Source: Gammaproteobacteria bacterium (GTDB taxonomy: Bacteria > Pseudomonadota > Gammaproteobacteria > Ga0077536). Taken from it: a DNA stretch of 64,000 bases. The stretch spans positions 372,001 through 436,000 of the forward strand of contig JAJFJQ010000051.1 of assembly GCA_021773835.1 (NCBI GenBank). Reading direction: 5' to 3'. Within the stretch, counting starts at the first letter, position 1; every line of letters begins with the position of its first letter. The translations under genes were made by a program, and so were the position numbers. The notes below the pieces were generated by a model. That model had not been told where the DNA came from. It did no database searches and saw nothing but the letters and a program-made list of their open reading frames with translations. Below are positions 1 to 64,000 of this stretch, in pieces.

Positions 1-81
1 ACCAGTCGCATTTTTCGACTGTACTAAACGGTAATTGGGATCCTGGTCATTGGCGAGGTGGGTGCCCGCTAGCACCCGCAT

Positions 82-933
82 TTAAGACCGATTGCGTTTT
101 TTCTTTTTGCGTTCGCGTTCCGGTGATTCACGCTCACCCAAAAATTCATGGAAGCAATTTGGCACGTGTCCGATATCGAGCGCTTGGTAACCGCGTTGAC
201 TTAAATCATAGGCCAGCACCGTTGCCGTCGGCCCGAGGGAAATTAGGAATAGGTGATGGTCGCTAAAATGGAGACACTCGGTGAGCAGCCGATCGTATTG
301 TGAAAACGCATGTGCTGATAATCCATATATACGTGCTGCAAACCGTGCATTTCCGAATAGGCGTTCATCCATATCGAATGCGCTCCCTTGACCCGTCACC
401 ACCACCACGTCGCGGCCATGCCAAAGCCGTTTGATCTCGTCTACACCCAATGCCTGAAAGGCCTCAGTGCGGGATATCATCGCATTGGCATAAGTTCGAT
501 CCGAAGACGTCTGTTCGATTAGCGTGCGACCGATTTGGGCGAAACAACTATCGGCGTAGGTGAATTCTTCAAAGCGGGTAACCAGGTCCAGGTTCGACGC
601 TGTGTAGGGTTGAAACCCGATCAAACAGTTGTGTGGATTTGCACCAAGTATTTCGAGCAATCGGCGTTGAAGGCCGGGCGAGCGCTTTTGAAACGGAATA
701 CTACCGCCTGCAATGCACTCGAATTCGCCGTCTCCGATACGTGAGATCGACGCTCGGTGATCGCAAATATAATTTAATGTCTCCGCTATCGACATGACGC
801 CGGATAGATTCGCTGCAACCTGCCGGAGTGTCGCTTTGCACATCTCGAGGTCGTCGAAACCACCGCGCAGCATTCGCCGTACTTGTTTTTTCGGGTGAAA
901 TTTTGTGATCAGGCTTTGCTTGATGCTGTGCAC
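82..933 (-). CDS. GT-D fold glycosyltransferase (DUF1792-like)
   Basis: This 283-residue protein carries the ISRIGDGEFE segment (about residues 62-71), the R-x-GDGE signature of GT-D-fold glycosyltransferases (DUF1792). It probably transfers a sugar to a surface polysaccharide or glycoprotein acceptor; donor and acceptor cannot be read from the sequence. There is no signal peptide. The C-terminus is very basic (a run of Lys/Arg after residue 270). The only start that gives full length is GTG at 933, with no clear Shine-Dalgarno, so an internal ATG near residue 21 is possible. It is oriented with yceH on the minus strand, and no polysaccharide cluster is visible inside the window. The family call is fairly secure, the role is not. 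Confidence 0.7.
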   Translation of the reverse strand: MHSIKQSLITKFHPKKQVRRMLRGGFDDLEMCKATLRQVAANLSGVMSIAETLNYICDHRASISRIGDGEFECIAGGSIPFQKRSPGLQRRLLEILGANPHNCLIGFQPYTASNLDLVTRFEEFTYADSCFAQIGRTLIEQTSSDRTYANAMISRTEAFQALGVDEIKRLWHGRDVVVVTGQGSAFDMDERLFGNARFAARIYGLSAHAFSQYDRLLTECLHFSDHHLFLISLGPTATVLAYDLSQRGYQALDIGHVPNCFHEFLGERESPERERKKKKRNRS

Positions 934-1058
934 GGTACTGGGACGTTACGAAGATTAGTCACTCGTGGTTCCTCTGCGCATTCTATTCGCAATAGTGCAG
1001 CGGAAGTATAGGTAGGCGGTTCGGATCGCAGAGTCCCGCATCGCCGCGGGGATTTCGA

Positions 1059-1712
1059 TCACAGATCGAGCTTTAATTTGAGTTCGGCGAGTTCCGCTTC
1101 GAGCTTGCTTACGCGGTCCTCGATTCCAGGCACGTCGCTTACCTTTGCCGTTTCTACCGCGGTGACATTCTCGGTGTGTGCGCTCGACGCGACCACATCA
1201 ACTGGACCGTAGAACAGGTGCATATATTCGGCGTCCCGGCGACCTGGGGTCCGTGCAAGCTTCGCGACGAGCGGTCCGCCGTCGCGCTCAAGTAGGCTGA
1301 CCAAGGCGTCCACAACCGCCGCATTATCGGAGAAATTGTGCAGGCGTCCACTACGAGAGCGCAGCTCGCCAGGCGTTTGGGACCCGCGCAGTAACAGTAA
1401 ACAAATGATTGCGAACTGCGCTGGATCGAATTGATAATCGCTAAACGTCGTGTTGCAAAATCGCTGCTGATATTTCTCTACACCACGGCGGAAATTTTCC
1501 TCGGTACGTACAAGATGCTTGGCTGCGAGGGCGCGCACGGTGTGTTCAATAGTTCCGGGGTCGAGTGACAGTACAGGGTGCCGTGCGGATTTTTGATTAC
1601 ACGCATTCGTCAGTGCGTTTAACGTCAGCGGATATTGATCCGGTGTGACGACGGACTTTTCCATCAGACAACCGATGACGCGGGCTTCATTGGCGGTAAA
1701 TATTGACGGCAT
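1059..1712 (-). CDS. yceH: YceH family protein (DUF480)
   Basis: A 217-residue DUF480/YceH protein. The N-terminus MPSIFTANEARVIGCLMEKS, followed by TPDQYPLTLNAL and a second winged-helix unit (ICLLLLRGSQTPGELRSRS), is diagnostic. The C-terminus is a short coiled coil (VSKLEAELAELKLKL). The family is widespread in gammaproteobacteria and has two winged-helix domains; its molecular role is not established. The ATG at 1712 was chosen because homology begins there and GAGG lies about 8 bases upstream. The frame stays open for 105 more codons upstream, but that stretch overlaps the divergent monooxygenase gene and does not look like protein of this family. Confidence 0.85.
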   Translation of the reverse strand: MPSIFTANEARVIGCLMEKSVVTPDQYPLTLNALTNACNQKSARHPVLSLDPGTIEHTVRALAAKHLVRTEENFRRGVEKYQQRFCNTTFSDYQFDPAQFAIICLLLLRGSQTPGELRSRSGRLHNFSDNAAVVDALVSLLERDGGPLVAKLARTPGRRDAEYMHLFYGPVDVVASSAHTENVTAVETAKVSDVPGIEDRVSKLEAELAELKLKLDL

Positions 1713-1886
1713 CGTAAATCCTCGTTTGCAGCTGTCGCATGGCGGCCGACGATTATCGCACGGACTCATCGTGGCGATGGCGGCATTAACTGTACACGGC
1801 CACGCGCCTCGACACTGCGCCAAATTCGCGCCGGCAATGTGATAGCCTAGGCCCCCAACTGGCCTCGAATAAAGTGGTATGGGTAA

Positions 1887-2936
1887 ATGAAGTTCGGTTT
1901 GTTCTATCTTCCAAGTTTTGATGCTGCGACCCACAAAGACGCGCGCACGCTCTACGATCAAATCTTCGAGCAGGCTGAGCTCGCCGACGCACTCGGTTAC
2001 GATTCTGTGTGGTGCGCAGAGCACCACTTCTCGCCCTACGGTGGTGACATTCCAAATCCACCCCTATTACTCGCGGCGCTGGCTCAGCGCACCAAGCGTA
2101 TTCGTCTCGGTACCGGCGGCGTTGCATTGCCGATTAATCGGCCCCTCAACACGGCTGAGCAGCTGGCAATGGTGGATAACCTCTGCGGCGGACGTCTCGA
2201 TATCGGTGTTGTACGGGCATTCTTGGAATCAGAATACCGTGCGCTCAATGTTGATATGAACGAAAGCCGCGAGCGATTTAGCGAAGGCGTAGACATCTTG
2301 CGCGGCACTTGGGCCAATGATCGTTTTTCTTACGACGGGAAATTTAGTTCGTTTGAAGATGTCGAATTGCGTCCGCGTCCTATTCAACGAAAACCACGTA
2401 TTTTTCTCGGTTCGGTGATGAGCCCCGAGTCGATAAAGTACGCCGGGACGATGGGCTTAAACCTTATGGTAATTCCATATGCAGTGTCCTTAGAAAAGGT
2501 TAGGGACACGATTTCGATGTACCGCGACGCGTTGGATGACGCTGGGCACAATCAGGGTGATTATTCAGTTATGGGGCCGGCGCACCTATTCGTCGATGCA
2601 AATGAGGCCAAGGCTATTGCAGCGGTACGTGAACCGATCGTGCGGTATGTTGGCTATTTACGCGATGCGGTAAAATCAGACAAATGGTCAAAGGATTATC
2701 AGGGCTACGAAGGTATGGTTAAAATGGCCGAGGCGTTGATGGACTTTGACGTGATGTACGACCAGCGCTCCGTGTGCGGAGATCCAGCACATGCCGGTGA
2801 ATGCATCGAAGCGTTTCGAGATGCAGGGATCGACGAGATATCGTTTGTGACGATCATGCCTGGGCTAGCGCAGGAGCAGATCCTAGATTCGATGCGTTGC
2901 TTCGCATCTGAGATCATGCCGAAGTATCAAACCTAA
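1887..2936 (+). CDS. LLM-class (luciferase-like) flavin-dependent monooxygenase
   Basis: A 349-residue luciferase-like monooxygenase. It has the F420/FMN TIM-barrel hallmarks: MKFGLFYLPSF at the start, DSVWCAEHHFSPYGG (about 39-53), a GTGGVALPINRPL strand-loop (about 76-88) and GRLDIGVVRAF. Members use reduced flavin from a separate reductase to oxygenate organic substrates; the substrate here is unknown. It is the first gene of a plus-strand set with a VOC protein and a nitroreductase-family flavoprotein. The latter could supply reduced flavin, though this is inference. It is divergent from yceH with a 174-base gap that should hold both promoters. Confidence 0.85.
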   Translation: MKFGLFYLPSFDAATHKDARTLYDQIFEQAELADALGYDSVWCAEHHFSPYGGDIPNPPLLLAALAQRTKRIRLGTGGVALPINRPLNTAEQLAMVDNLCGGRLDIGVVRAFLESEYRALNVDMNESRERFSEGVDILRGTWANDRFSYDGKFSSFEDVELRPRPIQRKPRIFLGSVMSPESIKYAGTMGLNLMVIPYAVSLEKVRDTISMYRDALDDAGHNQGDYSVMGPAHLFVDANEAKAIAAVREPIVRYVGYLRDAVKSDKWSKDYQGYEGMVKMAEALMDFDVMYDQRSVCGDPAHAGECIEAFRDAGIDEISFVTIMPGLAQEQILDSMRCFASEIMPKYQT

Positions 2937-2975
2937 ATTAATCACATTTCGCCAAAGCAACAGGAGGTCGATACC

Positions 2976-3665
2976 ATGGGTCAATTAAACGGGGTGCATC
3001 ACATCGCGCTGATGACTGCTGATGTGAAATCACAAATTGAATTTTTCTCCGACGTACTCGGCATGAGGCTCAAGGCGCTCTACTGGATGCATAATGTAGA
3101 CGGCTATTTCCACGCCTTCATGGAGTTGAACGAGAGCTGCTCGGTTGCATTCGTACAGTCGCCTGAGGTCGCGGATATACCGCTCGAATACGGCGTGACG
3201 CATGCAGGTAATCCGGTAAAACCCTGTTCTGCCGGCGTGATGCAGCACCTGGCCTTCAATTGCGATTCGGATGACGAATTACTGAGTATGCGCGACCGTA
3301 TTCGTGCAAAGGGTGTGCGCGTGCTGGGCCCCCTCGACCATGGTTTTTGTAAATCGATCTATTTCGGTGGGCCGGAGAATTTGGTACTCGAGGTCTCTAC
3401 ATCAAACGGCGTTGGCATTGATGAGAATGCGTGGATAGATCCTGAGGTGGTGAAACTCAACGGGATCTCGCCGGAAGAGCTAGAGCGCTATAAATATCCC
3501 GCTGGGCTTGATCATGTCGGTGAACCTGTTGCACAACCCGCAGCGGGCACAGGGCGGCCTGAATACACGAACATGGATCCCGAGTTCGCTGGTGCCTTTG
3601 ATTTGCCAGACGCCGTGGTGACAAAGGAGCTGAGCGAGGCGACGCCGCCCGTAAAAGCAGCCTGA
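2976..3665 (+). CDS. VOC-family protein (glyoxalase/extradiol-dioxygenase fold)
   Basis: A 229-residue vicinal-oxygen-chelate protein. The repeat starts are visible as GVHHIALMTADVKSQIEFF (about 5-23) and GVMQHLAFNCDSDDELL (about 87-103), with metal-ligand candidates His8/His9 and His91 and an acidic residue in LVLEVST near 150. Enzymes of this fold include extradiol ring-cleavage dioxygenases and glyoxalases. The specific reaction is not evident, and residues after about 165 form a low-complexity tail rich in Pro, Ala and Glu. AGGAGG precedes the ATG. It lies 39 bases after the monooxygenase gene and is probably in the same operon. Confidence 0.75.
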   Translation: MGQLNGVHHIALMTADVKSQIEFFSDVLGMRLKALYWMHNVDGYFHAFMELNESCSVAFVQSPEVADIPLEYGVTHAGNPVKPCSAGVMQHLAFNCDSDDELLSMRDRIRAKGVRVLGPLDHGFCKSIYFGGPENLVLEVSTSNGVGIDENAWIDPEVVKLNGISPEELERYKYPAGLDHVGEPVAQPAAGTGRPEYTNMDPEFAGAFDLPDAVVTKELSEATPPVKAA

Positions 3666-3748
3666 ACCAGAACGGTGTTACCTGGGCGCTGCGAGGCGCA
3701 AATTGGTTTGCGTGTGCCAAACCCAAACTTGTAGCGAGGAACGCATGA

Positions 3749-4399
3749 ATGACTGACGACCCCGGTATATTCGAAATAATGCACACCATGCGCACGATGC
3801 GCCGCTTGAAACCGGACCCGGTGCCAGACGAAATGATCCACAAGATCCTGGACGCCGGGATCCGAGCGCCGAGTGGGCAAAACACTCAGCGTTGGGCCTT
3901 TCTAGTCGTCACCGATCCTGAGGGAAAAAAGTTTTTCGGCGAACGCTACGATTATTGGTTGCGCAGTCGATTTGGAGAACGACTCTCGAATATTGATGAA
4001 ACGACGTCAATGGGACGCACGATCAAGGCGGCGGTTCACCTTGCGGAGCACATGCATGAGGCGCCGGTATTGCTATTTTGTTGTGGTAAGCGCGACTGGC
4101 CGTTTGCCGTCGCAGAAGAACAGCGCGTCGGCAAGGCCCCGCCTTCGCATGGCTCGATCTATCCGTGCGTGCAAAACATTTTGCTCGCTTGTCGCGCCCT
4201 CGGCTTGGGCGCAAGCCTAACGACAATGCATCAAATGTTTGAAGATGAAATGCACGACTACTATCAGATCCCGGAGGATTACGGGGTTGTTGCGGTGATT
4301 CCGATTGGATACCCGACCGGAAAATTTGGACCAGTCTCACGCGAACCGGTGGAGACAAAGACGCACTACGGTAAATGGGGTAATCAAAAGTCGGGATAA
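3749..4399 (+). CDS. Nitroreductase-family FMN oxidoreductase
   Basis: A 216-residue nitroreductase-fold protein. The N-terminal MHTMRTMRRLKPDPVP and IRAPSGQNTQRWAFLVVTD segments are the FMN-phosphate-binding Arg and Ser/Asn motifs of the family. The AVIPIGYPTGKFGPVSREP segment near the C-terminus binds the cofactor. The family reduces nitro groups, quinones, flavins or enoates with NAD(P)H; which one applies here is unknown. GCGAGGA lies 8 bases upstream of the ATG. It follows the VOC gene by 83 bases. That gap contains a 6-bp hairpin (GGTTTG/CAAACC, near 3704-3722), so coupling may be partial. Confidence 0.8.
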   Translation: MTDDPGIFEIMHTMRTMRRLKPDPVPDEMIHKILDAGIRAPSGQNTQRWAFLVVTDPEGKKFFGERYDYWLRSRFGERLSNIDETTSMGRTIKAAVHLAEHMHEAPVLLFCCGKRDWPFAVAEEQRVGKAPPSHGSIYPCVQNILLACRALGLGASLTTMHQMFEDEMHDYYQIPEDYGVVAVIPIGYPTGKFGPVSREPVETKTHYGKWGNQKSG

Positions 4400-4566
4400 C
4401 TATCGGAATGAGGCTTAGCGCCGTGAGAGCCCCATACACCCGATCTGAGATCTAGCTTCGTGCGGGGTCACCGAGGTTTGCGTTACAACGACTACCGTAG
4501 TCCACCCGCCGGAAGCCGGAACCCCATAACGCGGTCCTGCCGGCGAACACTGGAACCCCACCACGC

Positions 4567-4594
4567 CATCATTCCGGCGAACGCCGGAATGATG
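4567..4594. repeat. Palindromic ATTCCGGC-type repeat between convergent genes
   Basis: A perfect 13-bp inverted repeat (CATCATTCCGGCG, 2-base AA centre, CGCCGGAATGATG) lies between two convergent genes. Its core ATTCCGGC...GCCGGAAT is the same as in the tandem array at 59048-59341. A more degenerate copy lies just before it (about 4509-4556). There is no T-run, so it is not a classic intrinsic terminator, although it could slow transcription from either side. Confidence 0.75.
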
Positions 4595-4671
4595 AGTTGT
4601 CCCAAGATTACGCCGCTACGCCCATTAGACTAATCCCTAGCCCCGACCTTCTAATCCGTACCACCTAACCT

Positions 4672-6030
4672 CTAAAACGGCTTGATGTTCTGATTCATCC
4701 GAAAGAAGTTTGTTGGATCGTATTTTTGCTTCAGCGTCACCAGCCGATCGTAGTTGATTCCGAAGGTTGCGCGTAATTGCGTTTCGTCCGTCATCTGATC
4801 GACGCCAATGAGATTGGCATAGATACGGCCATTTGAGTATGGCTCGAGCGCGCTATAGGCGCTGCGTACCCACTCGATGTGCTCTGCGTCTTCTGCCGGA
4901 TCTTGCCACTGCCCGATGACACCAAGGTCGTATTGCGCGTCGCGATGCGCGAAGGCGGTGTCGGTTTCACCTATCTTGCTGGAGGGGCCGCCGTAGTAGT
5001 ATTCGATCATCAAAGCCGACAAGGGAGAAGTGATCCGGTTAGCGTGCTCAACCACTAAATCAATCGCATCATCGGTTAGTTCGTCAACGAACGACGACTT
5101 CCAGTAGTTGCGGTTGCCATACGGAAATCCAGCGTCGAACATGGTTTGCATTTCGATACGCGGGATCAACGCCAAAGTGTCGGCAATCGGTGAGCCAAAT
5201 TCACGCAAGGGCTTGAGCGTCGATTCGGCGTTCGCCGGATCGCCACAATAGCAAGCGATGATCGCCGTTGCGGGTGTGCCATCCGGCGTCGTCAAGCACG
5301 CGCAATAGGCGGTTAATTCTAAAGGTGCTTGTTTCGTAAAATCTCGGTAAAAACGATAGACGTCGCGGGCCGCCTCGCGTGGATGGATGATCATACCGCC
5401 GATCACCTCGGTGACCGGGTGCGCTTGGAATTGAAAACTGGTAACGATACCGAAGTTACCGCCACCGCCACGGAGTCCCCAGAACAGGTCTTGGTTTTCT
5501 GTCGCGCTCGCGGTCACGACCCTACCGTCTGCCGTTACGACTTCCGCGGCAATCAAGTTATCGCACGTCATGCCATATTTGCGCACGAGCCAACCGACGC
5601 CGCCGCCAAGAGCGAGACCGCCGACCCCCGTTTCGGAAACGATGCCGGCCGGCACAGCGAGTCCATGTGCATGTGAGGCCGTGTCTATCGCGCCCAAAGT
5701 ACATCCACCGCCGGCAGTAACAGAGCTGGCCATCGTGTCGACCGATACCTCGTTCATCAGGGTCAAATCGATCATTAGACCGTCATCACACACGGCGTTG
5801 CCGGCGACGTTATGACCGCCGCCGCGAACCGAAACTAATAAATTATGTTCGCGCGCGAAGTGCACCGCGCATACAACATCATTGGTTGATCGGCAGCGCG
5901 CTATCAGCGCCGGATGCCGGTCTATCATCGCGTTCCAGATCGTTCGCGCGGCGTCGTATTCCGGGTCTCCCGGTCGTTGCAGGCTGCCGTCGAGTTGGCC
6001 GGCAAGATCGCTTAAGTTTCGTTGGTCCAT
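4672..6030 (-). CDS. FAD-binding (BBE-like, PCMH) oxidoreductase
   Basis: A 452-residue flavoprotein of the berberine-bridge-enzyme-like group. The PCMH FAD domain (about 35-210) contains SVRGGGHNVAGNAVCDDGL, whose His is the usual covalent 8-alpha attachment point, plus TGVGGLALGGGVGWLVRKYG. The C-terminal BBE motif YGxNYDRLVTLKQKYDPTNFF is seen as FGINYDRLVTLKQKYDPTN (about 424-442). The second attachment residue, the Cys found in plant enzymes before TGVGG, is absent (IVSETGVGG), so a single covalent bond is predicted. Such enzymes oxidise sugars, alcohols or secondary metabolites with O2. No neighbour shares its strand, so it is probably monocistronic. Confidence 0.85.
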   Translation of the reverse strand: MDQRNLSDLAGQLDGSLQRPGDPEYDAARTIWNAMIDRHPALIARCRSTNDVVCAVHFAREHNLLVSVRGGGHNVAGNAVCDDGLMIDLTLMNEVSVDTMASSVTAGGGCTLGAIDTASHAHGLAVPAGIVSETGVGGLALGGGVGWLVRKYGMTCDNLIAAEVVTADGRVVTASATENQDLFWGLRGGGGNFGIVTSFQFQAHPVTEVIGGMIIHPREAARDVYRFYRDFTKQAPLELTAYCACLTTPDGTPATAIIACYCGDPANAESTLKPLREFGSPIADTLALIPRIEMQTMFDAGFPYGNRNYWKSSFVDELTDDAIDLVVEHANRITSPLSALMIEYYYGGPSSKIGETDTAFAHRDAQYDLGVIGQWQDPAEDAEHIEWVRSAYSALEPYSNGRIYANLIGVDQMTDETQLRATFGINYDRLVTLKQKYDPTNFFRMNQNIKPF

Positions 6031-6171
6031 TTGCTTCGTCCCGTGCCATGATTACGTGAACCCGAAACCTTAGGCCTTCGATGGCCAGCTGACAACTGGC
6101 TGTTGAATCTGTATTAATATGGGCGGCGCACGGCCGTGGTTCTGCGCCGAATATATTGGGGAAATTACGCA

Positions 6172-7044
6172 ATGGAGAGGTTTCGAGACCGCGTCGCGGT
6201 GATCACTGGAGCCGGTTCGGGCATTGGCCGTGCGCTTGCGCTTGCTTGCGCGGGGCGCGGGTGCAAAGTCGTGCTGGCGGATGTAGAAGCGCAGCCCCTG
6301 GCAGACGCAGAGGCTGCAGTTAAGGCATTCGATATTGAGACCCTTGCCGTTAAAACCGATGTTGGGAATGCCGAATCCATGGCTGCGCTGGCCGACGCAA
6401 CCATTGCGCGTTTTGGGGCGATACATATCCTGTGCAACAACGCTGGGGTCGGCGGCGGTGGATTGATCAAAAATCAACAACTGGTGGATTGGAAGTGGGT
6501 CATCGATGTCAATCTATGGGGCGTGATCCACGGTCTGCAGTATTTTTTGCCGCACTTGCTCAAAGCCGATGAGGCGCATGTAGTCAGTACGGCGTCGGTC
6601 GCGGGTCTTTACTCGCTACCTGGTCTTGGTCCCTATAATGCGACTAAGTATGGGGTGGTCGCGATCATGGAGACCTTATATTTTGAGATGGCCGAGGACG
6701 CTTCATCTAACGTCGATGTGTCGGTGTTGTGTCCTGGACTGGTCAATACAAATATTGCCAGCGCACAGCGAAATCGGCCCGAACACCTCAGGCGAGTTCG
6801 AGCACCGTCCAGCAGAGACAAAGATAGACCTGCTGCGGGTGACGCGAGTAAGCGGAATGCGGCAATTGCCGCGGCGCTCGAAGCCGGTAAGGATCCGGCG
6901 GAGGTCGCAGAATTGGTCTTGGAAGCAATAGCGGAGCGCCGCTTCTGGGTATTGTCGCACCCAGAGCATCTAGAGGATATTCGGGGACGTAACGACACCC
7001 TGCACGCGCTCGCGAATCCGGATCCGCCGCGGGTCATTTTCTAA
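6172..7044 (+). CDS. Short-chain dehydrogenase/reductase
   Basis: A 290-residue classical SDR. It shows TGAGSGIG (NAD(P) binding, about 12-19), CNNAGVGGGG (about 89-98), the catalytic Ser in VSTASVAG and the catalytic YNATK (about 159-163). An Asp after the second strand (VLADVEAQ) suggests NAD preference. The ATG at 6172 was chosen over a frame-open GTG at 6136 because the fold begins there and GGGG lies 8 bases upstream. It precedes the acyl-CoA-dehydrogenase-like gene by 71 bases, consistent with an oxidation pathway whose substrate cannot be named. Confidence 0.85.
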   Translation: MERFRDRVAVITGAGSGIGRALALACAGRGCKVVLADVEAQPLADAEAAVKAFDIETLAVKTDVGNAESMAALADATIARFGAIHILCNNAGVGGGGLIKNQQLVDWKWVIDVNLWGVIHGLQYFLPHLLKADEAHVVSTASVAGLYSLPGLGPYNATKYGVVAIMETLYFEMAEDASSNVDVSVLCPGLVNTNIASAQRNRPEHLRRVRAPSSRDKDRPAAGDASKRNAAIAAALEAGKDPAEVAELVLEAIAERRFWVLSHPEHLEDIRGRNDTLHALANPDPPRVIF

Positions 7045-7115
7045 CCCGCGCTCAGGCGCTTAGACGACGCACCCTTCCATTGCAACGAATGTGTAAAGCG
7101 TAGGAAACCTAAGAG

Positions 7116-8258
7116 ATGGCAGTTACCAAAGAAGAGCTCTTGGAGCGGGTCAATAGCCTGCTGCCCGCAATTGCGGGACGGTCACAACAGAGCGAAGCCG
7201 ATCGCAAACCGAACGACGAGACAATCAAGGAGCTCATCGATACCGAGGTGATGCAGGCACTCGTGCCGGCCTGTTATGGCGGGCACGAACTCGGTATCGA
7301 TACGTTAACCGCAGTCGCACGTGCACTTGGCAGTGCTTGTCTATCCACCGCGTGGGTAACGGCATTCTATATCGGTCACAATTGGATGCTGACCAAGTTT
7401 TCGGAAAAAATTCAGCGCGAGGTCTTTGCCGACCGCCCGTTCGCTTTGATACCCATTCAACCCTCGCCAAACGTATCGATTAAGCCGGTTTCTGGCGGCT
7501 ATGAAATTAGCGGCCGCTCGAATTTCAGCTCCGGCATCATGCACGCAGATTGGGTCATCATTGCGAAATCTACCGGCGATGATGCGCGAGCGTTCGTCGT
7601 TCCGGTTGAGGACGTCGATGTCGATGATGTCTGGTACATGAGCGGGATGGCAGCCACGGGTAGCAATGACGTTGTCACCGAAAATTTATTTGTACCGGAA
7701 TATCGGACGATCCCTGCCGTCGATTTATTCGAGGCAAAACCGTCAATTCACGAAAATCCGCTCTACACGATGCCGCTACTGCCATTTATCTATTGTGAAG
7801 TGATGGGTATATATTGTGGCGGTCTTGAAGGCGCAACGTCTGCGTTCGACGATTTGATGCAAAAGAAGGTTACGACCTGGGGCGGTGATGTACTTGCGAC
7901 CAAACAATCGGTACACGTCAATCTCGGCGAGGCGCACGCGCGGGCGCGCACGGCAGGATTTTTAGTCGATCGACTGGTGAGCGATACGCAAACTATTACA
8001 GCGCGTGGTGATTTTACCTTGGATGAGCGACTCGATTTGAAACTTCGCGCAGGTTATATCGGTAACCTGTGCCGCGAGGGGGTGAATGCGATGATGGCTC
8101 GAGCGGGCACGCGTAGCTTTCGACTGGAGGCGCCGCTTCAGCGCTATTTCCGTGACATGAATGCGCTTACGTCCCACGCCTTTATCGACTGGGAGACTAG
8201 TCGTGAACTATTCGGCCGCCATCGCCTTGGTCTCGATCCTAACCACCCATTGTTTTAG
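7116..8258 (+). CDS. Acyl-CoA-dehydrogenase-fold flavin monooxygenase (HsaA/HpaB-like)
   Basis: A 380-residue protein of the acyl-CoA dehydrogenase superfamily. The N-terminal helical domain ends in ALVPACYGGHELGID. The middle domain has NFSSGIMHADWVIIA, the position where FADH2-dependent hydroxylases such as HsaA have W/S contacts, and VDDVWYMSGMAATGSNDVV. The C-terminal four-helix domain ends in HRLGLDPNHPLF, typical of the flavin-dependent monooxygenase oxygenase component rather than true dehydrogenases. It would need reduced flavin from a partner reductase. Hydroxylation of an aromatic or similar substrate is inferred. It sits between the SDR and the oxoprolinase. Confidence 0.75.
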   Translation: MAVTKEELLERVNSLLPAIAGRSQQSEADRKPNDETIKELIDTEVMQALVPACYGGHELGIDTLTAVARALGSACLSTAWVTAFYIGHNWMLTKFSEKIQREVFADRPFALIPIQPSPNVSIKPVSGGYEISGRSNFSSGIMHADWVIIAKSTGDDARAFVVPVEDVDVDDVWYMSGMAATGSNDVVTENLFVPEYRTIPAVDLFEAKPSIHENPLYTMPLLPFIYCEVMGIYCGGLEGATSAFDDLMQKKVTTWGGDVLATKQSVHVNLGEAHARARTAGFLVDRLVSDTQTITARGDFTLDERLDLKLRAGYIGNLCREGVNAMMARAGTRSFRLEAPLQRYFRDMNALTSHAFIDWETSRELFGRHRLGLDPNHPLF

Positions 8259-8377
8259 TAGCGGATGGTCGGAGAAAAGCAGGGGCTGCTGGTTCGGTCC
8301 TTCGATATTCTTCGGCGACCCTGGTTCACAAAAAAAAGCCATGCTTTGATCGCCACGACGCGCACTATCAATAAATT

Positions 8378-11300
8378 ATGAATGATGTCTCACAGTGGCA
8401 ATTCTGGATTGATCGTGGCGGTACCTTTACGGATATCGTTGCCAAGCACCCGGATGGCCGCCTACTAACACATAAGCTGTTATCGGATAACCCTGAACGT
8501 TATGACGACGCGGCCGTACAGGGAATTCGTAACGTGCTCGAATTACCATCAGCAGCGCCGATTCCGGCTGGCCGGATAGATCACGTAAAAATGGGCACGA
8601 CGGTAGCGACTAATGCGTTACTGGAACGAAAAGGCGATCGGACCTTGCTGGTAACGACTCGAGGTTTTGGTGATGCCTTACGTATTGGTTATCAAAGCCG
8701 GCCGGATCTGTTTGCGCTTCGCATCGCACTACCGGAGTTGCTATACGAACGCGTCATCGAAGTCGATGAACGTATTGGTGGGCGGGGTGAGCTAGTGACG
8801 CCGCTGGACGAAGCGCCGGCGAGATCTACCATGCGCGAGGCTTTCGAATCTGGCATCCGTGCAGTTGCCATAGTTTTCATGCACGCTTACCGCTATCCAG
8901 CGCATGAAGATCGAATCGCGCAAATCGCGAGCGACATCGGGTTTACACAAATATCCGTTAGCCACCGTGTGAGTCCGTTGATGAAAATGATTTCGCGTGG
9001 CGACACCACGGTTGTTGACGCCTACTTGTCGCCGCTGCTGAGGCGTTACGTGGAGCAAGTTGCAGGCGAACTCGGCCGAGACGCCGAGACGCGACCGCGG
9101 TTGATGTTTATGCAATCCAATGGCGGACTAACCGACGCCGAATTATTTCAAGGCAAGGATGCCATCTTATCGGGACCCGCAGGCGGTGTGGTCGGCATGA
9201 CACGCACGGCCGCTATGAGCGGTTACACAAAACTCATTGGATTCGACATGGGCGGTACGTCTACCGACGTCACTCACTACGATGGTGAGTTCGAACGGAG
9301 TTTCGAGACCGAAGTCGCGGGCGTGCGCATGCGCGCACCGATGATGCATATCCATACGGTCGCCGCCGGTGGCGGTTCGATATTGCAGTTTGACGGTGCG
9401 CGTTATCGGGTAGGGCCGGAGTCGGCCGGCGCCAATCCCGGCCCGGCCTGTTACCGCCGCGGTGGTCCGCTAACGGTGACCGATTGCAATGTCTTATTGG
9501 GCAAACTCCAACCCAAACATTTTCCGAAAGTTTTTGGCCCGGATGGAAACGAGCCTTTAGACCACGAGATCGTTCGTCGAAAATTTACCGAACTTGCCGC
9601 AACAATAGCCTCAGCGACGGGCGCGGCGGCGCAATCACCGGAGGCAGTGGCGGAGGGTTTTCTGCGTATTGCTGTGGAAAACATGGCGAACGCTATCAAG
9701 AAAATCTCGGTGCAACGCGGCTACCATCTTGGTGGTTATACCTTGAACTGTTTCGGCGGTGCGGCCGGTCAGCATGCTTGCCTAGTGGCGGATGCGCTTG
9801 GCATGGAGCGTGTGTTCCTCCATCCCTTCGCGGGCGTCCTCAGCGCCTATGGTATGGGTTTGGCAGACGTACGTGCCATGCGCGAGGCGCAGGTTGAGGT
9901 GAGCTTCAACGTCGAGGCAGAAAAATTACTCGGCGACATCTGCGCCGATCTAATCACGGACGGCACACTGGAAGTGGCGAAGCAAGGGGTGAACCGGGAA
10001 GACATTTCGGTTATTCGAAAAGCGCATATTCGATACGAAGGAACCGATACCGCGATATTGGTAGACGTTGCCACAATCGGCGAGATGCAAACATCGTTTG
10101 AGCGGGCGCACCGCCGCCGCTTTGGCTTTATTGCCCATCAACGGAAGCTGGTTATCGAGGCCGTCTCGGTCGAAGTTATTGGTGTTACAGAGCCGCTCGT
10201 CGATCCAAGCCTTGAACAGATTCAGACAGCTGCTCCACAAGCGATCGACAATGTATCGGTTTCGATCGCCGGTCGCCGGCACGATGTGCCACTTTATGAT
10301 CGTGAAGCGCTACTTCCCGGTCATAGCGTCGATGGGCCGGCGACGATAATAGAGGCGACCGGTACGGTTGTGGTCGAAGCTGGTTGGCGAGCGGGGATAA
10401 ATAGCCGCCGACATCTGATTCTGGAACGGTTTATGCCGCGGCCGCAGATGGAAGCGGTCGGCTCAAAGGCAGATCCCGTGATGCTGGAGGTGTTCAATAA
10501 TTTATTTATGTCGATTGCCGAGCAAATGGGCGCAACACTGGCGAACACGGCCTATTCAGTGAATATAAAGGAACGTCTGGATTTCTCGTGTGCCGTTTTC
10601 GATGCGCACGGTAATTTAGTCGCGAATGCGCCGCACGTGCCGGTTCACCTTGGCTCCATGGGGGAGACAATTAAAACCATCATTCGTGCCAATCAGGGAC
10701 AGATCCGAAAAGGTGATGTGTTTGCGCACAACGCACCATATAACGGTGGAACGCATCTGCCGGATGTCACCGTCGTTACGCCGGTGTTTGATGATGCAGG
10801 TGAGCAGATCCTCTTTTATCTCGGTTCGCGCGGCCATCATGCGGACATCGGCGGGCGCACCCCAGGCTCGGCACCACCGGATAGTCGGCATATTGAAGAA
10901 GAAGGCGTACTGATTGACAACTTCCGGGTGATACGCAATGGCGAGTTGCGGGAAGCGGCGACACGGGAGCTGTTTGTGTCTGGTCCATATCCGTGCCGCA
11001 ACGTTGATCAAAATATGGCGGATCTCACAGCGCAAATTGCCGCGAACGAGACAGGTCAACACGAGCTGTCAAAGATGGTTGCTCAATTCGGACTAGATGT
11101 CGTGCACGCCTATATGGCTCATGTTCAGGATAATGCGGAAGAGTCGGTCCGCAGGGTCTTAGACGTGCTAAAGGATGGCGCTTTCAACTATCCAATGGAT
11201 AACGGTTCGAATATTCAAGTACGCATCGAAGTCGATAAAACGACTCGGAGCGCGATTATCGATTTCACCGGTACCTCAGCTCAAGATCCAGGCAACTACA

Positions 11301-11998
11301 ACGCGCCGTTGGCTGTGGCAAAAGCGGCGGTGCTGTATGTATTCCGGACCTTAATCGACGATGCGATCCCGCTGAACGAGGGCTGCATGAAGCCGTTGAC
11401 GATACGGGTGCCGCCGCGAACCCTAATCACGCCCGAATACCCGGCGGCGGTTATCGCCGGCAATACCGAGGTCTCACAAGCTGTTACCGACGCACTCTAT
11501 GGTGCACTTGGGATCCTGGCGTCTTCGCAGGGCACCATGAATAGTTTTGTATATGGCCATCAGCGGTTACAAAACTATGAAACCATTTGCGGCGGTACTG
11601 GCGCCGGCCTTGATTTCGATGGCGCCAGCGCTGTCCAAAGCCACATGACCAACACTCGCATGACGGATCCCGAGGTGCTGGAGTGGCGTTTCCCAGTTCG
11701 GATCGAATCATTCTCCATCCGTACGGGATCTGGCGGTAGGGGGCGCTATCGGGGCGGTGATGGCGCCGTTCGCCGGATGCGTTTTCTGGAGCCGATGACC
11801 GTCACAATACTGTCATCGCACCGGGATACCGATCCCTATGGTTTGGCCGGCGGGCAGGCCGGTGCGCGCGGGCTAAATTACGTGCTACGCGCAGACGGTA
11901 GCCGCGAGGATCTAGCTGGCAACGACGAGGCGCAAATGAATCGCGGTGATCAATGTGTGATCGAAACGCCGGGCGCCGGTGGTTTTGGTGCAGAATAA
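8378..11998 (+). CDS. 5-oxoprolinase / hydantoinase A-B fusion
   Basis: A 1206-residue fusion of the HyuA and HyuB halves, the length expected of bacterial and eukaryotic 5-oxoprolinases. The A half (about 8-690) has [37 protein letters not shown] and [16 protein letters not shown], the actin-like ATPase motifs. The B half (about 705-1205) has [35 protein letters not shown] and a [11 protein letters not shown] metal site. The expected reaction is ATP-dependent ring opening of 5-oxo-L-proline to glutamate or of a related cyclic amide; hydantoin-type substrates are not excluded. It ends in TAA and the next gene is convergent. Confidence 0.88.
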
Positions 11999-12053
11999 GA
12001 AATCGAAACGCTACAAGCTTAGCGCACAAATACCCGCCGCATGGAGACGCTCC

Positions 12054-12833
12054 TCAGCGTGCCCGTTTAAGCGTATTGCGGTCGAAATCACGTTCGGTTA
12101 GACCAGTTTTGAATTGGTAATTGCTCCATACAAGATTCGTACTTTTCCCGGTTTGATGGTTGACCATTTCCATTAATCCAGGACGCCAGTATTTATCCAG
12201 ATACTGATTCCAGTCGCTTGCGACGAGCGTTTTTAGTTCAGCGTTCTTCCGATCATAGTAATCAATCCGGATTGCCCGATAAATTTCTTTGTCGAGCCAC
12301 ACGACTTGCCGCGTATAGCCGGAATTTTCGTACACGGGGTAGGCCTCGATGACAAAACAGTCGCGACCGTCGAGCGGTTCGTCGCGGAGCCATTTGTAGG
12401 TGTATTTGTCGACTTCTTGTGAAGCCAGATCCTCGTAGGCGAATTCGCTGCCGACAAACGGTCCAGATTTATTCGCCGATGCGATTCGTTTCACTCGCTT
12501 CAGTGCCGGCAGATAAAGCCACTGTTCATCTGGGACCACGGAATGCGTATAACTTAAAAATGCGGTGCCCTTAATGTCTCTCGGCGCGTCGAATATAGAC
12601 AAACTTTTATCGCCGTCGCCATCGACCTCGAGTGTATCGATGCGGATAGAACGTTCACTTTCCTGGCCCTGCCTATTTTTTAATATCATCTTTAATTCGG
12701 CTTTTGAATCCACCCAACCAAGATCGCGTTTATCCGCTTCTTGGATGATCGCGAGCCCTTTTTCTTCCGGTGTTTGTGCGGCGATTGGGAAGGGCGCAAG
12801 CGCAATCAATAACGCAATTAGAAAATTATGCAT
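12054..12833 (-). CDS. Outer-membrane lipoprotein-sorting-like protein (LolA fold)
   Basis: A 259-residue secreted protein with a clear signal peptide (MHNFLIALLIALAPFPIAAQ). The mature part has IKGTAFLSYTHSVVPDEQWLY and LPALKRVKRIASANKSGPF, typical of the LolA-like family often paired with MMPL exporters. It probably binds lipid or lipoprotein in the periplasm on behalf of that exporter. The ATG at 12833 has GGAG upstream and overlaps the end of the exporter gene by 8 bases; a TTG six codons earlier also fits the frame but has no better signal. It is the last gene of the TetR-MMPL operon. Confidence 0.8.
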   Translation of the reverse strand: MHNFLIALLIALAPFPIAAQTPEEKGLAIIQEADKRDLGWVDSKAELKMILKNRQGQESERSIRIDTLEVDGDGDKSLSIFDAPRDIKGTAFLSYTHSVVPDEQWLYLPALKRVKRIASANKSGPFVGSEFAYEDLASQEVDKYTYKWLRDEPLDGRDCFVIEAYPVYENSGYTRQVVWLDKEIYRAIRIDYYDRKNAELKTLVASDWNQYLDKYWRPGLMEMVNHQTGKSTNLVWSNYQFKTGLTERDFDRNTLKRAR

Positions 12834-15129
12834 GGACGGTTTTCTCCTCAATTTTCATTAGCAGTGGCGGCAACATCAAAAACACCATGACGAGCGCGAG
12901 AGTGATGATGACGGAGGTCATGAGACCCATGCCGGAGTTCATCTTGAACGCTGAAGTTGCCAGCACTGAGAATCCAACGACCAGGGTAATTGACGTGATA
13001 ACCAGTGCACGTCCGACGGTGCTAAAAGCGTAGCGCACGGCGTCTTGTGAACTCAGGCCGTTCTCGCGCCGTGCCCGCAGATATTTCGACAGGAAATGCA
13101 CCGTGTCATCTATCACGATACCAAAGGTCATGCCCGCCACGATCGAAAGTGATAGACCAACCTCACCGACAAAAATTCCCCACATGCCGAATCCAACTGC
13201 CGCAGGTGCGAGGTTAGGTAGGAGGCTGACGATGCCGAGCCGGAGCGAGCGCAGCGCGATGATCAAAATCCCTGATATCAAGACCAACGCGAGTGTTGTA
13301 CCTACGATCATTGCGACAATATTGCGCTGGCCGATGTAGGAGAACATGAGGCTAACACCGGCGCTGTCGGTGTGATCAAACGACGATGCATTATTTTCCG
13401 TCCATGCCAACGCCCGATCGTTCAAGGCAATCATTTCTTTGCTCGAGATCACACCGATGGTCGCGGTTACCCGGGTTGACGACTTGTCGACGTTGACCTG
13501 ATTGTTGATATCGAGTCCATAGGGCAGCGACATTTCGTAGAGCAGTAGATACTGAGCCGCAAGGTCACGTTCTTCGGGCAGCCGATAATAGGTTTCGTCG
13601 TCGCCGTGCATGTTCTTATTGAGGCGTTTCATGATGTTGGTGAAACGGTCAACATGGACAATTTCCGGTTGCGACTCCAGCCACTGCGCGAAGGCTTCGA
13701 TGTCGGATTGAAACGCCGGGTCGCTGATGCCGCCGGAACTCCCGGAGTCAATCGAATAGTTTATAAAATCGACCCCGGTTAGATTGTCGATCATGAAGTC
13801 GGTGTCGTTGCGAAAATTAATCGATTTGTCGAAGTAGAATAGAAACGTGTCGTCGAGTTGGTTCCGCGGCAGATTGGCGACGGTGGCAATGATAACGACC
13901 GTCATGCCGATCAGCAGTCGCTGTCGATGCGCGATGACGAATTCAGCTAACGCTGACATGTTCTTGGTGTCGTGTTCGGTTGCCTGTTTCACCCGCACCG
14001 GTAGTAGCGTCATCATGGCCGGCAAAAACGAAACTGTCAGTAGAAAGGAGGTCGCGACACCGATCGAAACCAATGTGCCGAGATGATTGAACGGCGGGAC
14101 TTCGGAAAAATTCATCGTCAGAAAACCGATCGCGGTAGTAGCGCTAGCAAGGAATACTGGCTGAAGATTAATGCGGAGACTTTCTTCCATCGCGTCGAGC
14201 TTGGATTTTCCGTCGCGCATGCCCTGGATGAAAGTGACCAATACGTGTACGGAGTTAGCGACCGCGACAGTAAGGATGATGATTGGTGAAGAGGATGATA
14301 CGGCGGTTAAGGGGTAGCCGATGTAGCCGCCCGCTCCCATAGCGGCCCCAATCGAGAACAGGATCACCATTAACGTGACCATGGTGCCAAAAAATCCACC
14401 GACTAACAGGGCAATGATGGCTAACATCAGTACAAAGCTGATCGGTATCAAGGTCGTTGAGTCGGCCATTGCACTTTCAAAAAACGCGGCGTCCATCATG
14501 ACCATTCCGCTGAGGTAAATGTCGATATCCGGGTGGCGCTGTTTGAACAGCTTGACGGCATCACGGACGTGCGCCGTGATAACCTGGCCTGCTTCCGCGC
14601 GCTCGTCGATCGGCATCTGCACTGTGATGTTGATCGCAGTGACGTGAGCCGCTGCCGATATGAGTCGATTTTTCAGCGATGGTTCCGCTAGGACCGCGGC
14701 GCGTGCGGCTACCAATGCCTCGTCGCTTAAAGTCTCGGCATCGGTGATCATGTCGCGGACAATCAGATCATCGGCTTCGGCTTCGGTATATTGAAAATTG
14801 GTGACCGAGTCGACCCGATTTGAGTAAGGCACCTGCCACGCCTCGTTTGTCAGTTCCTCAATGGCCGCGAGCGTGTTTCGAGTAAATACGTCACCATCGT
14901 TGGGCGCCAGAATAATCATAACGTTATCGTCTTTGACGTAGGTATTTTCTACGTTCTCAAAGGCGATAAGTTCAGGGTTGTCGTCGCTAAAAAATGCGCG
15001 GTAACTAGAATCGAAACGCAAGTTACCGGCGCCGTAACTGAGTGCGACGACGCTGGCAAGAGATACAGCGATGATCAGCAAGCGATTCTGGATAACCCAG
15101 CGCGCGTAGAGGGTTTCGAATTTATTCAT
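12826..15129 (-). CDS. MMPL/RND-family exporter
   Basis: A 767-residue RND-superfamily transporter of the MMPL type. It has an N-terminal membrane helix, a first large periplasmic loop (about 40-220), then a helix block. A second loop (about 430-600) is followed by a final block containing IVAGMTFGIVIDDTVHFLSKYLRA (about 669-692), the conserved Asp-bearing helix that relays protons. The first block carries an equivalent VAVANSVHVLVTFIQGM. Relatives move hydrophobic lipids or hopanoids to the outer membrane. Pairing with a LolA-like secreted protein supports lipid export. It starts 41 bases after the TetR gene on the same strand. Confidence 0.85.
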   Translation of the reverse strand: MNKFETLYARWVIQNRLLIIAVSLASVVALSYGAGNLRFDSSYRAFFSDDNPELIAFENVENTYVKDDNVMIILAPNDGDVFTRNTLAAIEELTNEAWQVPYSNRVDSVTNFQYTEAEADDLIVRDMITDAETLSDEALVAARAAVLAEPSLKNRLISAAAHVTAINITVQMPIDERAEAGQVITAHVRDAVKLFKQRHPDIDIYLSGMVMMDAAFFESAMADSTTLIPISFVLMLAIIALLVGGFFGTMVTLMVILFSIGAAMGAGGYIGYPLTAVSSSSPIIILTVAVANSVHVLVTFIQGMRDGKSKLDAMEESLRINLQPVFLASATTAIGFLTMNFSEVPPFNHLGTLVSIGVATSFLLTVSFLPAMMTLLPVRVKQATEHDTKNMSALAEFVIAHRQRLLIGMTVVIIATVANLPRNQLDDTFLFYFDKSINFRNDTDFMIDNLTGVDFINYSIDSGSSGGISDPAFQSDIEAFAQWLESQPEIVHVDRFTNIMKRLNKNMHGDDETYYRLPEERDLAAQYLLLYEMSLPYGLDINNQVNVDKSSTRVTATIGVISSKEMIALNDRALAWTENNASSFDHTDSAGVSLMFSYIGQRNIVAMIVGTTLALVLISGILIIALRSLRLGIVSLLPNLAPAAVGFGMWGIFVGEVGLSLSIVAGMTFGIVIDDTVHFLSKYLRARRENGLSSQDAVRYAFSTVGRALVITSITLVVGFSVLATSAFKMNSGMGLMTSVIITLALVMVFLMLPPLLMKIEEKTVHA

Positions 15130-15170
15130 AGTACGAGGCTCAAGATTACGCGTGGGATCGACAGTGGGCG

Positions 15171-15791
15171 CTAGTCATGCTTGCTCGTCTTTGAGCGCAG
15201 ACCATCGAGTAGTAGTCGAACTACGCCTGCGGCGCGCTCGTCGAATTCACGACGATCGTATAGACCAATGAAGATTGGGATGTCGAACAATGCGAAGGCG
15301 CTAAAGACATTACGAGCACAAGTATCGATATCATCGATCGCAAATTCGCCTAGTTCATTTCCGGCGCTTAGGATCTCTCGAATCAACGCAAAGTGGATTT
15401 CATGCTTGGAACGGATGAGGTCACTGCGCTCACGCGTGATCGTATCCACCAGTTCGCCAATCATGGAATCGTCGCCCGCTAATGCATGGCTATCGGCCAC
15501 CAGTTCGGCGGCGTAGCTTAAAAGCTTCTCACTCGGCGAGCGATTAGCATCGCGGACGATAGCGCGTAGCGCCTGCAAGCGTTCATCCAGGCAGCGTGTC
15601 GCACACTCGGCAACGATGTCTTGCTTATTCTCGAAGTATCGATAGAGGTTTGCCGCAGACATGCCGGCCGCCTCGGCGATTTCCGCCATGGTCGTCTTGT
15701 GGTAGCCGAAGCGCAGCAGTCGTATTTGCGCCGCATTAAGAATGGCTTCACGGGTCGCATCGGGCGGGTTTTGTGTTGGGTCGGCTGCCAT
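15171..15791 (-). CDS. TetR-family transcriptional regulator
   Basis: A 206-residue TetR/AcrR repressor. The N-terminal helix-turn-helix region reads ATREAILNAAQIRLLRFGYH then TTMAEIAEAAGMSAANLYRYF (about 13-53). The C-terminal domain (about 80-200) is ligand-binding and unlike its neighbours in sequence. It is the first gene of the operon with the MMPL exporter and LolA-like protein, and a perfect inverted repeat lies 16 bases upstream of its ATG, so autoregulation and control of the exporter are likely. The inducer is unknown. Confidence 0.88.
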   Translation of the reverse strand: MAADPTQNPPDATREAILNAAQIRLLRFGYHKTTMAEIAEAAGMSAANLYRYFENKQDIVAECATRCLDERLQALRAIVRDANRSPSEKLLSYAAELVADSHALAGDDSMIGELVDTITRERSDLIRSKHEIHFALIREILSAGNELGEFAIDDIDTCARNVFSAFALFDIPIFIGLYDRREFDERAAGVVRLLLDGLRSKTSKHD

Positions 15792-15806
15792 TACGGTCCG
15801 GGTGAT

Positions 15807-15834
15807 TTCTGAATATTTAAGATATTATTCAGAA
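15807..15834. promoter_or_regulatory. Candidate TetR operator (9-bp inverted repeat)
   Basis: TTCTGAATA, a 10-base spacer (TTTAAGATAT) and TATTCAGAA form a perfect 9-bp inverted repeat in an AT-rich patch, centred about 30 bases upstream of the TetR gene start. Half-sites of this size and the TGAATA/TATTCA core are typical of TetR-family operators. Its position suggests it overlaps the operon promoter and mediates autorepression. Direct binding is inferred. Confidence 0.6.
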
Positions 15835-15909
15835 TTATCCATGATCCCATGGAATTATGCACGCACGAGGAGGTTTTGCCCGCTTGGAATCGGGGCGCTT
15901 AGGCTATTT

Positions 15910-16989
15910 TCATTCGCCAGTCGTTACCGCGGAGCGGCTTTGGCCCTGGATGAACGAGAAAATGCGGCGCGCCGCTAGCGCGTGACCGGCGGGGTTCCAG
16001 TGTCCATCATATTTGAAATACAAGCGCTCGCCCGTGGTGCGTTGGTGCTTAACCGCAATTTCCGTGAAATCGATTACCTCTATCCCGGCATCCCGTAGTC
16101 CCCGGTGCAGGCGTTGATTCATCGTAAACCGATGGGCTTCAGCGTCCTCACCATACTCCATGACTGCTTCGGCCCAGATCTCGTCATCGACTTGTTCTCG
16201 GGTTGGGATCAGCAGCACTATCACCCGACGCCCGTCTGCATGGATGTCACGGACGAGTTTTGTTGTGAAGTCCAATGTGTGGGGCACGGCGGATTGGATC
16301 ACGGATTCGGCATAAATATTCGGGGGCCGTGGTCGATAGCAGGCACCAAGTGACTTGCACAGCCTAAACAATATTGGATTCGTTTTGACGACGTAGTTGA
16401 GGACCGCGTAGGTTGCAACGTTCGATCCAAGAAATACCTTCAGTTTGTATTTCCAGCCGTCACCAAACTCGTTCCCAAGCTGCAGTCGGCCATCTGGTGG
16501 GTGGGCCGTTCGCAGCACGTCATTGCCGACGAATAGCCCAATAAAGACGTTGTTGATCGCCGCGACATCCCGAAAAATAGTTTCATAGACACGTCGATAG
16601 GTTGGTAAGCCGGTATCGTAGTGACCAGCGTTATACACATGTATAGTCGAATCGACGGATCGATATAGGATTTCTAATTGCTTTGGATAACTATCGTTCA
16701 GTGCAACGCCTTTTCCTTCCGTAAATGAGTCGCCAAGTATCAAAGTAGTGCCATCGGGAATTTCAGACAGTGTTCTATCGTTGCGAAAACCGTCGGCATT
16801 AATCCGCACTTCGTGATCCCATTCAAGATGTCGCGAGCGCTCGATTTGGTTCGGCACGTAAGTCGTGTCGTTGTTTAACAAGGTCGGAACGAAGGCGAGT
16901 CGCTCAGGCATAATCAGGCGCAGACTCACCTCCAAGATCCCTAACGATACAAGGGTTGAAAAGACCAACAGCAGCAGATTTTTATACAT
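15910..16989 (-). CDS. SGNH/GDSL-family hydrolase, membrane-anchored
   Basis: A 359-residue protein with an N-terminal hydrophobic anchor or uncleaved signal (LLLLVFSTLVSLGILEVSL, about 5-23). It has the SGNH blocks: ILGDSFTEGKG (nucleophile Ser, about 85-95), GLFVGNDV (block III, about 151-158) and YFKYDGHWNPAGH (catalytic Asp and His, about 328-340). It probably hydrolyses or transfers acyl groups on a periplasmic or surface polymer; related proteins act in polysaccharide acetylation. No polysaccharide operon is nearby. It is followed on the same strand by the TetR gene 118 bases away but looks independent. Confidence 0.8.
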   Translation of the reverse strand: MYKNLLLLVFSTLVSLGILEVSLRLIMPERLAFVPTLLNNDTTYVPNQIERSRHLEWDHEVRINADGFRNDRTLSEIPDGTTLILGDSFTEGKGVALNDSYPKQLEILYRSVDSTIHVYNAGHYDTGLPTYRRVYETIFRDVAAINNVFIGLFVGNDVLRTAHPPDGRLQLGNEFGDGWKYKLKVFLGSNVATYAVLNYVVKTNPILFRLCKSLGACYRPRPPNIYAESVIQSAVPHTLDFTTKLVRDIHADGRRVIVLLIPTREQVDDEIWAEAVMEYGEDAEAHRFTMNQRLHRGLRDAGIEVIDFTEIAVKHQRTTGERLYFKYDGHWNPAGHALAARRIFSFIQGQSRSAVTTGE

Positions 16990-17352
16990 CGAACAAGGTC
17001 GGCTCGTCTCGTCTCCACGCTGCAGCAGCGCGTTTCAAGAATTGTAGCGTCGCGTGCGCGCCGGCGATATACGGCGCATGATCCATGCGAAAGATCCCCC
17101 GTTTTGCATTCCCACGGCGACTGCGCTGCTGCTGGCGACGCGGCTGCGATTATCGCCAATGCTAAGCTAAATTCTTCGTTAGTGAGATAATTGGTTAAAA
17201 ATGCGAAACATTATGGCGCCTTGTTTATACCGGCCTGATACCGCTCGAAATCATTGCACTAAAATGATGCAATGGCGTAGGTGCATAGAGTTGCAGGCCG
17301 AGCAATCGTCGCTACCATAACCTATAGTAACCAGCCAACGGGGGGCGTAACC
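16990..17352. other. Intergenic region between divergent genes
   Basis: This 363-base stretch separates the minus-strand SGNH hydrolase from the plus-strand CBS-domain gene. I see no convincing coding sequence, RNA gene or intrinsic terminator. It must hold the two divergent promoters. An AT-richer patch at about 17165-17235 is the most promoter-like part, but no clean -35/-10 pair stands out. Confidence 0.5.
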
Positions 17353-17787
17353 ATGACCGCACGAACGATTAGAGACACGCTCGAAGGACAACGGCTGGTA
17401 ACCGCGCAATCAACGATGACGGTAGCCGAAGTCGCGGCCATGATGAAAGCCGACTCGATGGGCGCGATCCTAGTGCTGGCCGACACCGAACTCGTCGGGA
17501 TCTTCACCGAACGTGATGCGCTATTTCGTGTCGCGGCTGAGGGCCTTGATCCAAACCAAACTAGTATCGCCGAGGTGATGACCCCGGATCCCATGACGAT
17601 CGGTCCCGATAAGCCATTCACCGATGCGCTGGAGTTGATGCATGGCGGCCAGTATCGCCATGTGCCCGTGGTCGAGAACGGTGGACCTATCGGTATGGTG
17701 TCGTCCAGAGATGCCATGGGCCCGGAACTCGAGCAATTTATGTACACGAAGATCCTTCAAGAACAGGCATTTGACGTGTTGGCATGA
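17353..17787 (+). CDS. CBS-domain protein
   Basis: A 144-residue protein made of two CBS motifs: QRLVTAQSTMTVAEVAAMM through LVGIFTERDALFRV (about 12-63), and VMTPDPMTIGPDKPFTDAL through HVPVVENGGPIGMVSSRDA (about 75-127). Paired CBS domains bind adenosyl nucleotides and regulate partner enzymes. The ATG at 17353 was chosen because GGGG precedes it and homology starts there; an upstream in-frame start at 17281 lacks support. It ends 12 bases before the UGSC selenoprotein gene, so co-transcription and a regulatory link are plausible inferences. Confidence 0.85.
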   Translation: MTARTIRDTLEGQRLVTAQSTMTVAEVAAMMKADSMGAILVLADTELVGIFTERDALFRVAAEGLDPNQTSIAEVMTPDPMTIGPDKPFTDALELMHGGQYRHVPVVENGGPIGMVSSRDAMGPELEQFMYTKILQEQAFDVLA

Positions 17788-17799
17788 GCGAGCAAAACG

Positions 17800-18450
17800 A
17801 TGGATGAAATAGAAGTCTTTGTACCGATTGCCGAATCTCGGATCGTGGAGCGTTCACTAGCGCCTCGGTTACCCGGACTTAAGGGCGCGCGGATCGGATG
17901 GCTCGATAACATGAAGGCGAATGCGCCAGAGCTACTGCGCGATCTCGCCGCGGCTTTACGCGACTGTGGTGCCGATGGCGAAATGATTTTCGCGTCAAAA
18001 AATGCGACCGCGGCCGCGCCGGAATCCGTAGTTGCCCACTTGCGCACCTGCGACGCGGTGGTACTCGCGATCTCGGACTGAGGATCCTGTACGTCGTGGA
18101 GTGTCCATGACTCGATTGAGCTTGAGGAAGCCGGGATCCCAACGGCGGTAGTTTGTAGCGACGAATTTGGCCCGTTAGCGCGCGCCGAATCTCAAGTATT
18201 GGGGCAGCGGGCGTTGCCACTCATCCCTATTCCGCATCCGCTCGCCGGTAACGACGGAGAATTGGTCGAAGCGAAAGCGTGCGCCATTGCGGACGAAGTA
18301 GCGACCGCGCTCACCGATCCGGTCGCGGCGCTCCATGCCCGCTATGAATCTCAATTTTTGGGTTTGACCGAGCGCCGGCTGGATGGCGGTGCGGTGTGCG
18401 TGGATGAGGTGTGTGCAATCGACCCTGCAGCGATGAGGATACCAGCCTGA
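17800..18450 (+). CDS. UGSC-motif selenoprotein (in-frame TGA = Sec94)
   Basis: Translated through the TGA at 18079-18081, this is one 216-residue protein with selenocysteine at residue 94 followed by Gly-Ser-Cys (U94-G-S-C97). Without Sec it breaks into a 93-residue ORF and a second in-frame piece. Three things support readthrough: the frame stays open for 122 codons after the TGA; the second copy at 56817 has the same GSCTS-x-x-V-x-D-x-I-x-L motif after its TGA; and selA, selB and tRNA-Sec are in the window. The region before Sec (CDAVVLAIS) is a beta-strand ending at the active site, recalling the Sec-bearing B subunits of glycine/proline reductases. A Sec-x-x-Cys redox role is inferred; the substrate is unknown. 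UGSC proteins are known from marine metagenomes. Confidence 0.85.
18095..18109 (+). promoter_or_regulatory. Candidate bacterial SECIS hairpin
   Basis: CGTGGA, loop GTG, TCCATG forms a 6-bp stem (one G-U pair) starting 13 bases after the Sec TGA, with a GU-containing apical loop 19 bases after it. Bacterial SECIS elements recognised by SelB lie inside the coding region just after the UGA, and the E. coli fdhF minimal hairpin starts 11 bases downstream. Position, size and loop fit. Function is inferred. Confidence 0.6.
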
Positions 18451-18469
18451 CACATCGCGCGCGCGCATC

Positions 18470-19528
18470 ATGAGCAGTACCGTTCGTCTTGATCCCGCGA
18501 CGTTGGACGACGAATTCGAAGCGCGTGGTTGGAGCGATGGCCTACCAGTTGTCGCACCTACCGTCGAGCGTGTGCGGGCGATGTTGGCCTTTACAGACCG
18601 TTCGGGCGATGACGAACTCGGTACGATGCCACCACGCCAAGGCATCGTGAGTGTCGAGATCCTTGCAGTCAATGCGGTGATGGCGGGTTGCCGACCGGAG
18701 TATTTCCCGGTGGTTGTTGCCGCAGTCGAGGCAATGCTCGATCCTGAGTTCAACTTGTTTGCGGTCCAAGCGACGACCCATCCATGCGCGCCGTGCATTA
18801 TCGTCAATGGCCCGCTTGCCCAAGAGATAAAACTTAACGCGCGCTATGGTGCGTTTGGCCCCGGCGTACGTGCAAACGCTACAATCGGCCGGGCGGTGCG
18901 TTTGATCTTAATGAATGTCGGCGGTGCAACACCTGGCATCCTCGACCGTTCGACCCAAGGGCAACCAGCGAAATACGCCTATTGCGTTGCGGAGAACGAA
19001 GCGGAAAGCCCGTGGGATCCACTTCACGTAGAGCGTGGGTTTGCCGCCACCGATTCCACGGTTACCGTCACGGCAGCGGACGGGCCGCACAATCTGAATG
19101 ATCACATCAGTCAACAACCAGACGGAATTCTTGCCACCATAACGTCGGCGCTAAGCGATATAGGCTGCAATAACGCCTATTTATACGGTCAGCCAACCAT
19201 CGCCCTCGGCCCGGAACACGCCGCCATTCTCGCTGCCGCTGGATTGAGCAAAGATGACATTCGAACACATGTTTTTGAGCACGCACGGATCCCACGCGAA
19301 CTGTGGATGCGCGGCGGTATGGCCGGTATGTTCGAAGATCGCTTTCCGAACGACGAGCGACTACCGATTTTAAAGTCGCCGGATGATTTACTAGTTATCG
19401 TCGTTGGTGGTTTCGGACGACACTCGTGCTGGCTGCCCACGTTTGGCGATACGACTCGAGCAGTGACGCGGGCAATTGCCAAGGCGGACGGCAGCCGAGT
19501 ACTATCCATCAGCGAATTTCGCAACTGA
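18470..19528 (+). CDS. UGSC-partner protein, family unrecognised
   Basis: I do not recognise this 352-residue family. It is clearly homologous over its length to the protein at 57341-58411, which also directly follows a UGSC selenoprotein. Shared blocks are DGLPVV-x-PT-x-ERV (about 23-35), AVMAGC-x-P-x2-FPVVVAA (about 69-84), IVNGP, GPG-x-RANA-x-IGRA-x-RL (about 125-139), NxGGAxPG and PAKxxxC-x-AExE (about 165-176). Two Cys, in VMAGC and in YCVAE/FCFAE, are conserved between the copies. There is no signal peptide or membrane helix, so it is probably cytosolic. Start ATG is 19 bases after the selenoprotein stop. It is likely a partner or substrate-binding subunit for the Sec redox protein; this is inference. 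Confidence 0.7.
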   Translation: MSSTVRLDPATLDDEFEARGWSDGLPVVAPTVERVRAMLAFTDRSGDDELGTMPPRQGIVSVEILAVNAVMAGCRPEYFPVVVAAVEAMLDPEFNLFAVQATTHPCAPCIIVNGPLAQEIKLNARYGAFGPGVRANATIGRAVRLILMNVGGATPGILDRSTQGQPAKYAYCVAENEAESPWDPLHVERGFAATDSTVTVTAADGPHNLNDHISQQPDGILATITSALSDIGCNNAYLYGQPTIALGPEHAAILAAAGLSKDDIRTHVFEHARIPRELWMRGGMAGMFEDRFPNDERLPILKSPDDLLVIVVGGFGRHSCWLPTFGDTTRAVTRAIAKADGSRVLSISEFRN

Positions 19529-19607
19529 GCTTATCTATTTGCCAATGAACACGGCCGGACAATAACCGCGCCGTGTACCTCTTCTAACAACTGTCCAGGA
19601 AATTACG

Positions 19608-20252
19608 ATGATCAAACTGCATGGCGTCGCGCTCAGCAACTATTACAATTCCGTGAAAGTGGCACTGCTTGAAAAAGATATTCCATTCGAGGAGGTTGCT
19701 CAATTTCCAAGCCAGGAACCGGAAGTTCTCTCCGTCAGCCCAATGGGGAAGGTGCCGTGGATAGAGATGGACGGAAAATGTTTGAGTGAAACTAACGTTA
19801 TCTTCGATTTTCTCGAAGAAATACATCCCGAGCCGTCGCTGTATCCGGCCGATGTCTTTGAACGAGCGAAGGCAAAAGAAATCGCTAGGATCGTTGAAAA
19901 TTATGTCGATTTACCTGCACGCCGCCATATTGGAACCGTGTATTTTGGCGGGCCGGTTGATGACGTCGCTTTCAAGGAGGCGCGCCCGGCCCTGGAGCAG
20001 GGCTTGAAGGCCCTTAGTGGTGTCGCAAAATTTGCGCCATACATCGCCGGTGACACCTTCACCTATGCCGATATCGATGCCTACTTCCAGATTGGATTCG
20101 CCAACTTACATTCGACGAAAATCTATGATTGGGACATCACTGAATCGATCCCAGGATTGGGAGATTACTTAGCAATGCTACGCGAGCGCCCATCGGTTGC
20201 GGCGGTTGATGGCGTTATGCAGGAAGCACTGGCGAACTTTCTGCCGAAGTAG
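19608..20252 (+). CDS. Glutathione S-transferase family protein
   Basis: A 214-residue GST. The thioredoxin-like N-domain has LSNYYNSVKVALLEKDIPFEE (about 8-28, Ser/Asn near the catalytic position), the cis-Pro segment SPMGKVPWIEMDG (about 44-56) and the glutathione-contacting SETNVIFDFLEE. The C-domain is helical (about 85-210) with YIAGDTFTYADID. It probably conjugates or reduces electrophiles using glutathione. It lies 79 bases after the UGSC-partner gene on the same strand and could share that transcript. Confidence 0.85.
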   Translation: MIKLHGVALSNYYNSVKVALLEKDIPFEEVAQFPSQEPEVLSVSPMGKVPWIEMDGKCLSETNVIFDFLEEIHPEPSLYPADVFERAKAKEIARIVENYVDLPARRHIGTVYFGGPVDDVAFKEARPALEQGLKALSGVAKFAPYIAGDTFTYADIDAYFQIGFANLHSTKIYDWDITESIPGLGDYLAMLRERPSVAAVDGVMQEALANFLPK

Positions 20253-20339
20253 GGTTATCAACGTCTACCCTGACGAGCGTACTTCGCCGGATATCGAAAT
20301 TATTTACCTGAACCCGACAGTGAGTCGCATCGGAGCAAC

Positions 20340-20738
20340 ATGTCTGAAAATTTTGAACTCGATTGGCTGGATGAGTTTCGCGACAAGGCCAATTCGGATC
20401 GTGAACTCGCCGTCATCGGCGAATGGTTTAGTACCACCTTTAGCGTAAACTTCGGCCCACAGCGCATCGCGTTTAAGGTCGCTAACGGCCGAATCGAAGA
20501 AATCATTCGGGATCCTCGATTTGACGTCCGAGCGATCTTCGGTTTTAGCGCACCACTGACTGTATGGCGAAAATTCTTCGCCCCAACGCCGCCACCCCTG
20601 TATCACGATTTTTTCGCGATGATCATGCGCATTCCGGAATTCGTACTTGAGGGCGATGGACTCGTGGCCATGCAAAACGCACGAGCGCTCCACCGTACGA
20701 TGTCATTAATGCGAGATGCGGGAGCCGGTAATGTCTGA
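20340..20738 (+). CDS. Small SCP2-like protein (tentative)
   Basis: A 132-residue protein with no firm family. The pattern of a beta-rich middle (FSVNFGPQRIAFKVANGRIEE, then ADV-like FDVRAIFGFSAPLTVWRKFF) and a C-terminal LEGDGLVAMQNARAL helix resembles SCP2 sterol-carrier domains, which bind lipids or CoA esters. GGAG lies just upstream of the ATG. Its end overlaps the following hydrolase start by 8 bases, so the two are translationally linked. The fold assignment is weak. Confidence 0.6.
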   Translation: MSENFELDWLDEFRDKANSDRELAVIGEWFSTTFSVNFGPQRIAFKVANGRIEEIIRDPRFDVRAIFGFSAPLTVWRKFFAPTPPPLYHDFFAMIMRIPEFVLEGDGLVAMQNARALHRTMSLMRDAGAGNV

Positions 20739-21570
20739 TATTGAACCGATCATCGGGCGCTATGTAAACATCACTGTTGATGGCCGTGTATATCGTATTT
20801 TTTACGAGGAAGCGGGTGCCGGTATCCCTTTATTCTGCCTGCACACCGCCGGTGCCGACTCGCGACAGTTTCGACATATGCTGAACGACCCCGATCTGAC
20901 AGCAAGGTATCGCGTCGTCGCTTTCGACTTACCGTGGCATGGCCGCTCAACTCCACCGCAACAATGGTGGGAGGATAAATATCTGCTTACCGCGGATCAC
21001 TACATGGCGATCACCAAGGCCGTATGGGAATCGATTGGACTGCAACGTCCCATTGTTGCGGGGTGCTCAATGGGCGGTGCGATAGTGCTGCGGGCCGCCT
21101 TTGACCATCAAGACGAGATCCGCGGGATCCTGGGATTAGAGACAACGGCCGCCGGCCATGGCCGCTACAACGACTTCCTCCATCATCCCGCAGTCCATGG
21201 CGGCGAGCTTTGCGCTACCTATACCTACGGTCTCAATGCGCCATCTAGTCCGGAGGCGGGTAAACGTGAAAACTGGTGGTATTACGCACAGTCTGGGCCC
21301 GGCGTATACCGGGGCGATATCCATTTTTATTGTAACGACTGGGATGCTTGGGAAGAGCTTGGTCGAATTGACACGACGAAATGTAAAGTCGCGTTGCTAT
21401 CGGGCGAATATGATTATTCCGCCACGCCGCAGATGACCGAAGACGTGCACAAAGCGATCCCGGGGTCGTACTTTAAATTGATGCACGGCATGGGGCATTT
21501 CCCAATGATCGAAAATTATCCCGACTTTAGGCCGTATCTGATGGATGCCTTGGCCCACATTGGCGATTAA
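20731..21570 (+). CDS. Alpha/beta hydrolase
   Basis: A 279-residue alpha/beta hydrolase. It has LFCLHTAGADSRQF (oxyanion-hole region, about 29-42), VVAFDLPWHGRST, the nucleophile elbow VAGCSMGGAIVL (about 109-120), a late acid in SGEYDYSAT and the catalytic His in HGMGHFPMIENYP (about 257-269). Substrate is unknown. The ATG at 20731 is preceded by GGGAG and overlaps the SCP2-like gene. It forms a tight run with the downstream FMN reductase 12 bases on. Confidence 0.85.
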   Translation: MSDIEPIIGRYVNITVDGRVYRIFYEEAGAGIPLFCLHTAGADSRQFRHMLNDPDLTARYRVVAFDLPWHGRSTPPQQWWEDKYLLTADHYMAITKAVWESIGLQRPIVAGCSMGGAIVLRAAFDHQDEIRGILGLETTAAGHGRYNDFLHHPAVHGGELCATYTYGLNAPSSPEAGKRENWWYYAQSGPGVYRGDIHFYCNDWDAWEELGRIDTTKCKVALLSGEYDYSATPQMTEDVHKAIPGSYFKLMHGMGHFPMIENYPDFRPYLMDALAHIGD

Positions 21571-21582
21571 AGGAGCACAACG

Positions 21583-22332
21583 ATGGCTAAGCTAACACCG
21601 CAACAAGAGGAATTGTGTACCTCAAGTCAGTGGGATTTTTCAGATCTACGAGCGCTGTTTATCAATTGCACTTTAAAGCGTTCACCAGAGGTTTCACACA
21701 CGCAAGGTTTGATCGATGTGTCGAGCGCGATCATGGAAAAAAATGGCGTCACAGTAGAGACGCTGCGTGCCGTGGATTTCGATATTGCCTACGGTGTATG
21801 GCCAGACATGACAGAGCATGGTTGGGAGACGGACGAGTGGCCCGCGATTGTGACCAAGGTGATGGCCGCTGACATTCTCGTCATCACCTCACCGATTTGG
21901 TTGGGCGAGAAATCGTCGGTATGCACGAAGGTAATAGAGCGGCTCTATGCGGCGTCCGGCAATCTTAATAGTGCCGGTCAATACGCCTACTACGGCCGGG
22001 TCGGTGGTTGTTTAATTACCGGCAATGAAGATGGTGCTAAACACTGTTCGATGAATATCTTGTATTCGCTGCAGCATCTTGGTTACGTGATACCACCGCA
22101 AGCCGACGCCGGCTGGCTCGGCGAAGCAGGTCCAGGGCCATCGTATCTCGATGCGGGATCTGGCGGTCCGGAAAACGATTTTACCAACCGTAATACAACC
22201 TTCATGACGTGGAACCTGCTGCATCTCGCACGGATGTTAAAGGACGCCGGCGGGATGCCGGCCCATGGTAACCAACGTTCGGCCTGGGATGCCGGCTGTC
22301 GATTCGATTTCGATAATCCCGATTATCGCTGA
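21583..22332 (+). CDS. Flavodoxin-fold NAD(P)H-dependent FMN oxidoreductase
   Basis: A 249-residue flavodoxin-like protein. RALFINCTLKRSPEVSHT (about 23-40) is the FMN-phosphate loop, ADILVITSPIWLGEKSSV (about 92-109) the second flavin loop, and GGCLITGNEDGAKHC the third. Relatives reduce FMN, quinones or nitro compounds with NAD(P)H. AGGAG precedes the ATG by 7 bases. It is the last gene of the plus-strand run that starts with the CBS protein. Confidence 0.83.
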   Translation: MAKLTPQQEELCTSSQWDFSDLRALFINCTLKRSPEVSHTQGLIDVSSAIMEKNGVTVETLRAVDFDIAYGVWPDMTEHGWETDEWPAIVTKVMAADILVITSPIWLGEKSSVCTKVIERLYAASGNLNSAGQYAYYGRVGGCLITGNEDGAKHCSMNILYSLQHLGYVIPPQADAGWLGEAGPGPSYLDAGSGGPENDFTNRNTTFMTWNLLHLARMLKDAGGMPAHGNQRSAWDAGCRFDFDNPDYR

Positions 22333-22354
22333 GCCTGATCTGCCAGTGGTTCTA

Positions 22355-22720
22355 CTAGATATCGCCTTTTTGATCCGAATCGATCAAAGTGAACATATTG
22401 CCGAATGGATCGGTGACCGTTGAACAGCGTCCACCCCATTCATGCACCACGATGCCCGTTGCTTTCGCGCCGAACGCTTTGACGCGTTCGAAGACGTCAT
22501 CCAATTCGTCGGTTTCAATAAAGAGGCCGGTATGCCCGCTACCATAGTACGGCGTTAACCATTCGTATACTTTCAAGGTCATGCCACCGAGATCGTAATT
22601 GGTAAATCTGTGGGGCTTGCCGTCATATTCGCGAGCGATGGGCAATCGTATTACGGTTTCGTAAAAACGTTTGCTCCTCGCGTAGTCATCGGCGGGAAAC
22701 GACGTGAATAGTGCCTGCAT
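22355..22720 (-). CDS. Small VOC-family protein
   Basis: A 121-residue single-module VOC protein. It has FPADDYARSKRFYETVIRL (about 9-27), GGMTLKVYEWLTP, a SGHTGLFIETDELDDVFERV strand-helix (about 61-80) and the terminal WGGRCSTVTDPFGNMFTLID (about 95-114). It is like the small glyoxalase/bleomycin-resistance proteins that act as dimers. No substrate can be assigned. It is convergent with the FMN reductase and follows the alpha/beta hydrolase on its own strand by 50 bases. Confidence 0.8.
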   Translation of the reverse strand: MQALFTSFPADDYARSKRFYETVIRLPIAREYDGKPHRFTNYDLGGMTLKVYEWLTPYYGSGHTGLFIETDELDDVFERVKAFGAKATGIVVHEWGGRCSTVTDPFGNMFTLIDSDQKGDI

Positions 22721-22770
22721 ACGGCTTCGCTAATTCCATAGTCGCGCCTGCGTACCCACCTCGGGTAATT

Positions 22771-23610
22771 CTAGTCGCGATCTGCCTCACCAAAGAAATC
22801 AATCACCATGCGCGAAAATCGACCCGCATGTTCAATCTGCGTCCAATGACCGCAATGGCTAAAGACGTGAAGTTGCGAACGAGGAATAAGCTCGGCAAAG
22901 CGCAGCGCGTTGCTCAAGGGGATCACGGCGTCTTCACGCCCATGGAATATCAAGGTTTCGTGGGGTAGGGCGGCGATATCCGCCTCGTCGCTGGTCATCG
23001 CCTCGATCCAGCGTTGTCGCGGCGCCGGAAACATTTCGCGATAGGCTTCTTGTACACCAGCTCGGGTGCTCGCCTCATATCGCATGCGGGCTAATTCGTC
23101 GGTCATCAACTCGCGATTGAAAGCAAATACGTCAAGCAGCGCCCGCATATTTTCCACCGAGGGTTCATACCCCCAAACCGCATCGAGTCCCGGTGTAAGT
23201 TCGAAATTCACCCCGACTGCGCCCATTAACACTAGCCGACGAATTCTTTCCGGATGCCGGATCGCGAGTGCCAACGACAGGCCGCCGCCAAAAGAATTGC
23301 CGATAAGGTCCACCTGCTCAAGACCAAGGGCGTCAAGAAATCCGACCGCATGATTCACCCAAGTATCGAAGTTGTACTCAATTCCCGCTGGGCGTTCGGT
23401 ATATCCAAAGCCGACCATGTCCGGTGCAAGTGCGCGGTAGTGTTGCGCTAACTCCGGTAGCGTCATCCGCCAATTTGCCCATCCGGTGACGCCGGGACCG
23501 GAGCCGTGGATCAGCAGCACGGGTGAGCCGCTGCCGACGTCGTGGTAATTGGTGGTAATACCGTTGGCGACGATTGATCGTCCGATTTCGGGATTTGCGG
23601 CTGTACTCAT
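22771..23610 (-). CDS. Alpha/beta hydrolase, meta-cleavage-product hydrolase type
   Basis: A 279-residue hydrolase resembling C-C-bond hydrolases of aromatic meta-cleavage pathways. It has LLIHGSGPGVTGWANWRMTL (about 33-52, the GSGPG oxyanion motif of that group), PDMVGFGYTERP, nucleophile GNSFGGGLSLAL (about 102-113), an acid in HGREDAVIPLSNA and His in FSHCGHWTQIEHAGRF. The ATG at 23610 has GGAG upstream; a longer frame to 23691 is unsupported. No ring-cleavage dioxygenase is adjacent, apart from the VOC protein downstream. The exact substrate is inferred only from motif type. Confidence 0.8.
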   Translation of the reverse strand: MSTAANPEIGRSIVANGITTNYHDVGSGSPVLLIHGSGPGVTGWANWRMTLPELAQHYRALAPDMVGFGYTERPAGIEYNFDTWVNHAVGFLDALGLEQVDLIGNSFGGGLSLALAIRHPERIRRLVLMGAVGVNFELTPGLDAVWGYEPSVENMRALLDVFAFNRELMTDELARMRYEASTRAGVQEAYREMFPAPRQRWIEAMTSDEADIAALPHETLIFHGREDAVIPLSNALRFAELIPRSQLHVFSHCGHWTQIEHAGRFSRMVIDFFGEADRD

Positions 23611-23983
23611 TGGGTCTCCGAGTTGGTAGATCTTCCTTATGGGTAATTTGACACCACCGCCACGTCCCGGCAAGACCTTGCTAGAGCCCAATTGGCTACG
23701 AACTGGTCTCAGCTGGTCTATATTGCTAGTAGCTTATGATTTGCAGCGCCAGCCTACAGGCTGTCGCGAGCGTACAAACGGCAAATTGTGTACCCGCAGC
23801 ACTTTTTCTCGGCGCTTGCATCGTGTCCTTTTGTATTAGGGGAAATATTGCCGTTCAGCGTTGCGGTACGTTGCCGTTCCCAAGCCGACTTTGTACACTC
23901 GAAGAAAAATTCGGCGGTCGGAATGGGAATTTCGAGACGCCTTAGGCCGCACGGTTTTATGTGACTACACAGGGAGATTAACT
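23611..23983. other. Intergenic region before the VPLPA-CTERM gene
   Basis: This 373-base divergent spacer holds the promoters for the minus-strand hydrolase and the plus-strand surface protein. AGGGAG at about 23971 is the ribosome site for the latter. I see no RNA gene or terminator. An in-frame extension of the downstream gene runs back to 23861 but lacks coding character before the signal peptide. Confidence 0.5.
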
Positions 23984-26866
23984 ATGTGGATATTGTCTCG
24001 AAAGGGCCTGCTACTCGGTTTCATTCCAGCGAGTCGCGCATTTTCTCTGCTTGCGGTTGTTTTGTGCTGTGTGTTGCCAGCTTCTGTATCAGCGGTCGAG
24101 TTTCGTTGGAATAATCCATCCGGAGGGAACTTCGAGCTGTTTTCTAACTGGACGCCTTTTGGGTTCCCAAACAATGGGAATGATTCCGCTCGTTTCGGCA
24201 TCCTGGGCACCTACACCGTAGATTTCGACAACAATATTGTTAACAACAACCTTCTAGTCGCTTCCGGTACCGTCACGTTTGATCTTTCCGAGGAGGGTAT
24301 CCTGGGAATAACTTTTCCCAGGAACTACACGCTTGACGAGGCCTTCGGGACAGCCGTCAACGTTAGTGGATTGGGCTCCTTCCCCGCAAAACTTATCGTC
24401 GAGGGCGTCTTTCTCGATGGTTTCCGTTCAACGATGTCAGTTGGTAGCCGCACGGTCATCGGCGAATTCGCGGGTAATGGCGGCACTCTTGAGTTAGAAA
24501 CCGTGCTTTGGGATTCCTCCGGCGAAACTATCAGCGTTGGGTCTGCAGGCGTTGGAGTAATGAGTGTCGACAGCTCTTCGGTAGTTCGCAGCGGCGAGAC
24601 TTTTATTGGCTCGAGCCCGGGCAGCATGGGAACGGTTAACGTCCAAGGACACTGGGCCAATACCGGCAATTTTCATATTGGGACGTGGTCTACGGGCATT
24701 TTGGGCATCACTAGTACCGGCACCGTTACGGTCGATAACGATCTGACCATAGCCGAATTGGCAAGCTCAAATAGTTCGGCATTCGTGAATGGCCTGCTGC
24801 ATGTAAAAAATGATGCCTACGTCGGCGGCCGTCCGCTTTTCAACGGTGGCACTGGTCGGATTACTGTCTCCGGCGGCGGTCGCCTGATGGTTGATGGGCA
24901 ACTTACCATTCGCGATGACGGCATCGTTGATATTCTCGACGCTGAGGCGTCGGTCCTCGGAAATTTGCAACTCGACGGAGGCTCTCTCTTCTCTATAAAT
25001 GATGTAGGCGCTGATGTCTTTGTCAACAGTATTTCCGGGTCTGGTGCAATCGTTTTTTCCGCTGGAGATTTAGAGGTAAATTCGGATATCGATATCGATG
25101 AGGGCTCGCCTTTCGGTAGCGTCATGAACATAACCAATTCAAAAACTTTGACTGCCAACGGGACGGTCCGAATTGGTGACGCTTCGAGTGCGGCTGTGAC
25201 GGTCGATGCAACCGATGTATCGAGTTTCGGCCTTACGATCGGTAGTACGGATCCGGCGGATGGCGGTAGCAGTCTAACCATCGGCGGTACGCCTGGCATC
25301 CCGTTTGTTCCGGGAACGGCTGACCCAGGAAATTGGATGGTAGACGGTGGTGGCAATGGGCGCTTCACTGTAGCAAGCGCTGCCTTTGCGAACGTAATTA
25401 TCGAGGAAGTTGGGCGAATCGAACACACGGGTGAGGCACATGTCGCACATCTTGCGGGCACGTCGGCCAATATTCGTGTTGAAACCGGCGGAATTTGGCA
25501 ATCACATGACGATATTTTTCTCGGTGGCATCGCCGCTGCCGCGGGAAGTGGGGAGCTTAATATTGAATCCCTAGGTGTTGTGTCGGCGATCGGGACAATG
25601 AAGGTCTGGGACGATTTCACAGTGAACGTTGCCGATGGAGGCTTCATTGAGACAAATCTCCTCGACGTATCGGGTTTAGTCACATTCGGAGGAAATGTCG
25701 ATCTTTCAGGCGGCGACCTGTTCCTTAAAGGCTTTGCGCTGAACGGAGGAACCGTAGTTGCTCCTGCGATGACGTTTGGTACGAATACGTTTACCGGTTT
25801 CGGTAGTTTGGTCGGCAATGCCGATTTTGGCGGTGATCTCGCCCCGTCGGGTGATCTTGTAGTCGGCAATCCGGACAGCTTCAGCGGCGTCGTTGTTGAC
25901 GGTCATCTTGCTGTTGGCAGTCATACTGTCACGCTCGAGAAGAAAGGCTTTTTTGCGCTCAACGATTTCAGCATGAACGGTGGCACCTTGAATGCCGCCA
26001 ATGGCGTGTTGTTCAATGGTGGCACGGGTGCTGTTGTCAACGGTGTGATCAATGCGCGCGCAGCGATCGACCTTGGCCATTTCCTTGAGGCGAACGGTAA
26101 CCTGACGATTGGCGATTCCGGTTCACTGTCTGGATACTTCTCCGATGGCGAACTGGTGACCAATCAACACACGGTCACTTTAGACGACGCCAACCAGGCG
26201 GTACTCGGTTCACTGACGACGCTTGGGAATGGCACGGATCCGGGCGCGCTAGTTGCCGACAACGGACTGCTACTGGAATTCGGCAAAAATGTTGCCGGAT
26301 TCGGCATGATCGATACGCCGGATGATCCGACTACTCCCTTCACTAATAACGGCGCGCTTGTCGGCACGTCCGCGGCCCAGCCGCTGACCGTTTCGGGCTA
26401 TGTAAAAGGCGTTGGCACGGCCGACAATGTGGTATTCACCGGCACGGTAAACGGCGGATTCAGTCCCGCGACGGTGAACTTTGGCAGTGTCATTTGGGCC
26501 GGCACGCTGGTCGCTGAACTCGGTGGCACCACGGCTGGTACCGAGCACGATCAATATGTGCATTCGGGTACGGCAAATTTGGGCGGTACCTTACGGGTAG
26601 AATTGATTGATGACAGCTCGCCAGGTTACGCACCATCGTTAGGTGACGTGTTCGTGATATTGACAGCAGCTGAAATTCTAAGTGACTTCGCAGCGTTTGA
26701 ATTGCCGTCTCTAGCGCCCGGTCTAACGTGGTCAATTAGTAACGACGGTCTCAGCTATGCGCTAAGTGTGGCAGCCGTACCGCTCCCCGCGGCGCTCCCG
26801 ATGTTTATCGCCGGGTTAGTGGGTTTGCTTGGTGCGGTGCGGCGGCGTCGCGATATCGGCGACTAA
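23984..26866 (+). CDS. VPLPA-CTERM secreted surface protein
   Basis: A 960-residue exported protein. It starts with a long signal peptide (hydrophobic stretch FSLLAVVLCCVLPASVSA, about 24-41) and ends with VPLPAALPMFIAGLVGLLGA followed by RRRR. That is a VPLPA-type PEP-CTERM sorting signal: motif, membrane helix, basic tail. The body is Gly/Thr/Asn/Val-rich with many short beta-like repeats, and its start (GGNFELFSNWTPFGFPNNGN) resembles autotransporter-like PEP-CTERM proteins. It should be processed by an exosortase and displayed or released with exopolysaccharide. No exosortase gene is in the window. The receiver gene cluster follows 190 bases downstream, same strand, without an obvious terminator. 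Confidence 0.88.
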   Translation: MWILSRKGLLLGFIPASRAFSLLAVVLCCVLPASVSAVEFRWNNPSGGNFELFSNWTPFGFPNNGNDSARFGILGTYTVDFDNNIVNNNLLVASGTVTFDLSEEGILGITFPRNYTLDEAFGTAVNVSGLGSFPAKLIVEGVFLDGFRSTMSVGSRTVIGEFAGNGGTLELETVLWDSSGETISVGSAGVGVMSVDSSSVVRSGETFIGSSPGSMGTVNVQGHWANTGNFHIGTWSTGILGITSTGTVTVDNDLTIAELASSNSSAFVNGLLHVKNDAYVGGRPLFNGGTGRITVSGGGRLMVDGQLTIRDDGIVDILDAEASVLGNLQLDGGSLFSINDVGADVFVNSISGSGAIVFSAGDLEVNSDIDIDEGSPFGSVMNITNSKTLTANGTVRIGDASSAAVTVDATDVSSFGLTIGSTDPADGGSSLTIGGTPGIPFVPGTADPGNWMVDGGGNGRFTVASAAFANVIIEEVGRIEHTGEAHVAHLAGTSANIRVETGGIWQSHDDIFLGGIAAAAGSGELNIESLGVVSAIGTMKVWDDFTVNVADGGFIETNLLDVSGLVTFGGNVDLSGGDLFLKGFALNGGTVVAPAMTFGTNTFTGFGSLVGNADFGGDLAPSGDLVVGNPDSFSGVVVDGHLAVGSHTVTLEKKGFFALNDFSMNGGTLNAANGVLFNGGTGAVVNGVINARAAIDLGHFLEANGNLTIGDSGSLSGYFSDGELVTNQHTVTLDDANQAVLGSLTTLGNGTDPGALVADNGLLLEFGKNVAGFGMIDTPDDPTTPFTNNGALVGTSAAQPLTVSGYVKGVGTADNVVFTGTVNGGFSPATVNFGSVIWAGTLVAELGGTTAGTEHDQYVHSGTANLGGTLRVELIDDSSPGYAPSLGDVFVILTAAEILSDFAAFELPSLAPGLTWSISNDGLSYALSVAAVPLPAALPMFIAGLVGLLGAVRRRRDIGD

Positions 26867-27055
26867 TTCGATCCGAATTCGGCTGATAGGTCGGCGTGCG
26901 CGGTGCGGCCGCCAATCGGCAGGCGATTGAAGACAATTCGGCCGAGCAGCGCCCGAAGATTGATCCATTCGCTGCTTCCATTAGTCTACGCGGTAATCTA
27001 ATTATCTTGGTGTTTTCTCATCGATGCCTAGCCGGTGCATGCCTGTGACTCCGTC

Positions 27056-27445
27056 GTGAAAATTCTCGTTGTAGAAGATGACAAAGATAACCTCGATATC
27101 TTGCAGGAATTGCTCGATGGGGAAGGCTATGACATCTTCGCTGCTGACAATGGTGCCGACGCGGTAAAATTGGCACAAGATGAGCAGCCGGCCGTGATCC
27201 TGATGGATTTACAAATGCCTGATTTCCCCAACTCGGGCTTGAATAATGAAGCCGGCCTGGTGGCGACGCGGGATCTACGTTCTGATCCGCGGACCCAATC
27301 AATTCCAATCGTCGCATTAACAGGTTTTGATACCGAAAAGGCCGGTGCGGCGATTATGGCCGCCGGGTGTGACGCCATTGCCAACAAGCCTTACGACTTC
27401 TCATCATTGCTCGAAACTATCGCCGATCTTATTCGCCACAGATGA
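27056..27445 (+). CDS. Single-domain response regulator (CheY-like)
   Basis: A 129-residue stand-alone receiver. VKILVVEDDKDNLDIL has the acidic pocket (Glu/Asp at about 7-9), ILMDLQMPD carries the phospho-acceptor Asp51, ALTGFDTEKA the conserved Thr, and NKPYDF the conserved Lys. A GTG start at 27056 matches the usual receiver N-terminus; a GTG seven codons earlier is also possible. Its TGA overlaps the ATG of the receiver-cyclase gene, so the pair is translationally coupled. It probably relays phosphate from one of the hybrid kinases nearby. Confidence 0.83.
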   Translation: MKILVVEDDKDNLDILQELLDGEGYDIFAADNGADAVKLAQDEQPAVILMDLQMPDFPNSGLNNEAGLVATRDLRSDPRTQSIPIVALTGFDTEKAGAAIMAAGCDAIANKPYDFSSLLETIADLIRHR

Positions 27446-29091
27446 ATTCGACGGACGCTACCGCAAGCATACAAAGTTCGATCATTGCCATCGGTGAAAT
27501 TATGGCGTCACTACAGACGGATCTCGCTGGTGGTGAGTTCGACCGTAAAACATTGGCGTCCGTCGAGCGGATCTCGCTCTCATGTACAAAATTACGCGAA
27601 TACCTAGACTCAAATAGCGAACCGCCAGAGCATTCGAGCGATACTCGCCACGACATCAGGAACCTCTTGAACCGCATTGCTGGTCCAAGTCAGTTACTCG
27701 AGCGGCGCTTTGATGATTCTAAATTAGCGGCAATCCATCGCGTCCGTCGACTCATCGATGATTGCGTCGCCGTTATCGACCGTTGTGGTGATGATTCGCG
27801 TGAACTTGTGCGCGCCCTAGAGTCACATTCGATTGTGGCCGCCGCTACCACGCCAGCTAATATCTTGGTGGCGGAGGACGATGCGGAGAATCGCCGATTT
27901 CTTGTCGACTTCCTCACCAGTGAAGGGCACACGGTTACGCTTGCACGTGACGGCTCGGAGGCCTTGGCGCAAGCAGAACAAGCCGGATTCGATCTACTGT
28001 TACTCGACTTGGGCTTGCCTATGATCGACGGTTTCGATGTGCTTGAGCAATTGCAGTCGCGTGGCTGGCAGACTCCAGTTATCGTTATCACGGGCCGCCG
28101 GGGCGTCGATGATGCAGTACGCTGCATTGAACGTGGCGCAGACGATTTTCTAACAAAGCCGATCCAAATAGAAATCTTGCGTGCGCGTGTGAAGTCTTGC
28201 GTCGAACGAATACGCCTGCGGGAACGGGAGTTCGGTCAATTTTTCCCACCCAAGCTAGCGCGGCAGTTCGCGCGCCGGCCACGATTAATTCACGAACTCC
28301 CAAGCCGGCATGCCGAAGTGTCGGTCATGTTTTGCGATATCCGTAATTTCACTACCCGAAGTGAGCGTCTTGGTCCCGAGAAGACGACGCGATGGTTGCG
28401 AGGCGTCATGCACGACTTGTGTGAGATCATCATCGAAAACGAAGGCGTCTTAGTCGATTTCGCCGGTGACGAAGTCATGGCAATGTGGGGTGCCCCGGAG
28501 AAGGTTCCAGACCACGCCGCGCGCGCCTGCAATACCGCGGTGCAGATCTTAAAACACCTTCCGGCCATGAGTCTTGCGTGGTACCCCACGACTCGTGCCG
28601 AAACGGAACTCGCCATCGGAATCAATTCGGGGCGGGCGATGGTTGGACATGTTGGTACCGCACGCAAAACAAAATATGGCGCGCTCGGTGACGCCGTAAA
28701 TGTTGGCAGTCGCGTCGTTGGGGCCACCAAATTCCTCGATTCGCCGCTACTGATCACCGGTGGAACCCGTGATCAGCTCGCCAGTGACTGGTCTACTGGT
28801 CAATTGCGCAGATTGTGCAAAGTTCGAGTCAAAAATATTGAGCAGCCAATCGAAATTTACGATATTCGTATACCAACGGAGCACACGATCGACGACCTCG
28901 CGGTTCGCTATGAATCGGCGCTGGCGTCCTTCGAGGAACAATCTTTCGATCAGGCGCTTAGCGAGCTCACGCAATTGCTCGCAGCGCATCCAAATGATGG
29001 GCCGGCTGCTGTGCTCAAGGCGCGTGCACTTAAGGCGCTTGCACCAGATGCCCACGAGTTTGATCCAGTTTGGCGGCTTAGCGGTAAGTAG
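27442..29091 (+). CDS. Receiver-class III nucleotide cyclase with orphan H-box
   Basis: A 549-residue three-part protein. Residues about 1-125 hold a helical segment with DTRHDIRNLLNRI, an H-box-like motif (His70) without any ATPase domain. Residues about 138-255 form a receiver (ILVAEDDAENRRFL, phospho-acceptor Asp189 in LLLLDLGLP, Lys in FLTKPIQI). Residues about 285-420 are a class III cyclase with metal-binding Asp in VMFCDIRNFT and in VDFAGDEVMAMWG, and KTKYGALGDAVNVGSRV for substrate binding. The C-terminal about 70 residues are helical. It should make cAMP or cGMP under phosphorelay control. The His70 segment may act as a phosphotransfer site (inference). Confidence 0.85.
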   Translation: MNSTDATASIQSSIIAIGEIMASLQTDLAGGEFDRKTLASVERISLSCTKLREYLDSNSEPPEHSSDTRHDIRNLLNRIAGPSQLLERRFDDSKLAAIHRVRRLIDDCVAVIDRCGDDSRELVRALESHSIVAAATTPANILVAEDDAENRRFLVDFLTSEGHTVTLARDGSEALAQAEQAGFDLLLLDLGLPMIDGFDVLEQLQSRGWQTPVIVITGRRGVDDAVRCIERGADDFLTKPIQIEILRARVKSCVERIRLREREFGQFFPPKLARQFARRPRLIHELPSRHAEVSVMFCDIRNFTTRSERLGPEKTTRWLRGVMHDLCEIIIENEGVLVDFAGDEVMAMWGAPEKVPDHAARACNTAVQILKHLPAMSLAWYPTTRAETELAIGINSGRAMVGHVGTARKTKYGALGDAVNVGSRVVGATKFLDSPLLITGGTRDQLASDWSTGQLRRLCKVRVKNIEQPIEIYDIRIPTEHTIDDLAVRYESALASFEEQSFDQALSELTQLLAAHPNDGPAAVLKARALKALAPDAHEFDPVWRLSGK

Positions 29092-29256
29092 TTCAACTGG
29101 CGGTCTATTCGCCCACCGCTCGAAACGCGATACAGCGTAGATTGTAGCCGCCACGTTTCAACTGTAGCTCGATCGTTTCGATCCATTCATTGTCCAATCA
29201 ACGGCGGTACAATGTCTGATGTCGACCTAGGTGATGCATAAGGCAACAACAAGACC

Positions 29257-32200
29257 GTGAGTACATTCGATTCAACGACGAGTGCCGAAAAAGTTGACCC
29301 GGTGGTTTTTGCAGCTACCGATGCTGCGGCCAGGATCAGCGGACGAGATCCGTTAGCGCAACTCACGAAAATCGCCGCAGAATGTCTCTGCTGTGAGGCG
29401 GCCTATGTTGGCATTGCTATGGTCGATGACCCAATAAAGCTGCAAACGGCCGGCTTATTCGTCCACGGTCAATCGCTTGAATCGCAAAGCTATGCCGTTG
29501 CAGGCACGCCTTGTGCGGAGGTCTTAAAGCACGGATTTCAAACATTTGGCGCCGGGGACGCGTTGTTGCAGCAGTGCGGACTGAATGTTGTGGCTGGGAC
29601 GCAATTCTATGCGGGAGCCCCGATCGTTGCCTCGACCAAGGAACCACTTGGCGTCTTAGTCGTTTTGTGTCGGACAGATCTGCCGGATCTGACCCAGGTC
29701 GAAGCTGTCTTAAATGTACTTGCCGCACGCGTAGCGGCCGAGGTCGAGTCCAAACGGGGGCCAGCGGCGGTTCAGCCGGATACAGATTTATATCGCCTGG
29801 TATTTGAGGCGTCGATTGATGGCTTGGCATTAATTAATCGCGACGGGATTGTCGTTGATGTTAATCGAGCGCTGGGCAATATCGATGGGTACTCGCGTGA
29901 GGAAGTGATCGGCCAGTTCCCGCCGAGATATCGAGCAGCCAAGGAACGCGCTGGTTTCCTTAAGCTATTGAAATCGGTAATCGGCGGTAAATCCGCGGAG
30001 GCGAAAGTTTTCTTGCCGCACAAAAACGGCAGCCGTCGGCCAGTGGAAACGCGCAGTGTCGGGATCATTTTTCGTGGCGATCCGCACATGCTGGTCATCA
30101 TTCGAGATTTAAGCGAACGCGTACAACACGAGGGCGAATTACGCCGTAGTGAAGACCTCTACCGTGCGGTATTCGACGCGTCCGTGGACGGTTTAGTGGT
30201 GTTGAATACCGATGGTCTCGTCGTCGACGTGAACCCAGCGGTGTCACGGGCCGATGGCTTTTCTCGAGAAGAACTTGTCGGCCAGTTCCCGCCGTCACTG
30301 CGCGACCCATCGCTACATGAGCGACAACGAAAATTTGTGAAGCGCGTCTTGGCCGAGGGCAGGCTTGAGACGGAAGGCGAATTGTTGCGCAAGGATGGGC
30401 AACGGTACACCGCGGAGATGCGCAGTGTGCGGATCGATTATCACGGTGAGCCGCATGTGCTGGTCGTCGTGCGCGATATTAGTGAACGGCGAAATCGCGA
30501 AATTGAATTGCAGCGCAGCGAGCAGCAGTATCGCACCGTATTCGAAGGGATAATCGACGGTTTGGTCTTGATCAATGCCGAAGGGATCGTTGTGGATGCG
30601 AACCAGGCAATGCTCGATATGGATGGCTTCGAGCGCAGCGAAGTTATTGGGAAGCTACCACCGACCTACACCGATCGGGTCATGATCGACGGGCATCGAG
30701 AATTCATTCGGCGGGCTCTTGCATCTGAACCATTAAAGAATGAATTTTACTTTAAACGTAAAGACGGTAGTCGTTATTACGGCGAAGTGCGCCCAATTCC
30801 GATAATCCATAACAATGAACCGCATGCGCTGTTGTTGGTTCGCGATATCTCGGAGCAAAAAGCGCAACATGCCGCACTAACGCAAAGCGAAGACCGTCTA
30901 CGTGCAACCATCGCGACCGCACTCGATAGCATTATTGCGATGGATGAAGCGGGCAAAATCATCGACTTTAATCCCGCGGCCGAAGCCTGTTTCGGTTACA
31001 CCCGGGAAGAGGTCATCGGTCGAGCGCTGGATGAGGTTGTGATCCCGCCGAATATGCGCAAAGCGCACCGAGCAGGACTGAAAAAATATTTAGCGACTGG
31101 CGAAGGTCCCTATCTTGGCACTCGCATCGAGGTCGAGGCCATGCGAAAAGATGGCGCTATCTTGCAAGCCGAACTCGCAATCAGTGTCGCTGGTGACGAA
31201 GGCGATAAGATTTTCATCGGCTATCTGCGCGACATCTCTGAGCAAAAGCGCGCGGCTGAACAAAGCGAACGCTTGGAGGCGCAATTACGTCAGGCACAAA
31301 AAATGGAAGCGATTGGCCATCTCACGGGCGGTGTCGCGCACGATTTCAACAATATCCTCACGAGTATTCTCGGGTATGTGACGCTAGCGCGAGACTATGT
31401 TGAGAATCACGGTGATGAAAAGCTCGATCGATATCTTGATCGGGCTGAACGCGCGGGCGGCCGCGCGCGGGATTTAATCGCGCAAATGCTAACCTTCAGC
31501 CGCGGGCAGCAGGGCGAGCGTAAGGAAGTTAATTTGGCGTCCTTAGTCGAGGAATCACTCACACTGTTAGAGTCCTCTCTACCGGCGTCGATTGAGATGA
31601 CGAGCGAGTTTCCGCAGTCAGTGCCACCGGTCTCGATCGATCCGGTGCATTTTGAGCAAATTCTAGTCAATCTTTGTATCAATGCACGCGACGCAATGAA
31701 CGGCGCCGGCAGTTTGGCTGTGAGCCTCGGTGAACGTCGAGTTCGCGATCTTGTGTGTTCTGGTTGTCGAGATACCATTGAGGGTCGGTTCGCCGAACTC
31801 TCCGTTACTGATAATGGGCCGGGGATCGAACCGGCCATCATCGAGCGAATTTTCGAGCCGTTTTTCACCACGAAAGACGTCGGTAAAGGAAGCGGAATGG
31901 GCCTATCGACGGTTCACGGTATCGTCCACGATCACGACGGTCATGCAATCGTTGACAGCACCGTCGGACGTGGCACGACATTGCGTGTGCTGTTGCCGAT
32001 TAGTCATACGCCAGCAGCAGTTGAAACAGATGTGGCGGAACCAATTTCGCGCCAGGAATCGGAATTGCTCGATGGCCACGTGTTAGTCGTCGACGACAGT
32101 GTCGAGGTCGGTGAGTACATCGAAGATCTGCTTAACGTCTGGGGCTTGGAGGTGTCTTTGATTAACGATCCAATAGTCGCGAAGGAGACAATATTAAAGA

Positions 32201-32433
32201 ACCCAACCGTTTTCGACCTCGTTATTACAGACCAAACGATGCCGCGCTTGAATGGGCTGGAGCTGGCAACGGCAGTCCATGACGTTGCGCCCGATCTCCC
32301 GATCTTTCTCTACACCGGATACAGTGAATCGGTCACAGAGGAGATCGCACTAGCTGCTGGTGTTCGTGCCTTTCTGGAGAAGCCGCTGGACACATCGCGG
32401 CTTCGGGCACTTGTTCGAGAGGTCCTGGGTTAG
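29257..32433 (+). CDS. Hybrid histidine kinase (GAF, four PAS, HisKA, HATPase, receiver)
   Basis: A 1058-residue cytosolic hybrid kinase without membrane helices. A GAF-like domain (about 30-165) is followed by four PAS units starting near 180, 305, 425 and 550; the first three are near repeats (LYRLVFEASIDGLALIN, LYRAVFDASVDGLVVLN, QYRTVFEGIIDGLVLIN). Next comes the H-box LTGGVAHDFNNILTSILGY (His695), an ATPase with NLCINARDAM, DNGPGI and GKGSGMGLSTVHG, and a C-terminal receiver with Asp992 in VITDQTMPR. It senses a soluble signal, as PAS and GAF ligands are internal. Start is GTG at 29257, 165 bases after the cyclase gene. Confidence 0.88.
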   Translation: MSTFDSTTSAEKVDPVVFAATDAAARISGRDPLAQLTKIAAECLCCEAAYVGIAMVDDPIKLQTAGLFVHGQSLESQSYAVAGTPCAEVLKHGFQTFGAGDALLQQCGLNVVAGTQFYAGAPIVASTKEPLGVLVVLCRTDLPDLTQVEAVLNVLAARVAAEVESKRGPAAVQPDTDLYRLVFEASIDGLALINRDGIVVDVNRALGNIDGYSREEVIGQFPPRYRAAKERAGFLKLLKSVIGGKSAEAKVFLPHKNGSRRPVETRSVGIIFRGDPHMLVIIRDLSERVQHEGELRRSEDLYRAVFDASVDGLVVLNTDGLVVDVNPAVSRADGFSREELVGQFPPSLRDPSLHERQRKFVKRVLAEGRLETEGELLRKDGQRYTAEMRSVRIDYHGEPHVLVVVRDISERRNREIELQRSEQQYRTVFEGIIDGLVLINAEGIVVDANQAMLDMDGFERSEVIGKLPPTYTDRVMIDGHREFIRRALASEPLKNEFYFKRKDGSRYYGEVRPIPIIHNNEPHALLLVRDISEQKAQHAALTQSEDRLRATIATALDSIIAMDEAGKIIDFNPAAEACFGYTREEVIGRALDEVVIPPNMRKAHRAGLKKYLATGEGPYLGTRIEVEAMRKDGAILQAELAISVAGDEGDKIFIGYLRDISEQKRAAEQSERLEAQLRQAQKMEAIGHLTGGVAHDFNNILTSILGYVTLARDYVENHGDEKLDRYLDRAERAGGRARDLIAQMLTFSRGQQGERKEVNLASLVEESLTLLESSLPASIEMTSEFPQSVPPVSIDPVHFEQILVNLCINARDAMNGAGSLAVSLGERRVRDLVCSGCRDTIEGRFAELSVTDNGPGIEPAIIERIFEPFFTTKDVGKGSGMGLSTVHGIVHDHDGHAIVDSTVGRGTTLRVLLPISHTPAAVETDVAEPISRQESELLDGHVLVVDDSVEVGEYIEDLLNVWGLEVSLINDPIVAKETILKNPTVFDLVITDQTMPRLNGLELATAVHDVAPDLPIFLYTGYSESVTEEIALAAGVRAFLEKPLDTSRLRALVREVLG

Positions 32434-32612
32434 TTCTGCAGCGCATAAAACATACCGTTGATCTTCTTAGTGGATTAATCGGCTTGGATTGCCCAGTTCC
32501 CTACATTCGACTATAAAGTAACCGTCTGCCTTACTGCACAGGCCGTTGGGCGCGCTCCTACGGTACGCGCTTGAACCCGGTAGACGCTAAAATATAATCG
32601 AGGGAGCAGGCC

Positions 32613-33332
32613 GTGGAAGCGGAGAAGACGGTCTTAGTCGTCGACGACGACGAAGACATTCGCGAAATGTTGGACGAGTATCTTTCTGACCAAGGCTATC
32701 GAGTTGTGCTGGCCGAAGGTGGTGAAAGCATGCGCGCCGAGCTTGCCCAAGGGACGCCAGACGTTGTCTTACTCGACGTTGGATTGCCCGGTGAAGATGG
32801 CTTAAGTTTGGCCCGATTCGTTCGCGAGCAATTCGATATCGCCATCATCATTGTTTCCGGTGCCGGCGAAACCGTTGATCGGATCATAGGACTTGAGGTT
32901 GGCGCCGACGACTACCTATCTAAACCCTTCGATTTACGCGAGCTCAGAGCACGGCTAAAAAGTGTCATCCGCCGCTACCAGCGAGAGGGGGATACCAGTA
33001 CCACCGGTTCGACCGTGTCCGAACGGGTCAAATTCGGCGTGGGCCGGTTGGATTTTCAGAGCTGCCAATTATTCGCTGCCGATGGTAGCGAGATCCCGAT
33101 AACGGCGCTCGAGTATGAATTGCTGAAAGTTTTCGCGGAGCGTCCAAACCGCCCGCTATCGCGCGATCAATTGATGAGCCTAACGCGAAATCGCGACTGG
33201 GATCCCTATGACCGCAGTATCGATATCCGTATTGCTCGCCTGCGGAAGAAGATTGAGTTGGATCCCGATAAACCGCAAACGATTAAAACGATGCGTGGCA
33301 TCGGCTATATGTTTGTTCCTGAAGCAAAATAG
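32613..33332 (+). CDS. OmpR/PhoB-family response regulator
   Basis: A 239-residue regulator. The N-terminal receiver has TVLVVDDDEDIREML, phospho-acceptor Asp55 in VVLLDVGLPGEDG, and YLSKPFDLREL. The C-terminal winged helix (about 135-235) has ITALEYELLKVFAERPNRPL and DRSIDIRIARLRKKIELDP, the OmpR-type DNA-binding signature, ending GIGYMFVPE. The GTG start is preceded by AGGGAG. It lies between the two hybrid kinases. Direct repeats fitting an OmpR-type site lie just downstream, before the second kinase, which may be its partner and target. Confidence 0.88.
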   Translation: MEAEKTVLVVDDDEDIREMLDEYLSDQGYRVVLAEGGESMRAELAQGTPDVVLLDVGLPGEDGLSLARFVREQFDIAIIIVSGAGETVDRIIGLEVGADDYLSKPFDLRELRARLKSVIRRYQREGDTSTTGSTVSERVKFGVGRLDFQSCQLFAADGSEIPITALEYELLKVFAERPNRPLSRDQLMSLTRNRDWDPYDRSIDIRIARLRKKIELDPDKPQTIKTMRGIGYMFVPEAK

Positions 33333-33350
33333 CGTGGACATCTGGCGACG

Positions 33351-33380
33351 CTGAAACGCTTTGTTTCAGAGTTGTTTCAG
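33351..33380. promoter_or_regulatory. Candidate OmpR-type binding site
   Basis: GTTTCAG occurs twice with starts exactly 11 bases apart (33363 and 33374), and an inverted copy CTGAAAC (33351) precedes them after a 5-base spacer. Two direct half-sites one helical turn apart is how OmpR/PhoB winged-helix dimers bind. It sits between the regulator gene (ends 33332) and the second kinase gene (starts 33479). Control of the kinase gene by that regulator is inferred. Confidence 0.5.
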
Positions 33381-33478
33381 ACGTTGCCGCTTTGTAACAA
33401 CACCGTCCGTACGAACTCCTGACTGCTACGATGGATCCTCGGCACCGCCGCAATAGCAGGTGGGCCGACGGAGCCTAC

Positions 33479-35119
33479 ATGAGCCGTACAACGACCTCCA
33501 CATCATCAGCACAAGCGGAACGCGCTGCAGCAGAAATCCAACGCCTAGACGCTGAACACGCATTTTCGACGAGTGAGGGGCGTTATCGAGCGATTTTCAA
33601 CGCCGCCGTGGATGGTCTGGCACTGTTGAGTACCGGTGGCGACATCGTCGATGTGAATTCAGCGATGGAGCGCCTCTATGGGTTTAGCCGCGACGAGTTG
33701 CTAGCCGCGGCAGCGTTTCAATTCACCTGTGGCGCCTCGAGCGAGAATTGGGAGCGTTTCGCGGCGCAGATCCTAGATCAAAATGCGATACCCATCGCCG
33801 AAAAAGCGGTTCACCGTGACGGTCGCGAGTTCTATATTGAGCCGCGCGGGGTTACGGTCAACTTCCAAAATCAGCCGCATATCCTCGTCATCATCCACGA
33901 TGTAACCGAGCGGACGATTGCTGAAAAGCAGCGCACCGCGCTTGAGGCGCGACTACGTCAGTCTCAGAAAATGGAGGACTTTGGTCAACTGACCGGGGGC
34001 GTAGCGCATGATTTCAACAATATCTTGACCAGTATTTTGGGCTACGTTGAGCTTGCGCATGAGCACGTTGAATCGATGGACGACGACAAGTTGCTGCGTT
34101 ATCTCGATCGTGCACGGCGCTCGGGCGAGCACGCGCGCGAATTGATTCAAAAAATGCTGACTTTTAGCCGCGGACAACATGGCGATGCCAGTGCCATCGA
34201 TCTTACCGAGGTCTTTACCGATACCGTGACGCTAATCGAGTCAATGATGCCGGCGGATATTGAATTAACCTGGACCTTCGCCGCCGAATTGCCGCTGGTG
34301 ATGCAAGACAGCGTGCAAGTCGAGCAAGTCCTCATCAATCTCTGCCTCAACGCCCGGGACGCGATGCCAGCAGGTGGTGCGCTTAAAATCGCGTTGGCTA
34401 GAGCGACTGGCGAATGTGTCGTTTGTAGCTCCTGTCATAGTGACGCACACGGCGACTTTGTCGAGCTAGTCGTCAGCGATACTGGCACGGGGATAACATC
34501 GGCGGTACGCGAACGCATTTTTGATCCGTTTTTCTCAACGAGAGACGCTGGGAAAAGCAGTGGCTTGGGGCTTTCGATGGTTCATGGCATTGTCCACGAG
34601 CACGGCGGCCACCTAGTTGTATCGAGCGAGCCCGAACGTGGCACAACGATCCGCGTTTTATTTCCGGTGGTGGCAACGGCGGCTGCCGTTGAGACAGGGA
34701 TCTCTTCTGATGCGCGTGCAAACTCGTTGCCAGCACTGGATGGCAATATCCTGCTGGTCGATGACAACGCAGATGTTGCGGAATTCGTTGAAGATCTCCT
34801 TAGCGAATGGGGGCTTGAGGTCAGCGTGTTCCACGACGGACACGCGGCACTGGAGTGTTTTCAAGTGAACCCGAAACGCTACGCGCTGGCCATAGTGGAC
34901 CAGGCGATGCCGGGGATCAGCGGTCTCGATCTGGCCAGATTGATGGAGAAGCACCGGCCGGAATTTCCCATCATTCTCTATACCGGCCACAGCGATGCAG
35001 TAAACGACGAAGCTCTCCGGACGGCAGGGGTCCGCGTGTTTTTACAAAAACCGCTGGATTTCAGCGTCTTGCGAAGGTCTATTGAAGAAATTTTGGCCGA
35101 GGACGCCAAGCCCAGCTAG
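33479..35119 (+). CDS. Hybrid histidine kinase (PAS, HisKA, HATPase, receiver)
   Basis: A 546-residue soluble hybrid kinase. One PAS domain (about 35-150; RYRAIFNAAVDGLALLSTGG) is followed by H-box LTGGVAHDFNNILTSILGY (His177), ATPase boxes NLCLNARDAM, SDTGTGIT and GKSSGLGLSMVHG, and a C-terminal receiver with phospho-acceptor Asp474 in AIVDQAMPG. The kinase core is strikingly close to that of the 1058-residue kinase upstream, so the two are paralogues, one with a single PAS. ATG at 33479 has GGAG upstream; the frame stays open to 33431. It likely pairs with the OmpR-type regulator just before it. Confidence 0.87.
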   Translation: MSRTTTSTSSAQAERAAAEIQRLDAEHAFSTSEGRYRAIFNAAVDGLALLSTGGDIVDVNSAMERLYGFSRDELLAAAAFQFTCGASSENWERFAAQILDQNAIPIAEKAVHRDGREFYIEPRGVTVNFQNQPHILVIIHDVTERTIAEKQRTALEARLRQSQKMEDFGQLTGGVAHDFNNILTSILGYVELAHEHVESMDDDKLLRYLDRARRSGEHARELIQKMLTFSRGQHGDASAIDLTEVFTDTVTLIESMMPADIELTWTFAAELPLVMQDSVQVEQVLINLCLNARDAMPAGGALKIALARATGECVVCSSCHSDAHGDFVELVVSDTGTGITSAVRERIFDPFFSTRDAGKSSGLGLSMVHGIVHEHGGHLVVSSEPERGTTIRVLFPVVATAAAVETGISSDARANSLPALDGNILLVDDNADVAEFVEDLLSEWGLEVSVFHDGHAALECFQVNPKRYALAIVDQAMPGISGLDLARLMEKHRPEFPIILYTGHSDAVNDEALRTAGVRVFLQKPLDFSVLRRSIEEILAEDAKPS

Positions 35120-35250
35120 GCGCGCTTGTTACAAAGGGGATACAAACTCTTAGTTTCGGGACATCGGATCGATACAAAGACCCCCTATCTTTGGTTCATC
35201 GCCGCGTAAAAGGGACATCGCAGCGTACCTTCAAAGACCATAGACGGGGG

Positions 35251-36186
35251 ATGAGCATGAACAATACAGTCGAAGACGTCACCATAAGACGGCCACATGC
35301 GGAGCACCGCAATCGTGATAACTGGGAAATCGACCAGGGCTTGATTGCCGACTATCACAAAGACTTCACGCCGCCGCCGCTGCCCAATACGTTATCTCGC
35401 GTAGACGAGATCGATTTCATAACGGATGCGGAACGGCGATTACTCAGCCAAATTCAAAGTCGTACATATTTGAATATGTTTGCCTTGATTGAAGGCTTAT
35501 CACACTCGAGTCTCAATGGTACGAACACGCACGATGCACGGTTGACTGCCACGTCAAGCAGCGGCGCTGCCGATTCGGAGTATCGCCAATCATTTCAACA
35601 AACGAAACGCGCGATAGAGGCCGGTATGCCGGTGGGGTATCGATTCTCAGCCGATGTGCATGCGTTCCAATCCATAATATCCAAGCTTTCGGACTGGTCC
35701 GTGCTGGCTTTTTCCTACCATATTGGATTGACCACTCAAGCACACTATAAGCAAAGCGCACCGTGTGATGCTGATATCTCGCTAAGCTTAACAGCGGTCA
35801 TTCTGAATCACTGGCGGGACACCTCACGCCACGCAATTCAGCGCGGGATCGAATGGGGTCGGGAAGACGCGATCCAATCCGTTGCGGATCGTGATCAGGC
35901 GGTCGACGACTTAGTGCTGATCTTTAGATCACTGGATGAAATACTTCAGGCCCAAGCGGAAGCCGACCTTGCGTATTTTCTTAGCGTTAGCGATCGTGCA
36001 TTTGGTCACGCTCGTAGCCAACGGATCTTAGGTGCAACCCTAGCGGCCTACCGATGGCAGTTCATTTTTATCGGCCTGGGCAATCCGCGATATGTGAATA
36101 CGTTAATGGGTTTTCTTAACGAAGCGCAGTATCAAAGGATTTCCGATGCGCTGGGCAGTATTTCCGATCGAGGAACGCTGCATTAG
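35251..36186 (+). CDS. Helical protein of unknown function
   Basis: I do not recognise this 311-residue protein. It is predominantly alpha-helical with no signal peptide, membrane helix or repeat. Notable segments are ITDAERRLLSQIQSRTYLNMF (about 49-69), DVHAFQSIISKLSDWSVLAFSYH (about 135-157) and QAEADLAYFLSVSDRAFGH (about 243-261). Spaced Glu and His in helices recall ferritin-like diiron proteins, but no E-x-x-H pair is clear, so I leave function open. ATG at 35251 has a G-rich ribosome site (ACGGGGG). It follows the second hybrid kinase by 131 bases and is closed by a strong terminator, so it may be an output gene of that signalling system. Confidence 0.6.
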   Translation: MSMNNTVEDVTIRRPHAEHRNRDNWEIDQGLIADYHKDFTPPPLPNTLSRVDEIDFITDAERRLLSQIQSRTYLNMFALIEGLSHSSLNGTNTHDARLTATSSSGAADSEYRQSFQQTKRAIEAGMPVGYRFSADVHAFQSIISKLSDWSVLAFSYHIGLTTQAHYKQSAPCDADISLSLTAVILNHWRDTSRHAIQRGIEWGREDAIQSVADRDQAVDDLVLIFRSLDEILQAQAEADLAYFLSVSDRAFGHARSQRILGATLAAYRWQFIFIGLGNPRYVNTLMGFLNEAQYQRISDALGSISDRGTLH

Positions 36187-36233
36187 TGATGGCCCGCTCG
36201 TTCTCATAATAGCGGTTCTACCCCCAGCTATAG

Positions 36234-36262
36234 CCGTCACCATTGTGGTGGCGGTTTTTTTT
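36234..36262 (+). terminator. Rho-independent terminator
   Basis: CCGTCACCA, loop TTG, TGGTGGCGG forms a 9-bp stem with one G-U pair, directly followed by eight T. It lies 48 bases after the stop of the unknown helical protein and would end the signalling-block transcript. Confidence 0.9.
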
Positions 36263-36465
36263 GCCCGAAAATTTCGACATCGCTGTCGACGGTCCTCATA
36301 AGCGAATCTAGCATCCGTATGAATGAAACAGGATGACTACACAATAACGCTGTTCTGAAACCGGATAGACACAGCGCACTCCTACTATTAATGCCAAGGC
36401 GACACGAAAAAACGAATCTAGTGTCGTGTGAATAGTTCAACTCACTGCAATAACAGGGGAATGCA

Positions 36466-36582
36466 ATGTTTAATTCGTATGGTGAAACGCTCGCTGCTGG
36501 CATCGCACTGGTGATGGTGTTTGTTGGCGCTAGTTGGGTATGGAACCAAATATTTATACAGCTCGGGCAAAATGTGGCCTAG
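36466..36582 (+). CDS. Predicted 38-residue small membrane protein
   Basis: A short ORF of 38 codons with AGGGG about 5-9 bases before its ATG. Its product has one hydrophobic helix (LAAGIALVMVFVGASWVW, about 9-26) and short polar ends, as small single-span membrane proteins do. It stands alone, downstream of the terminator at 36234. There is no homology I can name. Coding status rests on the ribosome site and the clean hydrophobic segment, so it is tentative. Confidence 0.4.
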   Translation: MFNSYGETLAAGIALVMVFVGASWVWNQIFIQLGQNVA

Positions 36583-36762
36583 CCAATGGTACTGTGAGAT
36601 TGATTTCAGCAGATAATAATTCGCAGGCCCCACACGTGCCTTCATCTAGAGCGGCGCCACGGTGGCGATGCTGCTATGTCGTGCCGATCGGCATCTGAGG
36701 GGGACGGATTTCGGGCATGTTAAGGCTGGACAATCGAATTAGATTAATACGATCATCGGCGC

Positions 36763-37146
36763 ATGCCATTTGTCGTGAATATTGATCGCAAATCGAGGCT
36801 AATCGAAAGTCGGTGGGATGGCCCCGTTACGTTGGAGCTGTTAACCGCATACATCGATAAGGTGTGGGCTGACCCGACGGTACTCAGCTTTAGCGAATTC
36901 GCTGATATGCGTGGGATCGACGAGGTTGAAATCTCATCGGAAGATGTACGCAAATTCGCGGCCTATTCCCGACAGTTTGACAACCCTCCCACGCCGACGC
37001 GTAGCGCCGTCATAACGTCGCCGGGCTTGGTTTATGGCCTTGCGCGGATGTTTTCTATTATTCGATCGTTAGATCCGGCGGATCGCCGCGTATTTAAGGT
37101 GTTCAAAGATGTCGACGCCGGTCGACGTTGGCTCGGTAGTCCGTGA
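36763..37146 (+). CDS. SpoIIAA/STAS-like small protein
   Basis: A 127-residue protein. The pattern of a beta-strand start (FVVNIDRKSRLIESRWDGPV), a long helix with VTLELLTAYIDKVW, then FADMRGIDEVEI and an end VFKDVDAGRRWLGS matches the SpoIIAA-like (STAS/SEC14-type) family, in which the ending aligns with the AxxWL motif. Members are small soluble proteins, some involved in lipid or regulator binding; no specific role is known here. No clear ribosome site precedes the ATG. It is convergent with the monooxygenase gene, 23 bases apart. Confidence 0.6.
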   Translation: MPFVVNIDRKSRLIESRWDGPVTLELLTAYIDKVWADPTVLSFSEFADMRGIDEVEISSEDVRKFAAYSRQFDNPPTPTRSAVITSPGLVYGLARMFSIIRSLDPADRRVFKVFKDVDAGRRWLGSP

Positions 37147-37169
37147 GTCGTCGTTGTTGCTCGACACCC

Positions 37170-38801
37170 TCAGCTAAACACAAATCCGCGATAGGCGTTG
37201 TTTACCGCTGCCTCGCAAATGCCAACATAACCCGGCCAATCGACATAAGGCACAAATCCTCGCGGCTTGCCTGGAATGTTCGTGCCCTGATACCAGTTGT
37301 CGCATGCGGTGAACAGTGTGCGATCGGCGGCTTGACGAACTTGTTCCACCCAATCGTCCTCGGCTTCTGTGGCCACTTCGACGCTTTGGTAGCCATGCTC
37401 ACGCATATGCGCGAGGCATTCTCCGATCAAATTGACGTGTTGTTCGATCGCCACGACCATATTGGCCAGCACCGACGGACTGCCGGGACCGGTGACCATG
37501 AACAGATTGGGAAACTCGGCGCTACACAAGCCGAGGTAGGTGCGCGGTCCTGCCGCCCACTTCTGGCTGAGCACCAGGCCGCCTTTACCGCGGATGTCGA
37601 TCTGATTTAGTGACCCGGTAAAGGCATCGAAGCCCGTGGCAAAGACAATGCAATCCAATTCATGTTCTTCGCCATTGGCGATGATCCCTTTTGCACTTAT
37701 CGATTCCACACCGTGCTTGCTAACGTCGACGAGGGTGACATTTGGCCGGTTATAGGTTTCGAAGTAGTTCGTATCTAGGCATGGCCGTTTGCACGCGTAG
37801 ATATGTTTTGGCTGTAGCGCACTGGCGGTAGCGGGGTCGTGCACGATTTCCGCAATCTTCCGGCGGATAAAGTCAGAGATATCCTCATTTGCTGCGCGAT
37901 TTATCGACGAATCACGAAAGGCCGTTGAATAACTCAAGCCGCCGTTCGTCCAGCATTGCTCATAGATCCTTATGCGTTCGGCTTCGGAGACTTCGAAAGT
38001 TTTCGGCGCAGCGCGATCGATAACAATGTCCATCGCAACTGGTTGGCGGTAATTTCGTGCTCGAAATCCTGCGTAGTCGGCCTTGATGTTCGCCTCGTAC
38101 GCTTTATCCATCGGGCCGTTACGCGCCGGTGTGCTGAACTGTGCCGTTCGTTGGAATACCTTTAAGTGCGCGGCGGATTGTGCGATCACCGGGATCGCTT
38201 GGATCCCGGTCGAGCCGGTGCCGATGATGCCAACTCTCTTGCCCTGAAAGTCGACTGGTTCGTGAGGCCAGTTACTGGTGTGGAACCATTCGCCTTCAAA
38301 GTGCTCGAGCCCGGGAAAATCGGGGGTCTTCATTGTCGACAAACATCCCGTTGCAAGAATGCAAAATCGGCTCACGACTTGGTCACCGGAATCAGTATTA
38401 ACGCGCCACAGGGTACTTTGTTCATCAAAAGTCGCGCTGGTGACGGTCGTTTCGAATTGCATCGCGCTACGCAATTCGAAGCGCTCTGCGACGTGATTGA
38501 GGTAGGCTAGGATTTCAGACTGCGATGCATAAGTCTCGGACCATTCCCACTCCTGCTGCAATTCATCAGAGAATTCGTAGGAGTATTGCAGGCTCGGAGC
38601 ATCGCAGCGCGCACCGGGATAGCGGTTCCAATACCATGTACCGCCAATATCGGACCCGCGCTCGAACAGTCGAACGCTGAATCCAAGCTCGCGCAATTTA
38701 TAGACTGCGTAGAGGCCTCCGAATCCGGCGCCAACGACCACAGCGTCGTAATCGACGCGAGCTGTCTCGGCCCCGCCGCGTTTTGGGTTGTGTTCATCCA
38801 T
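37170..38801 (-). CDS. Baeyer-Villiger monooxygenase (flavin-containing)
   Basis: A 543-residue class B flavoprotein monooxygenase. It has the first Rossmann motif VVGAGFGGLYAVYKL (about 21-35), GGTWYWNRYPGARCDAPSL (about 53-71), the Baeyer-Villiger fingerprint FEGEWFHTSNWP and the NADPH motif VGIIGTGSTGIQAIP (about 180-194). A second ATG lies at 38801; the frame extends to a TTG at 38819. Such enzymes use NADPH and O2 to insert oxygen next to ketones, giving esters or lactones. Substrate is unknown. A close paralogue lies at 52654. Confidence 0.88.
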   Translation of the reverse strand: MDEHNPKRGGAETARVDYDAVVVGAGFGGLYAVYKLRELGFSVRLFERGSDIGGTWYWNRYPGARCDAPSLQYSYEFSDELQQEWEWSETYASQSEILAYLNHVAERFELRSAMQFETTVTSATFDEQSTLWRVNTDSGDQVVSRFCILATGCLSTMKTPDFPGLEHFEGEWFHTSNWPHEPVDFQGKRVGIIGTGSTGIQAIPVIAQSAAHLKVFQRTAQFSTPARNGPMDKAYEANIKADYAGFRARNYRQPVAMDIVIDRAAPKTFEVSEAERIRIYEQCWTNGGLSYSTAFRDSSINRAANEDISDFIRRKIAEIVHDPATASALQPKHIYACKRPCLDTNYFETYNRPNVTLVDVSKHGVESISAKGIIANGEEHELDCIVFATGFDAFTGSLNQIDIRGKGGLVLSQKWAAGPRTYLGLCSAEFPNLFMVTGPGSPSVLANMVVAIEQHVNLIGECLAHMREHGYQSVEVATEAEDDWVEQVRQAADRTLFTACDNWYQGTNIPGKPRGFVPYVDWPGYVGICEAAVNNAYRGFVFS

Positions 38802-38938
38802 TAATATAGAAAACGTCAATGCTGCTTAAACGAAGATAGCCGGTATTTTCGCATAACCGGGTGAACTGTCGCGCTCCCAGACACAATTTGTGCATGCACG
38901 GTGCTTCTTTCAAGGCCCACAGGACATATGATGCCGCT

Positions 38939-39316
38939 ATGTATGCCGTTCTAAGAACGATTCATATCACCTCCGTCGTAGTCTCGATCGGCCTTTTTGC
39001 TGTGCGCTTATATTGGGTCTACCGCGCCCCGGCGCAATTGCAACTGCGTTGGGTGCGGATCCTGCCACATGCGGTTGACGTGGTGTTGCTCGCGAGTGCG
39101 GTTAGCTTAACCATGGTGCTGCATCAGTACCCGTTTATTCATGCGTGGCTAACGGCAAAGGTCTTCGCCCTAATCGCCTATATAATTTGCGGTAGTGTGG
39201 CGCTCAAACGTGCGCGGTCGACGTCCCAACGGCACCTCGCAAGCATCGCAGCTTTCGGTTGTCTCTTCTATATTGTCGCTGTCGCAATCAACCACGATCC
39301 GTTCCCGTTCGGATGA
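38939..39316 (+). CDS. SirB family membrane protein
   Basis: A 125-residue membrane protein with four helices. LRTIHITSVVVSIGLFAVRLYW (about 5-26), ILPHAVDVVLLASAVSL and WLTAKVFALIAYIICGSVAL match the SirB family, including HITSVVVSIGLF and LPHxVDxxLL. SirB-type proteins are annotated as regulators of invasion genes in enterics, but their biochemical role is unclear. ATG at 38939 was chosen because the family starts there. It ends 10 bases before the uracil-DNA-glycosylase-like gene, in a two-gene operon. Confidence 0.8.
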   Translation: MYAVLRTIHITSVVVSIGLFAVRLYWVYRAPAQLQLRWVRILPHAVDVVLLASAVSLTMVLHQYPFIHAWLTAKVFALIAYIICGSVALKRARSTSQRHLASIAAFGCLFYIVAVAINHDPFPFG

Positions 39317-39326
39317 GGTGGCGCGC

Positions 39327-39926
39327 ATGAAATGTGAAAAGACGCTCGCATTGCTTGCCCGTGAAGCGGCTGCCTGCACACTGTGCGCGGATACGCTGCC
39401 GCTCGGTCCAAGGCCTGTCTTTCAGGTCCACGACCGTGCAAAAATCTTGATCGCCGCTCAGGCGCCAGGAACTAAGGTGCATGCCTCGGGACGCCCATTT
39501 ACCGATCCTAGTGGTGATCGACTACGACAGTGGATGGGGATCGACAGCGAAACCTTCTACGACCGACAGCGGATTGCCATATTGCCGATGGGTTTTTGTT
39601 ATCCGGGCCGCGGCAAATCCGGAGACCTGCCGCCGCGAGCCGAATGCGCCCCCGCATGGCGCCAGCGATTCTTAGATCTCATGCCGCATTTGGAACTGAC
39701 CTTGGTGATTGGGCAGTATGCCCACGATTGGCATTTTAGGGGTTCCAAGCGAACTACCCTGACCGAGACGGTGCGCAATTGGCGTGCCTATCGCCCGACC
39801 ATTATTCCGTTGCCTCACCCGAGTCCGCGCAATAATTTGTGGCTGAAAAAGAATCCCTGGTTTGCTACCGAACTGCAGCCGATGTTGGCGGAGCGGGTGC
39901 AACGCGTGTTGGCGTTAGCACCCTAG
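39327..39926 (+). CDS. Uracil-DNA glycosylase superfamily protein
   Basis: A 199-residue UDG-superfamily protein. CTLCADTLPLGPRPVFQV (about 17-34) is an incomplete Cys pair at the N-terminus. IAAQAPGTKVHASGRPFTDPSG (about 42-63) is the active-site-1 region. IIPLPHPSPRNNLWLKKNP (about 168-186) carries the HPS motif of active site 2. Only two of the usual four Fe-S Cys are visible near the N-terminus, so a cluster is doubtful. It would excise uracil or a related base, or be an inactive relative. It is coupled to the SirB-like gene. Confidence 0.75.
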   Translation: MKCEKTLALLAREAAACTLCADTLPLGPRPVFQVHDRAKILIAAQAPGTKVHASGRPFTDPSGDRLRQWMGIDSETFYDRQRIAILPMGFCYPGRGKSGDLPPRAECAPAWRQRFLDLMPHLELTLVIGQYAHDWHFRGSKRTTLTETVRNWRAYRPTIIPLPHPSPRNNLWLKKNPWFATELQPMLAERVQRVLALAP

Positions 39927-40065
39927 TTTGACCGTCCAGGCCCCGCTGCGGTGCTTTAAGCAGGCGACTTCATTCCTGTAAATATAAACATATTTAAATT
40001 TGATCGGTTGCTCACTATGATGCTGCTACCATAGACAGAACGGTCGCCGAACCTTCGATACATAC

Positions 40066-41460
40066 ATGAAATTAATTACATATTTAGTTTGCCTCGGGAT
40101 GGCGCTTTTCTATGTACCCCAGGTCGCCGCGACAAATGCAGGGGCGGCAGCGCCCTGGCGCCTGCAAAATGCCTTAAGGCTACCGGCGTGGTTAAGTTTG
40201 AGCGGCAACTTCCGCACTCGCTACGAGACCTTCGACGCTCAATTTCGCGCCGGGCGTAACGGTAGCGATCAGATCCTGATGTTGCGAACGACGATATATG
40301 CGGCACTACAGCACGGGTCGCTCAGCATTGGCGGCGAGATGTTGGATGCACGCGCCGCGCTCGACGACCTTGGCACCCCGATCAGTACCGGCATAGTCAA
40401 TACCGCAGAGTTGCTGCAAGGATTCTTGCGCTGGAAGGCCGGCGACCTGCTGGGTTTAGGCGGCGCGAGCACGGTTACGCTAGGGCGTTTCACAATGGAC
40501 ATCGGTAGCCGGCGCTTTGTTGCGCGTAACCGCTTTCGCAATACCATCAACGCTTTTAGCGGGGTGGACTGGCGCTGGCGCGGCGCGCACGGGCGTCAAT
40601 TCCGAGCATTCTTCACGTTGCCGGTCAATCGTAAACCAAACTTGGCTGTGGCGCTCCGCGATAATGATGTCGAATTCGACGATGAACATTTCGATGTAAA
40701 ATTTTGGGGCCTGTACTACGCCGATACCACAAGCTGGGGTGATCACGGCGAGTTATTTTATTTTGGCCTCGCCGAAGACGACTCCTCTAGTCTGCGCACG
40801 CGCAATCGAAAATTGTCGACGGTCGGGTTGCGCCTCTACCGCGAAGCGCAGCAATCGGCATTTGATTATCAAATTGAGACAGCGCTGCAATTCGGCGAGT
40901 CGCGTTCGTCGACCTCGCCGGTGAACGTGACGGACTTAGATCATTTTGCGCATTTCCAGCATGCTGAGATCGGCTACAGTTTCGCGCATGCGTGGCGGCC
41001 TCGCTTGATCGTGCAATACGATTACGCCAGCGGTAATGACCGGCCTGCCGACGGCGATAACGAGCGCTTCGATACCTTGTTTGGTGCGCGCCGTTTCGAG
41101 TTCGGGCCAACCGGGATCTATGGGGCGTTTGCGCGCACCAATATCAATACACCGGGATTGCGCTTGGTCTTGAAACCCGGCCGGTCCGTCACCAGTTTCA
41201 TCGCCTATCGCGCTTATTGGTTGGCGTCCAAGCGCGACGCGTGGACCACTAGCGGCGTGCGCGATAGTAGCGGCGCGAGCGGTCGTTTCGTCGGACAACA
41301 GATCGAGATGCGCTTACGCTGGGAGGCGCTGCCAAAAAACATTCGACTCGAAGGCGGTATTGCACACTTGTTTGCTGGAGAGTTTATGCATGACGCCCCG
41401 AACAGCAATCGCCAAGGCGATGCGACTTACCTCTATTCGCAGCTTGGATTAACGTTCTAG
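40066..41460 (+). CDS. Alginate-export-type outer-membrane porin
   Basis: A 464-residue outer-membrane beta-barrel. It has a signal peptide (MKLITYLVCLGMALFYVPQ to AAT, about 1-23) and alternating beta-strand sequence to a C-terminal Phe (YLYSQLGLTF), the typical outer-membrane assembly end. The GNFRTRYETFDAQFR start (about 47-61) and QGFLRWKAGDLLG resemble the alginate_exp family (AlgE-like). The family is also used for uptake of other anions and aromatics. It ends 5 bases before the tungstate permease gene, so it is probably co-transcribed and may be the outer-membrane entry for that system. Confidence 0.82.
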   Translation: MKLITYLVCLGMALFYVPQVAATNAGAAAPWRLQNALRLPAWLSLSGNFRTRYETFDAQFRAGRNGSDQILMLRTTIYAALQHGSLSIGGEMLDARAALDDLGTPISTGIVNTAELLQGFLRWKAGDLLGLGGASTVTLGRFTMDIGSRRFVARNRFRNTINAFSGVDWRWRGAHGRQFRAFFTLPVNRKPNLAVALRDNDVEFDDEHFDVKFWGLYYADTTSWGDHGELFYFGLAEDDSSSLRTRNRKLSTVGLRLYREAQQSAFDYQIETALQFGESRSSTSPVNVTDLDHFAHFQHAEIGYSFAHAWRPRLIVQYDYASGNDRPADGDNERFDTLFGARRFEFGPTGIYGAFARTNINTPGLRLVLKPGRSVTSFIAYRAYWLASKRDAWTTSGVRDSSGASGRFVGQQIEMRLRWEALPKNIRLEGGIAHLFAGEFMHDAPNSNRQGDATYLYSQLGLTF

Positions 41461-41465
41461 ATCCA

Positions 41466-42173
41466 ATGAGCGATTTCACTACAGCATTCACTTCCGCCAT
41501 CGGGCTCATCGCCGGATTCGATACCTCGCTGATTGAAATTATTGGACTCTCATTACGCGTTAGCCTGTCAGCCGTCATTATCGGAACGATTATTGGGCTG
41601 CCGCTCGGCGCGGCGATCGCAGTCGGACGTTTTCCCGGACGCGAGCTCCTTATTATCGTCGTCAATGCCTTTATGGGGTTGCCGCCGGTTGTCGTTGGCT
41701 TGATCGTCTACTTACAATTATCAAAGTCAGGACCTTTCGGCTGGTTGCAGATCTTATACACGCCGACGGCGATGATTATTGCGCAAATGATTCTAGTGAC
41801 GCCTATCGTTATCGCGCTGACCCGACAATTCATCGAGGACGCAAATGCGGATTATGACGAAGCATTGCGCTCGCTAGGGGTGCACGGCTGGGCCAAGCTC
41901 GTGACCTTGATCACGGAGGTTCGCTACAGCCTCGTTACGGTGGTCTTGGCAGCCTTTGGGCGAGCGATTGCCGAAGTTGGCGCGGTGATAATCGTTGGCG
42001 GTAATATCAATCATGTGACCCGAGTAATGACAACGTCTATCACGCTCGAGACCTCCAAGGGCAATCTCGGACTAGCACTAGCGCTCGGCGTTGTTTTGAT
42101 GTTGCTTGCGCTAGCGGTGAACGCGGTCGCCGCGACGGTACGCCGCTTCGCGCCAAAGGCTGCCTATGCTTGA
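41466..42173 (+). CDS. tupB: Tungstate ABC transporter permease
   Basis: A 235-residue inner-membrane permease with about five helices. It starts with EIIGLSLRVSLSAVIIGTIIG (about 24-44) and has the EAA-type loop ANADYDEALRSLGVHGWAKL (about 127-146), which contacts the ATPase. Context with a TupA-type binding protein makes it TupB; relatives also include molybdate and sulfate permeases. The stop overlaps the ATPase gene by 8 bases. Start ATG at 41466 has no strong ribosome site, suggesting coupling from the porin gene. Confidence 0.82.
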   Translation: MSDFTTAFTSAIGLIAGFDTSLIEIIGLSLRVSLSAVIIGTIIGLPLGAAIAVGRFPGRELLIIVVNAFMGLPPVVVGLIVYLQLSKSGPFGWLQILYTPTAMIIAQMILVTPIVIALTRQFIEDANADYDEALRSLGVHGWAKLVTLITEVRYSLVTVVLAAFGRAIAEVGAVIIVGGNINHVTRVMTTSITLETSKGNLGLALALGVVLMLLALAVNAVAATVRRFAPKAAYA

Positions 42174-42936
42174 CATAACGGCTGCAGAAATTGACGGAAA
42201 GCTTGCCGATGCCAAGTCGTCGTTATTGCCGCTTCGGGTCGATGACCTGGTGTACGAGCTCAATGGTGTGCGCATAATCGACGGCGTCACGTTACGCGTT
42301 GAACCAACCGGTTGTACCGCAATCATGGGCTACAACGGCGCGGGAAAAAGTGTGCTCGTGCGTCTATTGCATGGATTGTTGACCCCCAGTGCTGGTAGCT
42401 GTCGATGGGCCGGGAATTTATCGGCCAGCGAAATTTCAAGGCGTCAATCCATGGTCTTCCAGGTACCAGTGCTACTACGGCGTTCGGTTGAAGCCAATAT
42501 CGACTACGCGCTCAGCAAGCGTGGTTTCAAGGCCCCGGAACGTGCGCGAAAGCTCGAGGCAATACTGCATGAAACCGATCTACTCAAGCTTCGAAAACGA
42601 CCCGCAAGCGTACTTTCTTCCGGTGAGCGGCAGCGCGTCGCCTTATGCCGCGCGTTAGCGGTCGAGCCTGAGCTGGTGTTTCTCGATGAACCGACGGCAA
42701 GCTTGGATCCAGCCGCTACGGCCGCCATTGAACAGATATTGTTGCGGGCGATCAGTGCCGGGCGGAAACTGATTATGGTTAGCCAGAGCGTTGGCCAGGT
42801 ACAGCGGCTCGCCCGTGATGTGATCTTTGTGCACCGCGGGCGCATCGCAGAACACACGCCAATCGAAGAATTTTTAACAACACCGCGATCGGCCGCCGCG
42901 CGTGCGTTTATCGCCGGTGAATTATTCGAAGAGTAA
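42166..42936 (+). CDS. tupC: Tungstate ABC transporter ATP-binding protein
   Basis: A 256-residue ABC ATPase. Walker A is GYNGAGKSV (about 63-71), the signature is LSSGERQRVALCRAL (about 148-162), and Walker B is LVFLDEPTASLD (about 167-178), followed by the switch region. Energises import of the oxyanion together with the permease. It overlaps the permease gene and is followed by the binding protein after 9 bases. Assignment to tungstate comes from the neighbouring binding protein. Confidence 0.82.
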   Translation: MLDITAAEIDGKLADAKSSLLPLRVDDLVYELNGVRIIDGVTLRVEPTGCTAIMGYNGAGKSVLVRLLHGLLTPSAGSCRWAGNLSASEISRRQSMVFQVPVLLRRSVEANIDYALSKRGFKAPERARKLEAILHETDLLKLRKRPASVLSSGERQRVALCRALAVEPELVFLDEPTASLDPAATAAIEQILLRAISAGRKLIMVSQSVGQVQRLARDVIFVHRGRIAEHTPIEEFLTTPRSAAARAFIAGELFEE

Positions 42937-42945
42937 ATTACGTCA

Positions 42946-43770
42946 ATGTTATCGAAGCTGATAAAGATCATTTTCATCGGGCTATGCGCCTGGACAAATA
43001 CCGCACCCGTGTATGCAGATAACCCGTTTATCTTATTGCAATCAACCACGTCGACCCGCAACTCCGGGCTGTATGACTATCTTTTGCCGATTTATACAAA
43101 CTTAAGTGGTGTAGACATCCGGGTCGTCGCTGTCGGCACGGGTCAGGCGCTAAGAAACGCGCGCAATGGCGATGCGGATGTGCTTCTCGTGCACGCTAAG
43201 AGCGCCGAAGAAAAATTCGTTGCGGATGGTTTCGGGGTTGAACGTTTCGATTTGATGTACAACGATTTTGTTATCATCGGCCCCGGCTCTGATCCAGCCG
43301 GTGTCCGTGGTCTTGAACTCGCAACGGCGGCGCTAGAGACCATCGCACACGCCGGCGCAACATTCGTGTCGCGCGGAGATGATAGTGGAACACACAAGAA
43401 AGAACTCGAACTGTGGGGCGGAACCACCGTCGAAGTCGACTCAGTCAGCGGTACATGGTACCTGGAGACAGGCAGTGGCATGGGGGCGACCCTGAATATC
43501 GCCACCGGAAAGGACGCCTACACATTGACCGATAGAGCGACTTGGATCAGTTTTCAAAACAAGCAAAGTTTTGAGATATTGGTCGAAGGTGACCCACTGC
43601 TATTTAATCAATATGGCGTGATCATGGTGAATCCCGAGCGTCACACGCACGTGAAAGCCGATCTCGGCCAAGCGTTTATCGATTGGTTATTGAGTCCGGC
43701 AGGCCAAAACGCGATTGCGACGTTTCGTGTGGATGGGCAACAATTGTTTTACCCGAATGCAAAGCGCTAG
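42946..43770 (+). CDS. tupA: Tungstate-binding periplasmic protein
   Basis: A 274-residue exported binding protein. It has a signal peptide (hydrophobic about 7-20, processing near VYADN) and the LLQSTTSTRNSGLYDYLLP segment (about 28-46), whose TTST-x-x-SGL is the TupA oxyanion signature. It continues with GTGQALRNARNGDADVLL and FVSRGDDSGTHKKELELW. TupA binds tungstate very tightly. The ligand could also be molybdate, but the motif favours tungstate. Nothing in the window is an obvious tungsten enzyme. Confidence 0.85.
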   Translation: MLSKLIKIIFIGLCAWTNTAPVYADNPFILLQSTTSTRNSGLYDYLLPIYTNLSGVDIRVVAVGTGQALRNARNGDADVLLVHAKSAEEKFVADGFGVERFDLMYNDFVIIGPGSDPAGVRGLELATAALETIAHAGATFVSRGDDSGTHKKELELWGGTTVEVDSVSGTWYLETGSGMGATLNIATGKDAYTLTDRATWISFQNKQSFEILVEGDPLLFNQYGVIMVNPERHTHVKADLGQAFIDWLLSPAGQNAIATFRVDGQQLFYPNAKR

Positions 43771-43779
43771 GAGTACCGT

Positions 43780-44469
43780 ATGAATTTCGAACGTATGGAC
43801 CTTGCGAGCGTCGATTATGTCCTAACCACGACGCGTGCAGTGCGCAAACGCCTCGATCTTACCCGACCGGTAGAGCCGGAGGTGATTGAACAATGCATCG
43901 AGATCGCGGTACAGGCGCCGACCGGTTTATTGGGCCAGACGTGGCATTTCGTGGTGGTGACCGATCCGGGAAAACGCGCAGCGCTCGCGGATATTTACCA
44001 GCGTGCGGTCGAAACCTATAACTTAGGCAAGGAGGTACCCGACGAATATTTGGGCGGTGTATTGCAGCGCCCACGGGACGACGACCGCTCGGCGCAGCTA
44101 GATCGTTTGTTTGAATCGTCAGTGTATTTGTTCGAACACATCGCAGAGGTACCAATGTTCGTCATTCCGTGCATCGAAGGCCGGATGGAGAACTCGGGGC
44201 CGGCACCGCAAGCCTCTCTATATGCCTCTATCTTCCCTGCTACGTGGTCATTTATTTTGGCACTGCGCGCACGTGGTCTCGGCACGGTGCTAACTACAAT
44301 TCATGTACCGTACGAGCAAGAGGTGGCAGCCGTTCTGGGGCTGCCGGAGACTTTGACCCAGGCCGCGTTTCTCCCAGTCGCCTACACCGTCGGTGTAGAG
44401 TTTAAACAAGCGAAACGTGTCCCCGGCCGCGAGTGCACACACTGGGATAGTTGGGGACAGCGGCGTTGA
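43780..44469 (+). CDS. Nitroreductase-family FMN oxidoreductase
   Basis: A 229-residue nitroreductase. The N-terminal TTRAVRKRLDLTRPV (about 14-28, FMN-phosphate Arg) and QAPTGLLGQTWHFVVVTDPG (about 46-65) are family motifs, and VYLFEHIAEVPMFVIPCIEG and RGLGTVLTTIH follow. The family reduces nitroaromatics to hydroxylamines. Here that is attractive because the convergent neighbour is a hydroxylaminobenzene mutase. It starts 9 bases after tupA and so may be transcribed with it, though function suggests a link to the opposite-strand genes. Confidence 0.83.
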   Translation: MNFERMDLASVDYVLTTTRAVRKRLDLTRPVEPEVIEQCIEIAVQAPTGLLGQTWHFVVVTDPGKRAALADIYQRAVETYNLGKEVPDEYLGGVLQRPRDDDRSAQLDRLFESSVYLFEHIAEVPMFVIPCIEGRMENSGPAPQASLYASIFPATWSFILALRARGLGTVLTTIHVPYEQEVAAVLGLPETLTQAAFLPVAYTVGVEFKQAKRVPGRECTHWDSWGQRR

Positions 44470-44500
44470 GGGTGTTGGTCGTGCGAACCGGTGCCGATGT

Positions 44501-44935
44501 TTAAGCTGGTTTTTTTCTGAGTCCGATCAAGAGGATTATACAACTCGCGATCATCGCGGCGGACAAGGAGAATAGTAGGCAATCCACGATTAATTCCTTT
44601 GTTGGACCGCTGGTTTGGCCTTGACCGGCGATCGGCATCGAGCGTCCCGCACCCCAGATGGCAGCCAACAAGGTCGCTAACCAATTGGCGAAGGTGCCAT
44701 AAATAAGCAGACCGAACAGTGTCTTGAGCCAGCCTATCGACAACGCCAGGCGATCCCAGATCGCGCCGAGTGCAATCAGAAAAATACCGTTAATGATCCC
44801 TTCTAAGTGACTGGCCAATCCCATCCGAGGATTTGCTAATGCCGGCACTGCCATGCCAACAAAAAGTCCTAATAAGAACAACAGTACGCCTAGCTGTATG
44901 AGGCGGTGTGCTTGAGTATTTTGAAGATCATTCAT
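44501..44935 (-). CDS. habA: Hydroxylaminobenzene mutase-like membrane protein
   Basis: A 144-residue membrane protein with four helices. LGVLLFLLGLFVGMAVPALA (about 16-35), NPRMGLASHLEGIINGIFLIAL (about 36-57), LFGLLIYGTFANWLATLLAA and a final hydrophobic helix match the hydroxylaminobenzene mutase family, in which SHLEG and NG in helix 2 are conserved. It rearranges hydroxylaminobenzene to 2-aminophenol. ATG at 44935 was chosen because the family starts there (AGGGAG about 13 bases upstream). It is the third gene of a minus-strand set with a Rieske oxygenase, and converges with a nitroreductase that could make its substrate. Confidence 0.72.
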   Translation of the reverse strand: MNDLQNTQAHRLIQLGVLLFLLGLFVGMAVPALANPRMGLASHLEGIINGIFLIALGAIWDRLALSIGWLKTLFGLLIYGTFANWLATLLAAIWGAGRSMPIAGQGQTSGPTKELIVDCLLFSLSAAMIASCIILLIGLRKKPA

Positions 44936-44954
44936 CGGTATTCGAGCGCTCCCT

Positions 44955-45278
44955 TTATTGCAATATAACGAATCGCTCCGCCGGAAACCCGTCTGGGACA
45001 TCGGGATCGCGAAATAGCTCAACCGCAGGGGCCACCTCCATGAAGGCACAGGCGAGCTGATACAGATTGCTATCGGGTGGTGATAGCGCATCGCCGGCCG
45101 GAAGCCCTCGTAGGTACGACATAATGGCATCCATGTGTTTGACCATGCGTTGATAGAAATTGTCGATTTCCGCCATCGTGTGTTGCAAGCGAGCTTGATT
45201 TAGCGCGGCCATCCCATCGAGGGCCCACGCGTCGGTCAGATCGCTGAGATCCGAGAACTCGGGCGGCAGCGGTTTCAT
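44955..45278 (-). CDS. Small helical protein coupled to Rieske oxygenase
   Basis: A 107-residue protein I do not recognise, predicted mostly helical (LTDAWALDGMAALNQARLQHTM..., about 14-50). The ATG overlaps the Rieske stop by 4 bases (ATGA), so it is translated with it. Its length and acidic character do not match a dioxygenase beta subunit (usually about 170 residues) or a Rieske ferredoxin, since no CxH/CxxH pairs are present. It could be a small accessory or stabilising protein. Confidence 0.6.
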   Translation of the reverse strand: MKPLPPEFSDLSDLTDAWALDGMAALNQARLQHTMAEIDNFYQRMVKHMDAIMSYLRGLPAGDALSPPDSNLYQLACAFMEVAPAVELFRDPDVPDGFPAERFVILQ

Positions 45279-46483
45279 CGGTTTGCCTCCGCGAGCCAGC
45301 GTTCGACGACTTTGTAGCGGTGGCGCAGGACCACCTCCTGTTGGCTCAGCGGTATGCCCTGCAAGATCCCGGCGTTGAGATTTTGCTGTGAAGCTTCGGT
45401 GGTGTTGACGTCTTCCCGCAGAGAGTCGCGCAGCAGCACACGCATATAATTCAAGGCGACCGCTTCGCTCCAGTTTTTGGGTGGGGCCTGATAGATGGCG
45501 ACATCCCAAATTGTGCGATCCGCGGCCACCGGCCAAAAGTTGTAGCTATAGGCAAAGTCCGCGCCTACGTGCACAGCAAAATTAGGAAACACGTTGACGA
45601 TGTCGAAATTCCAACTTGGATCGCGCTCGGGATTCAGTCCCTTCGGTAGGTGATCGAATGCCGCTGCGCCCGAGCCGTAACTGCCGCCGCCGAACTTGCC
45701 GATCAACAATTCGGTTGGTGTCGGGACATGCTTCGGATTGCCGCCGAGGATCGAGACGATGCTGTGGTGGCGGTAGAGCCGCGGCGAGGCGATATGACAA
45801 TGCGGATTACTCTCGCTAATGAACGAGCCGGCTAGACTGCGCTTGTGGATAAAGCCAACGTGATAGCCCTCACAAAACGCGTCGGAGAAAACCTTCCAGT
45901 TTACTTCAACCTGCGCTTGGAAGCGTGCCGTCGGGATCAAATCAGTCAATGGGCCGCCGGCGATATCGACATCTATTTCGTCTAGCCACTCTCTCAGCGT
46001 TAGCGGTGGATCGGAAGTCGGGAATACAAATATAAAATTTTCCCATGTATCCACGGCGAGTTGCCGTAGACCATAATCACGCTTATCGAATTCGATGAAT
46101 TGTTCTTCATCGGGCACATTGACGAGACGGCCCTGCAGGTCGTAGTGCCAACCATGAAACCCGCAGCTAAATCCCTTGCAGTTGCCGCGCACCGAATTGC
46201 GTACAACCTTATTACTACGATGCGTGCAAACGTTGTAGTACGCACCGATGCGACCGGCTTTATCACGCACCAGCAACACTTCCACCCCAAGTGTCGGCAT
46301 CGGCTTGACCACATAGTCGCCAGGGTGCGGAAGCTCAGACTCGTGGCCCAGATTCATCCACACCTTGCGAAATAAATGCTCGCGCTCGGCCGCGAAATAT
46401 TGCGGCGATACGCAAGGCTCAACAGGGACTGGTGCGAAGCCTAGGTCGGCGCCCGGAAGGTCTCTTTTCGGCAGTGCACTCAT
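45275..46483 (-). CDS. Rieske aromatic-ring-hydroxylating oxygenase, alpha subunit
   Basis: A 402-residue Rieske non-heme iron oxygenase. The [2Fe-2S] site is CTHRSNKVVR...CGFHGWHYDLQGRLVN (about 86-118, CxH and CxxH). The mononuclear iron site is SDAFCEGYHVGFIHK (about 215-229, Asp-x3-... with two His). Length and layout fit the alpha oxygenase family of phenylpropionate/aryl dioxygenases and demethylases. It needs a reductase, and none is adjacent. Context with a hydroxylaminobenzene mutase and a nitroreductase suggests an aromatic nitrogen compound as substrate; this is inference. Confidence 0.87.
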   Translation of the reverse strand: MSALPKRDLPGADLGFAPVPVEPCVSPQYFAAEREHLFRKVWMNLGHESELPHPGDYVVKPMPTLGVEVLLVRDKAGRIGAYYNVCTHRSNKVVRNSVRGNCKGFSCGFHGWHYDLQGRLVNVPDEEQFIEFDKRDYGLRQLAVDTWENFIFVFPTSDPPLTLREWLDEIDVDIAGGPLTDLIPTARFQAQVEVNWKVFSDAFCEGYHVGFIHKRSLAGSFISESNPHCHIASPRLYRHHSIVSILGGNPKHVPTPTELLIGKFGGGSYGSGAAAFDHLPKGLNPERDPSWNFDIVNVFPNFAVHVGADFAYSYNFWPVAADRTIWDVAIYQAPPKNWSEAVALNYMRVLLRDSLREDVNTTEASQQNLNAGILQGIPLSQQEVVLRHRYKVVERWLAEANR

Positions 46484-46628
46484 GCGGTTATCTCTTTGCT
46501 CGCCCCGAGTATAGAACGAATAAAGCTGCGATTACGAGTAAGCCAGTGGGCCACCGGATCCATAGACTTTAGCGGACAGGACTCTTATTCTCTTTGCCAC
46601 ACAATGAGCCAAAGTGGGAGTGAGACTA

Positions 46629-48401
46629 ATGCGACGAAAGGTTTCGACAATGACGATCATCGCGGTCGTCTTGGGGCTGGCGGTGTCAACGGCGCAAGCG
46701 GCCGAGACGGTTACCGAATGGGAAAAGATCGTTAACGCAAAAGACCATCCGCAAAATTGGATCACCCACCATGGCTCGCTCGACGGTCAACGATTTTCGC
46801 GTCTTGAGCAGATCAATAAGAAGAACGTTAAGGATCTAAAGGTCGCCTTCACACACATTGTCGGTGGCGCGAACGGTGCGGGGCAGTGGGAGCACGCCGG
46901 GCTGGAGGGAACACCACTGGCGGAAGACGGGTACTTGTATATCACCGACGGGTGGGGCGGCGTCTACAAGCTAGACGTGCGTCAGAATGGGAAACTCGTG
47001 TGGAAGATGGATCCAGAGACCGATCGTGAGTGGGCGGCGGGGGTGACCTGCTGTGGCGTGGATAATCGCGGTGTCGCTTTATGGAAGGATAAGGTTATCT
47101 CGCACGCGCTCGATGGGCGCCTGATCATTACTAATAAAGAAACCGGTGAGATCGAAAAAGAGATCCCCGTTGCCGATCCTGCGATCTCAGAAACACTTAC
47201 AGTCGCGCCGTTAGTTATTAAAGACAAAGTCATTACCGGCGTATCCGGTGCTGACTATGGCATTCGTGGATGGTTAAACGCGACCGACCTCGTGGCTGGT
47301 GAGCGTGATTGGCGAACGCACACCATCCCAGCGCCCGGCGAGCCCGGCAGCGAGACCTGGAAACCGGGTCCGGAAGTACACAGTGTTGATGCATGGAAGC
47401 ACGGCGGTGGCTCGACTTGGGTCAATGGTTCTTATGACCCGGAGTTGAATACCGTCTACTGGGGTGTTGGTAACCCGGCACCCGATTGGGACAACGCGTA
47501 CCGACCGGGAGATAACCTTTACACCAACAGTGTACTCGCGCTCGACGGTGATACCGGTGCGATTAAATGGCATTTCCAATACATCCCGAACGATCCCTAT
47601 GACTACGACGGTGTCAATGAGCAGACGCTCGCTGACGCGAACGTGCACGGCAAGATGACCAAGGTCGTGTTGCATTCGAATCGCAATGGCTTTGCTTATG
47701 CACTCGATCGAACCAACGGCAAATTCCTATGGGGCACGCCCTTCGTCAAAAAGTTGGACTGGACTGCGGGACTCGACAAATATACTGGCCGTCCGGTCGA
47801 CTACGATCCGAATAGTGATGTGCAACGATATAACCCGGCTTCATCAGTATCGCGCGATCAACGCGAAAGTACCTCGTGCCCTGGCAACATGGGCGGTAAG
47901 AACTGGCCACCAACGGCCTACGACCCCGAGCGTAATCGTTACTACATACCCGTCATCGAGAGCTGTAGCGGGCATGTGAACGTACCGCAAGAAAAGCCGT
48001 GGCAGCCACGTGAATATTTCCTCGGCGGTGGGCCGAAAATGGGGCAGGTTATTACCGGCAGCGTCACGGCGATGGATGTGAACAGCGGTAAGGTCGCGGG
48101 CAAGTATGAGACGACGTATCCGATGTATGGGGGTTTATTGGCAACAAAGGGTGGCCTGATCTTTGGCGGTGAACCGGATGGTCGAGTATTCGCGATCGAT
48201 TCCGATTCGATGGAAGAATTGTGGTCATTTAGCACCAACACAGCGATCAATGCGCCGCCGATCAGCTTTGAGGTCGATGGAAAGCAGTACATTGCGATCT
48301 TGGCCGGAAAGGGTGGGGCGTGGCCGATGTGGTTTATTTCTGCGACTCCCGCGCTAACGAATATGGAAGCCGGGCAAGTGTTATTTGTATTCGCCCTGTA
48401 G
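46629..48401 (+). CDS. PQQ-dependent alcohol dehydrogenase, lanthanide-type
   Basis: A 590-residue quinoprotein beta-propeller. It has a signal peptide (MTIIAVVLGLAVSTAQAAE, about 8-26), vicinal Cys in TCCGVDNRG (about 138-146, the disulfide over PQQ), tryptophan-docking repeats, and DPYDYDGVNE (about 322-331). In this last motif the catalytic Asp is followed two residues later by a second Asp, the D-x-D that in XoxF and PedH-type enzymes coordinates lanthanides; Ca-dependent enzymes have Ala or Ser there. Oxidises an alcohol in the periplasm. It is followed 21 bases on by a c-type cytochrome, its likely electron acceptor. ATG at 46629 has GGGAG upstream. Confidence 0.85.
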   Translation: MRRKVSTMTIIAVVLGLAVSTAQAAETVTEWEKIVNAKDHPQNWITHHGSLDGQRFSRLEQINKKNVKDLKVAFTHIVGGANGAGQWEHAGLEGTPLAEDGYLYITDGWGGVYKLDVRQNGKLVWKMDPETDREWAAGVTCCGVDNRGVALWKDKVISHALDGRLIITNKETGEIEKEIPVADPAISETLTVAPLVIKDKVITGVSGADYGIRGWLNATDLVAGERDWRTHTIPAPGEPGSETWKPGPEVHSVDAWKHGGGSTWVNGSYDPELNTVYWGVGNPAPDWDNAYRPGDNLYTNSVLALDGDTGAIKWHFQYIPNDPYDYDGVNEQTLADANVHGKMTKVVLHSNRNGFAYALDRTNGKFLWGTPFVKKLDWTAGLDKYTGRPVDYDPNSDVQRYNPASSVSRDQRESTSCPGNMGGKNWPPTAYDPERNRYYIPVIESCSGHVNVPQEKPWQPREYFLGGGPKMGQVITGSVTAMDVNSGKVAGKYETTYPMYGGLLATKGGLIFGGEPDGRVFAIDSDSMEELWSFSTNTAINAPPISFEVDGKQYIAILAGKGGAWPMWFISATPALTNMEAGQVLFVFAL

Positions 48402-48422
48402 CCGCGCTTAGGAGTCAAACAT

Positions 48423-48971
48423 TTGCCGATATCTCAGATGAGCACACTGACCGCGCAACCGTCGTTGCTGGCGAAGAGCTTACTCGCGATAGCGCTCCTT
48501 GTGCTCGCGGTGAACGTCCTCGCTGTAGGTCCGACCATCGGGGTCGAAGTACCGCCACGGAAAAACTATGGACTGTCCACGGCCAAGCGCGCCAATTGCA
48601 TGGGCTGCCACAAATGGCATGGCGACGGTGGGACGGGCTACGGCGGTGCGGCGATATCGTTGCGCAAGACCCCACTAACTCGGGAGCAATTGATCACCGT
48701 GATCAAATGCGGGCGTCCCGGGACCAATATGCCGTATTTCGATAAGCAGGCGTATAAGAATGACGAATGCTACGGCATGACGTTCGAAGATTTTGACGGT
48801 GATGACAGCAACCGCCCACTACAAGGAAAAAAGTATCTCAACGAGCGACAAGTGAATGCCGTGGCGAACTTCGTCATGACGGAAATTCAAGGTAAGCCGA
48901 TCACCAAAGCGTATTGTGAAATGTATTTCGGCGGCCCAACCCGTGAGTGTGACTTGATTAAGGAGCCGTAA
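48423..48971 (+). CDS. c-type cytochrome (electron acceptor of PQQ dehydrogenase)
   Basis: A 182-residue exported cytochrome. A hydrophobic export signal (LLAKSLLAIALLVLAVNVLA, about 16-35) precedes the single heme motif CMGCHKWHGDGG (about 59-70). A Met in TNMPYF is a candidate distal ligand, and a second Cys pair (KCGRPG, DECYG) may form a disulfide. It probably accepts electrons from the PQQ dehydrogenase immediately upstream. A TTG start at 48423 has AGGAG 9 bases before it; an in-frame ATG five codons later lacks such spacing, so TTG is preferred. Confidence 0.82.
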   Translation: MPISQMSTLTAQPSLLAKSLLAIALLVLAVNVLAVGPTIGVEVPPRKNYGLSTAKRANCMGCHKWHGDGGTGYGGAAISLRKTPLTREQLITVIKCGRPGTNMPYFDKQAYKNDECYGMTFEDFDGDDSNRPLQGKKYLNERQVNAVANFVMTEIQGKPITKAYCEMYFGGPTRECDLIKEP

Positions 48972-48984
48972 GCCGGCCAGGCCG

Positions 48985-49740
48985 TTATGCGCCAGCAGAT
49001 TTTCCGCCATCTACCGGCAGCGCAACTCCGGTCATAAAACTCGCCTTCTCCGAGGCAAGAAAGGCGAACGCGGCGACGACGTCAGTGTTCGTCACTAGCC
49101 TTTTCATTTTGCTTCCGGCAGCAAACGCTTCATAGGCCGCCTGTGGATCGTCTGCGCGATTAAACCCATTCCACCCCATGTCGTTATCGACCGTGGTCGG
49201 GCACACGCAATTGACGCGAATATCCGGCGCAAGTTCCATCGCCATCGAGCGGGTGAGGTTGGCAACGGCAGCTTTCGAGGTGCAATAAACCGCGATATTG
49301 GCGAAACCCATGAGCCCCGCTATCGATGAGTGATTTAGGATCACACCTTTCGATTCACGCAGCGCGCCGAGTGCGGCACGGCTGCAAAAAAAGGCGCTTT
49401 TAACGTTGGCGTTCAATGTCGTGTCCCATAGTGCCTCGTCGCTTTCTTCGATTGAGGCGATCGGATAAGTCCCCGCATTGTTGATAAGGATGTCGAGCCC
49501 ACCAAGCGCGGCAAGTGCCGTGCCGACGACTTGCTCGCACCCGTGCGCTGTGGAGACATCGCCGGGTGCGGCATATAGTCGGTCCACATCCCCGATGGAT
49601 TCAATTGAATTCGCTACGGCCGCTGGCGAGCGCCCATTGATAGCAACTCTCGCGCCTTCGCCGATGAAGTGACGTGCAAGCGATTGCCCGATCCCACGGG
49701 TAGATCCGGTGATCAGAATGCGCTTTGCGGTAAATTCCAT
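48985..49740 (-). CDS. Short-chain dehydrogenase/reductase
   Basis: A 251-residue classical SDR. It has ITGSTRGIGQSLARHF (about 10-25), INNAGTYPIA (about 85-94), the catalytic Ser in LNHSSIAGL, and YCTSKAAVANLTRS (about 151-164), then VNCVCPTTVDNDMG. The NGRS after strand 2 suggests NADP. Substrate unknown. It is convergent with the cytochrome gene and divergent from the NUDIX gene across the repeat-bearing spacer. Confidence 0.87.
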   Translation of the reverse strand: MEFTAKRILITGSTRGIGQSLARHFIGEGARVAINGRSPAAVANSIESIGDVDRLYAAPGDVSTAHGCEQVVGTALAALGGLDILINNAGTYPIASIEESDEALWDTTLNANVKSAFFCSRAALGALRESKGVILNHSSIAGLMGFANIAVYCTSKAAVANLTRSMAMELAPDIRVNCVCPTTVDNDMGWNGFNRADDPQAAYEAFAAGSKMKRLVTNTDVVAAFAFLASEKASFMTGVALPVDGGKSAGA

Positions 49741-49817
49741 CGGGCGTTCCTCCGGCAGACAGGTTGTGTGGATGCCCTTTATAGCTCAAGGCCCGCGTAA
49801 AGCCGAATAGCAGTTTG

Positions 49818-49892
49818 CTGGATGCCGGATCACGTCCCGCATGACGGCCTTTTCTTGCCGATGCGTCATACCGGCGCTGGCCGGGATCCATT
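49818..49892. repeat. Degenerate copy of the CCGGAT/CCGGC palindromic repeat
   Basis: TGGATGCCGGATCACGTCC...GCATGACGG (49819-49846) and GCGTCATACCGGC...GGGATCCATT (49863-49892) correspond to two blocks of the 130-bp tandem unit at 59048-59341. They are here in one imperfect copy inside the spacer before the NUDIX gene. A third relative is the palindrome at 4567-4594. It is probably a dispersed non-coding repeat. Confidence 0.6.
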
Positions 49893-49986
49893 CAGCGCCA
49901 CTACCGCCACCACGGTAGGCAACGTCGCACCGCAACGACCGACCACAGAACACCTGGATTCACCACCCAAGCCCTCGCTTTGCAAC

Positions 49987-50673
49987 ATGTTTACGGATAT
50001 GACATGTTCTGTGCATATGGAATGCGATGCAGTGTTAAAAGACCTGATCTCCCAGCACCTTGTGGCGTTTGAAGCAACAACCGCACCAAGCGATGAGGGG
50101 CGTAGCGCTGCTGTAGCCGTCGCCATCACAGATGGCGGATTCGGTGCGCGGCTGAACGGCATGCCGTCACATATCGAGTGGCAAACGCAGGCTGCCCTGA
50201 TTCTGACCAAACGTTCGTCGAAGTTGCGCAACCATCCGGGCCAATGGGCCCTACCCGGCGGCCGTATTGACCATGGCGAAAGCGCGGAGCAGGCGGCATT
50301 GCGGGAAATGCATGAAGAAGTAGGGCTCGATCTTGACCCCAGCGCGGTTATTGGGCGGCTCGATGATTTCATTACACGATCGGGATTTATCATGACCCCT
50401 GTGGTCGTGTGGATCGGACCGCAGCGCGAGTTTGTTGCCAATGCAGACGAGGTTGATTCAATCCATCGGATCCCGATCTCGGAATTTATGCGTGAAGACG
50501 CGCCCATGTTGGAAGACGTTGAAGGCGGTGCCCCGGTACTACGCATGCCGGTGGGGAATACGTGGATTGCGGCGCCAACCGCTGCGATCTTGTTTCAATT
50601 CCGCGAGGTCTGTATTGGTGGGCGGCAAACGCGGGTCGCGCACTATGAGCAACCGGCGTTTGCTTGGCGTTAG
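49987..50673 (+). CDS. NUDIX hydrolase, CoA-pyrophosphatase type
   Basis: A 228-residue NUDIX protein. The NUDIX box GGRIDHGESAEQAALREMHE then EVGLDLD (about 96-122) is complete (G-x5-E-x7-REUxEE). QAALILTKRSSKLRNHPGQW before it is typical of the CoA pyrophosphatase (NudL-like) subgroup, which cleaves CoA to phosphopantetheine and ADP. ATG at 49987 is a guess; the frame is open from 49822 through the repeat, and ATGs at 49999 and 50017 are alternatives. It precedes a GST-like gene by 20 bases. Confidence 0.8.
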   Translation: MFTDMTCSVHMECDAVLKDLISQHLVAFEATTAPSDEGRSAAVAVAITDGGFGARLNGMPSHIEWQTQAALILTKRSSKLRNHPGQWALPGGRIDHGESAEQAALREMHEEVGLDLDPSAVIGRLDDFITRSGFIMTPVVVWIGPQREFVANADEVDSIHRIPISEFMREDAPMLEDVEGGAPVLRMPVGNTWIAAPTAAILFQFREVCIGGRQTRVAHYEQPAFAWR

Positions 50674-50693
50674 TTTAGAGAGAGGAGAATGTC

Positions 50694-51536
50694 GTGGCGA
50701 TAGGCGGAGAAGATATCAAAATTAATTACATCCCAATACGCGAGGCGCGTGCGATGTCTGGACTCCGGGTTGTCCTCGGAGCCTTCACGATACCCGGTCC
50801 TTGGCACGAGGCAGTTAAGGGAATTTGTTACGTCAAAGGACTGGATTACACGCCAGTTAGCAGTTCGAATGAAGGCGCTTCAGATCTGCAGATCGGGATG
50901 GACGGCAGCCAAAGCGAGTTGATCGAATGGACGGCACAATCGAGCGCACCGGTCATGATTTGGAACGACGAACGGCCGCGCTCGCAGTGGAACGACCAAC
51001 TCCATCTTGCGGAACGGCTGCAGCCAACGCCATCTCTGATCCCCGAGGACTCCGCAGATCGGATCCGTATGTTCGGCCTTGCCAACGAAATCATGGGTGA
51101 GGGTGGCTTACTATTTTATAAGCGCCATTTCATCGTTTCAGTGTCACTCGAATCCCTGCCCGAAGCCGCCCCAGAGCGGGCATTCTTCACCGCGCTTGGC
51201 GACAAATACGGTTATAGCGAGGCGGCAATTGCGCATGCTACTCAGCGCATCGTGGAAATTCTGCAGACGATGGATGCGCAACTTAGCCAGCAACGTGCGC
51301 AAGGTAGTCGATATCTCATCGGCGAGCGGCTCTCGGCGCTCGATATCTATTGGGCGGCGGGATGCGGATTTTTCGATCCGATGCCGGAAGACCGCTGTCC
51401 GATGGGGACTGATTTTCGCCAGCCGCATTTCTACGGCAGCGTCAACAAAGAGATCGATACAGCGTTGACCAGCGAGCTACGTGCCCACCGTGACTTTATT
51501 TACGAAGAACACCTACAATTACCAATCGTTTTTTAG
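50694..51536 (+). CDS. Glutathione S-transferase-like protein
   Basis: A 280-residue protein of GST-like build. The C-terminal half has LGDKYGYSEAAIAHATQRI and LSQQRAQGSRYLIGERLSALD (about 200-220), whose GERLSALD matches the GxxxSxxD N-cap of GST domain 2. The N-terminal half (LRVVLGAFTIPGPWHEAVKG) is an atypical thioredoxin fold without an obvious catalytic Cys. The only start is GTG at 50694, with GGAG upstream. It lies between the NUDIX and haloalkane dehalogenase genes (22-base gap) and is likely in one operon with them. Confidence 0.7.
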   Translation: MAIGGEDIKINYIPIREARAMSGLRVVLGAFTIPGPWHEAVKGICYVKGLDYTPVSSSNEGASDLQIGMDGSQSELIEWTAQSSAPVMIWNDERPRSQWNDQLHLAERLQPTPSLIPEDSADRIRMFGLANEIMGEGGLLFYKRHFIVSVSLESLPEAAPERAFFTALGDKYGYSEAAIAHATQRIVEILQTMDAQLSQQRAQGSRYLIGERLSALDIYWAAGCGFFDPMPEDRCPMGTDFRQPHFYGSVNKEIDTALTSELRAHRDFIYEEHLQLPIVF

Positions 51537-51558
51537 TTAGCCCATTCGGAGAATACAA

Positions 51559-52443
51559 ATGGCCCAATCGATGCCCGCAGATTTTAACTACCCTTCAAAA
51601 TACGAAGAGGTGCTCGGATCGAAGATGCACTACGTCGAGTCTGGCGAAGGCGATCCCATCCTATTTCTGCATGGACAACCGACGTGGTCGTATCTGTGGC
51701 GTAACGTTATGCCCGAACTTGAAGGGCAGGGGCGTTTGATCGCGCTCGATCTAATCGGCTATGGCCTGTCGGATAAGCCTGACATCGCCTATGAGATGAC
51801 CGATCACGTCAAGTACATCGATCAATTCATCGAGCAGATGGGCTTAACGAACATTACCTTGGTGATCCACGATTGGGGATCATTTTTCGGATTTCACTAT
51901 GCGATGCGCAATGCCAAAAATGTTCGCGGGATCGCGTTCATGGAGGCGGTGCTTTTTCCAATTCCAAGTTACGACGCCTTCGATGATCAGGCGCGGGAAT
52001 TTTTCCAAGCGTTGCGTTCCTCGCAAGAGACCGCAGAGAACATGATGGTGGACCAGAATCTATTCATCGAAGGCGTGTTGCCAATGATGACGGTGCGAAA
52101 CTTGTCTGAAGATGAACACAATGCCTACCGGCAACCATGGACGGATCCTGCGTCGCGTAAGATTCTCTGCAAGTTTCCGCAAAATCTTTGCATTGGCGGT
52201 GAGCCTCCGGCTATCGATGCCATGCAGCAGGCGTACATGAAATGGCTACAAGAAACGGACATTCCGAAGCTCGCGCTGTATGCGGAACCCGGTCTGCTGA
52301 TGCCGGAACAGATGGCGACCTGGTGCGGCGAGAATTTGCCAAACTGCCAGGTCACCAAGATCGGTAAGGGGTTGCATTACGTCCAAGAAGACTGCCCGCA
52401 GGAGATCGGCAAGGCCACGTCGGCGTGGCTGAAAACGATATGA
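51559..52443 (+). CDS. Haloalkane dehalogenase-family alpha/beta hydrolase
   Basis: A 294-residue protein of the haloalkane dehalogenase group. FLHGQPTWSYLWRNVMPEL (about 36-54) is the oxyanion/halide region; the residue after HG is Gln, where DhaA has Asn and DhlA has Glu. The nucleophile is Asp105 in VIHDWGSFFGFHYA, followed by the halide-binding Trp. The general base is His273 in GKGLHYVQED. The expected reaction is hydrolysis of C-halogen bonds to alcohol plus halide; the natural substrate is unknown, and the Gln substitution makes activity worth testing. It starts 22 bases after the GST-like gene. Confidence 0.85.
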   Translation: MAQSMPADFNYPSKYEEVLGSKMHYVESGEGDPILFLHGQPTWSYLWRNVMPELEGQGRLIALDLIGYGLSDKPDIAYEMTDHVKYIDQFIEQMGLTNITLVIHDWGSFFGFHYAMRNAKNVRGIAFMEAVLFPIPSYDAFDDQAREFFQALRSSQETAENMMVDQNLFIEGVLPMMTVRNLSEDEHNAYRQPWTDPASRKILCKFPQNLCIGGEPPAIDAMQQAYMKWLQETDIPKLALYAEPGLLMPEQMATWCGENLPNCQVTKIGKGLHYVQEDCPQEIGKATSAWLKTI

Positions 52444-52653
52444 GACGTGGTGTGCCGTTAGGCACCCAAAATCGTCTACGGGCGAGACCTTATGTCCGTG
52501 GAGCCTCATTTTAGACACTGCGTCACATTTTCCGACGCTGCTAGCTGTCATCGCTGAGAGTCGCTGTTACATTTTTTAACAATTAGTTTGCAACGACTCA
52601 ATATTGCGATGACAGGGATGTTGTCGCGATTCTCATCCGACCACCATCCGCTT

Positions 52654-54297
52654 CTATCCCGTTACGGTTGCTCCGAGTTCAAAACCCTCATATCCGTTGG
52701 CCACGATCTCGTTACATTTCTCGACGTAGGGCGGGAAGCCGACATAGGGCATGAATACGCGCGGTTTTCCTGGAACATTCGCGCCGAGATACCAAGAATT
52801 ACACGTCGGATAGAGTGTCGAGTCCGCGACCGAATTGACGTGATCCACCCACCCTTGCTCCGCCTCAGTCGACGCCTCGATGTAGGCGTAGTCGTTGTCG
52901 TTTAGGTAGGCAACGCACTCGGCAATCCAATCAACGTGCTGCTCAATCGACGGCAACATATTGGTGAGCACCGATGGACTACCGGGGCCGCTGATGGTGA
53001 AAAAATTCGGAAAACCGGCCGTGGTGAGTCCGAGATAAGTACGCGGTCCGGCTGACCATTTTTCGCGCAGGGCGAGCTTATCGCGTCCACGGATATCGAT
53101 GTTAAACAGCGCGCCGGTCATCGCATCGAATCCAGTCGCGAATACGATACAGTCGAATTCGAAATCCTGACCCTTAGCACGCAGGCCTTCGGTCGTGATG
53201 CACTCGATCGGATCCTCACTGATATCGATCAGCGTGACATTGGAACGGTTATACGTTTCGTAATAGTTGGTATCGGCGCACAATCGTTTGCAGCCAACGA
53301 CTTGTTTAGGCGACAGGATCTCGGCGACCGCTTTATCGTTAACGATTTCGTGGATCTTGCGGCGGATGAATTCGCCGGCCGTTTTGTTGGCGTCCATGTT
53401 AAATAGCAGATCACCGAATGCAAAGAGGAATGGTAGGCCACCAGTAGCCCAGCGTTGTTCATACTCATCGTTGCGCTCTTCTATCGTCGAATCGAGCGCC
53501 GAGTCTTCGCGAAGGTGGTATTTCGATCCAAAGGCGAATGGCATTTCATTGTTCGATTCGCGGAAGTGACGGTACTCGGCCTTAATCGCCTGCTGATCCG
53601 CTTTCGGCAGCGGGCCATTTTGTGCGGGTATTGAATAATTTGGGGTCCGTTGAAACACCGTCAACTGTGCCGCTTGCTCGGCGATAATTGGGATCGCCTG
53701 TACTGCTGACGATCCAGTGCCAATAATGCCGACACGCTGGCCGGTAAAATCGACGCCCGCGTGTGGCCATTGTCCGGTGTGATAGGTCGGGCCTTTAAAG
53801 TCATCGAGTCCTTTGAATTTCGGTAGATTGGTCGACGACAAACAGCCGGTGGCCATAATGCAAAAGCGCGCGTTGAGTACCTCTTCATTCTCAGTCTCGA
53901 TGGCCCAGCGCGTTGCGTCCTCGTCATAGTTTGCCGAGCGCACCCGCGTGTTGAGTTGGATGTCGGGACGTAGGTCGAATCGATCGGCAACGTGGTTGAT
54001 GTATTTCAGTATCTCGGGTTGTGAAGCGTAGCGTTCCGTCCATTCCCAGTCTTGCTGCAGTTCGTCTGAAAACTGATAGGAATATTCCATGCTTTCGACG
54101 TCGCAGCGCGCGCCGGGATAACGATTCCAATACCAGGTGCCGCCGACGCCATCGGCGGCCTCGAGCACGCGCGCGCGCATCCCAAGCTCGCGAAATCGAT
54201 GCAGCATATACAGGCCGGCGAAACCGGCACCAACAATGACGGCGTCAAAATCGCGAGCGGAATCGTTCGCGCGGGATTCGGATGTAGACTCAGACAT
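52654..54297 (-). CDS. Baeyer-Villiger monooxygenase (flavin-containing)
   Basis: A 547-residue class B monooxygenase. It has AVIVGAGFAGLYMLHRF (about 19-35), GGTWYWNRYPGARCDVESM (about 51-69), the fingerprint FKGPTYHTGQWP (about 168-179) and VGIIGTGSSAVQAIP (about 189-203). It is closely related along its length to the enzyme at 37170, including shared YSYxFSDELQQxWEW and NYxETYNRxNVTLxD blocks, so they are paralogues. Substrate unknown. It is convergent with the haloalkane dehalogenase and has its own promoter region upstream at about 54298-54420. Confidence 0.88.
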   Translation of the reverse strand: MSESTSESRANDSARDFDAVIVGAGFAGLYMLHRFRELGMRARVLEAADGVGGTWYWNRYPGARCDVESMEYSYQFSDELQQDWEWTERYASQPEILKYINHVADRFDLRPDIQLNTRVRSANYDEDATRWAIETENEEVLNARFCIMATGCLSSTNLPKFKGLDDFKGPTYHTGQWPHAGVDFTGQRVGIIGTGSSAVQAIPIIAEQAAQLTVFQRTPNYSIPAQNGPLPKADQQAIKAEYRHFRESNNEMPFAFGSKYHLREDSALDSTIEERNDEYEQRWATGGLPFLFAFGDLLFNMDANKTAGEFIRRKIHEIVNDKAVAEILSPKQVVGCKRLCADTNYYETYNRSNVTLIDISEDPIECITTEGLRAKGQDFEFDCIVFATGFDAMTGALFNIDIRGRDKLALREKWSAGPRTYLGLTTAGFPNFFTISGPGSPSVLTNMLPSIEQHVDWIAECVAYLNDNDYAYIEASTEAEQGWVDHVNSVADSTLYPTCNSWYLGANVPGKPRVFMPYVGFPPYVEKCNEIVANGYEGFELGATVTG

Positions 54298-54522
54298 AAT
54301 TCACACTTCCACTGTCAATCTAGTTACAAAAATAAATCGCTGGATAGCGGCAGGTCATTCTAGCCTTGGCCGAGGCGATTCGACCAGTCGCCGCGCCCGG
54401 TGAGGGCAAAGGATCACGCGCCACCAAGCTCAAAGCGGCATACAAACGGGCGTATACAACAGTTGCGGTCGGCGCTAACATCCCTCGCTCACACAACCAA
54501 AAAGACCTCGGAGGAGCCCATC

Positions 54523-54816
54523 ATGACCTGTACCGTATTACTCGAAATTCAGTTAAAGCCTGACGTTATCGATACCGCCAAGGGCGCGTTCAAAGAGTTG
54601 CTGCCCGATACACGGGCCTACGACGGCTGCAAGAATATCGACGTCGTCGAAAATCAAGAAAACCCGGGGAACCTGGTGCTAGTCGAATCCTGGGAATCCC
54701 GCGCGAAGTACGAAAAATATCTAGCCTGGCGTGTCGAAACCGGTGCGCTCGAGAAGATGGCGGCGATGTGTGCCGGCGAGCCCAGTATCCGATATTTCGA
54801 TACGGTGGATGTCTGA
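54523..54816 (+). CDS. Antibiotic-biosynthesis-monooxygenase (ABM) domain protein
   Basis: A 97-residue small dimeric-barrel protein. CTVLLEIQLKPDVIDTAKGA (about 3-22), TRAYDGCKNIDVVENQ and NLVLVESWESRAKYEKYLAW match the ABM/EthD-like ferredoxin-fold family. These are often cofactor-free oxygenases or quinone-monooxygenase-like proteins. GGAGG lies 7 bases before the ATG. It is followed 32 bases on by the MBL-fold gene. Confidence 0.82.
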   Translation: MTCTVLLEIQLKPDVIDTAKGAFKELLPDTRAYDGCKNIDVVENQENPGNLVLVESWESRAKYEKYLAWRVETGALEKMAAMCAGEPSIRYFDTVDV

Positions 54817-54848
54817 GCGCAGAAACCCAGTAGCGTTGTTCCGAAATC

Positions 54849-55682
54849 ATGTCTGAATTTCCGTACGGCGTTCCGGTCGAGTTGACGCCGCGGGTGCGGC
54901 GTCTTACGGCCCCAAACTCGGGGCCGATGACCGGGCCTGGCACGAACTCCTACCTGATTGGACACGAACGCATCGCGTTGGTCGACCCAGGGCCGGTGAT
55001 TGATTCGCATATCGATGCGCTAGTCGATACAGTCGCTGACCGACTGAAGTGGATCTTCGTTACCCATACGCATCGCGACCATTCGCCAGCAGCGAAGGCC
55101 GTCGCCGCCGCAACTGGCGCCGAGCTGATCGGTAATATCATCCCCAACGATGGATTTCAGGATCCGACGTTTGTCGAGGCCCGCGCGGTGGCGGACGACG
55201 AATGCCTAAGCACCGATGAGTTCACCTTGCGTGCGGTGCATACACCGGGTCATGTCGCCAACCACGTGTGTTATCTCATAGAAGAAGACCGCATGTTGAT
55301 CACAGGTGACCATGTCATGGGCGGTTCGACGGTGGTGATTATTCCACCTGCTGGTGACATGGCGCAATACATCAGGTCACTCGAACGGATGCTGGACTAC
55401 GACTTAACACACTTAGCGCCGGGTCATGGAGATTTGATCGACGCACCGCATGCAGAGGCGCGACGCTTGATCGCGCACCGGCTCAAACGTGAACGGAAAG
55501 TCAGTGATGCGCTTGCGGTTGCCGGGCCGTGTCCAATCTCGACCTTGGTGCCGATCGTCTACGACGACGTCGACCAGTCGCTACACACGATGGCGGCGAA
55601 ATCGCTCCATGCGCACTTACTTAAGCTGGTAACCGACGGCCGCGCGAGTGTCGACGGAGAAGTGTGGACCTTGACTGATTGA
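54849..55682 (+). CDS. MBL-fold metallo-hydrolase (LACTB2-like)
   Basis: A 277-residue metallo-beta-lactamase-fold hydrolase. GPGTNSYLIGHERIALVDPG (about 27-46), the zinc motif VTHTHRDHSPAAKAV (about 74-88), AVHTPGHVANHVCYLI (about 130-145) and ITGDHVMGGSTVV are seen, and the C-terminal winged-helix-like region (about 215-275) is as in LACTB2/glyoxalase-II relatives. It is a hydrolase of thioesters or RNA-like substrates by family; the actual one is unknown. It follows the ABM gene in tandem. Confidence 0.83.
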   Translation: MSEFPYGVPVELTPRVRRLTAPNSGPMTGPGTNSYLIGHERIALVDPGPVIDSHIDALVDTVADRLKWIFVTHTHRDHSPAAKAVAAATGAELIGNIIPNDGFQDPTFVEARAVADDECLSTDEFTLRAVHTPGHVANHVCYLIEEDRMLITGDHVMGGSTVVIIPPAGDMAQYIRSLERMLDYDLTHLAPGHGDLIDAPHAEARRLIAHRLKRERKVSDALAVAGPCPISTLVPIVYDDVDQSLHTMAAKSLHAHLLKLVTDGRASVDGEVWTLTD

Positions 55683-55713
55683 GGTCGAGTCGCGGGCCTC
55701 GGCTCCTAGTCGA

Positions 55714-55995
55714 CTAGTTTTCCATCCCAATCGAGAACAAGCCTTCTAGGTCATGTCTTGAGTATGCCTTGAACGCGATCATCGTCTCCGTTCGCTCGAT
55801 GCCATCCATTTGCACCATTTTTTGCGTCACGAGATCTGCGATGTCCTCATTGTCGCGCACTCGAACAATGGCGATTACATCGAAACTACCGCCGACCGAA
55901 TAGACTTCCGAGATTTCTGGAATGTCGGCGAGCTGTTCGGCAACGTTGTTGATCTTGCCGTGTTTTGTTTGGATCAAAACAATTGCATTCACCAT
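55714..55995 (-). CDS. Stand-alone Lrp/AsnC ligand-binding domain
   Basis: A 93-residue protein consisting only of the RAM (Lrp/AsnC effector) domain. It has NAIVLIQTKHGKINNVAEQL, ADIPEISEVYSVGGSFDVIA (about 23-42) and MDGIERTETMIAFKAYSRHD. There is no helix-turn-helix, so it cannot bind DNA alone. Such stand-alone domains form oligomers that bind amino acids or act as ligand sensors. ATG at 55995 has GGAGG upstream; the frame extends to 56130 but without support. It is followed in the upstream direction by the transglutaminase-like gene on the same strand. Confidence 0.8.
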   Translation of the reverse strand: MVNAIVLIQTKHGKINNVAEQLADIPEISEVYSVGGSFDVIAIVRVRDNEDIADLVTQKMVQMDGIERTETMIAFKAYSRHDLEGLFSIGMEN

Positions 55996-56032
55996 TGCAC
56001 CTTCCTCCATTGTGTCGACGCCCAGATCAGCA

Positions 56033-56686
56033 TTACGCGGTCTCCTCAGACACTTCACGCTCAAAATCACCAGCGTGTGCTGGTCCGAATAAATCGGGGT
56101 GCCGCTGGAGCATTTCGCCGGCGATCTCATCGAGCGGAACGTCTGCGAACTCGCCTCGATACTTCACGTATTCCATATGCTGTCGGCCATCGAGGTCGAA
56201 GGGGTGATAGATGGAATCTTCACTGCCGTCGAATTCGAGCGGCCGTAGGCGGAACTTGTCGCATAGCTCAACGTTGAACGCTGGCGTTGCCTTGAGCCAT
56301 TTGCCGTTGATTTGGATAGACGTGTAGGCATGCCAAATAAAGATATCTGTCCCCATTTGTTCGCGCATGCGCGCGGTTGAGAGATGGTTGCGTACATCCG
56401 CGAAACCGAGCCGGGCAGGGATCCCAGCAACGCGACAGCAGGCTGCTAGGAGTATTGCTTTACTAACACACCAGCCGCGTTCGAGTTCGAGCACGTGACT
56501 CGCGCGCAGACCGTCTACGGTCAGCTCGATGGAGTAGGGGTCGTAGCGGATGCCGTCGCGCACGGCGTAATATAGCGCGACCGCATTGCTACGATCGTCG
56601 ACAGACGCTTGGGAATGCGAGCGCGCAAATTCGATCACCTTGGGGTGATCGGAATCAATCATCTCGGTTGGCTTCAACTCGTCCAT
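56033..56686 (-). CDS. Transglutaminase-like domain protein
   Basis: A 217-residue transglutaminase-like protein. Catalytic Cys is in ERGWCVSKAILLAACCRVAG (about 69-88) and His in FIWHAYTSIQING (about 118-130). The usual third residue, Asp in a D-x-T segment, is replaced by KATPAFN, so the triad is atypical, as in several bacterial members. It may act as a cysteine protease-like or amidase enzyme. ATG at 56686 was chosen; the frame is open to 56740. It is divergent from the UGSC selenoprotein at 56817. Confidence 0.8.
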   Translation of the reverse strand: MDELKPTEMIDSDHPKVIEFARSHSQASVDDRSNAVALYYAVRDGIRYDPYSIELTVDGLRASHVLELERGWCVSKAILLAACCRVAGIPARLGFADVRNHLSTARMREQMGTDIFIWHAYTSIQINGKWLKATPAFNVELCDKFRLRPLEFDGSEDSIYHPFDLDGRQHMEYVKYRGEFADVPLDEIAGEMLQRHPDLFGPAHAGDFEREVSEETA

Positions 56687-56816
56687 TGATGGCACTCGTA
56701 CGTTACGGTTGAGACGAATTGTACCCCGACCGTGTCCCATAGACGATGCGACAGCACCCTATTCAGCGGGCGACGGATTTCTTATCCTACGTGTTGCATC
56801 TATGAGGCAAAGACTC

Positions 56817-57344
56817 ATGACGATTGAATTTCATGACCCACGTGCTAAACCACTGGTTCCTGCAGAGCCATACACCCCGCGAGCGGACCTATCGGCGCCA
56901 TTGGTAATTGGACTTTTGGCCAATGGATTCCCCGATTCTGAAGCCTTTCTTGAAGCGATGGAAAACGCGCTGGCAAAGCGGTTGCCGCAGGCGAGTTTTA
57001 AGCACTACAACAAGCACAATGCATCAATCCCGGTGAAACCCGATATGCTCGCCGACATTACGGCGGCATGCTCAATTGGCATAGCGGCCTACGGTCACTG
57101 AGGTAGCTGTACATCCGGCACCGTGCGTGACGGCATTGCACTTGCCCGTAACGGCCTACCGGCCGTTGCCTTTGTGACTTCAGAATTCTGGCCGCAAGGT
57201 GACTTTGTTGCCAAGGCAGAAGGGATGCCCCAGGTGCCGCGGGTAGAACTGCCGCATCCGGTAGCGGGGATCGGTCGCGAGGCGATGGGTCAGTTGGCAG
57301 ACAACATCTGTGCGCAGGTGCTGGAGCGCCTGAGCGAAGGATGA
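56817..57344 (+). CDS. UGSC-motif selenoprotein, second copy (in-frame TGA = Sec95)
   Basis: Read through the TGA at 57099-57101 this is a 175-residue protein with Sec95-Gly-Ser-Cys98. The post-Sec motif GSCTSGTVRDGIALARNGLP matches the first copy at 17800 (GSCTS-x-x-V-x-D-x-I-x-L-x3-G-x-P), and both share a SEF/DEF acidic segment about 25 residues later. Without Sec the gene would end after 94 residues and leave an orphan in-frame piece. Its stop TGA overlaps the next gene's ATG (ATGA), tying it to the partner protein. ATG at 56817 was chosen; the frame is open from 56709. Redox function through Sec-x-x-Cys is inferred; substrate unknown. Confidence 0.85.
57121..57133 (+). promoter_or_regulatory. 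Candidate SECIS hairpin, second selenoprotein
   Basis: CCGT, loop GCGTG, ACGG lies 19 bases after the Sec TGA, with GUG in the loop. The stem is short (4 bp, all Watson-Crick), and outer pairs need an internal loop. It sits in the region where a bacterial SECIS must lie but is a weaker match than the one in the first copy. Confidence 0.4.
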
Positions 57345-58411
57345 GCGCGCACCTCACGGCAGCCGGCGAAAGCGAGGCCTTGGAGATGTTGCACGCGGCG
57401 CGTTGCACCGATGGCCTTCCAGTGGTCATTCCGACCCCGGAGCGAGTTTCGCGCATGGTACTGGCGAGCGGACTCGATGGCGATATCGTGCTCGGCGAGA
57501 TGGGCCCGCAATGGGGTGCGGCAACGGTTGAAGCGGTTGCTGTTGCGGCGGTAATGGCCGGGTGCTTGCCGGATCATTTTCCGGTCGTCGTCGCCGCAAT
57601 CCGTGCCGTTTGCCAACCCGAGTTCGATCTCGCCGAGATGCAAGGAACAACCCATTGCATTGCGCCGTTGATGATCGTGAACGGACCAGCGCGTGCGGCG
57701 TGCGGTGGCATCGCGAGTGGCTTCGGTGCCATGGGGCCGGGGCATCGAGCAAATGCGTCGATCGGCCGGGCGCTGCGGCTGGCGATGATCAACATCGGTG
57801 GTGCTCGCCCAGGCGAATCTGATATGGCGCTCCACGGAAGCCCGGCAAAGTTTACGTTCTGTTTCGCCGAGGACGAGGAACATTCACCGTTTCCGCCGCT
57901 GCATACGAGCCTCGGCTACGACATCGATCAAAGTGTCGTGACCATCCTCGGCACCGAGGGACCGCACTCCGCATTGTTTACCGGTGACGCGGATGATCCC
58001 GAATCGGCCGAACGTTTGTTGAATACGGTCGCAAAAGTGATCGCCAATCCGGGGAGCAACAATTCGCACCTCGGTGGCACGGCTGCTATTTGTGTGGTGT
58101 TCAATCCCGATCACGCTGAAGTATTGGGCCGCGCCGGCTACACGCGCGACATGATCCAGCAAGTCTTGAGTGAACGTGCGGTGACCCCGCGTACGCAACT
58201 TGCGGCGCTGAATTCGCGGATGTTGGTTGGCGATGATGAGATGATCCCGGCCGTACGGGACCCCAGTAAGATTCTGCTGCTGACCGGGGGTGGTACCGGG
58301 CTATACACCATGGTCATGCCGTCTTGGTGTGCCGGGCCGCACGGTAATGTCGCCGTCCATGCAGAGATCGAGCTCGATCAGTATTGCGAAGTACCGACGC
58401 GGGCTGAATGA
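57341..58411 (+). CDS. UGSC-partner protein, second copy, family unrecognised
   Basis: A 356-residue protein homologous throughout to that at 18470-19528. Shared segments are DGLPVVIPTPERV (about 24-36), AVMAGCLPDHFPVVVAAI (about 69-86), MIVNGP, GPGHRANASIGRALRL (about 130-145), INIGGARPG and FCFAEDEEHSP. The ATG overlaps the selenoprotein stop by 4 bases, direct evidence that the two are made together. No signal peptide or membrane helix. I do not recognise the family. Conserved Cys in VMAGC and FCFAE could take part in redox exchange with the Sec protein (inference). Confidence 0.7.
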   Translation: MSAHLTAAGESEALEMLHAARCTDGLPVVIPTPERVSRMVLASGLDGDIVLGEMGPQWGAATVEAVAVAAVMAGCLPDHFPVVVAAIRAVCQPEFDLAEMQGTTHCIAPLMIVNGPARAACGGIASGFGAMGPGHRANASIGRALRLAMINIGGARPGESDMALHGSPAKFTFCFAEDEEHSPFPPLHTSLGYDIDQSVVTILGTEGPHSALFTGDADDPESAERLLNTVAKVIANPGSNNSHLGGTAAICVVFNPDHAEVLGRAGYTRDMIQQVLSERAVTPRTQLAALNSRMLVGDDEMIPAVRDPSKILLLTGGGTGLYTMVMPSWCAGPHGNVAVHAEIELDQYCEVPTRAE

Positions 58412-58448
58412 CTCAGCGGGAAATTGCGCGATACCTTCGGGCGCACAA

Positions 58449-59021
58449 ATGAAGGTTCGGGAAAGCGGCATGCCCGACCAAGCCCGATGGGAGTCGTACT
58501 TCGACCCACCAAGGATCTTGTCGGAACTCGGGCTATCTCCATCTGATAGAGACGTGGTTGAATTCGGCTGCGGTTACGGCACTTTCACAAATGCGGCCGC
58601 CACGCTGGTGGCCGGAACTGTTTTTGCGTTGGATATCGAACCTGAAATACTGAGGGCCGCCGACGCGAGGTCGAAAACGCTCGGACTCACGAACATCGAG
58701 TTCATCGAGCGCGACTTCATCGCCGACGGTAGTGGCCTTGCGAATGGTGCCGCTGACTATGCAATGGTGTTCAATATTCTGCACGCTGAGGATCCGGTTC
58801 GATTGCTGCGAGAGGCAAGGCGGAACATTAGCCCGTCCGGAAAAGTAGGTGTGATCCATTGGAATTACGATCCGGAGACCCCCCGCGGCCCGCCGATGGC
58901 AATCCGTCCACGACCACAAGATTGCGCGCGGTGGGCAGAAGCCGCAGGACTACAGTGTGGACTGCAGATCGATCTGCCGCCGTACCATTATGGCTTCGTT
59001 ATGGTGCCGGTAACTTTGTAA
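58449..59021 (+). CDS. Class I SAM-dependent methyltransferase
   Basis: A 190-residue methyltransferase. Motif I is VVEFGCGYGTFT (about 34-45), the acidic residue binding SAM ribose is in FALDIEPEIL (about 59-68), and later ADYAMVFNILHAEDP and GKVGVIHWNYDPE follow the fold. Acceptor unknown. It starts 37 bases after the UGSC-partner gene and could belong to the same transcript, which would link methyl transfer to the selenoprotein module; this is only positional. Confidence 0.83.
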   Translation: MKVRESGMPDQARWESYFDPPRILSELGLSPSDRDVVEFGCGYGTFTNAAATLVAGTVFALDIEPEILRAADARSKTLGLTNIEFIERDFIADGSGLANGAADYAMVFNILHAEDPVRLLREARRNISPSGKVGVIHWNYDPETPRGPPMAIRPRPQDCARWAEAAGLQCGLQIDLPPYHYGFVMVPVTL

Positions 59022-59047
59022 CGGACCCGCTACCTTCTCCACCTCTC

Positions 59048-59341
59048 TCGCCATGTCGGCAAACGCCGGAATCTATTCGCCCTAACCGTGCAGAAGGGCG
59101 GCAACCGCGTCGAGACAAGACCATCTGAATGGATGCCGGATCAAGTCCGGCATGACGGGCGCGTCCCCACCTCCCTCGTCATTCCGGCGAAAGCCGGAAT
59201 CCATTCGGCCTAACCGTGCAGAAGGGCGGTAACCACATCGCGAAAAGACAGCCCGCATGGATGCCGGATCAAGTCTGGCATGACGGGTGTGCGCCCCCAC
59301 CTCCCGCGTCATTCCGGCGAAAGCCGGAATCCATTCGGCCT
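59048..59341. repeat. Tandem array of a ~130-bp unit with two palindromes
   Basis: Three successive starts of the same unit are at 59048, 59177 and 59307, giving periods of 129 and 130 bases; the third copy is cut short near 59341. Each unit opens with CGTCATTCCGGCGAAAGCC-GGAAT (8-bp stem, GAAA loop), continues AACCGTGCAGAAGGGCGG, and closes with ATGCCGGATCAAGTCCGGCAT (8-bp stem). The first copy is the most diverged. It lies just before selA, in the 402-base gap that follows the methyltransferase. It is non-coding and likely a REP/MITE-like element. Confidence 0.85.
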
Positions 59342-59423
59342 CAACGCGCAGCCACCGGTATCGTTGACCGGAGCGCGTTGGTTGTCTAGCCTGAGCGGTC
59401 CTTATGCTTTTGCCGCGACATCA

Positions 59424-60851
59424 ATGAGCGACTCTATCGCCGAACACTTGCAAGCGCTCCCCAGCATCGATCAACTCTTGCGAGCGGATGCGGTACAGCC
59501 GTTGTTGGCGCAATACGGACATAACTTGGTGACCGAGGCATTACGTACTGTAATCGCGAACCTGCGGGAGGCATTGGTGGCACGCGAGGAGTCGGCGCCT
59601 TCGCGTGCGTCGACGCCTGCGATCATTGATGTGGCTGACCAATTCCTACGCTCGCTTTCGGCACCCAGTTTGAAACCGGTATTCAACCTCACCGGTACGG
59701 TGTTACACACAAACCTTGGGCGCGCACCGTTACCGCAAGAGGCGATCGAGGCCATGACGGCAGTTGCCAGCGGTGCGAGCAACCTGGAGTTCGATCTGGA
59801 GAAAGGCCGGCGTGGCGATCGCGACACTCATCTTGAGGCGTGGGTCTGCCGTTTAACGGGCGCCGAGGCAGCAACCACGGTAAACAACAACGCGGCCGCG
59901 GTATTACTCGTGTTGAACACCTTGGCCCTGCGCAAAGAAGTCGTCGTGTCTCGCGGTGAACTGATTGAGATCGGTGGCTCATTTCGGATCCCGGACGTTA
60001 TGTCACGTGCCGGTGCAAAGCTGCGTGAAGTCGGCACGACAAACCGCACGCATCCCCACGACTACGAACAAAATATTACCGCGAAGACAGCGATGTTAAT
60101 GAAGGTACACACGAGCAACTACGTCGTCGAAGGTTTCACTAGCGCAGTGCCAGAGCGCGAACTCGCCGGTATCGCCCATAAATATGATCTTCCATTTGTA
60201 GTTGACCTTGGCAGCGGCAGCCTGGTTGACCTCACTCGCTACGGTTTGCCGCACGAACCAACTGTAGCGGAGACGCTGACGAGTGGCGCCGACATCGTGA
60301 CCTTTAGCGGTGACAAACTGCTCGGTGGTCCGCAGGCTGGGATCATCGCTGGTCGTGCCGATCTGGTCGACCGCATAAAACGCAATCCGATGAAACGCGC
60401 TCTCCGTGTCGACAAGATGACTATTGCCGCACTTGAAGCGGTGTTGCGTATCTATGGTGATCCCGATCGATTGTCCAAGCGCTCCACAAGCTTACGTCTA
60501 CTGACGCGCGATGAAGCGGACATCGGACTCCAAGCACATCGTCTGTTAGCCCAACTACAAGCAGTACTTGAGCGCGTGGCGACCGTTGAGGTTGTCGATT
60601 GCCGCAGCCAGATCGGCAGCGGTGCACAACCGGCCGAATTACTGCCTAGTGTCGGACTCGGGATCAAACCAGCGATTGCTCGTGGTAGTGGTAAGGCATT
60701 GGAGCGTCTTGCCAGTGCGTTCCGGCGACTACCAGTGCCGGTTATCGGCCGAATTGAAGATGGAATTTTGGTACTTGATCTGCGCTGCCTTGAAGACGAG
60801 TCGACATTTGTTGAACAGCTCAAAGATTTGCAGATTCTCGGTAAGAGCTAA
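59424..60851 (+). CDS. selA: L-seryl-tRNA(Sec) selenium transferase
   Basis: A 475-residue SelA. It has VFNLTGTVLHTNLGRAPL (about 90-107), ATTVNNNAAAVLLVLNTLA, RGELIEIGGSFRIPDVMSRA (about 178-197), and the PLP lysine Lys298 in FSGDKLLGGPQAGIIAG. It converts Ser-tRNA(Sec) to Sec-tRNA(Sec) using selenophosphate. ATG at 59424 fits the family N-terminus; no clear ribosome site precedes it, and the frame is open through the repeat array. Its TAA overlaps the selB ATG by one base. Selenophosphate synthetase (selD) is not in the window. Confidence 0.93.
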   Translation: MSDSIAEHLQALPSIDQLLRADAVQPLLAQYGHNLVTEALRTVIANLREALVAREESAPSRASTPAIIDVADQFLRSLSAPSLKPVFNLTGTVLHTNLGRAPLPQEAIEAMTAVASGASNLEFDLEKGRRGDRDTHLEAWVCRLTGAEAATTVNNNAAAVLLVLNTLALRKEVVVSRGELIEIGGSFRIPDVMSRAGAKLREVGTTNRTHPHDYEQNITAKTAMLMKVHTSNYVVEGFTSAVPERELAGIAHKYDLPFVVDLGSGSLVDLTRYGLPHEPTVAETLTSGADIVTFSGDKLLGGPQAGIIAGRADLVDRIKRNPMKRALRVDKMTIAALEAVLRIYGDPDRLSKRSTSLRLLTRDEADIGLQAHRLLAQLQAVLERVATVEVVDCRSQIGSGAQPAELLPSVGLGIKPAIARGSGKALERLASAFRRLPVPVIGRIEDGILVLDLRCLEDESTFVEQLKDLQILGKS

Positions 60852-62779
60852 TGATTGTTGCGACCGCCGGACATGTCGATCACGGCAAAACACTGCTCGT
60901 GAAAGCCTTAACAGGTGTCGATACGGATCGACTACCGGAAGAGAAAAAGCGCGGCCTCACGATTGACCTGGGTTTCGCCTACCACGATCTTGGCAACGGC
61001 GAACTCACCGGTTTTGTCGACGTGCCAGGGCACGAACGTTTTATCCGTACCATGCTGGCCGGGGTTAGCGGGATCGACTTCGTCGTGTTTGTCGTCGCAG
61101 CCGATGATGGCCCGATGCCACAAACAGCAGAGCACTTGGCAATTATGGATCTGCTTGGAGTGAGCCGTGGGGTCGTCGCGCTGACAAAGATCGACCGCGT
61201 TCCAGCAGCCAGAGTCAGCGAGGTTACCGCCGAGATTTCGACCCTCCTTGGGAACACTTGTTTGGCGAATGCGGCCGTCATACCGGTATCGGCCATGACG
61301 GGCGACGGTATCGAATCTTTGAGGCAATCCTTGTGCGCAGCCGCGCGCGACCTGCCGCCGCGAAGTACTTCAGGCAACTTTCGCCTCGCCGTCGATCGAA
61401 GTTTTCTATTAGCGGGGGCGGGGAGAGTTGTCACCGGCACGGTTTTTTCTGGCGCTGTTGATGTCGGCGAGACACTGATGTTGGCGCCCTTAGGCGCGAA
61501 CCTCCGTGTACGCGAGATCCACGCGCAGAATCGCGCGGCCGACAGAGCGATTGCAGGGCAACGTTGCGCATTGAACATCGTTGGTAGCGATTTAAGGCGC
61601 GCCGAGATCCACCGTGGCGATTGGGTATTGGCCGAGCCCGCGTGTTTCGGCGTTACGCGATTCGATGCGCGTATAAAAATACTGGCCGCCGAGGAACGCG
61701 CGTTTAAGAATCGCACCCCGGTACATGTGCACGTCGGTGCGGCGGATGTGACCGGTCGCGTCGTCACACTCGATGCGCCGGAAATCTCCCCTGGGGACAG
61801 TGGGTTGGTTCAAATCCAGCTCGATCGAGCCGTCGGTATGGTCCACGGCGATCGCATCATCCTGCGTGACCAATCCGCGTTGCGCACGATTGGCGGTGGC
61901 GTCGTACTAGATCCATTGCCGGTAACACGCGGCCGGTCCCGTGACCTACGAATGGCATATATCCGAGCGATGGAAGCGGACTCGCCGACCGCCTCGCTAA
62001 CCAAGGTATTGGAACGAATCGACACGGTGCCGCTTGATCGGTTTTCGCAAGCCTGGAATTTAACCGATACGGAGGCCGACGCGGTATGGCCTAAAGCACA
62101 AATGGTCGTCGTCGATGAGGGACGAACGAAGACCGGAATCACGACCGATAGGTGGGCCGCAATCCAATCAATAATCGAGCAGGGTCTAAGCCAATGGCAT
62201 AGCCGTTTTCCCGATCGCGTTGGCGTCAACGAAAACGAACTGCGCGTAAATTTGTCCGAGCGGATTAACGAGCACATTTTTTCGGGTGCTCTCGCCGCGT
62301 TGCTCAACACGAAGAAAACTGTGCGCGATGGCGGTGTCGTCCGATTGTCGACGCACGGTGCAGTTCGTTCTCCCGCAGAGCAAGCGTTATGGGAAAAGGT
62401 CGCAAGACTCCTGAGCGACGGCGGCATTCGGCCACCGGTGGTACACGACATGGTGGGGGAGCTTGGGATCACGTTTCCCGAACTAAGCAAGTTTTTGGCG
62501 AAATCAGCGCGTGAAGGGCAACTCATCAAAGTCAGCGATAAGCGCTATTTTATGCCCGCGGCGGTTCGCGAGTTGATCCAGATGGTCGAGGATACCGTGG
62601 CAGCAAGTGCGAACGGACAGTTCTCGGTTAAAGAATATCGGGACCGCGCCGGCATTGGACGCAACTCGGTGATCGAGATCCTCGAATACTTCGATCGGGT
62701 CGGTTACACCCGACGAATCGATCAAGCCCGCCAGATCCGACAACCAGCGGCCGATGCATTCGGCAATCTGATGGGCTGA
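60851..62779 (+). CDS. selB: Selenocysteine-specific elongation factor
   Basis: A 642-residue SelB. GTPase motifs are GHVDHGKTLLVKALTGVDTD (about 7-26), DVPGHERFIRTMLAG (about 57-71) and the TKID specificity box. The EF-Tu-like beta domains run about 175-375 (RSFLLAGAGRVVTGTVFSG), and the C-terminal winged helices (about 430-640), ending YFDRVGYTRRIDQARQI, read the SECIS hairpin. It delivers Sec-tRNA(Sec) to UGA codons on the ribosome. Start ATG overlaps the selA stop by one base (TAATG). It is followed by tRNA-Sec. Confidence 0.94.
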   Translation: MIVATAGHVDHGKTLLVKALTGVDTDRLPEEKKRGLTIDLGFAYHDLGNGELTGFVDVPGHERFIRTMLAGVSGIDFVVFVVAADDGPMPQTAEHLAIMDLLGVSRGVVALTKIDRVPAARVSEVTAEISTLLGNTCLANAAVIPVSAMTGDGIESLRQSLCAAARDLPPRSTSGNFRLAVDRSFLLAGAGRVVTGTVFSGAVDVGETLMLAPLGANLRVREIHAQNRAADRAIAGQRCALNIVGSDLRRAEIHRGDWVLAEPACFGVTRFDARIKILAAEERAFKNRTPVHVHVGAADVTGRVVTLDAPEISPGDSGLVQIQLDRAVGMVHGDRIILRDQSALRTIGGGVVLDPLPVTRGRSRDLRMAYIRAMEADSPTASLTKVLERIDTVPLDRFSQAWNLTDTEADAVWPKAQMVVVDEGRTKTGITTDRWAAIQSIIEQGLSQWHSRFPDRVGVNENELRVNLSERINEHIFSGALAALLNTKKTVRDGGVVRLSTHGAVRSPAEQALWEKVARLLSDGGIRPPVVHDMVGELGITFPELSKFLAKSAREGQLIKVSDKRYFMPAAVRELIQMVEDTVAASANGQFSVKEYRDRAGIGRNSVIEILEYFDRVGYTRRIDQARQIRQPAADAFGNLMG

Positions 62780-62806
62780 TGGATCTAGCTCCCACTGAAT
62801 TCCGCC

Positions 62807-62836
62807 TTGCCAAAAGCCACCTCTAATCGCTAGGAT
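62807..62836 (+). promoter_or_regulatory. Candidate sigma-70 promoter for tRNA-Sec
   Basis: TTGCCA (62807-62812) and TAGGAT (62831-62836) are separated by 18 bases and end 7 bases before the first tRNA base. Spacing is right and the boxes are fair matches. Read-through from selB is also possible as the gap is only 64 bases. Confidence 0.45.
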
Positions 62837-62843
62837 CGTAACC

Positions 62844-62939
62844 GGAAGAGCGACGTCTCCCGGTGGGGCGCCCGGACTTCAAATCCGGTGGAGTGCACGC
62901 ATGTGTGCTCGGTAGGTTCGACTCCTACCTCTTTCGCCA
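62844..62939 (+). tRNA. selC: tRNA-Sec (anticodon TCA)
   Basis: A 96-base tRNA. The anticodon stem CCGGA/TCCGG encloses loop CTTCAAA, anticodon TCA at 62879-62881. There is a long variable arm (GAGTGCAC GCAT GTGTGCTC), a T-arm GTAGG-TTCGACT-CCTAC, and the gene-encoded CCA end with G before it. The 5' strand GGAAGAG pairs with CTCTTTC (one G-U pair). The 8th position, C, opposes C, so the acceptor is 7 pairs where E. coli has 8. This tRNA is charged with Ser, converted by SelA and delivered by SelB. It follows selB directly. Confidence 0.93.
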
Positions 62940-63119
62940 ACTCTTTTCAGATATTTTCGCACGGGCGGCGTAGTATCACTGAGCCATCACTAAGCGATTG
63001 GGCACGGGTGGCGCACCCCGAATGTCGAGCAATTGATTATGGTAATAGACAGATTCCACCTATCACATTATTTACTGATTCTGTCTATTTAACTGTTAGG
63101 TTCCTGATACCGAGCAGAG

Positions 63120-63488
63120 ATGTTTGTAAGGTTCACGACTCAAGAAACGGATAGTCAATCCAACTCACTGCAAGGAATATTCATCGCGATCCATAACTTG
63201 AGAAGGGAGAATCGACTGGAGCCGCACGAGGACGAAATTGCATGGCGAAATCTCCAATGGTTGGCGATGCACCTGAAGGCACCAAAAATATTAGAAGAAC
63301 CGGAACACTACCGAGCAATTAGCTGGTTCAAAGATACTGCACGTGAGCCAATAAAGCGGATTCGTGAACTAATTCCAATATTGGAAAGTCACGACATTCA
63401 TATTCAGATGAAAACTACGGACGAGCCCGGAATTGTAATTTATGAAGACGGCTGGCAAATTGCTGCTAAACCACGACGCGGAACCTAA
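63120..63488 (+). CDS. Hypothetical protein, AT-rich
   Basis: I do not recognise this 122-residue protein. It has helical, charged segments (LQGIFIAIHNLRRENRLEPHE, about 18-38; TAREPIKRIRELIPILESH, about 74-92) and no signal peptide or membrane helix. Codons look more AT-rich than in neighbouring genes, and it lies between tRNA-Sec and an IS110-type transposase, which suggests acquired DNA. No good ribosome site is visible upstream of the ATG, so the start is uncertain. Confidence 0.45.
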   Translation: MFVRFTTQETDSQSNSLQGIFIAIHNLRRENRLEPHEDEIAWRNLQWLAMHLKAPKILEEPEHYRAISWFKDTAREPIKRIRELIPILESHDIHIQMKTTDEPGIVIYEDGWQIAAKPRRGT

Positions 63489-63522
63489 CAATTTGCTGAA
63501 CCTGAACATCCCGCTGTAATTT

Positions 63523-64000
63523 TCAAGTTTTCTCGGTTCTAATTTCATAATGTCTTTGGTCGCGCAGCATCCTAAATAAAACTCGACAGAGATGCCGAGC
63601 TAATGAACGGATCGCTTGGTTGTGTTTTTTGCCTTCGGCCCGCTTCTTTTCATAGTAACGTTGCGACTCAGGTACTTGTTTGCGATGTTGATCAACGGCG
63701 ATCATCATAGCAGCGCGCGCATGGGTATTAACGTGCCGTGGTTTTTTTGAACCGCGAAAGGCGCCAGAGCTGTTATCGAGGTTGGCCATACCGAGATACA
63801 CCGCGAGGCTACCGTCATTTTTAAAGCGGCCGACGTTGCCGATCTCGCCGGTAAGCTCGGCCGAGCAGACCGACCCAAAGCCGGGTAATGAAGCGATCAC
63901 CTGGGCGTGTGTTGATTGGCTGATCAATGTCTCGCAGCGCGCCTCAATGTCTTTAATGCGTTGCCTCAAGTCGAGAATTCGCCGAGCATCTTCGAAGATC
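63523..64000 (-). CDS. IS110-family transposase, C-terminal part (cut by window edge)
   Basis: At least 159 residues of an IS110-type transposase; the frame is open to the window end, so the N-terminal part lies beyond 64000. The visible part has a coiled-coil segment, then VIASLPGFGSVCSAELTGEIG, GSLAVYLGMANLDNSSGAFRG and KKPRHVNTHARAAMMIA. These match the C-terminal transposase_20 domain, with the catalytic Ser region. The ending RHLCRVLFRMLRDQR is typical. It marks an insertion element of a family that moves without terminal inverted repeats. Whether the whole element is intact cannot be seen. Confidence 0.85.
   Translation of the reverse strand, partial: IFEDARRILDLRQRIKDIEARCETLISQSTHAQVIASLPGFGSVCSAELTGEIGNVGRFKNDGSLAVYLGMANLDNSSGAFRGSKKPRHVNTHARAAMMIAVDQHRKQVPESQRYYEKKRAEGKKHNQAIRSLARHLCRVLFRMLRDQRHYEIRTEKT

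Follow-up and report, generated by a model that had tools for sequence, protein, structure and literature searches.

The window, a stretch of 64,000 nucleotides from a gammaproteobacterial genome (G000), contains two modules in which a gene for a UGSC selenoprotein is followed on the same strand by a gene for a partner protein, here called P. The UGSC genes were found by six-frame reading with TGA taken as selenocysteine (Sec), and the reading confirmed both pairs at the places given in the initial annotation, including the 4-base stop/start overlap in one of them (UGSC-2 and P-2; Table 1). The gap between UGSC-1 and P-1 is 19 bases. As had been proposed, the two partners belong to one family of approximately 355 residues: they align over 299 residues with 41% identity (E 3e-63), and the shared blocks AVMAGC-x-P-x2-FPVVVAA and GPG-x-RANA-x-IGRA both lie inside their alignment. 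Approximately 0.9 kb separates the end of module 2 from selA, with selB and tRNA-Sec next in order; selA serves the supply of Sec and is outside the enzyme itself. Palindrome-like repeats with GCCGGAATCCATTC-type units, REP-like by eye, lie between a methyltransferase gene and selA (59090-59300). Genes for a GST, an alpha/beta hydrolase and an FMN reductase lie 3' of module 1 (19608-20252, 20716-22332), and the GST has relatives in loci L177, L178 and L179, a possible hint at a pathway. The gene for a CBS-domain protein 5' of module 1 was considered as a third component and ruled out: a tblastn search of 101 loci found relatives only in two loci of the same genus, L177 and L179, and the gene is thus not in the core module.

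Table 1. Features of the two UGSC-P modules and their surroundings in the window, and PrdB-like matches elsewhere in the source genome.
Feature	Position	Strand	Details
CBS-domain protein, 5' of module 1	17353..17787	+	Pfam PF00571, two stretches
UGSC-1 selenoprotein	17800..18450	+	216 aa; PF24696 155.3 bits; NF041046 131.3 bits
Sec codon TGA of UGSC-1	18079..18081	+	in-frame; +3 Cys codon 18088-18090
Hairpin 3' of the UGSC-1 Sec TGA, candidate bacterial SECIS	18093..18111	+	fold prediction
Partner P-1	18470..19528	+	352 aa; Cys74 codon 18689-18691; AlphaFold2 pLDDT 94
UGSC-2 selenoprotein	56802..57344 (alternative start 56817)	+	PF24696 155.2 bits; NF041046 114.3 bits
Sec codon TGA of UGSC-2	57099..57101	+	in-frame; +3 Cys codon 57108-57110
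Partner P-2	57341..58411	+	356 aa; ATGA, 4-base overlap with UGSC-2 stop
selA (Sec synthase)	59280..60851	+	PF03841 E 2.9e-160
selB (Sec elongation factor)	60851..62779	+	SelB domains PF25461, PF09107, PF09106
tRNA-Sec	62844..62939	+	ARAGORN; Rfam RF01852 63.4 bits at 62844-62935
PrdB-like matches in G000	C47:287847-288506, C47:127696-128277, C7:52125-52547, C25:49598-50197, C25:24857-25312		profile search

Both UGSC proteins are members of PF24696 (cut-off 25 bits), a model that matched all 89 aligned UGSC members at E 0.1. The equivalog model NF041046 has a cut-off of 125 bits, with UGSC-1 above and UGSC-2 below it. For the P family, none of 121 members matched Pfam at E 0.01, and a single one matched NCBIfam (ectoine hydrolase model, E 0.0029), which was taken as spurious. 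Neither P-1 nor P-2 reached a cut-off in the two libraries, P-2 having one chance-level match in each (E 0.35 in Pfam and 0.032 in NCBIfam). Searches of the sequences of solved structures gave nothing convincing for P or UGSC. Among the plasmid listing and the regions examined, P is called a "hypothetical protein" wherever it is annotated. According to the accessible text of PMC9402790, UGSC accounts for 8.2% of selenoprotein genes, and PMC2398784 mentions, with reference to its Figure S1A, UGSC fused to a conserved domain "Unknown_1", which may be P. The available parts of PMC2398784, PMC13188914, PMC9312934, PMC5029168 and PMC9402790 name neither a function nor a partner for UGSC. A literature search with most subscription papers outside its scope yielded no partner gene family, relationship to GrdB or link to thioredoxin.

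The association of the two families is close to obligatory. Within the family of the window's organism (36 genomes), P is present in 32 and UGSC in 31 genomes; UGSC lies on the same strand and no more than 184 bases away at 64 of 67 P places, and P adjoins 64 of 65 UGSC places. The three unpaired P places begin at contig ends, one being a 31-residue fragment, and the sole unpaired UGSC place lies 120 bases from a contig end. The source genome has three UGSC and three P, every one paired, with the third pair on another contig, outside the window, in the order P then UGSC. With every copy here paired and the same pairing seen again in other taxa, chance is not the explanation. In a phylum sample of 299 genomes, P and UGSC were both found in the same 4 genomes. 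Other taxa were scanned with a three-member P alignment, and the best 80 of 562 confirmed relatives were kept; the resulting pairing count is biased, because these are the most similar relatives. UGSC was found on the same strand in 76 of these 80 loci, within 500 bases in 72, and in the order UGSC-P in 62 and P-UGSC in 14. Three of the four exceptions end near the gene (L008, L010, L011) and one is real (L078).

Matches to P in the plasmid collection extend down to about 32% identity (24 records). A UGSC-family domain lies within 600 bases in 20 of the 21 records examined, the domains of L155 and L156 being very weak (30 and 28 bits), and is absent from L168. When all samples were pooled, leaving out P matches under 60 bits, 152 of 169 P had UGSC within 600 bases. 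Of the other 17, some lie at contig ends, some are second P copies and some have a neighbour at a distance of 961 to 4238 bases; L078 and L168 complete the set, with P alone in 13 kb and 17 kb, respectively. The initial annotation had called for a co-occurrence survey, and in the samples examined P is not widely found without UGSC. Two P genes accompany one UGSC gene in L154, L162, L164, L169, L028, L073 and L142, which could mean that P is heteromeric.

UGSC and P also occur as single chains. One 62%-complete genome (G022, loci L131-L140) has twelve open frames with an N-terminal UGSC containing an in-frame TGA and a C-terminal P, with no further stop between them, an unusual expansion of Sec fusion genes. 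Their motifs include UGSC, USSC, USTC, USIC, USLC, UGVC, UNGC and UHGC, and some start with a stretch that resembles a signal peptide by eye. Fusions of the Cys type were found in Neorhizobium (L170, L171) and Variovorax (L165); in another Neorhizobium locus (L159), two separate pieces make up P. Fusions in Vibrio and Sporomusa (L155:7344-9029, L156:7308-9032) have MGTS in place of UGSC and adjoin genes for aconitase X and DUF126. In the P part of these MGTS fusions, K168 is replaced by Glu in both and E177 by Leu in L155, sequence changes that hint at an altered, perhaps non-redox function. At L048:4032-7008, a separate UGSC-family gene with GGNP is followed by two P genes.

The first residue of the motif is strongly retained. 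Among 123 UGSC domain hits (duplicate loci included), the codon at the Sec site is TGA in 110, TGC or TGT in 8 and GGC in 1, with 4 unaligned. Among the 152 pairs, 117 have Sec (TGA) at this residue, 30 have Cys, 2 have Met and 1 has Gly, so that Sec or Cys is retained in 147; the Cys forms include those of haloarchaea. The three pairs with neither residue (two MGTS, one GGNP) show that in at least some branches the chemistry has been lost or altered. Two pairs were left unread, L065 because masked bases interrupt the gene and L051 because its codon is TAG. In the latter, from Blastococcus, TAG stands as the Sec codon of UGSC (L051:5672-5674), and the 13-kb locus yielded no tRNA. The available text of PMC5330540 cites an earlier report of UAG-Sec with UGSC proteins and adds a UAG-Sec gene from Blastococcus.

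For the single window genes, the predicted SECIS fold was not better than that of shuffled sequences (UGSC-1 z -0.02; the third sequence of this test started at the last base of its TGA). As a group, however, Sec genes folded better than Cys genes: the region 3' of this codon had a mean folding energy of -13.1 kcal/mol in 115 Sec genes versus -10.2 kcal/mol in 24 Cys genes (p 1.2e-4, a value that is optimistic because the sequences are related).

The distances within the two families match. The P and UGSC distance matrices correlated with r 0.857 over 140 pairs, a correlation of which shared genome descent explains a part, and the best of 500 permutations reached 0.108. A sibling-swap test was applied to loci with two modules; the true pairing fitted better in 6 of 6 comparisons with separate nearest UGSC, a result that leaves out the shared-UGSC loci L035, L154, L162, L164 and L169, versus 14 of 26 in its first form, in which loci with two P sharing the nearest UGSC were counted as failures. 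Both tests required at least 150 bits and 270 aa for P and at least 140 aa for UGSC, and the duplicates L001, L002, L004-L007 and L088 were left out of the alignments. Because the genes travel together, flip their order, fuse and diverge in step, we regard them as two components of one enzyme, and the initial idea of a two-component system is thereby strongly supported. UGSC and P very probably form one functional unit, and a complex of the two is well supported.

The two genes might instead be neighbours only through shared selenium islands or joint movement, with no common enzyme. Module 2 does lie near selA, selB and tRNA-Sec, SelA is also encoded near the modules of L180 and L184, and several UGSC-P loci are on plasmids. 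However, the pairing persists in Cys forms, in both gene orders and in single chains, which leaves this explanation hardly credible.

P has a conserved set of residues that may form an active or binding site, judging from the sequence alignment. D23 is invariant in 162 of 162 sequences, and G114, R141 and E175 in 164 of 164; this comparison left out P under 230 aa, and hence two of the G022 fusions. Of the cysteines, C74 is present in 118, C172 in 105 and C106 in 38 of 121 members. The conserved Cys that the initial annotation had wished to see near Sec is therefore real (C74 is also found in 150 of the 164 sequences), but 11 of the 12 Sec fusions in G022 have Ala in its place, so that it is not universally essential. 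C74 as an obligatory thiol partner of Sec was accordingly rejected as a universal rule. In 146 pairs with Sec or Cys and a readable C74, 126 keep both C74 and the Cys at +3 of the motif, Ala replaces C74 in 15, Ser replaces the +3 Cys in 5 and none has lost both; these counts are compatible with complementarity of the two thiols, but only about 0.5 double losses would be expected by chance. K168 and D159, like C74, vary in the fusions, and the variation at K168 and D159 suggests that paralogues may take different substrates.

Structure prediction had been proposed as a way of finding out whether P belongs to a known enzyme that has a complete active site of its own. The search with the AlphaFold2 model of P-1 returned only weak matches, mainly concerning residues 75-328, although P does have the conserved polar set described above. 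The best Foldseek match was the alpha subunit of a class I fumarase (7xky_A, E 1.3e-3, prob 0.77), which by VIA gave Z 4.7 over 174 residues at 5.0 A. Class I fumarate hydratase has three conserved cluster-binding Cys. Alternatively, catalysis could reside in P itself, which would be a hydro-lyase or hydrolase with a distant likeness to class I fumarase or to the Toblerone cyclic amide hydrolases, and UGSC would be a regulatory or repair subunit; the fold match, the genes next to the MGTS fusions, which are without Sec or Cys, and the occasional occurrence of P alone or duplicated would fit such a role. However, the TM-scores of the best fumarase rows (0.26-0.33) and the VIA Z values, every one under 6, are of a size that chance resemblance can produce, and the match is too weak to count as a fold relationship. 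P moreover differs from the fumarase in having no three well conserved Cys for a cluster, only C74 and C172, and UGSC has kept Sec or Cys in nearly all pairs. We therefore consider an enzyme of this type unlikely.

The model of a natural UGSC-P fusion (582 residues) had a pLDDT of 92 and a pTM of 0.90, values given without an error matrix, which suggest a defined arrangement of the two domains. The UGSC part is predicted to follow the order b-a-b-a-b-(Sec)-a-b-a-b, a Rossmann-like alternation of strands and helices, with Sec130 falling after strand 122-128 and ahead of helix 133-146. Among the VIA matches of the model, the highest was to a designed protein (8ju8, Z 11.3, 124 residues, 3.2 A). 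This predicted Rossmann-like order makes a thioredoxin fold for UGSC less likely, though still conceivable, and no thioredoxin was among the 50 VIA matches listed for the whole fusion.

Thioredoxin is linked to the modules by gene fusion and gene order. In all ten loci L108-L117 from the family of the window's organism, P carries an N-terminal domain with a DCPTC motif. In L109 this thioredoxin-like domain matches thioredoxin by phmmer against the PDB (E 2e-6) and PF00085 (24.3 bits, cut-off 23.5). Three of the ten were scanned against the cut-off: L109 was above it, L108 had only TraF and Thioredoxin_2 matches below cut-off, and L113 had no match; longer stretches of L109 and L113 scanned at E 1e-5 gave no thioredoxin match. 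An operon trxB-trxA-P-UGSC is present in Arthrobacter and the order P-UGSC-trxB in Roseovarius, and in Variovorax SRS16 trxB lies 1.9 kb 5' of P.

A TrxB-like gene within 5 kb was found for 11 of 23 Cys versus 2 of 73 Sec modules (Fisher p 9e-7; both Sec cases in L087), a contrast for which lineage, flank length and sampling are confounders and in which TrxB-like includes other FAD oxidoreductases. It rests on the plasmid loci (10/15 Cys, 0/3 Sec), since the genome-contig loci alone gave 1/8 versus 2/70; the plasmid loci have, with few exceptions, full 8-kb flanks, and many other loci have shorter ones. Loci L027, L048, L051, L065, L155 and L156, in which the Sec column is unread or is neither Sec nor Cys, were left out of the comparison. 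One of them, L051, with Sec by TAG, has a TrxB-like gene nearby. Other recurrent neighbours are, in raw counts, TctC (18 of 82 loci) and CoA-transferase III (13 of 82), and crotonase, MmgE/PrpD and others also recur; the whole window was counted as one locus, and one representative per neighbour family was scanned. The assignment of a pathway from these neighbours was rejected, as the recurrent genes have no single common pathway.

The reductase proposed in the initial annotation is supported indirectly by the thioredoxin-like fusion and the trxA and trxB neighbours, and we consider reductase chemistry of UGSC-P likely. The UxxC motif and the thioredoxin and TrxB-like neighbours would also suit a UGSC that is itself a thiol oxidoreductase of the thioredoxin type, and the accessible text of PMC2398784 terms UGSC Trx-like, guessing at a "Trx-like fold". 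The predicted fold of UGSC argues against this, as do the invariant D23, R141, E175 and G114 of P, conserved in the way expected of an active or binding site, and the frequent position of the loci among the catabolic genes counted above; such an activity is improbable. A non-redox lyase or isomerase of two components, in which Sec or Cys acts as nucleophile or acid/base without electron transfer, would account for the MGTS fusions and the GGNP pair, which keep both domains without Sec or Cys, and for the pairs in which the +3 Cys has been dispensed with. We give it little credence in view of the thioredoxin-like fusion and the association with TrxB-like genes.

The nearest chemical model for UGSC-P would be glycine reductase and D-proline reductase. 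Glycine reductase pairs GrdB with GrdE and D-proline reductase pairs PrdB with PrdA; a covalent selenium-carbon intermediate has been proposed for both, and cleavage of the partner turns one of its Cys into a pyruvoyl group. UGSC resembles GrdB and PrdB in being a Sec protein with UxxC that has a second component, and thioredoxin enters in the glycine case, in which it is the reductant according to the available text of PMC10298544. The UGSC-P system differs in that UGSC-1 is below the family cut-off and P matches neither PF09338 nor the PrdB-like proteins. Model TIGR01917 matched 25 of 89 UGSC weakly (E up to 0.01, best 2.4e-6), the match of UGSC-1 sitting at the Sec region, and for TIGR01918 (cut-off 65.45 bits) UGSC-1 scored 23.2 and UGSC-2 had no match. 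By hhalign, UGSC matched six PrdB-like selenoproteins with Prob 88 and E 2.9e-6, with the U and C of UxxC in register, over only 60 columns, which could stem from a common Rossmann unit.

For P, profile comparison gave no similarity to the PrdB-like proteins, and the GrdE-type model PF09338 matched 0 of 121 members; P as a homologue of GrdE/PrdA or of PrdB was therefore rejected. Nor can C74 universally be the Cys that forms a pyruvoyl group, given its replacement in the G022 fusions. The weak TIGR01917 matches and the PrdB-like profile match suggest that UGSC may be kin to the Sec module of these reductases. By sequence, it may work like that module or descend from it while failing the membership score, and a distant relationship to GrdB and PrdB is the best reading.

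PrdB-like selenoproteins are themselves matched in 27 of the 36 genomes of the window's family, none above cut-off. Six such matches were found in G000, one of which is UGSC-1; of the other five (Table 1), four have an in-frame TGA. Their Sec region, VDLAILAPVUPDCCRSVGLVARAIEKIGIPTV in the relative L145, can be likened to that of UGSC-1. The PrdB-like proteins, unlike UGSC, have about 290 aa and another N-terminal part, and none adjoins P in G000, as judged by eye from the coordinates.

Taken together, we propose that UGSC and P are the components of a thioredoxin-linked reductase, with the Sec or Cys nucleophile on UGSC and the substrate site provided by P, and we put the probability of this reading at roughly 0.6. 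The drive by a thiol or thioredoxin, with Sec as the nucleophile, is held with the same confidence. The three pairs lacking Sec and Cys, the solitary P genes and the missing resemblance of P to GrdE/PrdA weigh against it. UGSC would have a Rossmann-like fold, with Sec placed in the loop that leaves the third strand, where the following helix begins. From there, Sec or Cys would attack a substrate held mainly by P, through putative contacts with D23, R141 and E175, of which R141 could plausibly bind an anionic group. The resulting adduct would be resolved by a thiol, either the +3 Cys of UxxC or C74 of P, to yield a selenenylsulfide or disulfide that thioredoxin would then reduce. That a carbon-heteroatom bond is broken through a Se-C adduct is a more tentative part of the proposal, which we hold to be less likely than not.

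It is conceivable, although we lean against so broad a statement, that the modules represent a widespread class of two-component selenoenzymes, with P as a family without a described relative, for thioredoxin-driven reductive cleavage via a Se-C intermediate. Such a class would reach many lineages that are not anaerobic amino-acid fermenters, with Cys forms in haloarchaea among them, and would have up to a dozen paralogues per genome for different substrates. The UGSC family is common in oceans and soils, and the partner, the fusions and the thioredoxin link would make of this orphan family an enzyme that can be tested, for which the Cys forms would make the first tests feasible without selenium.
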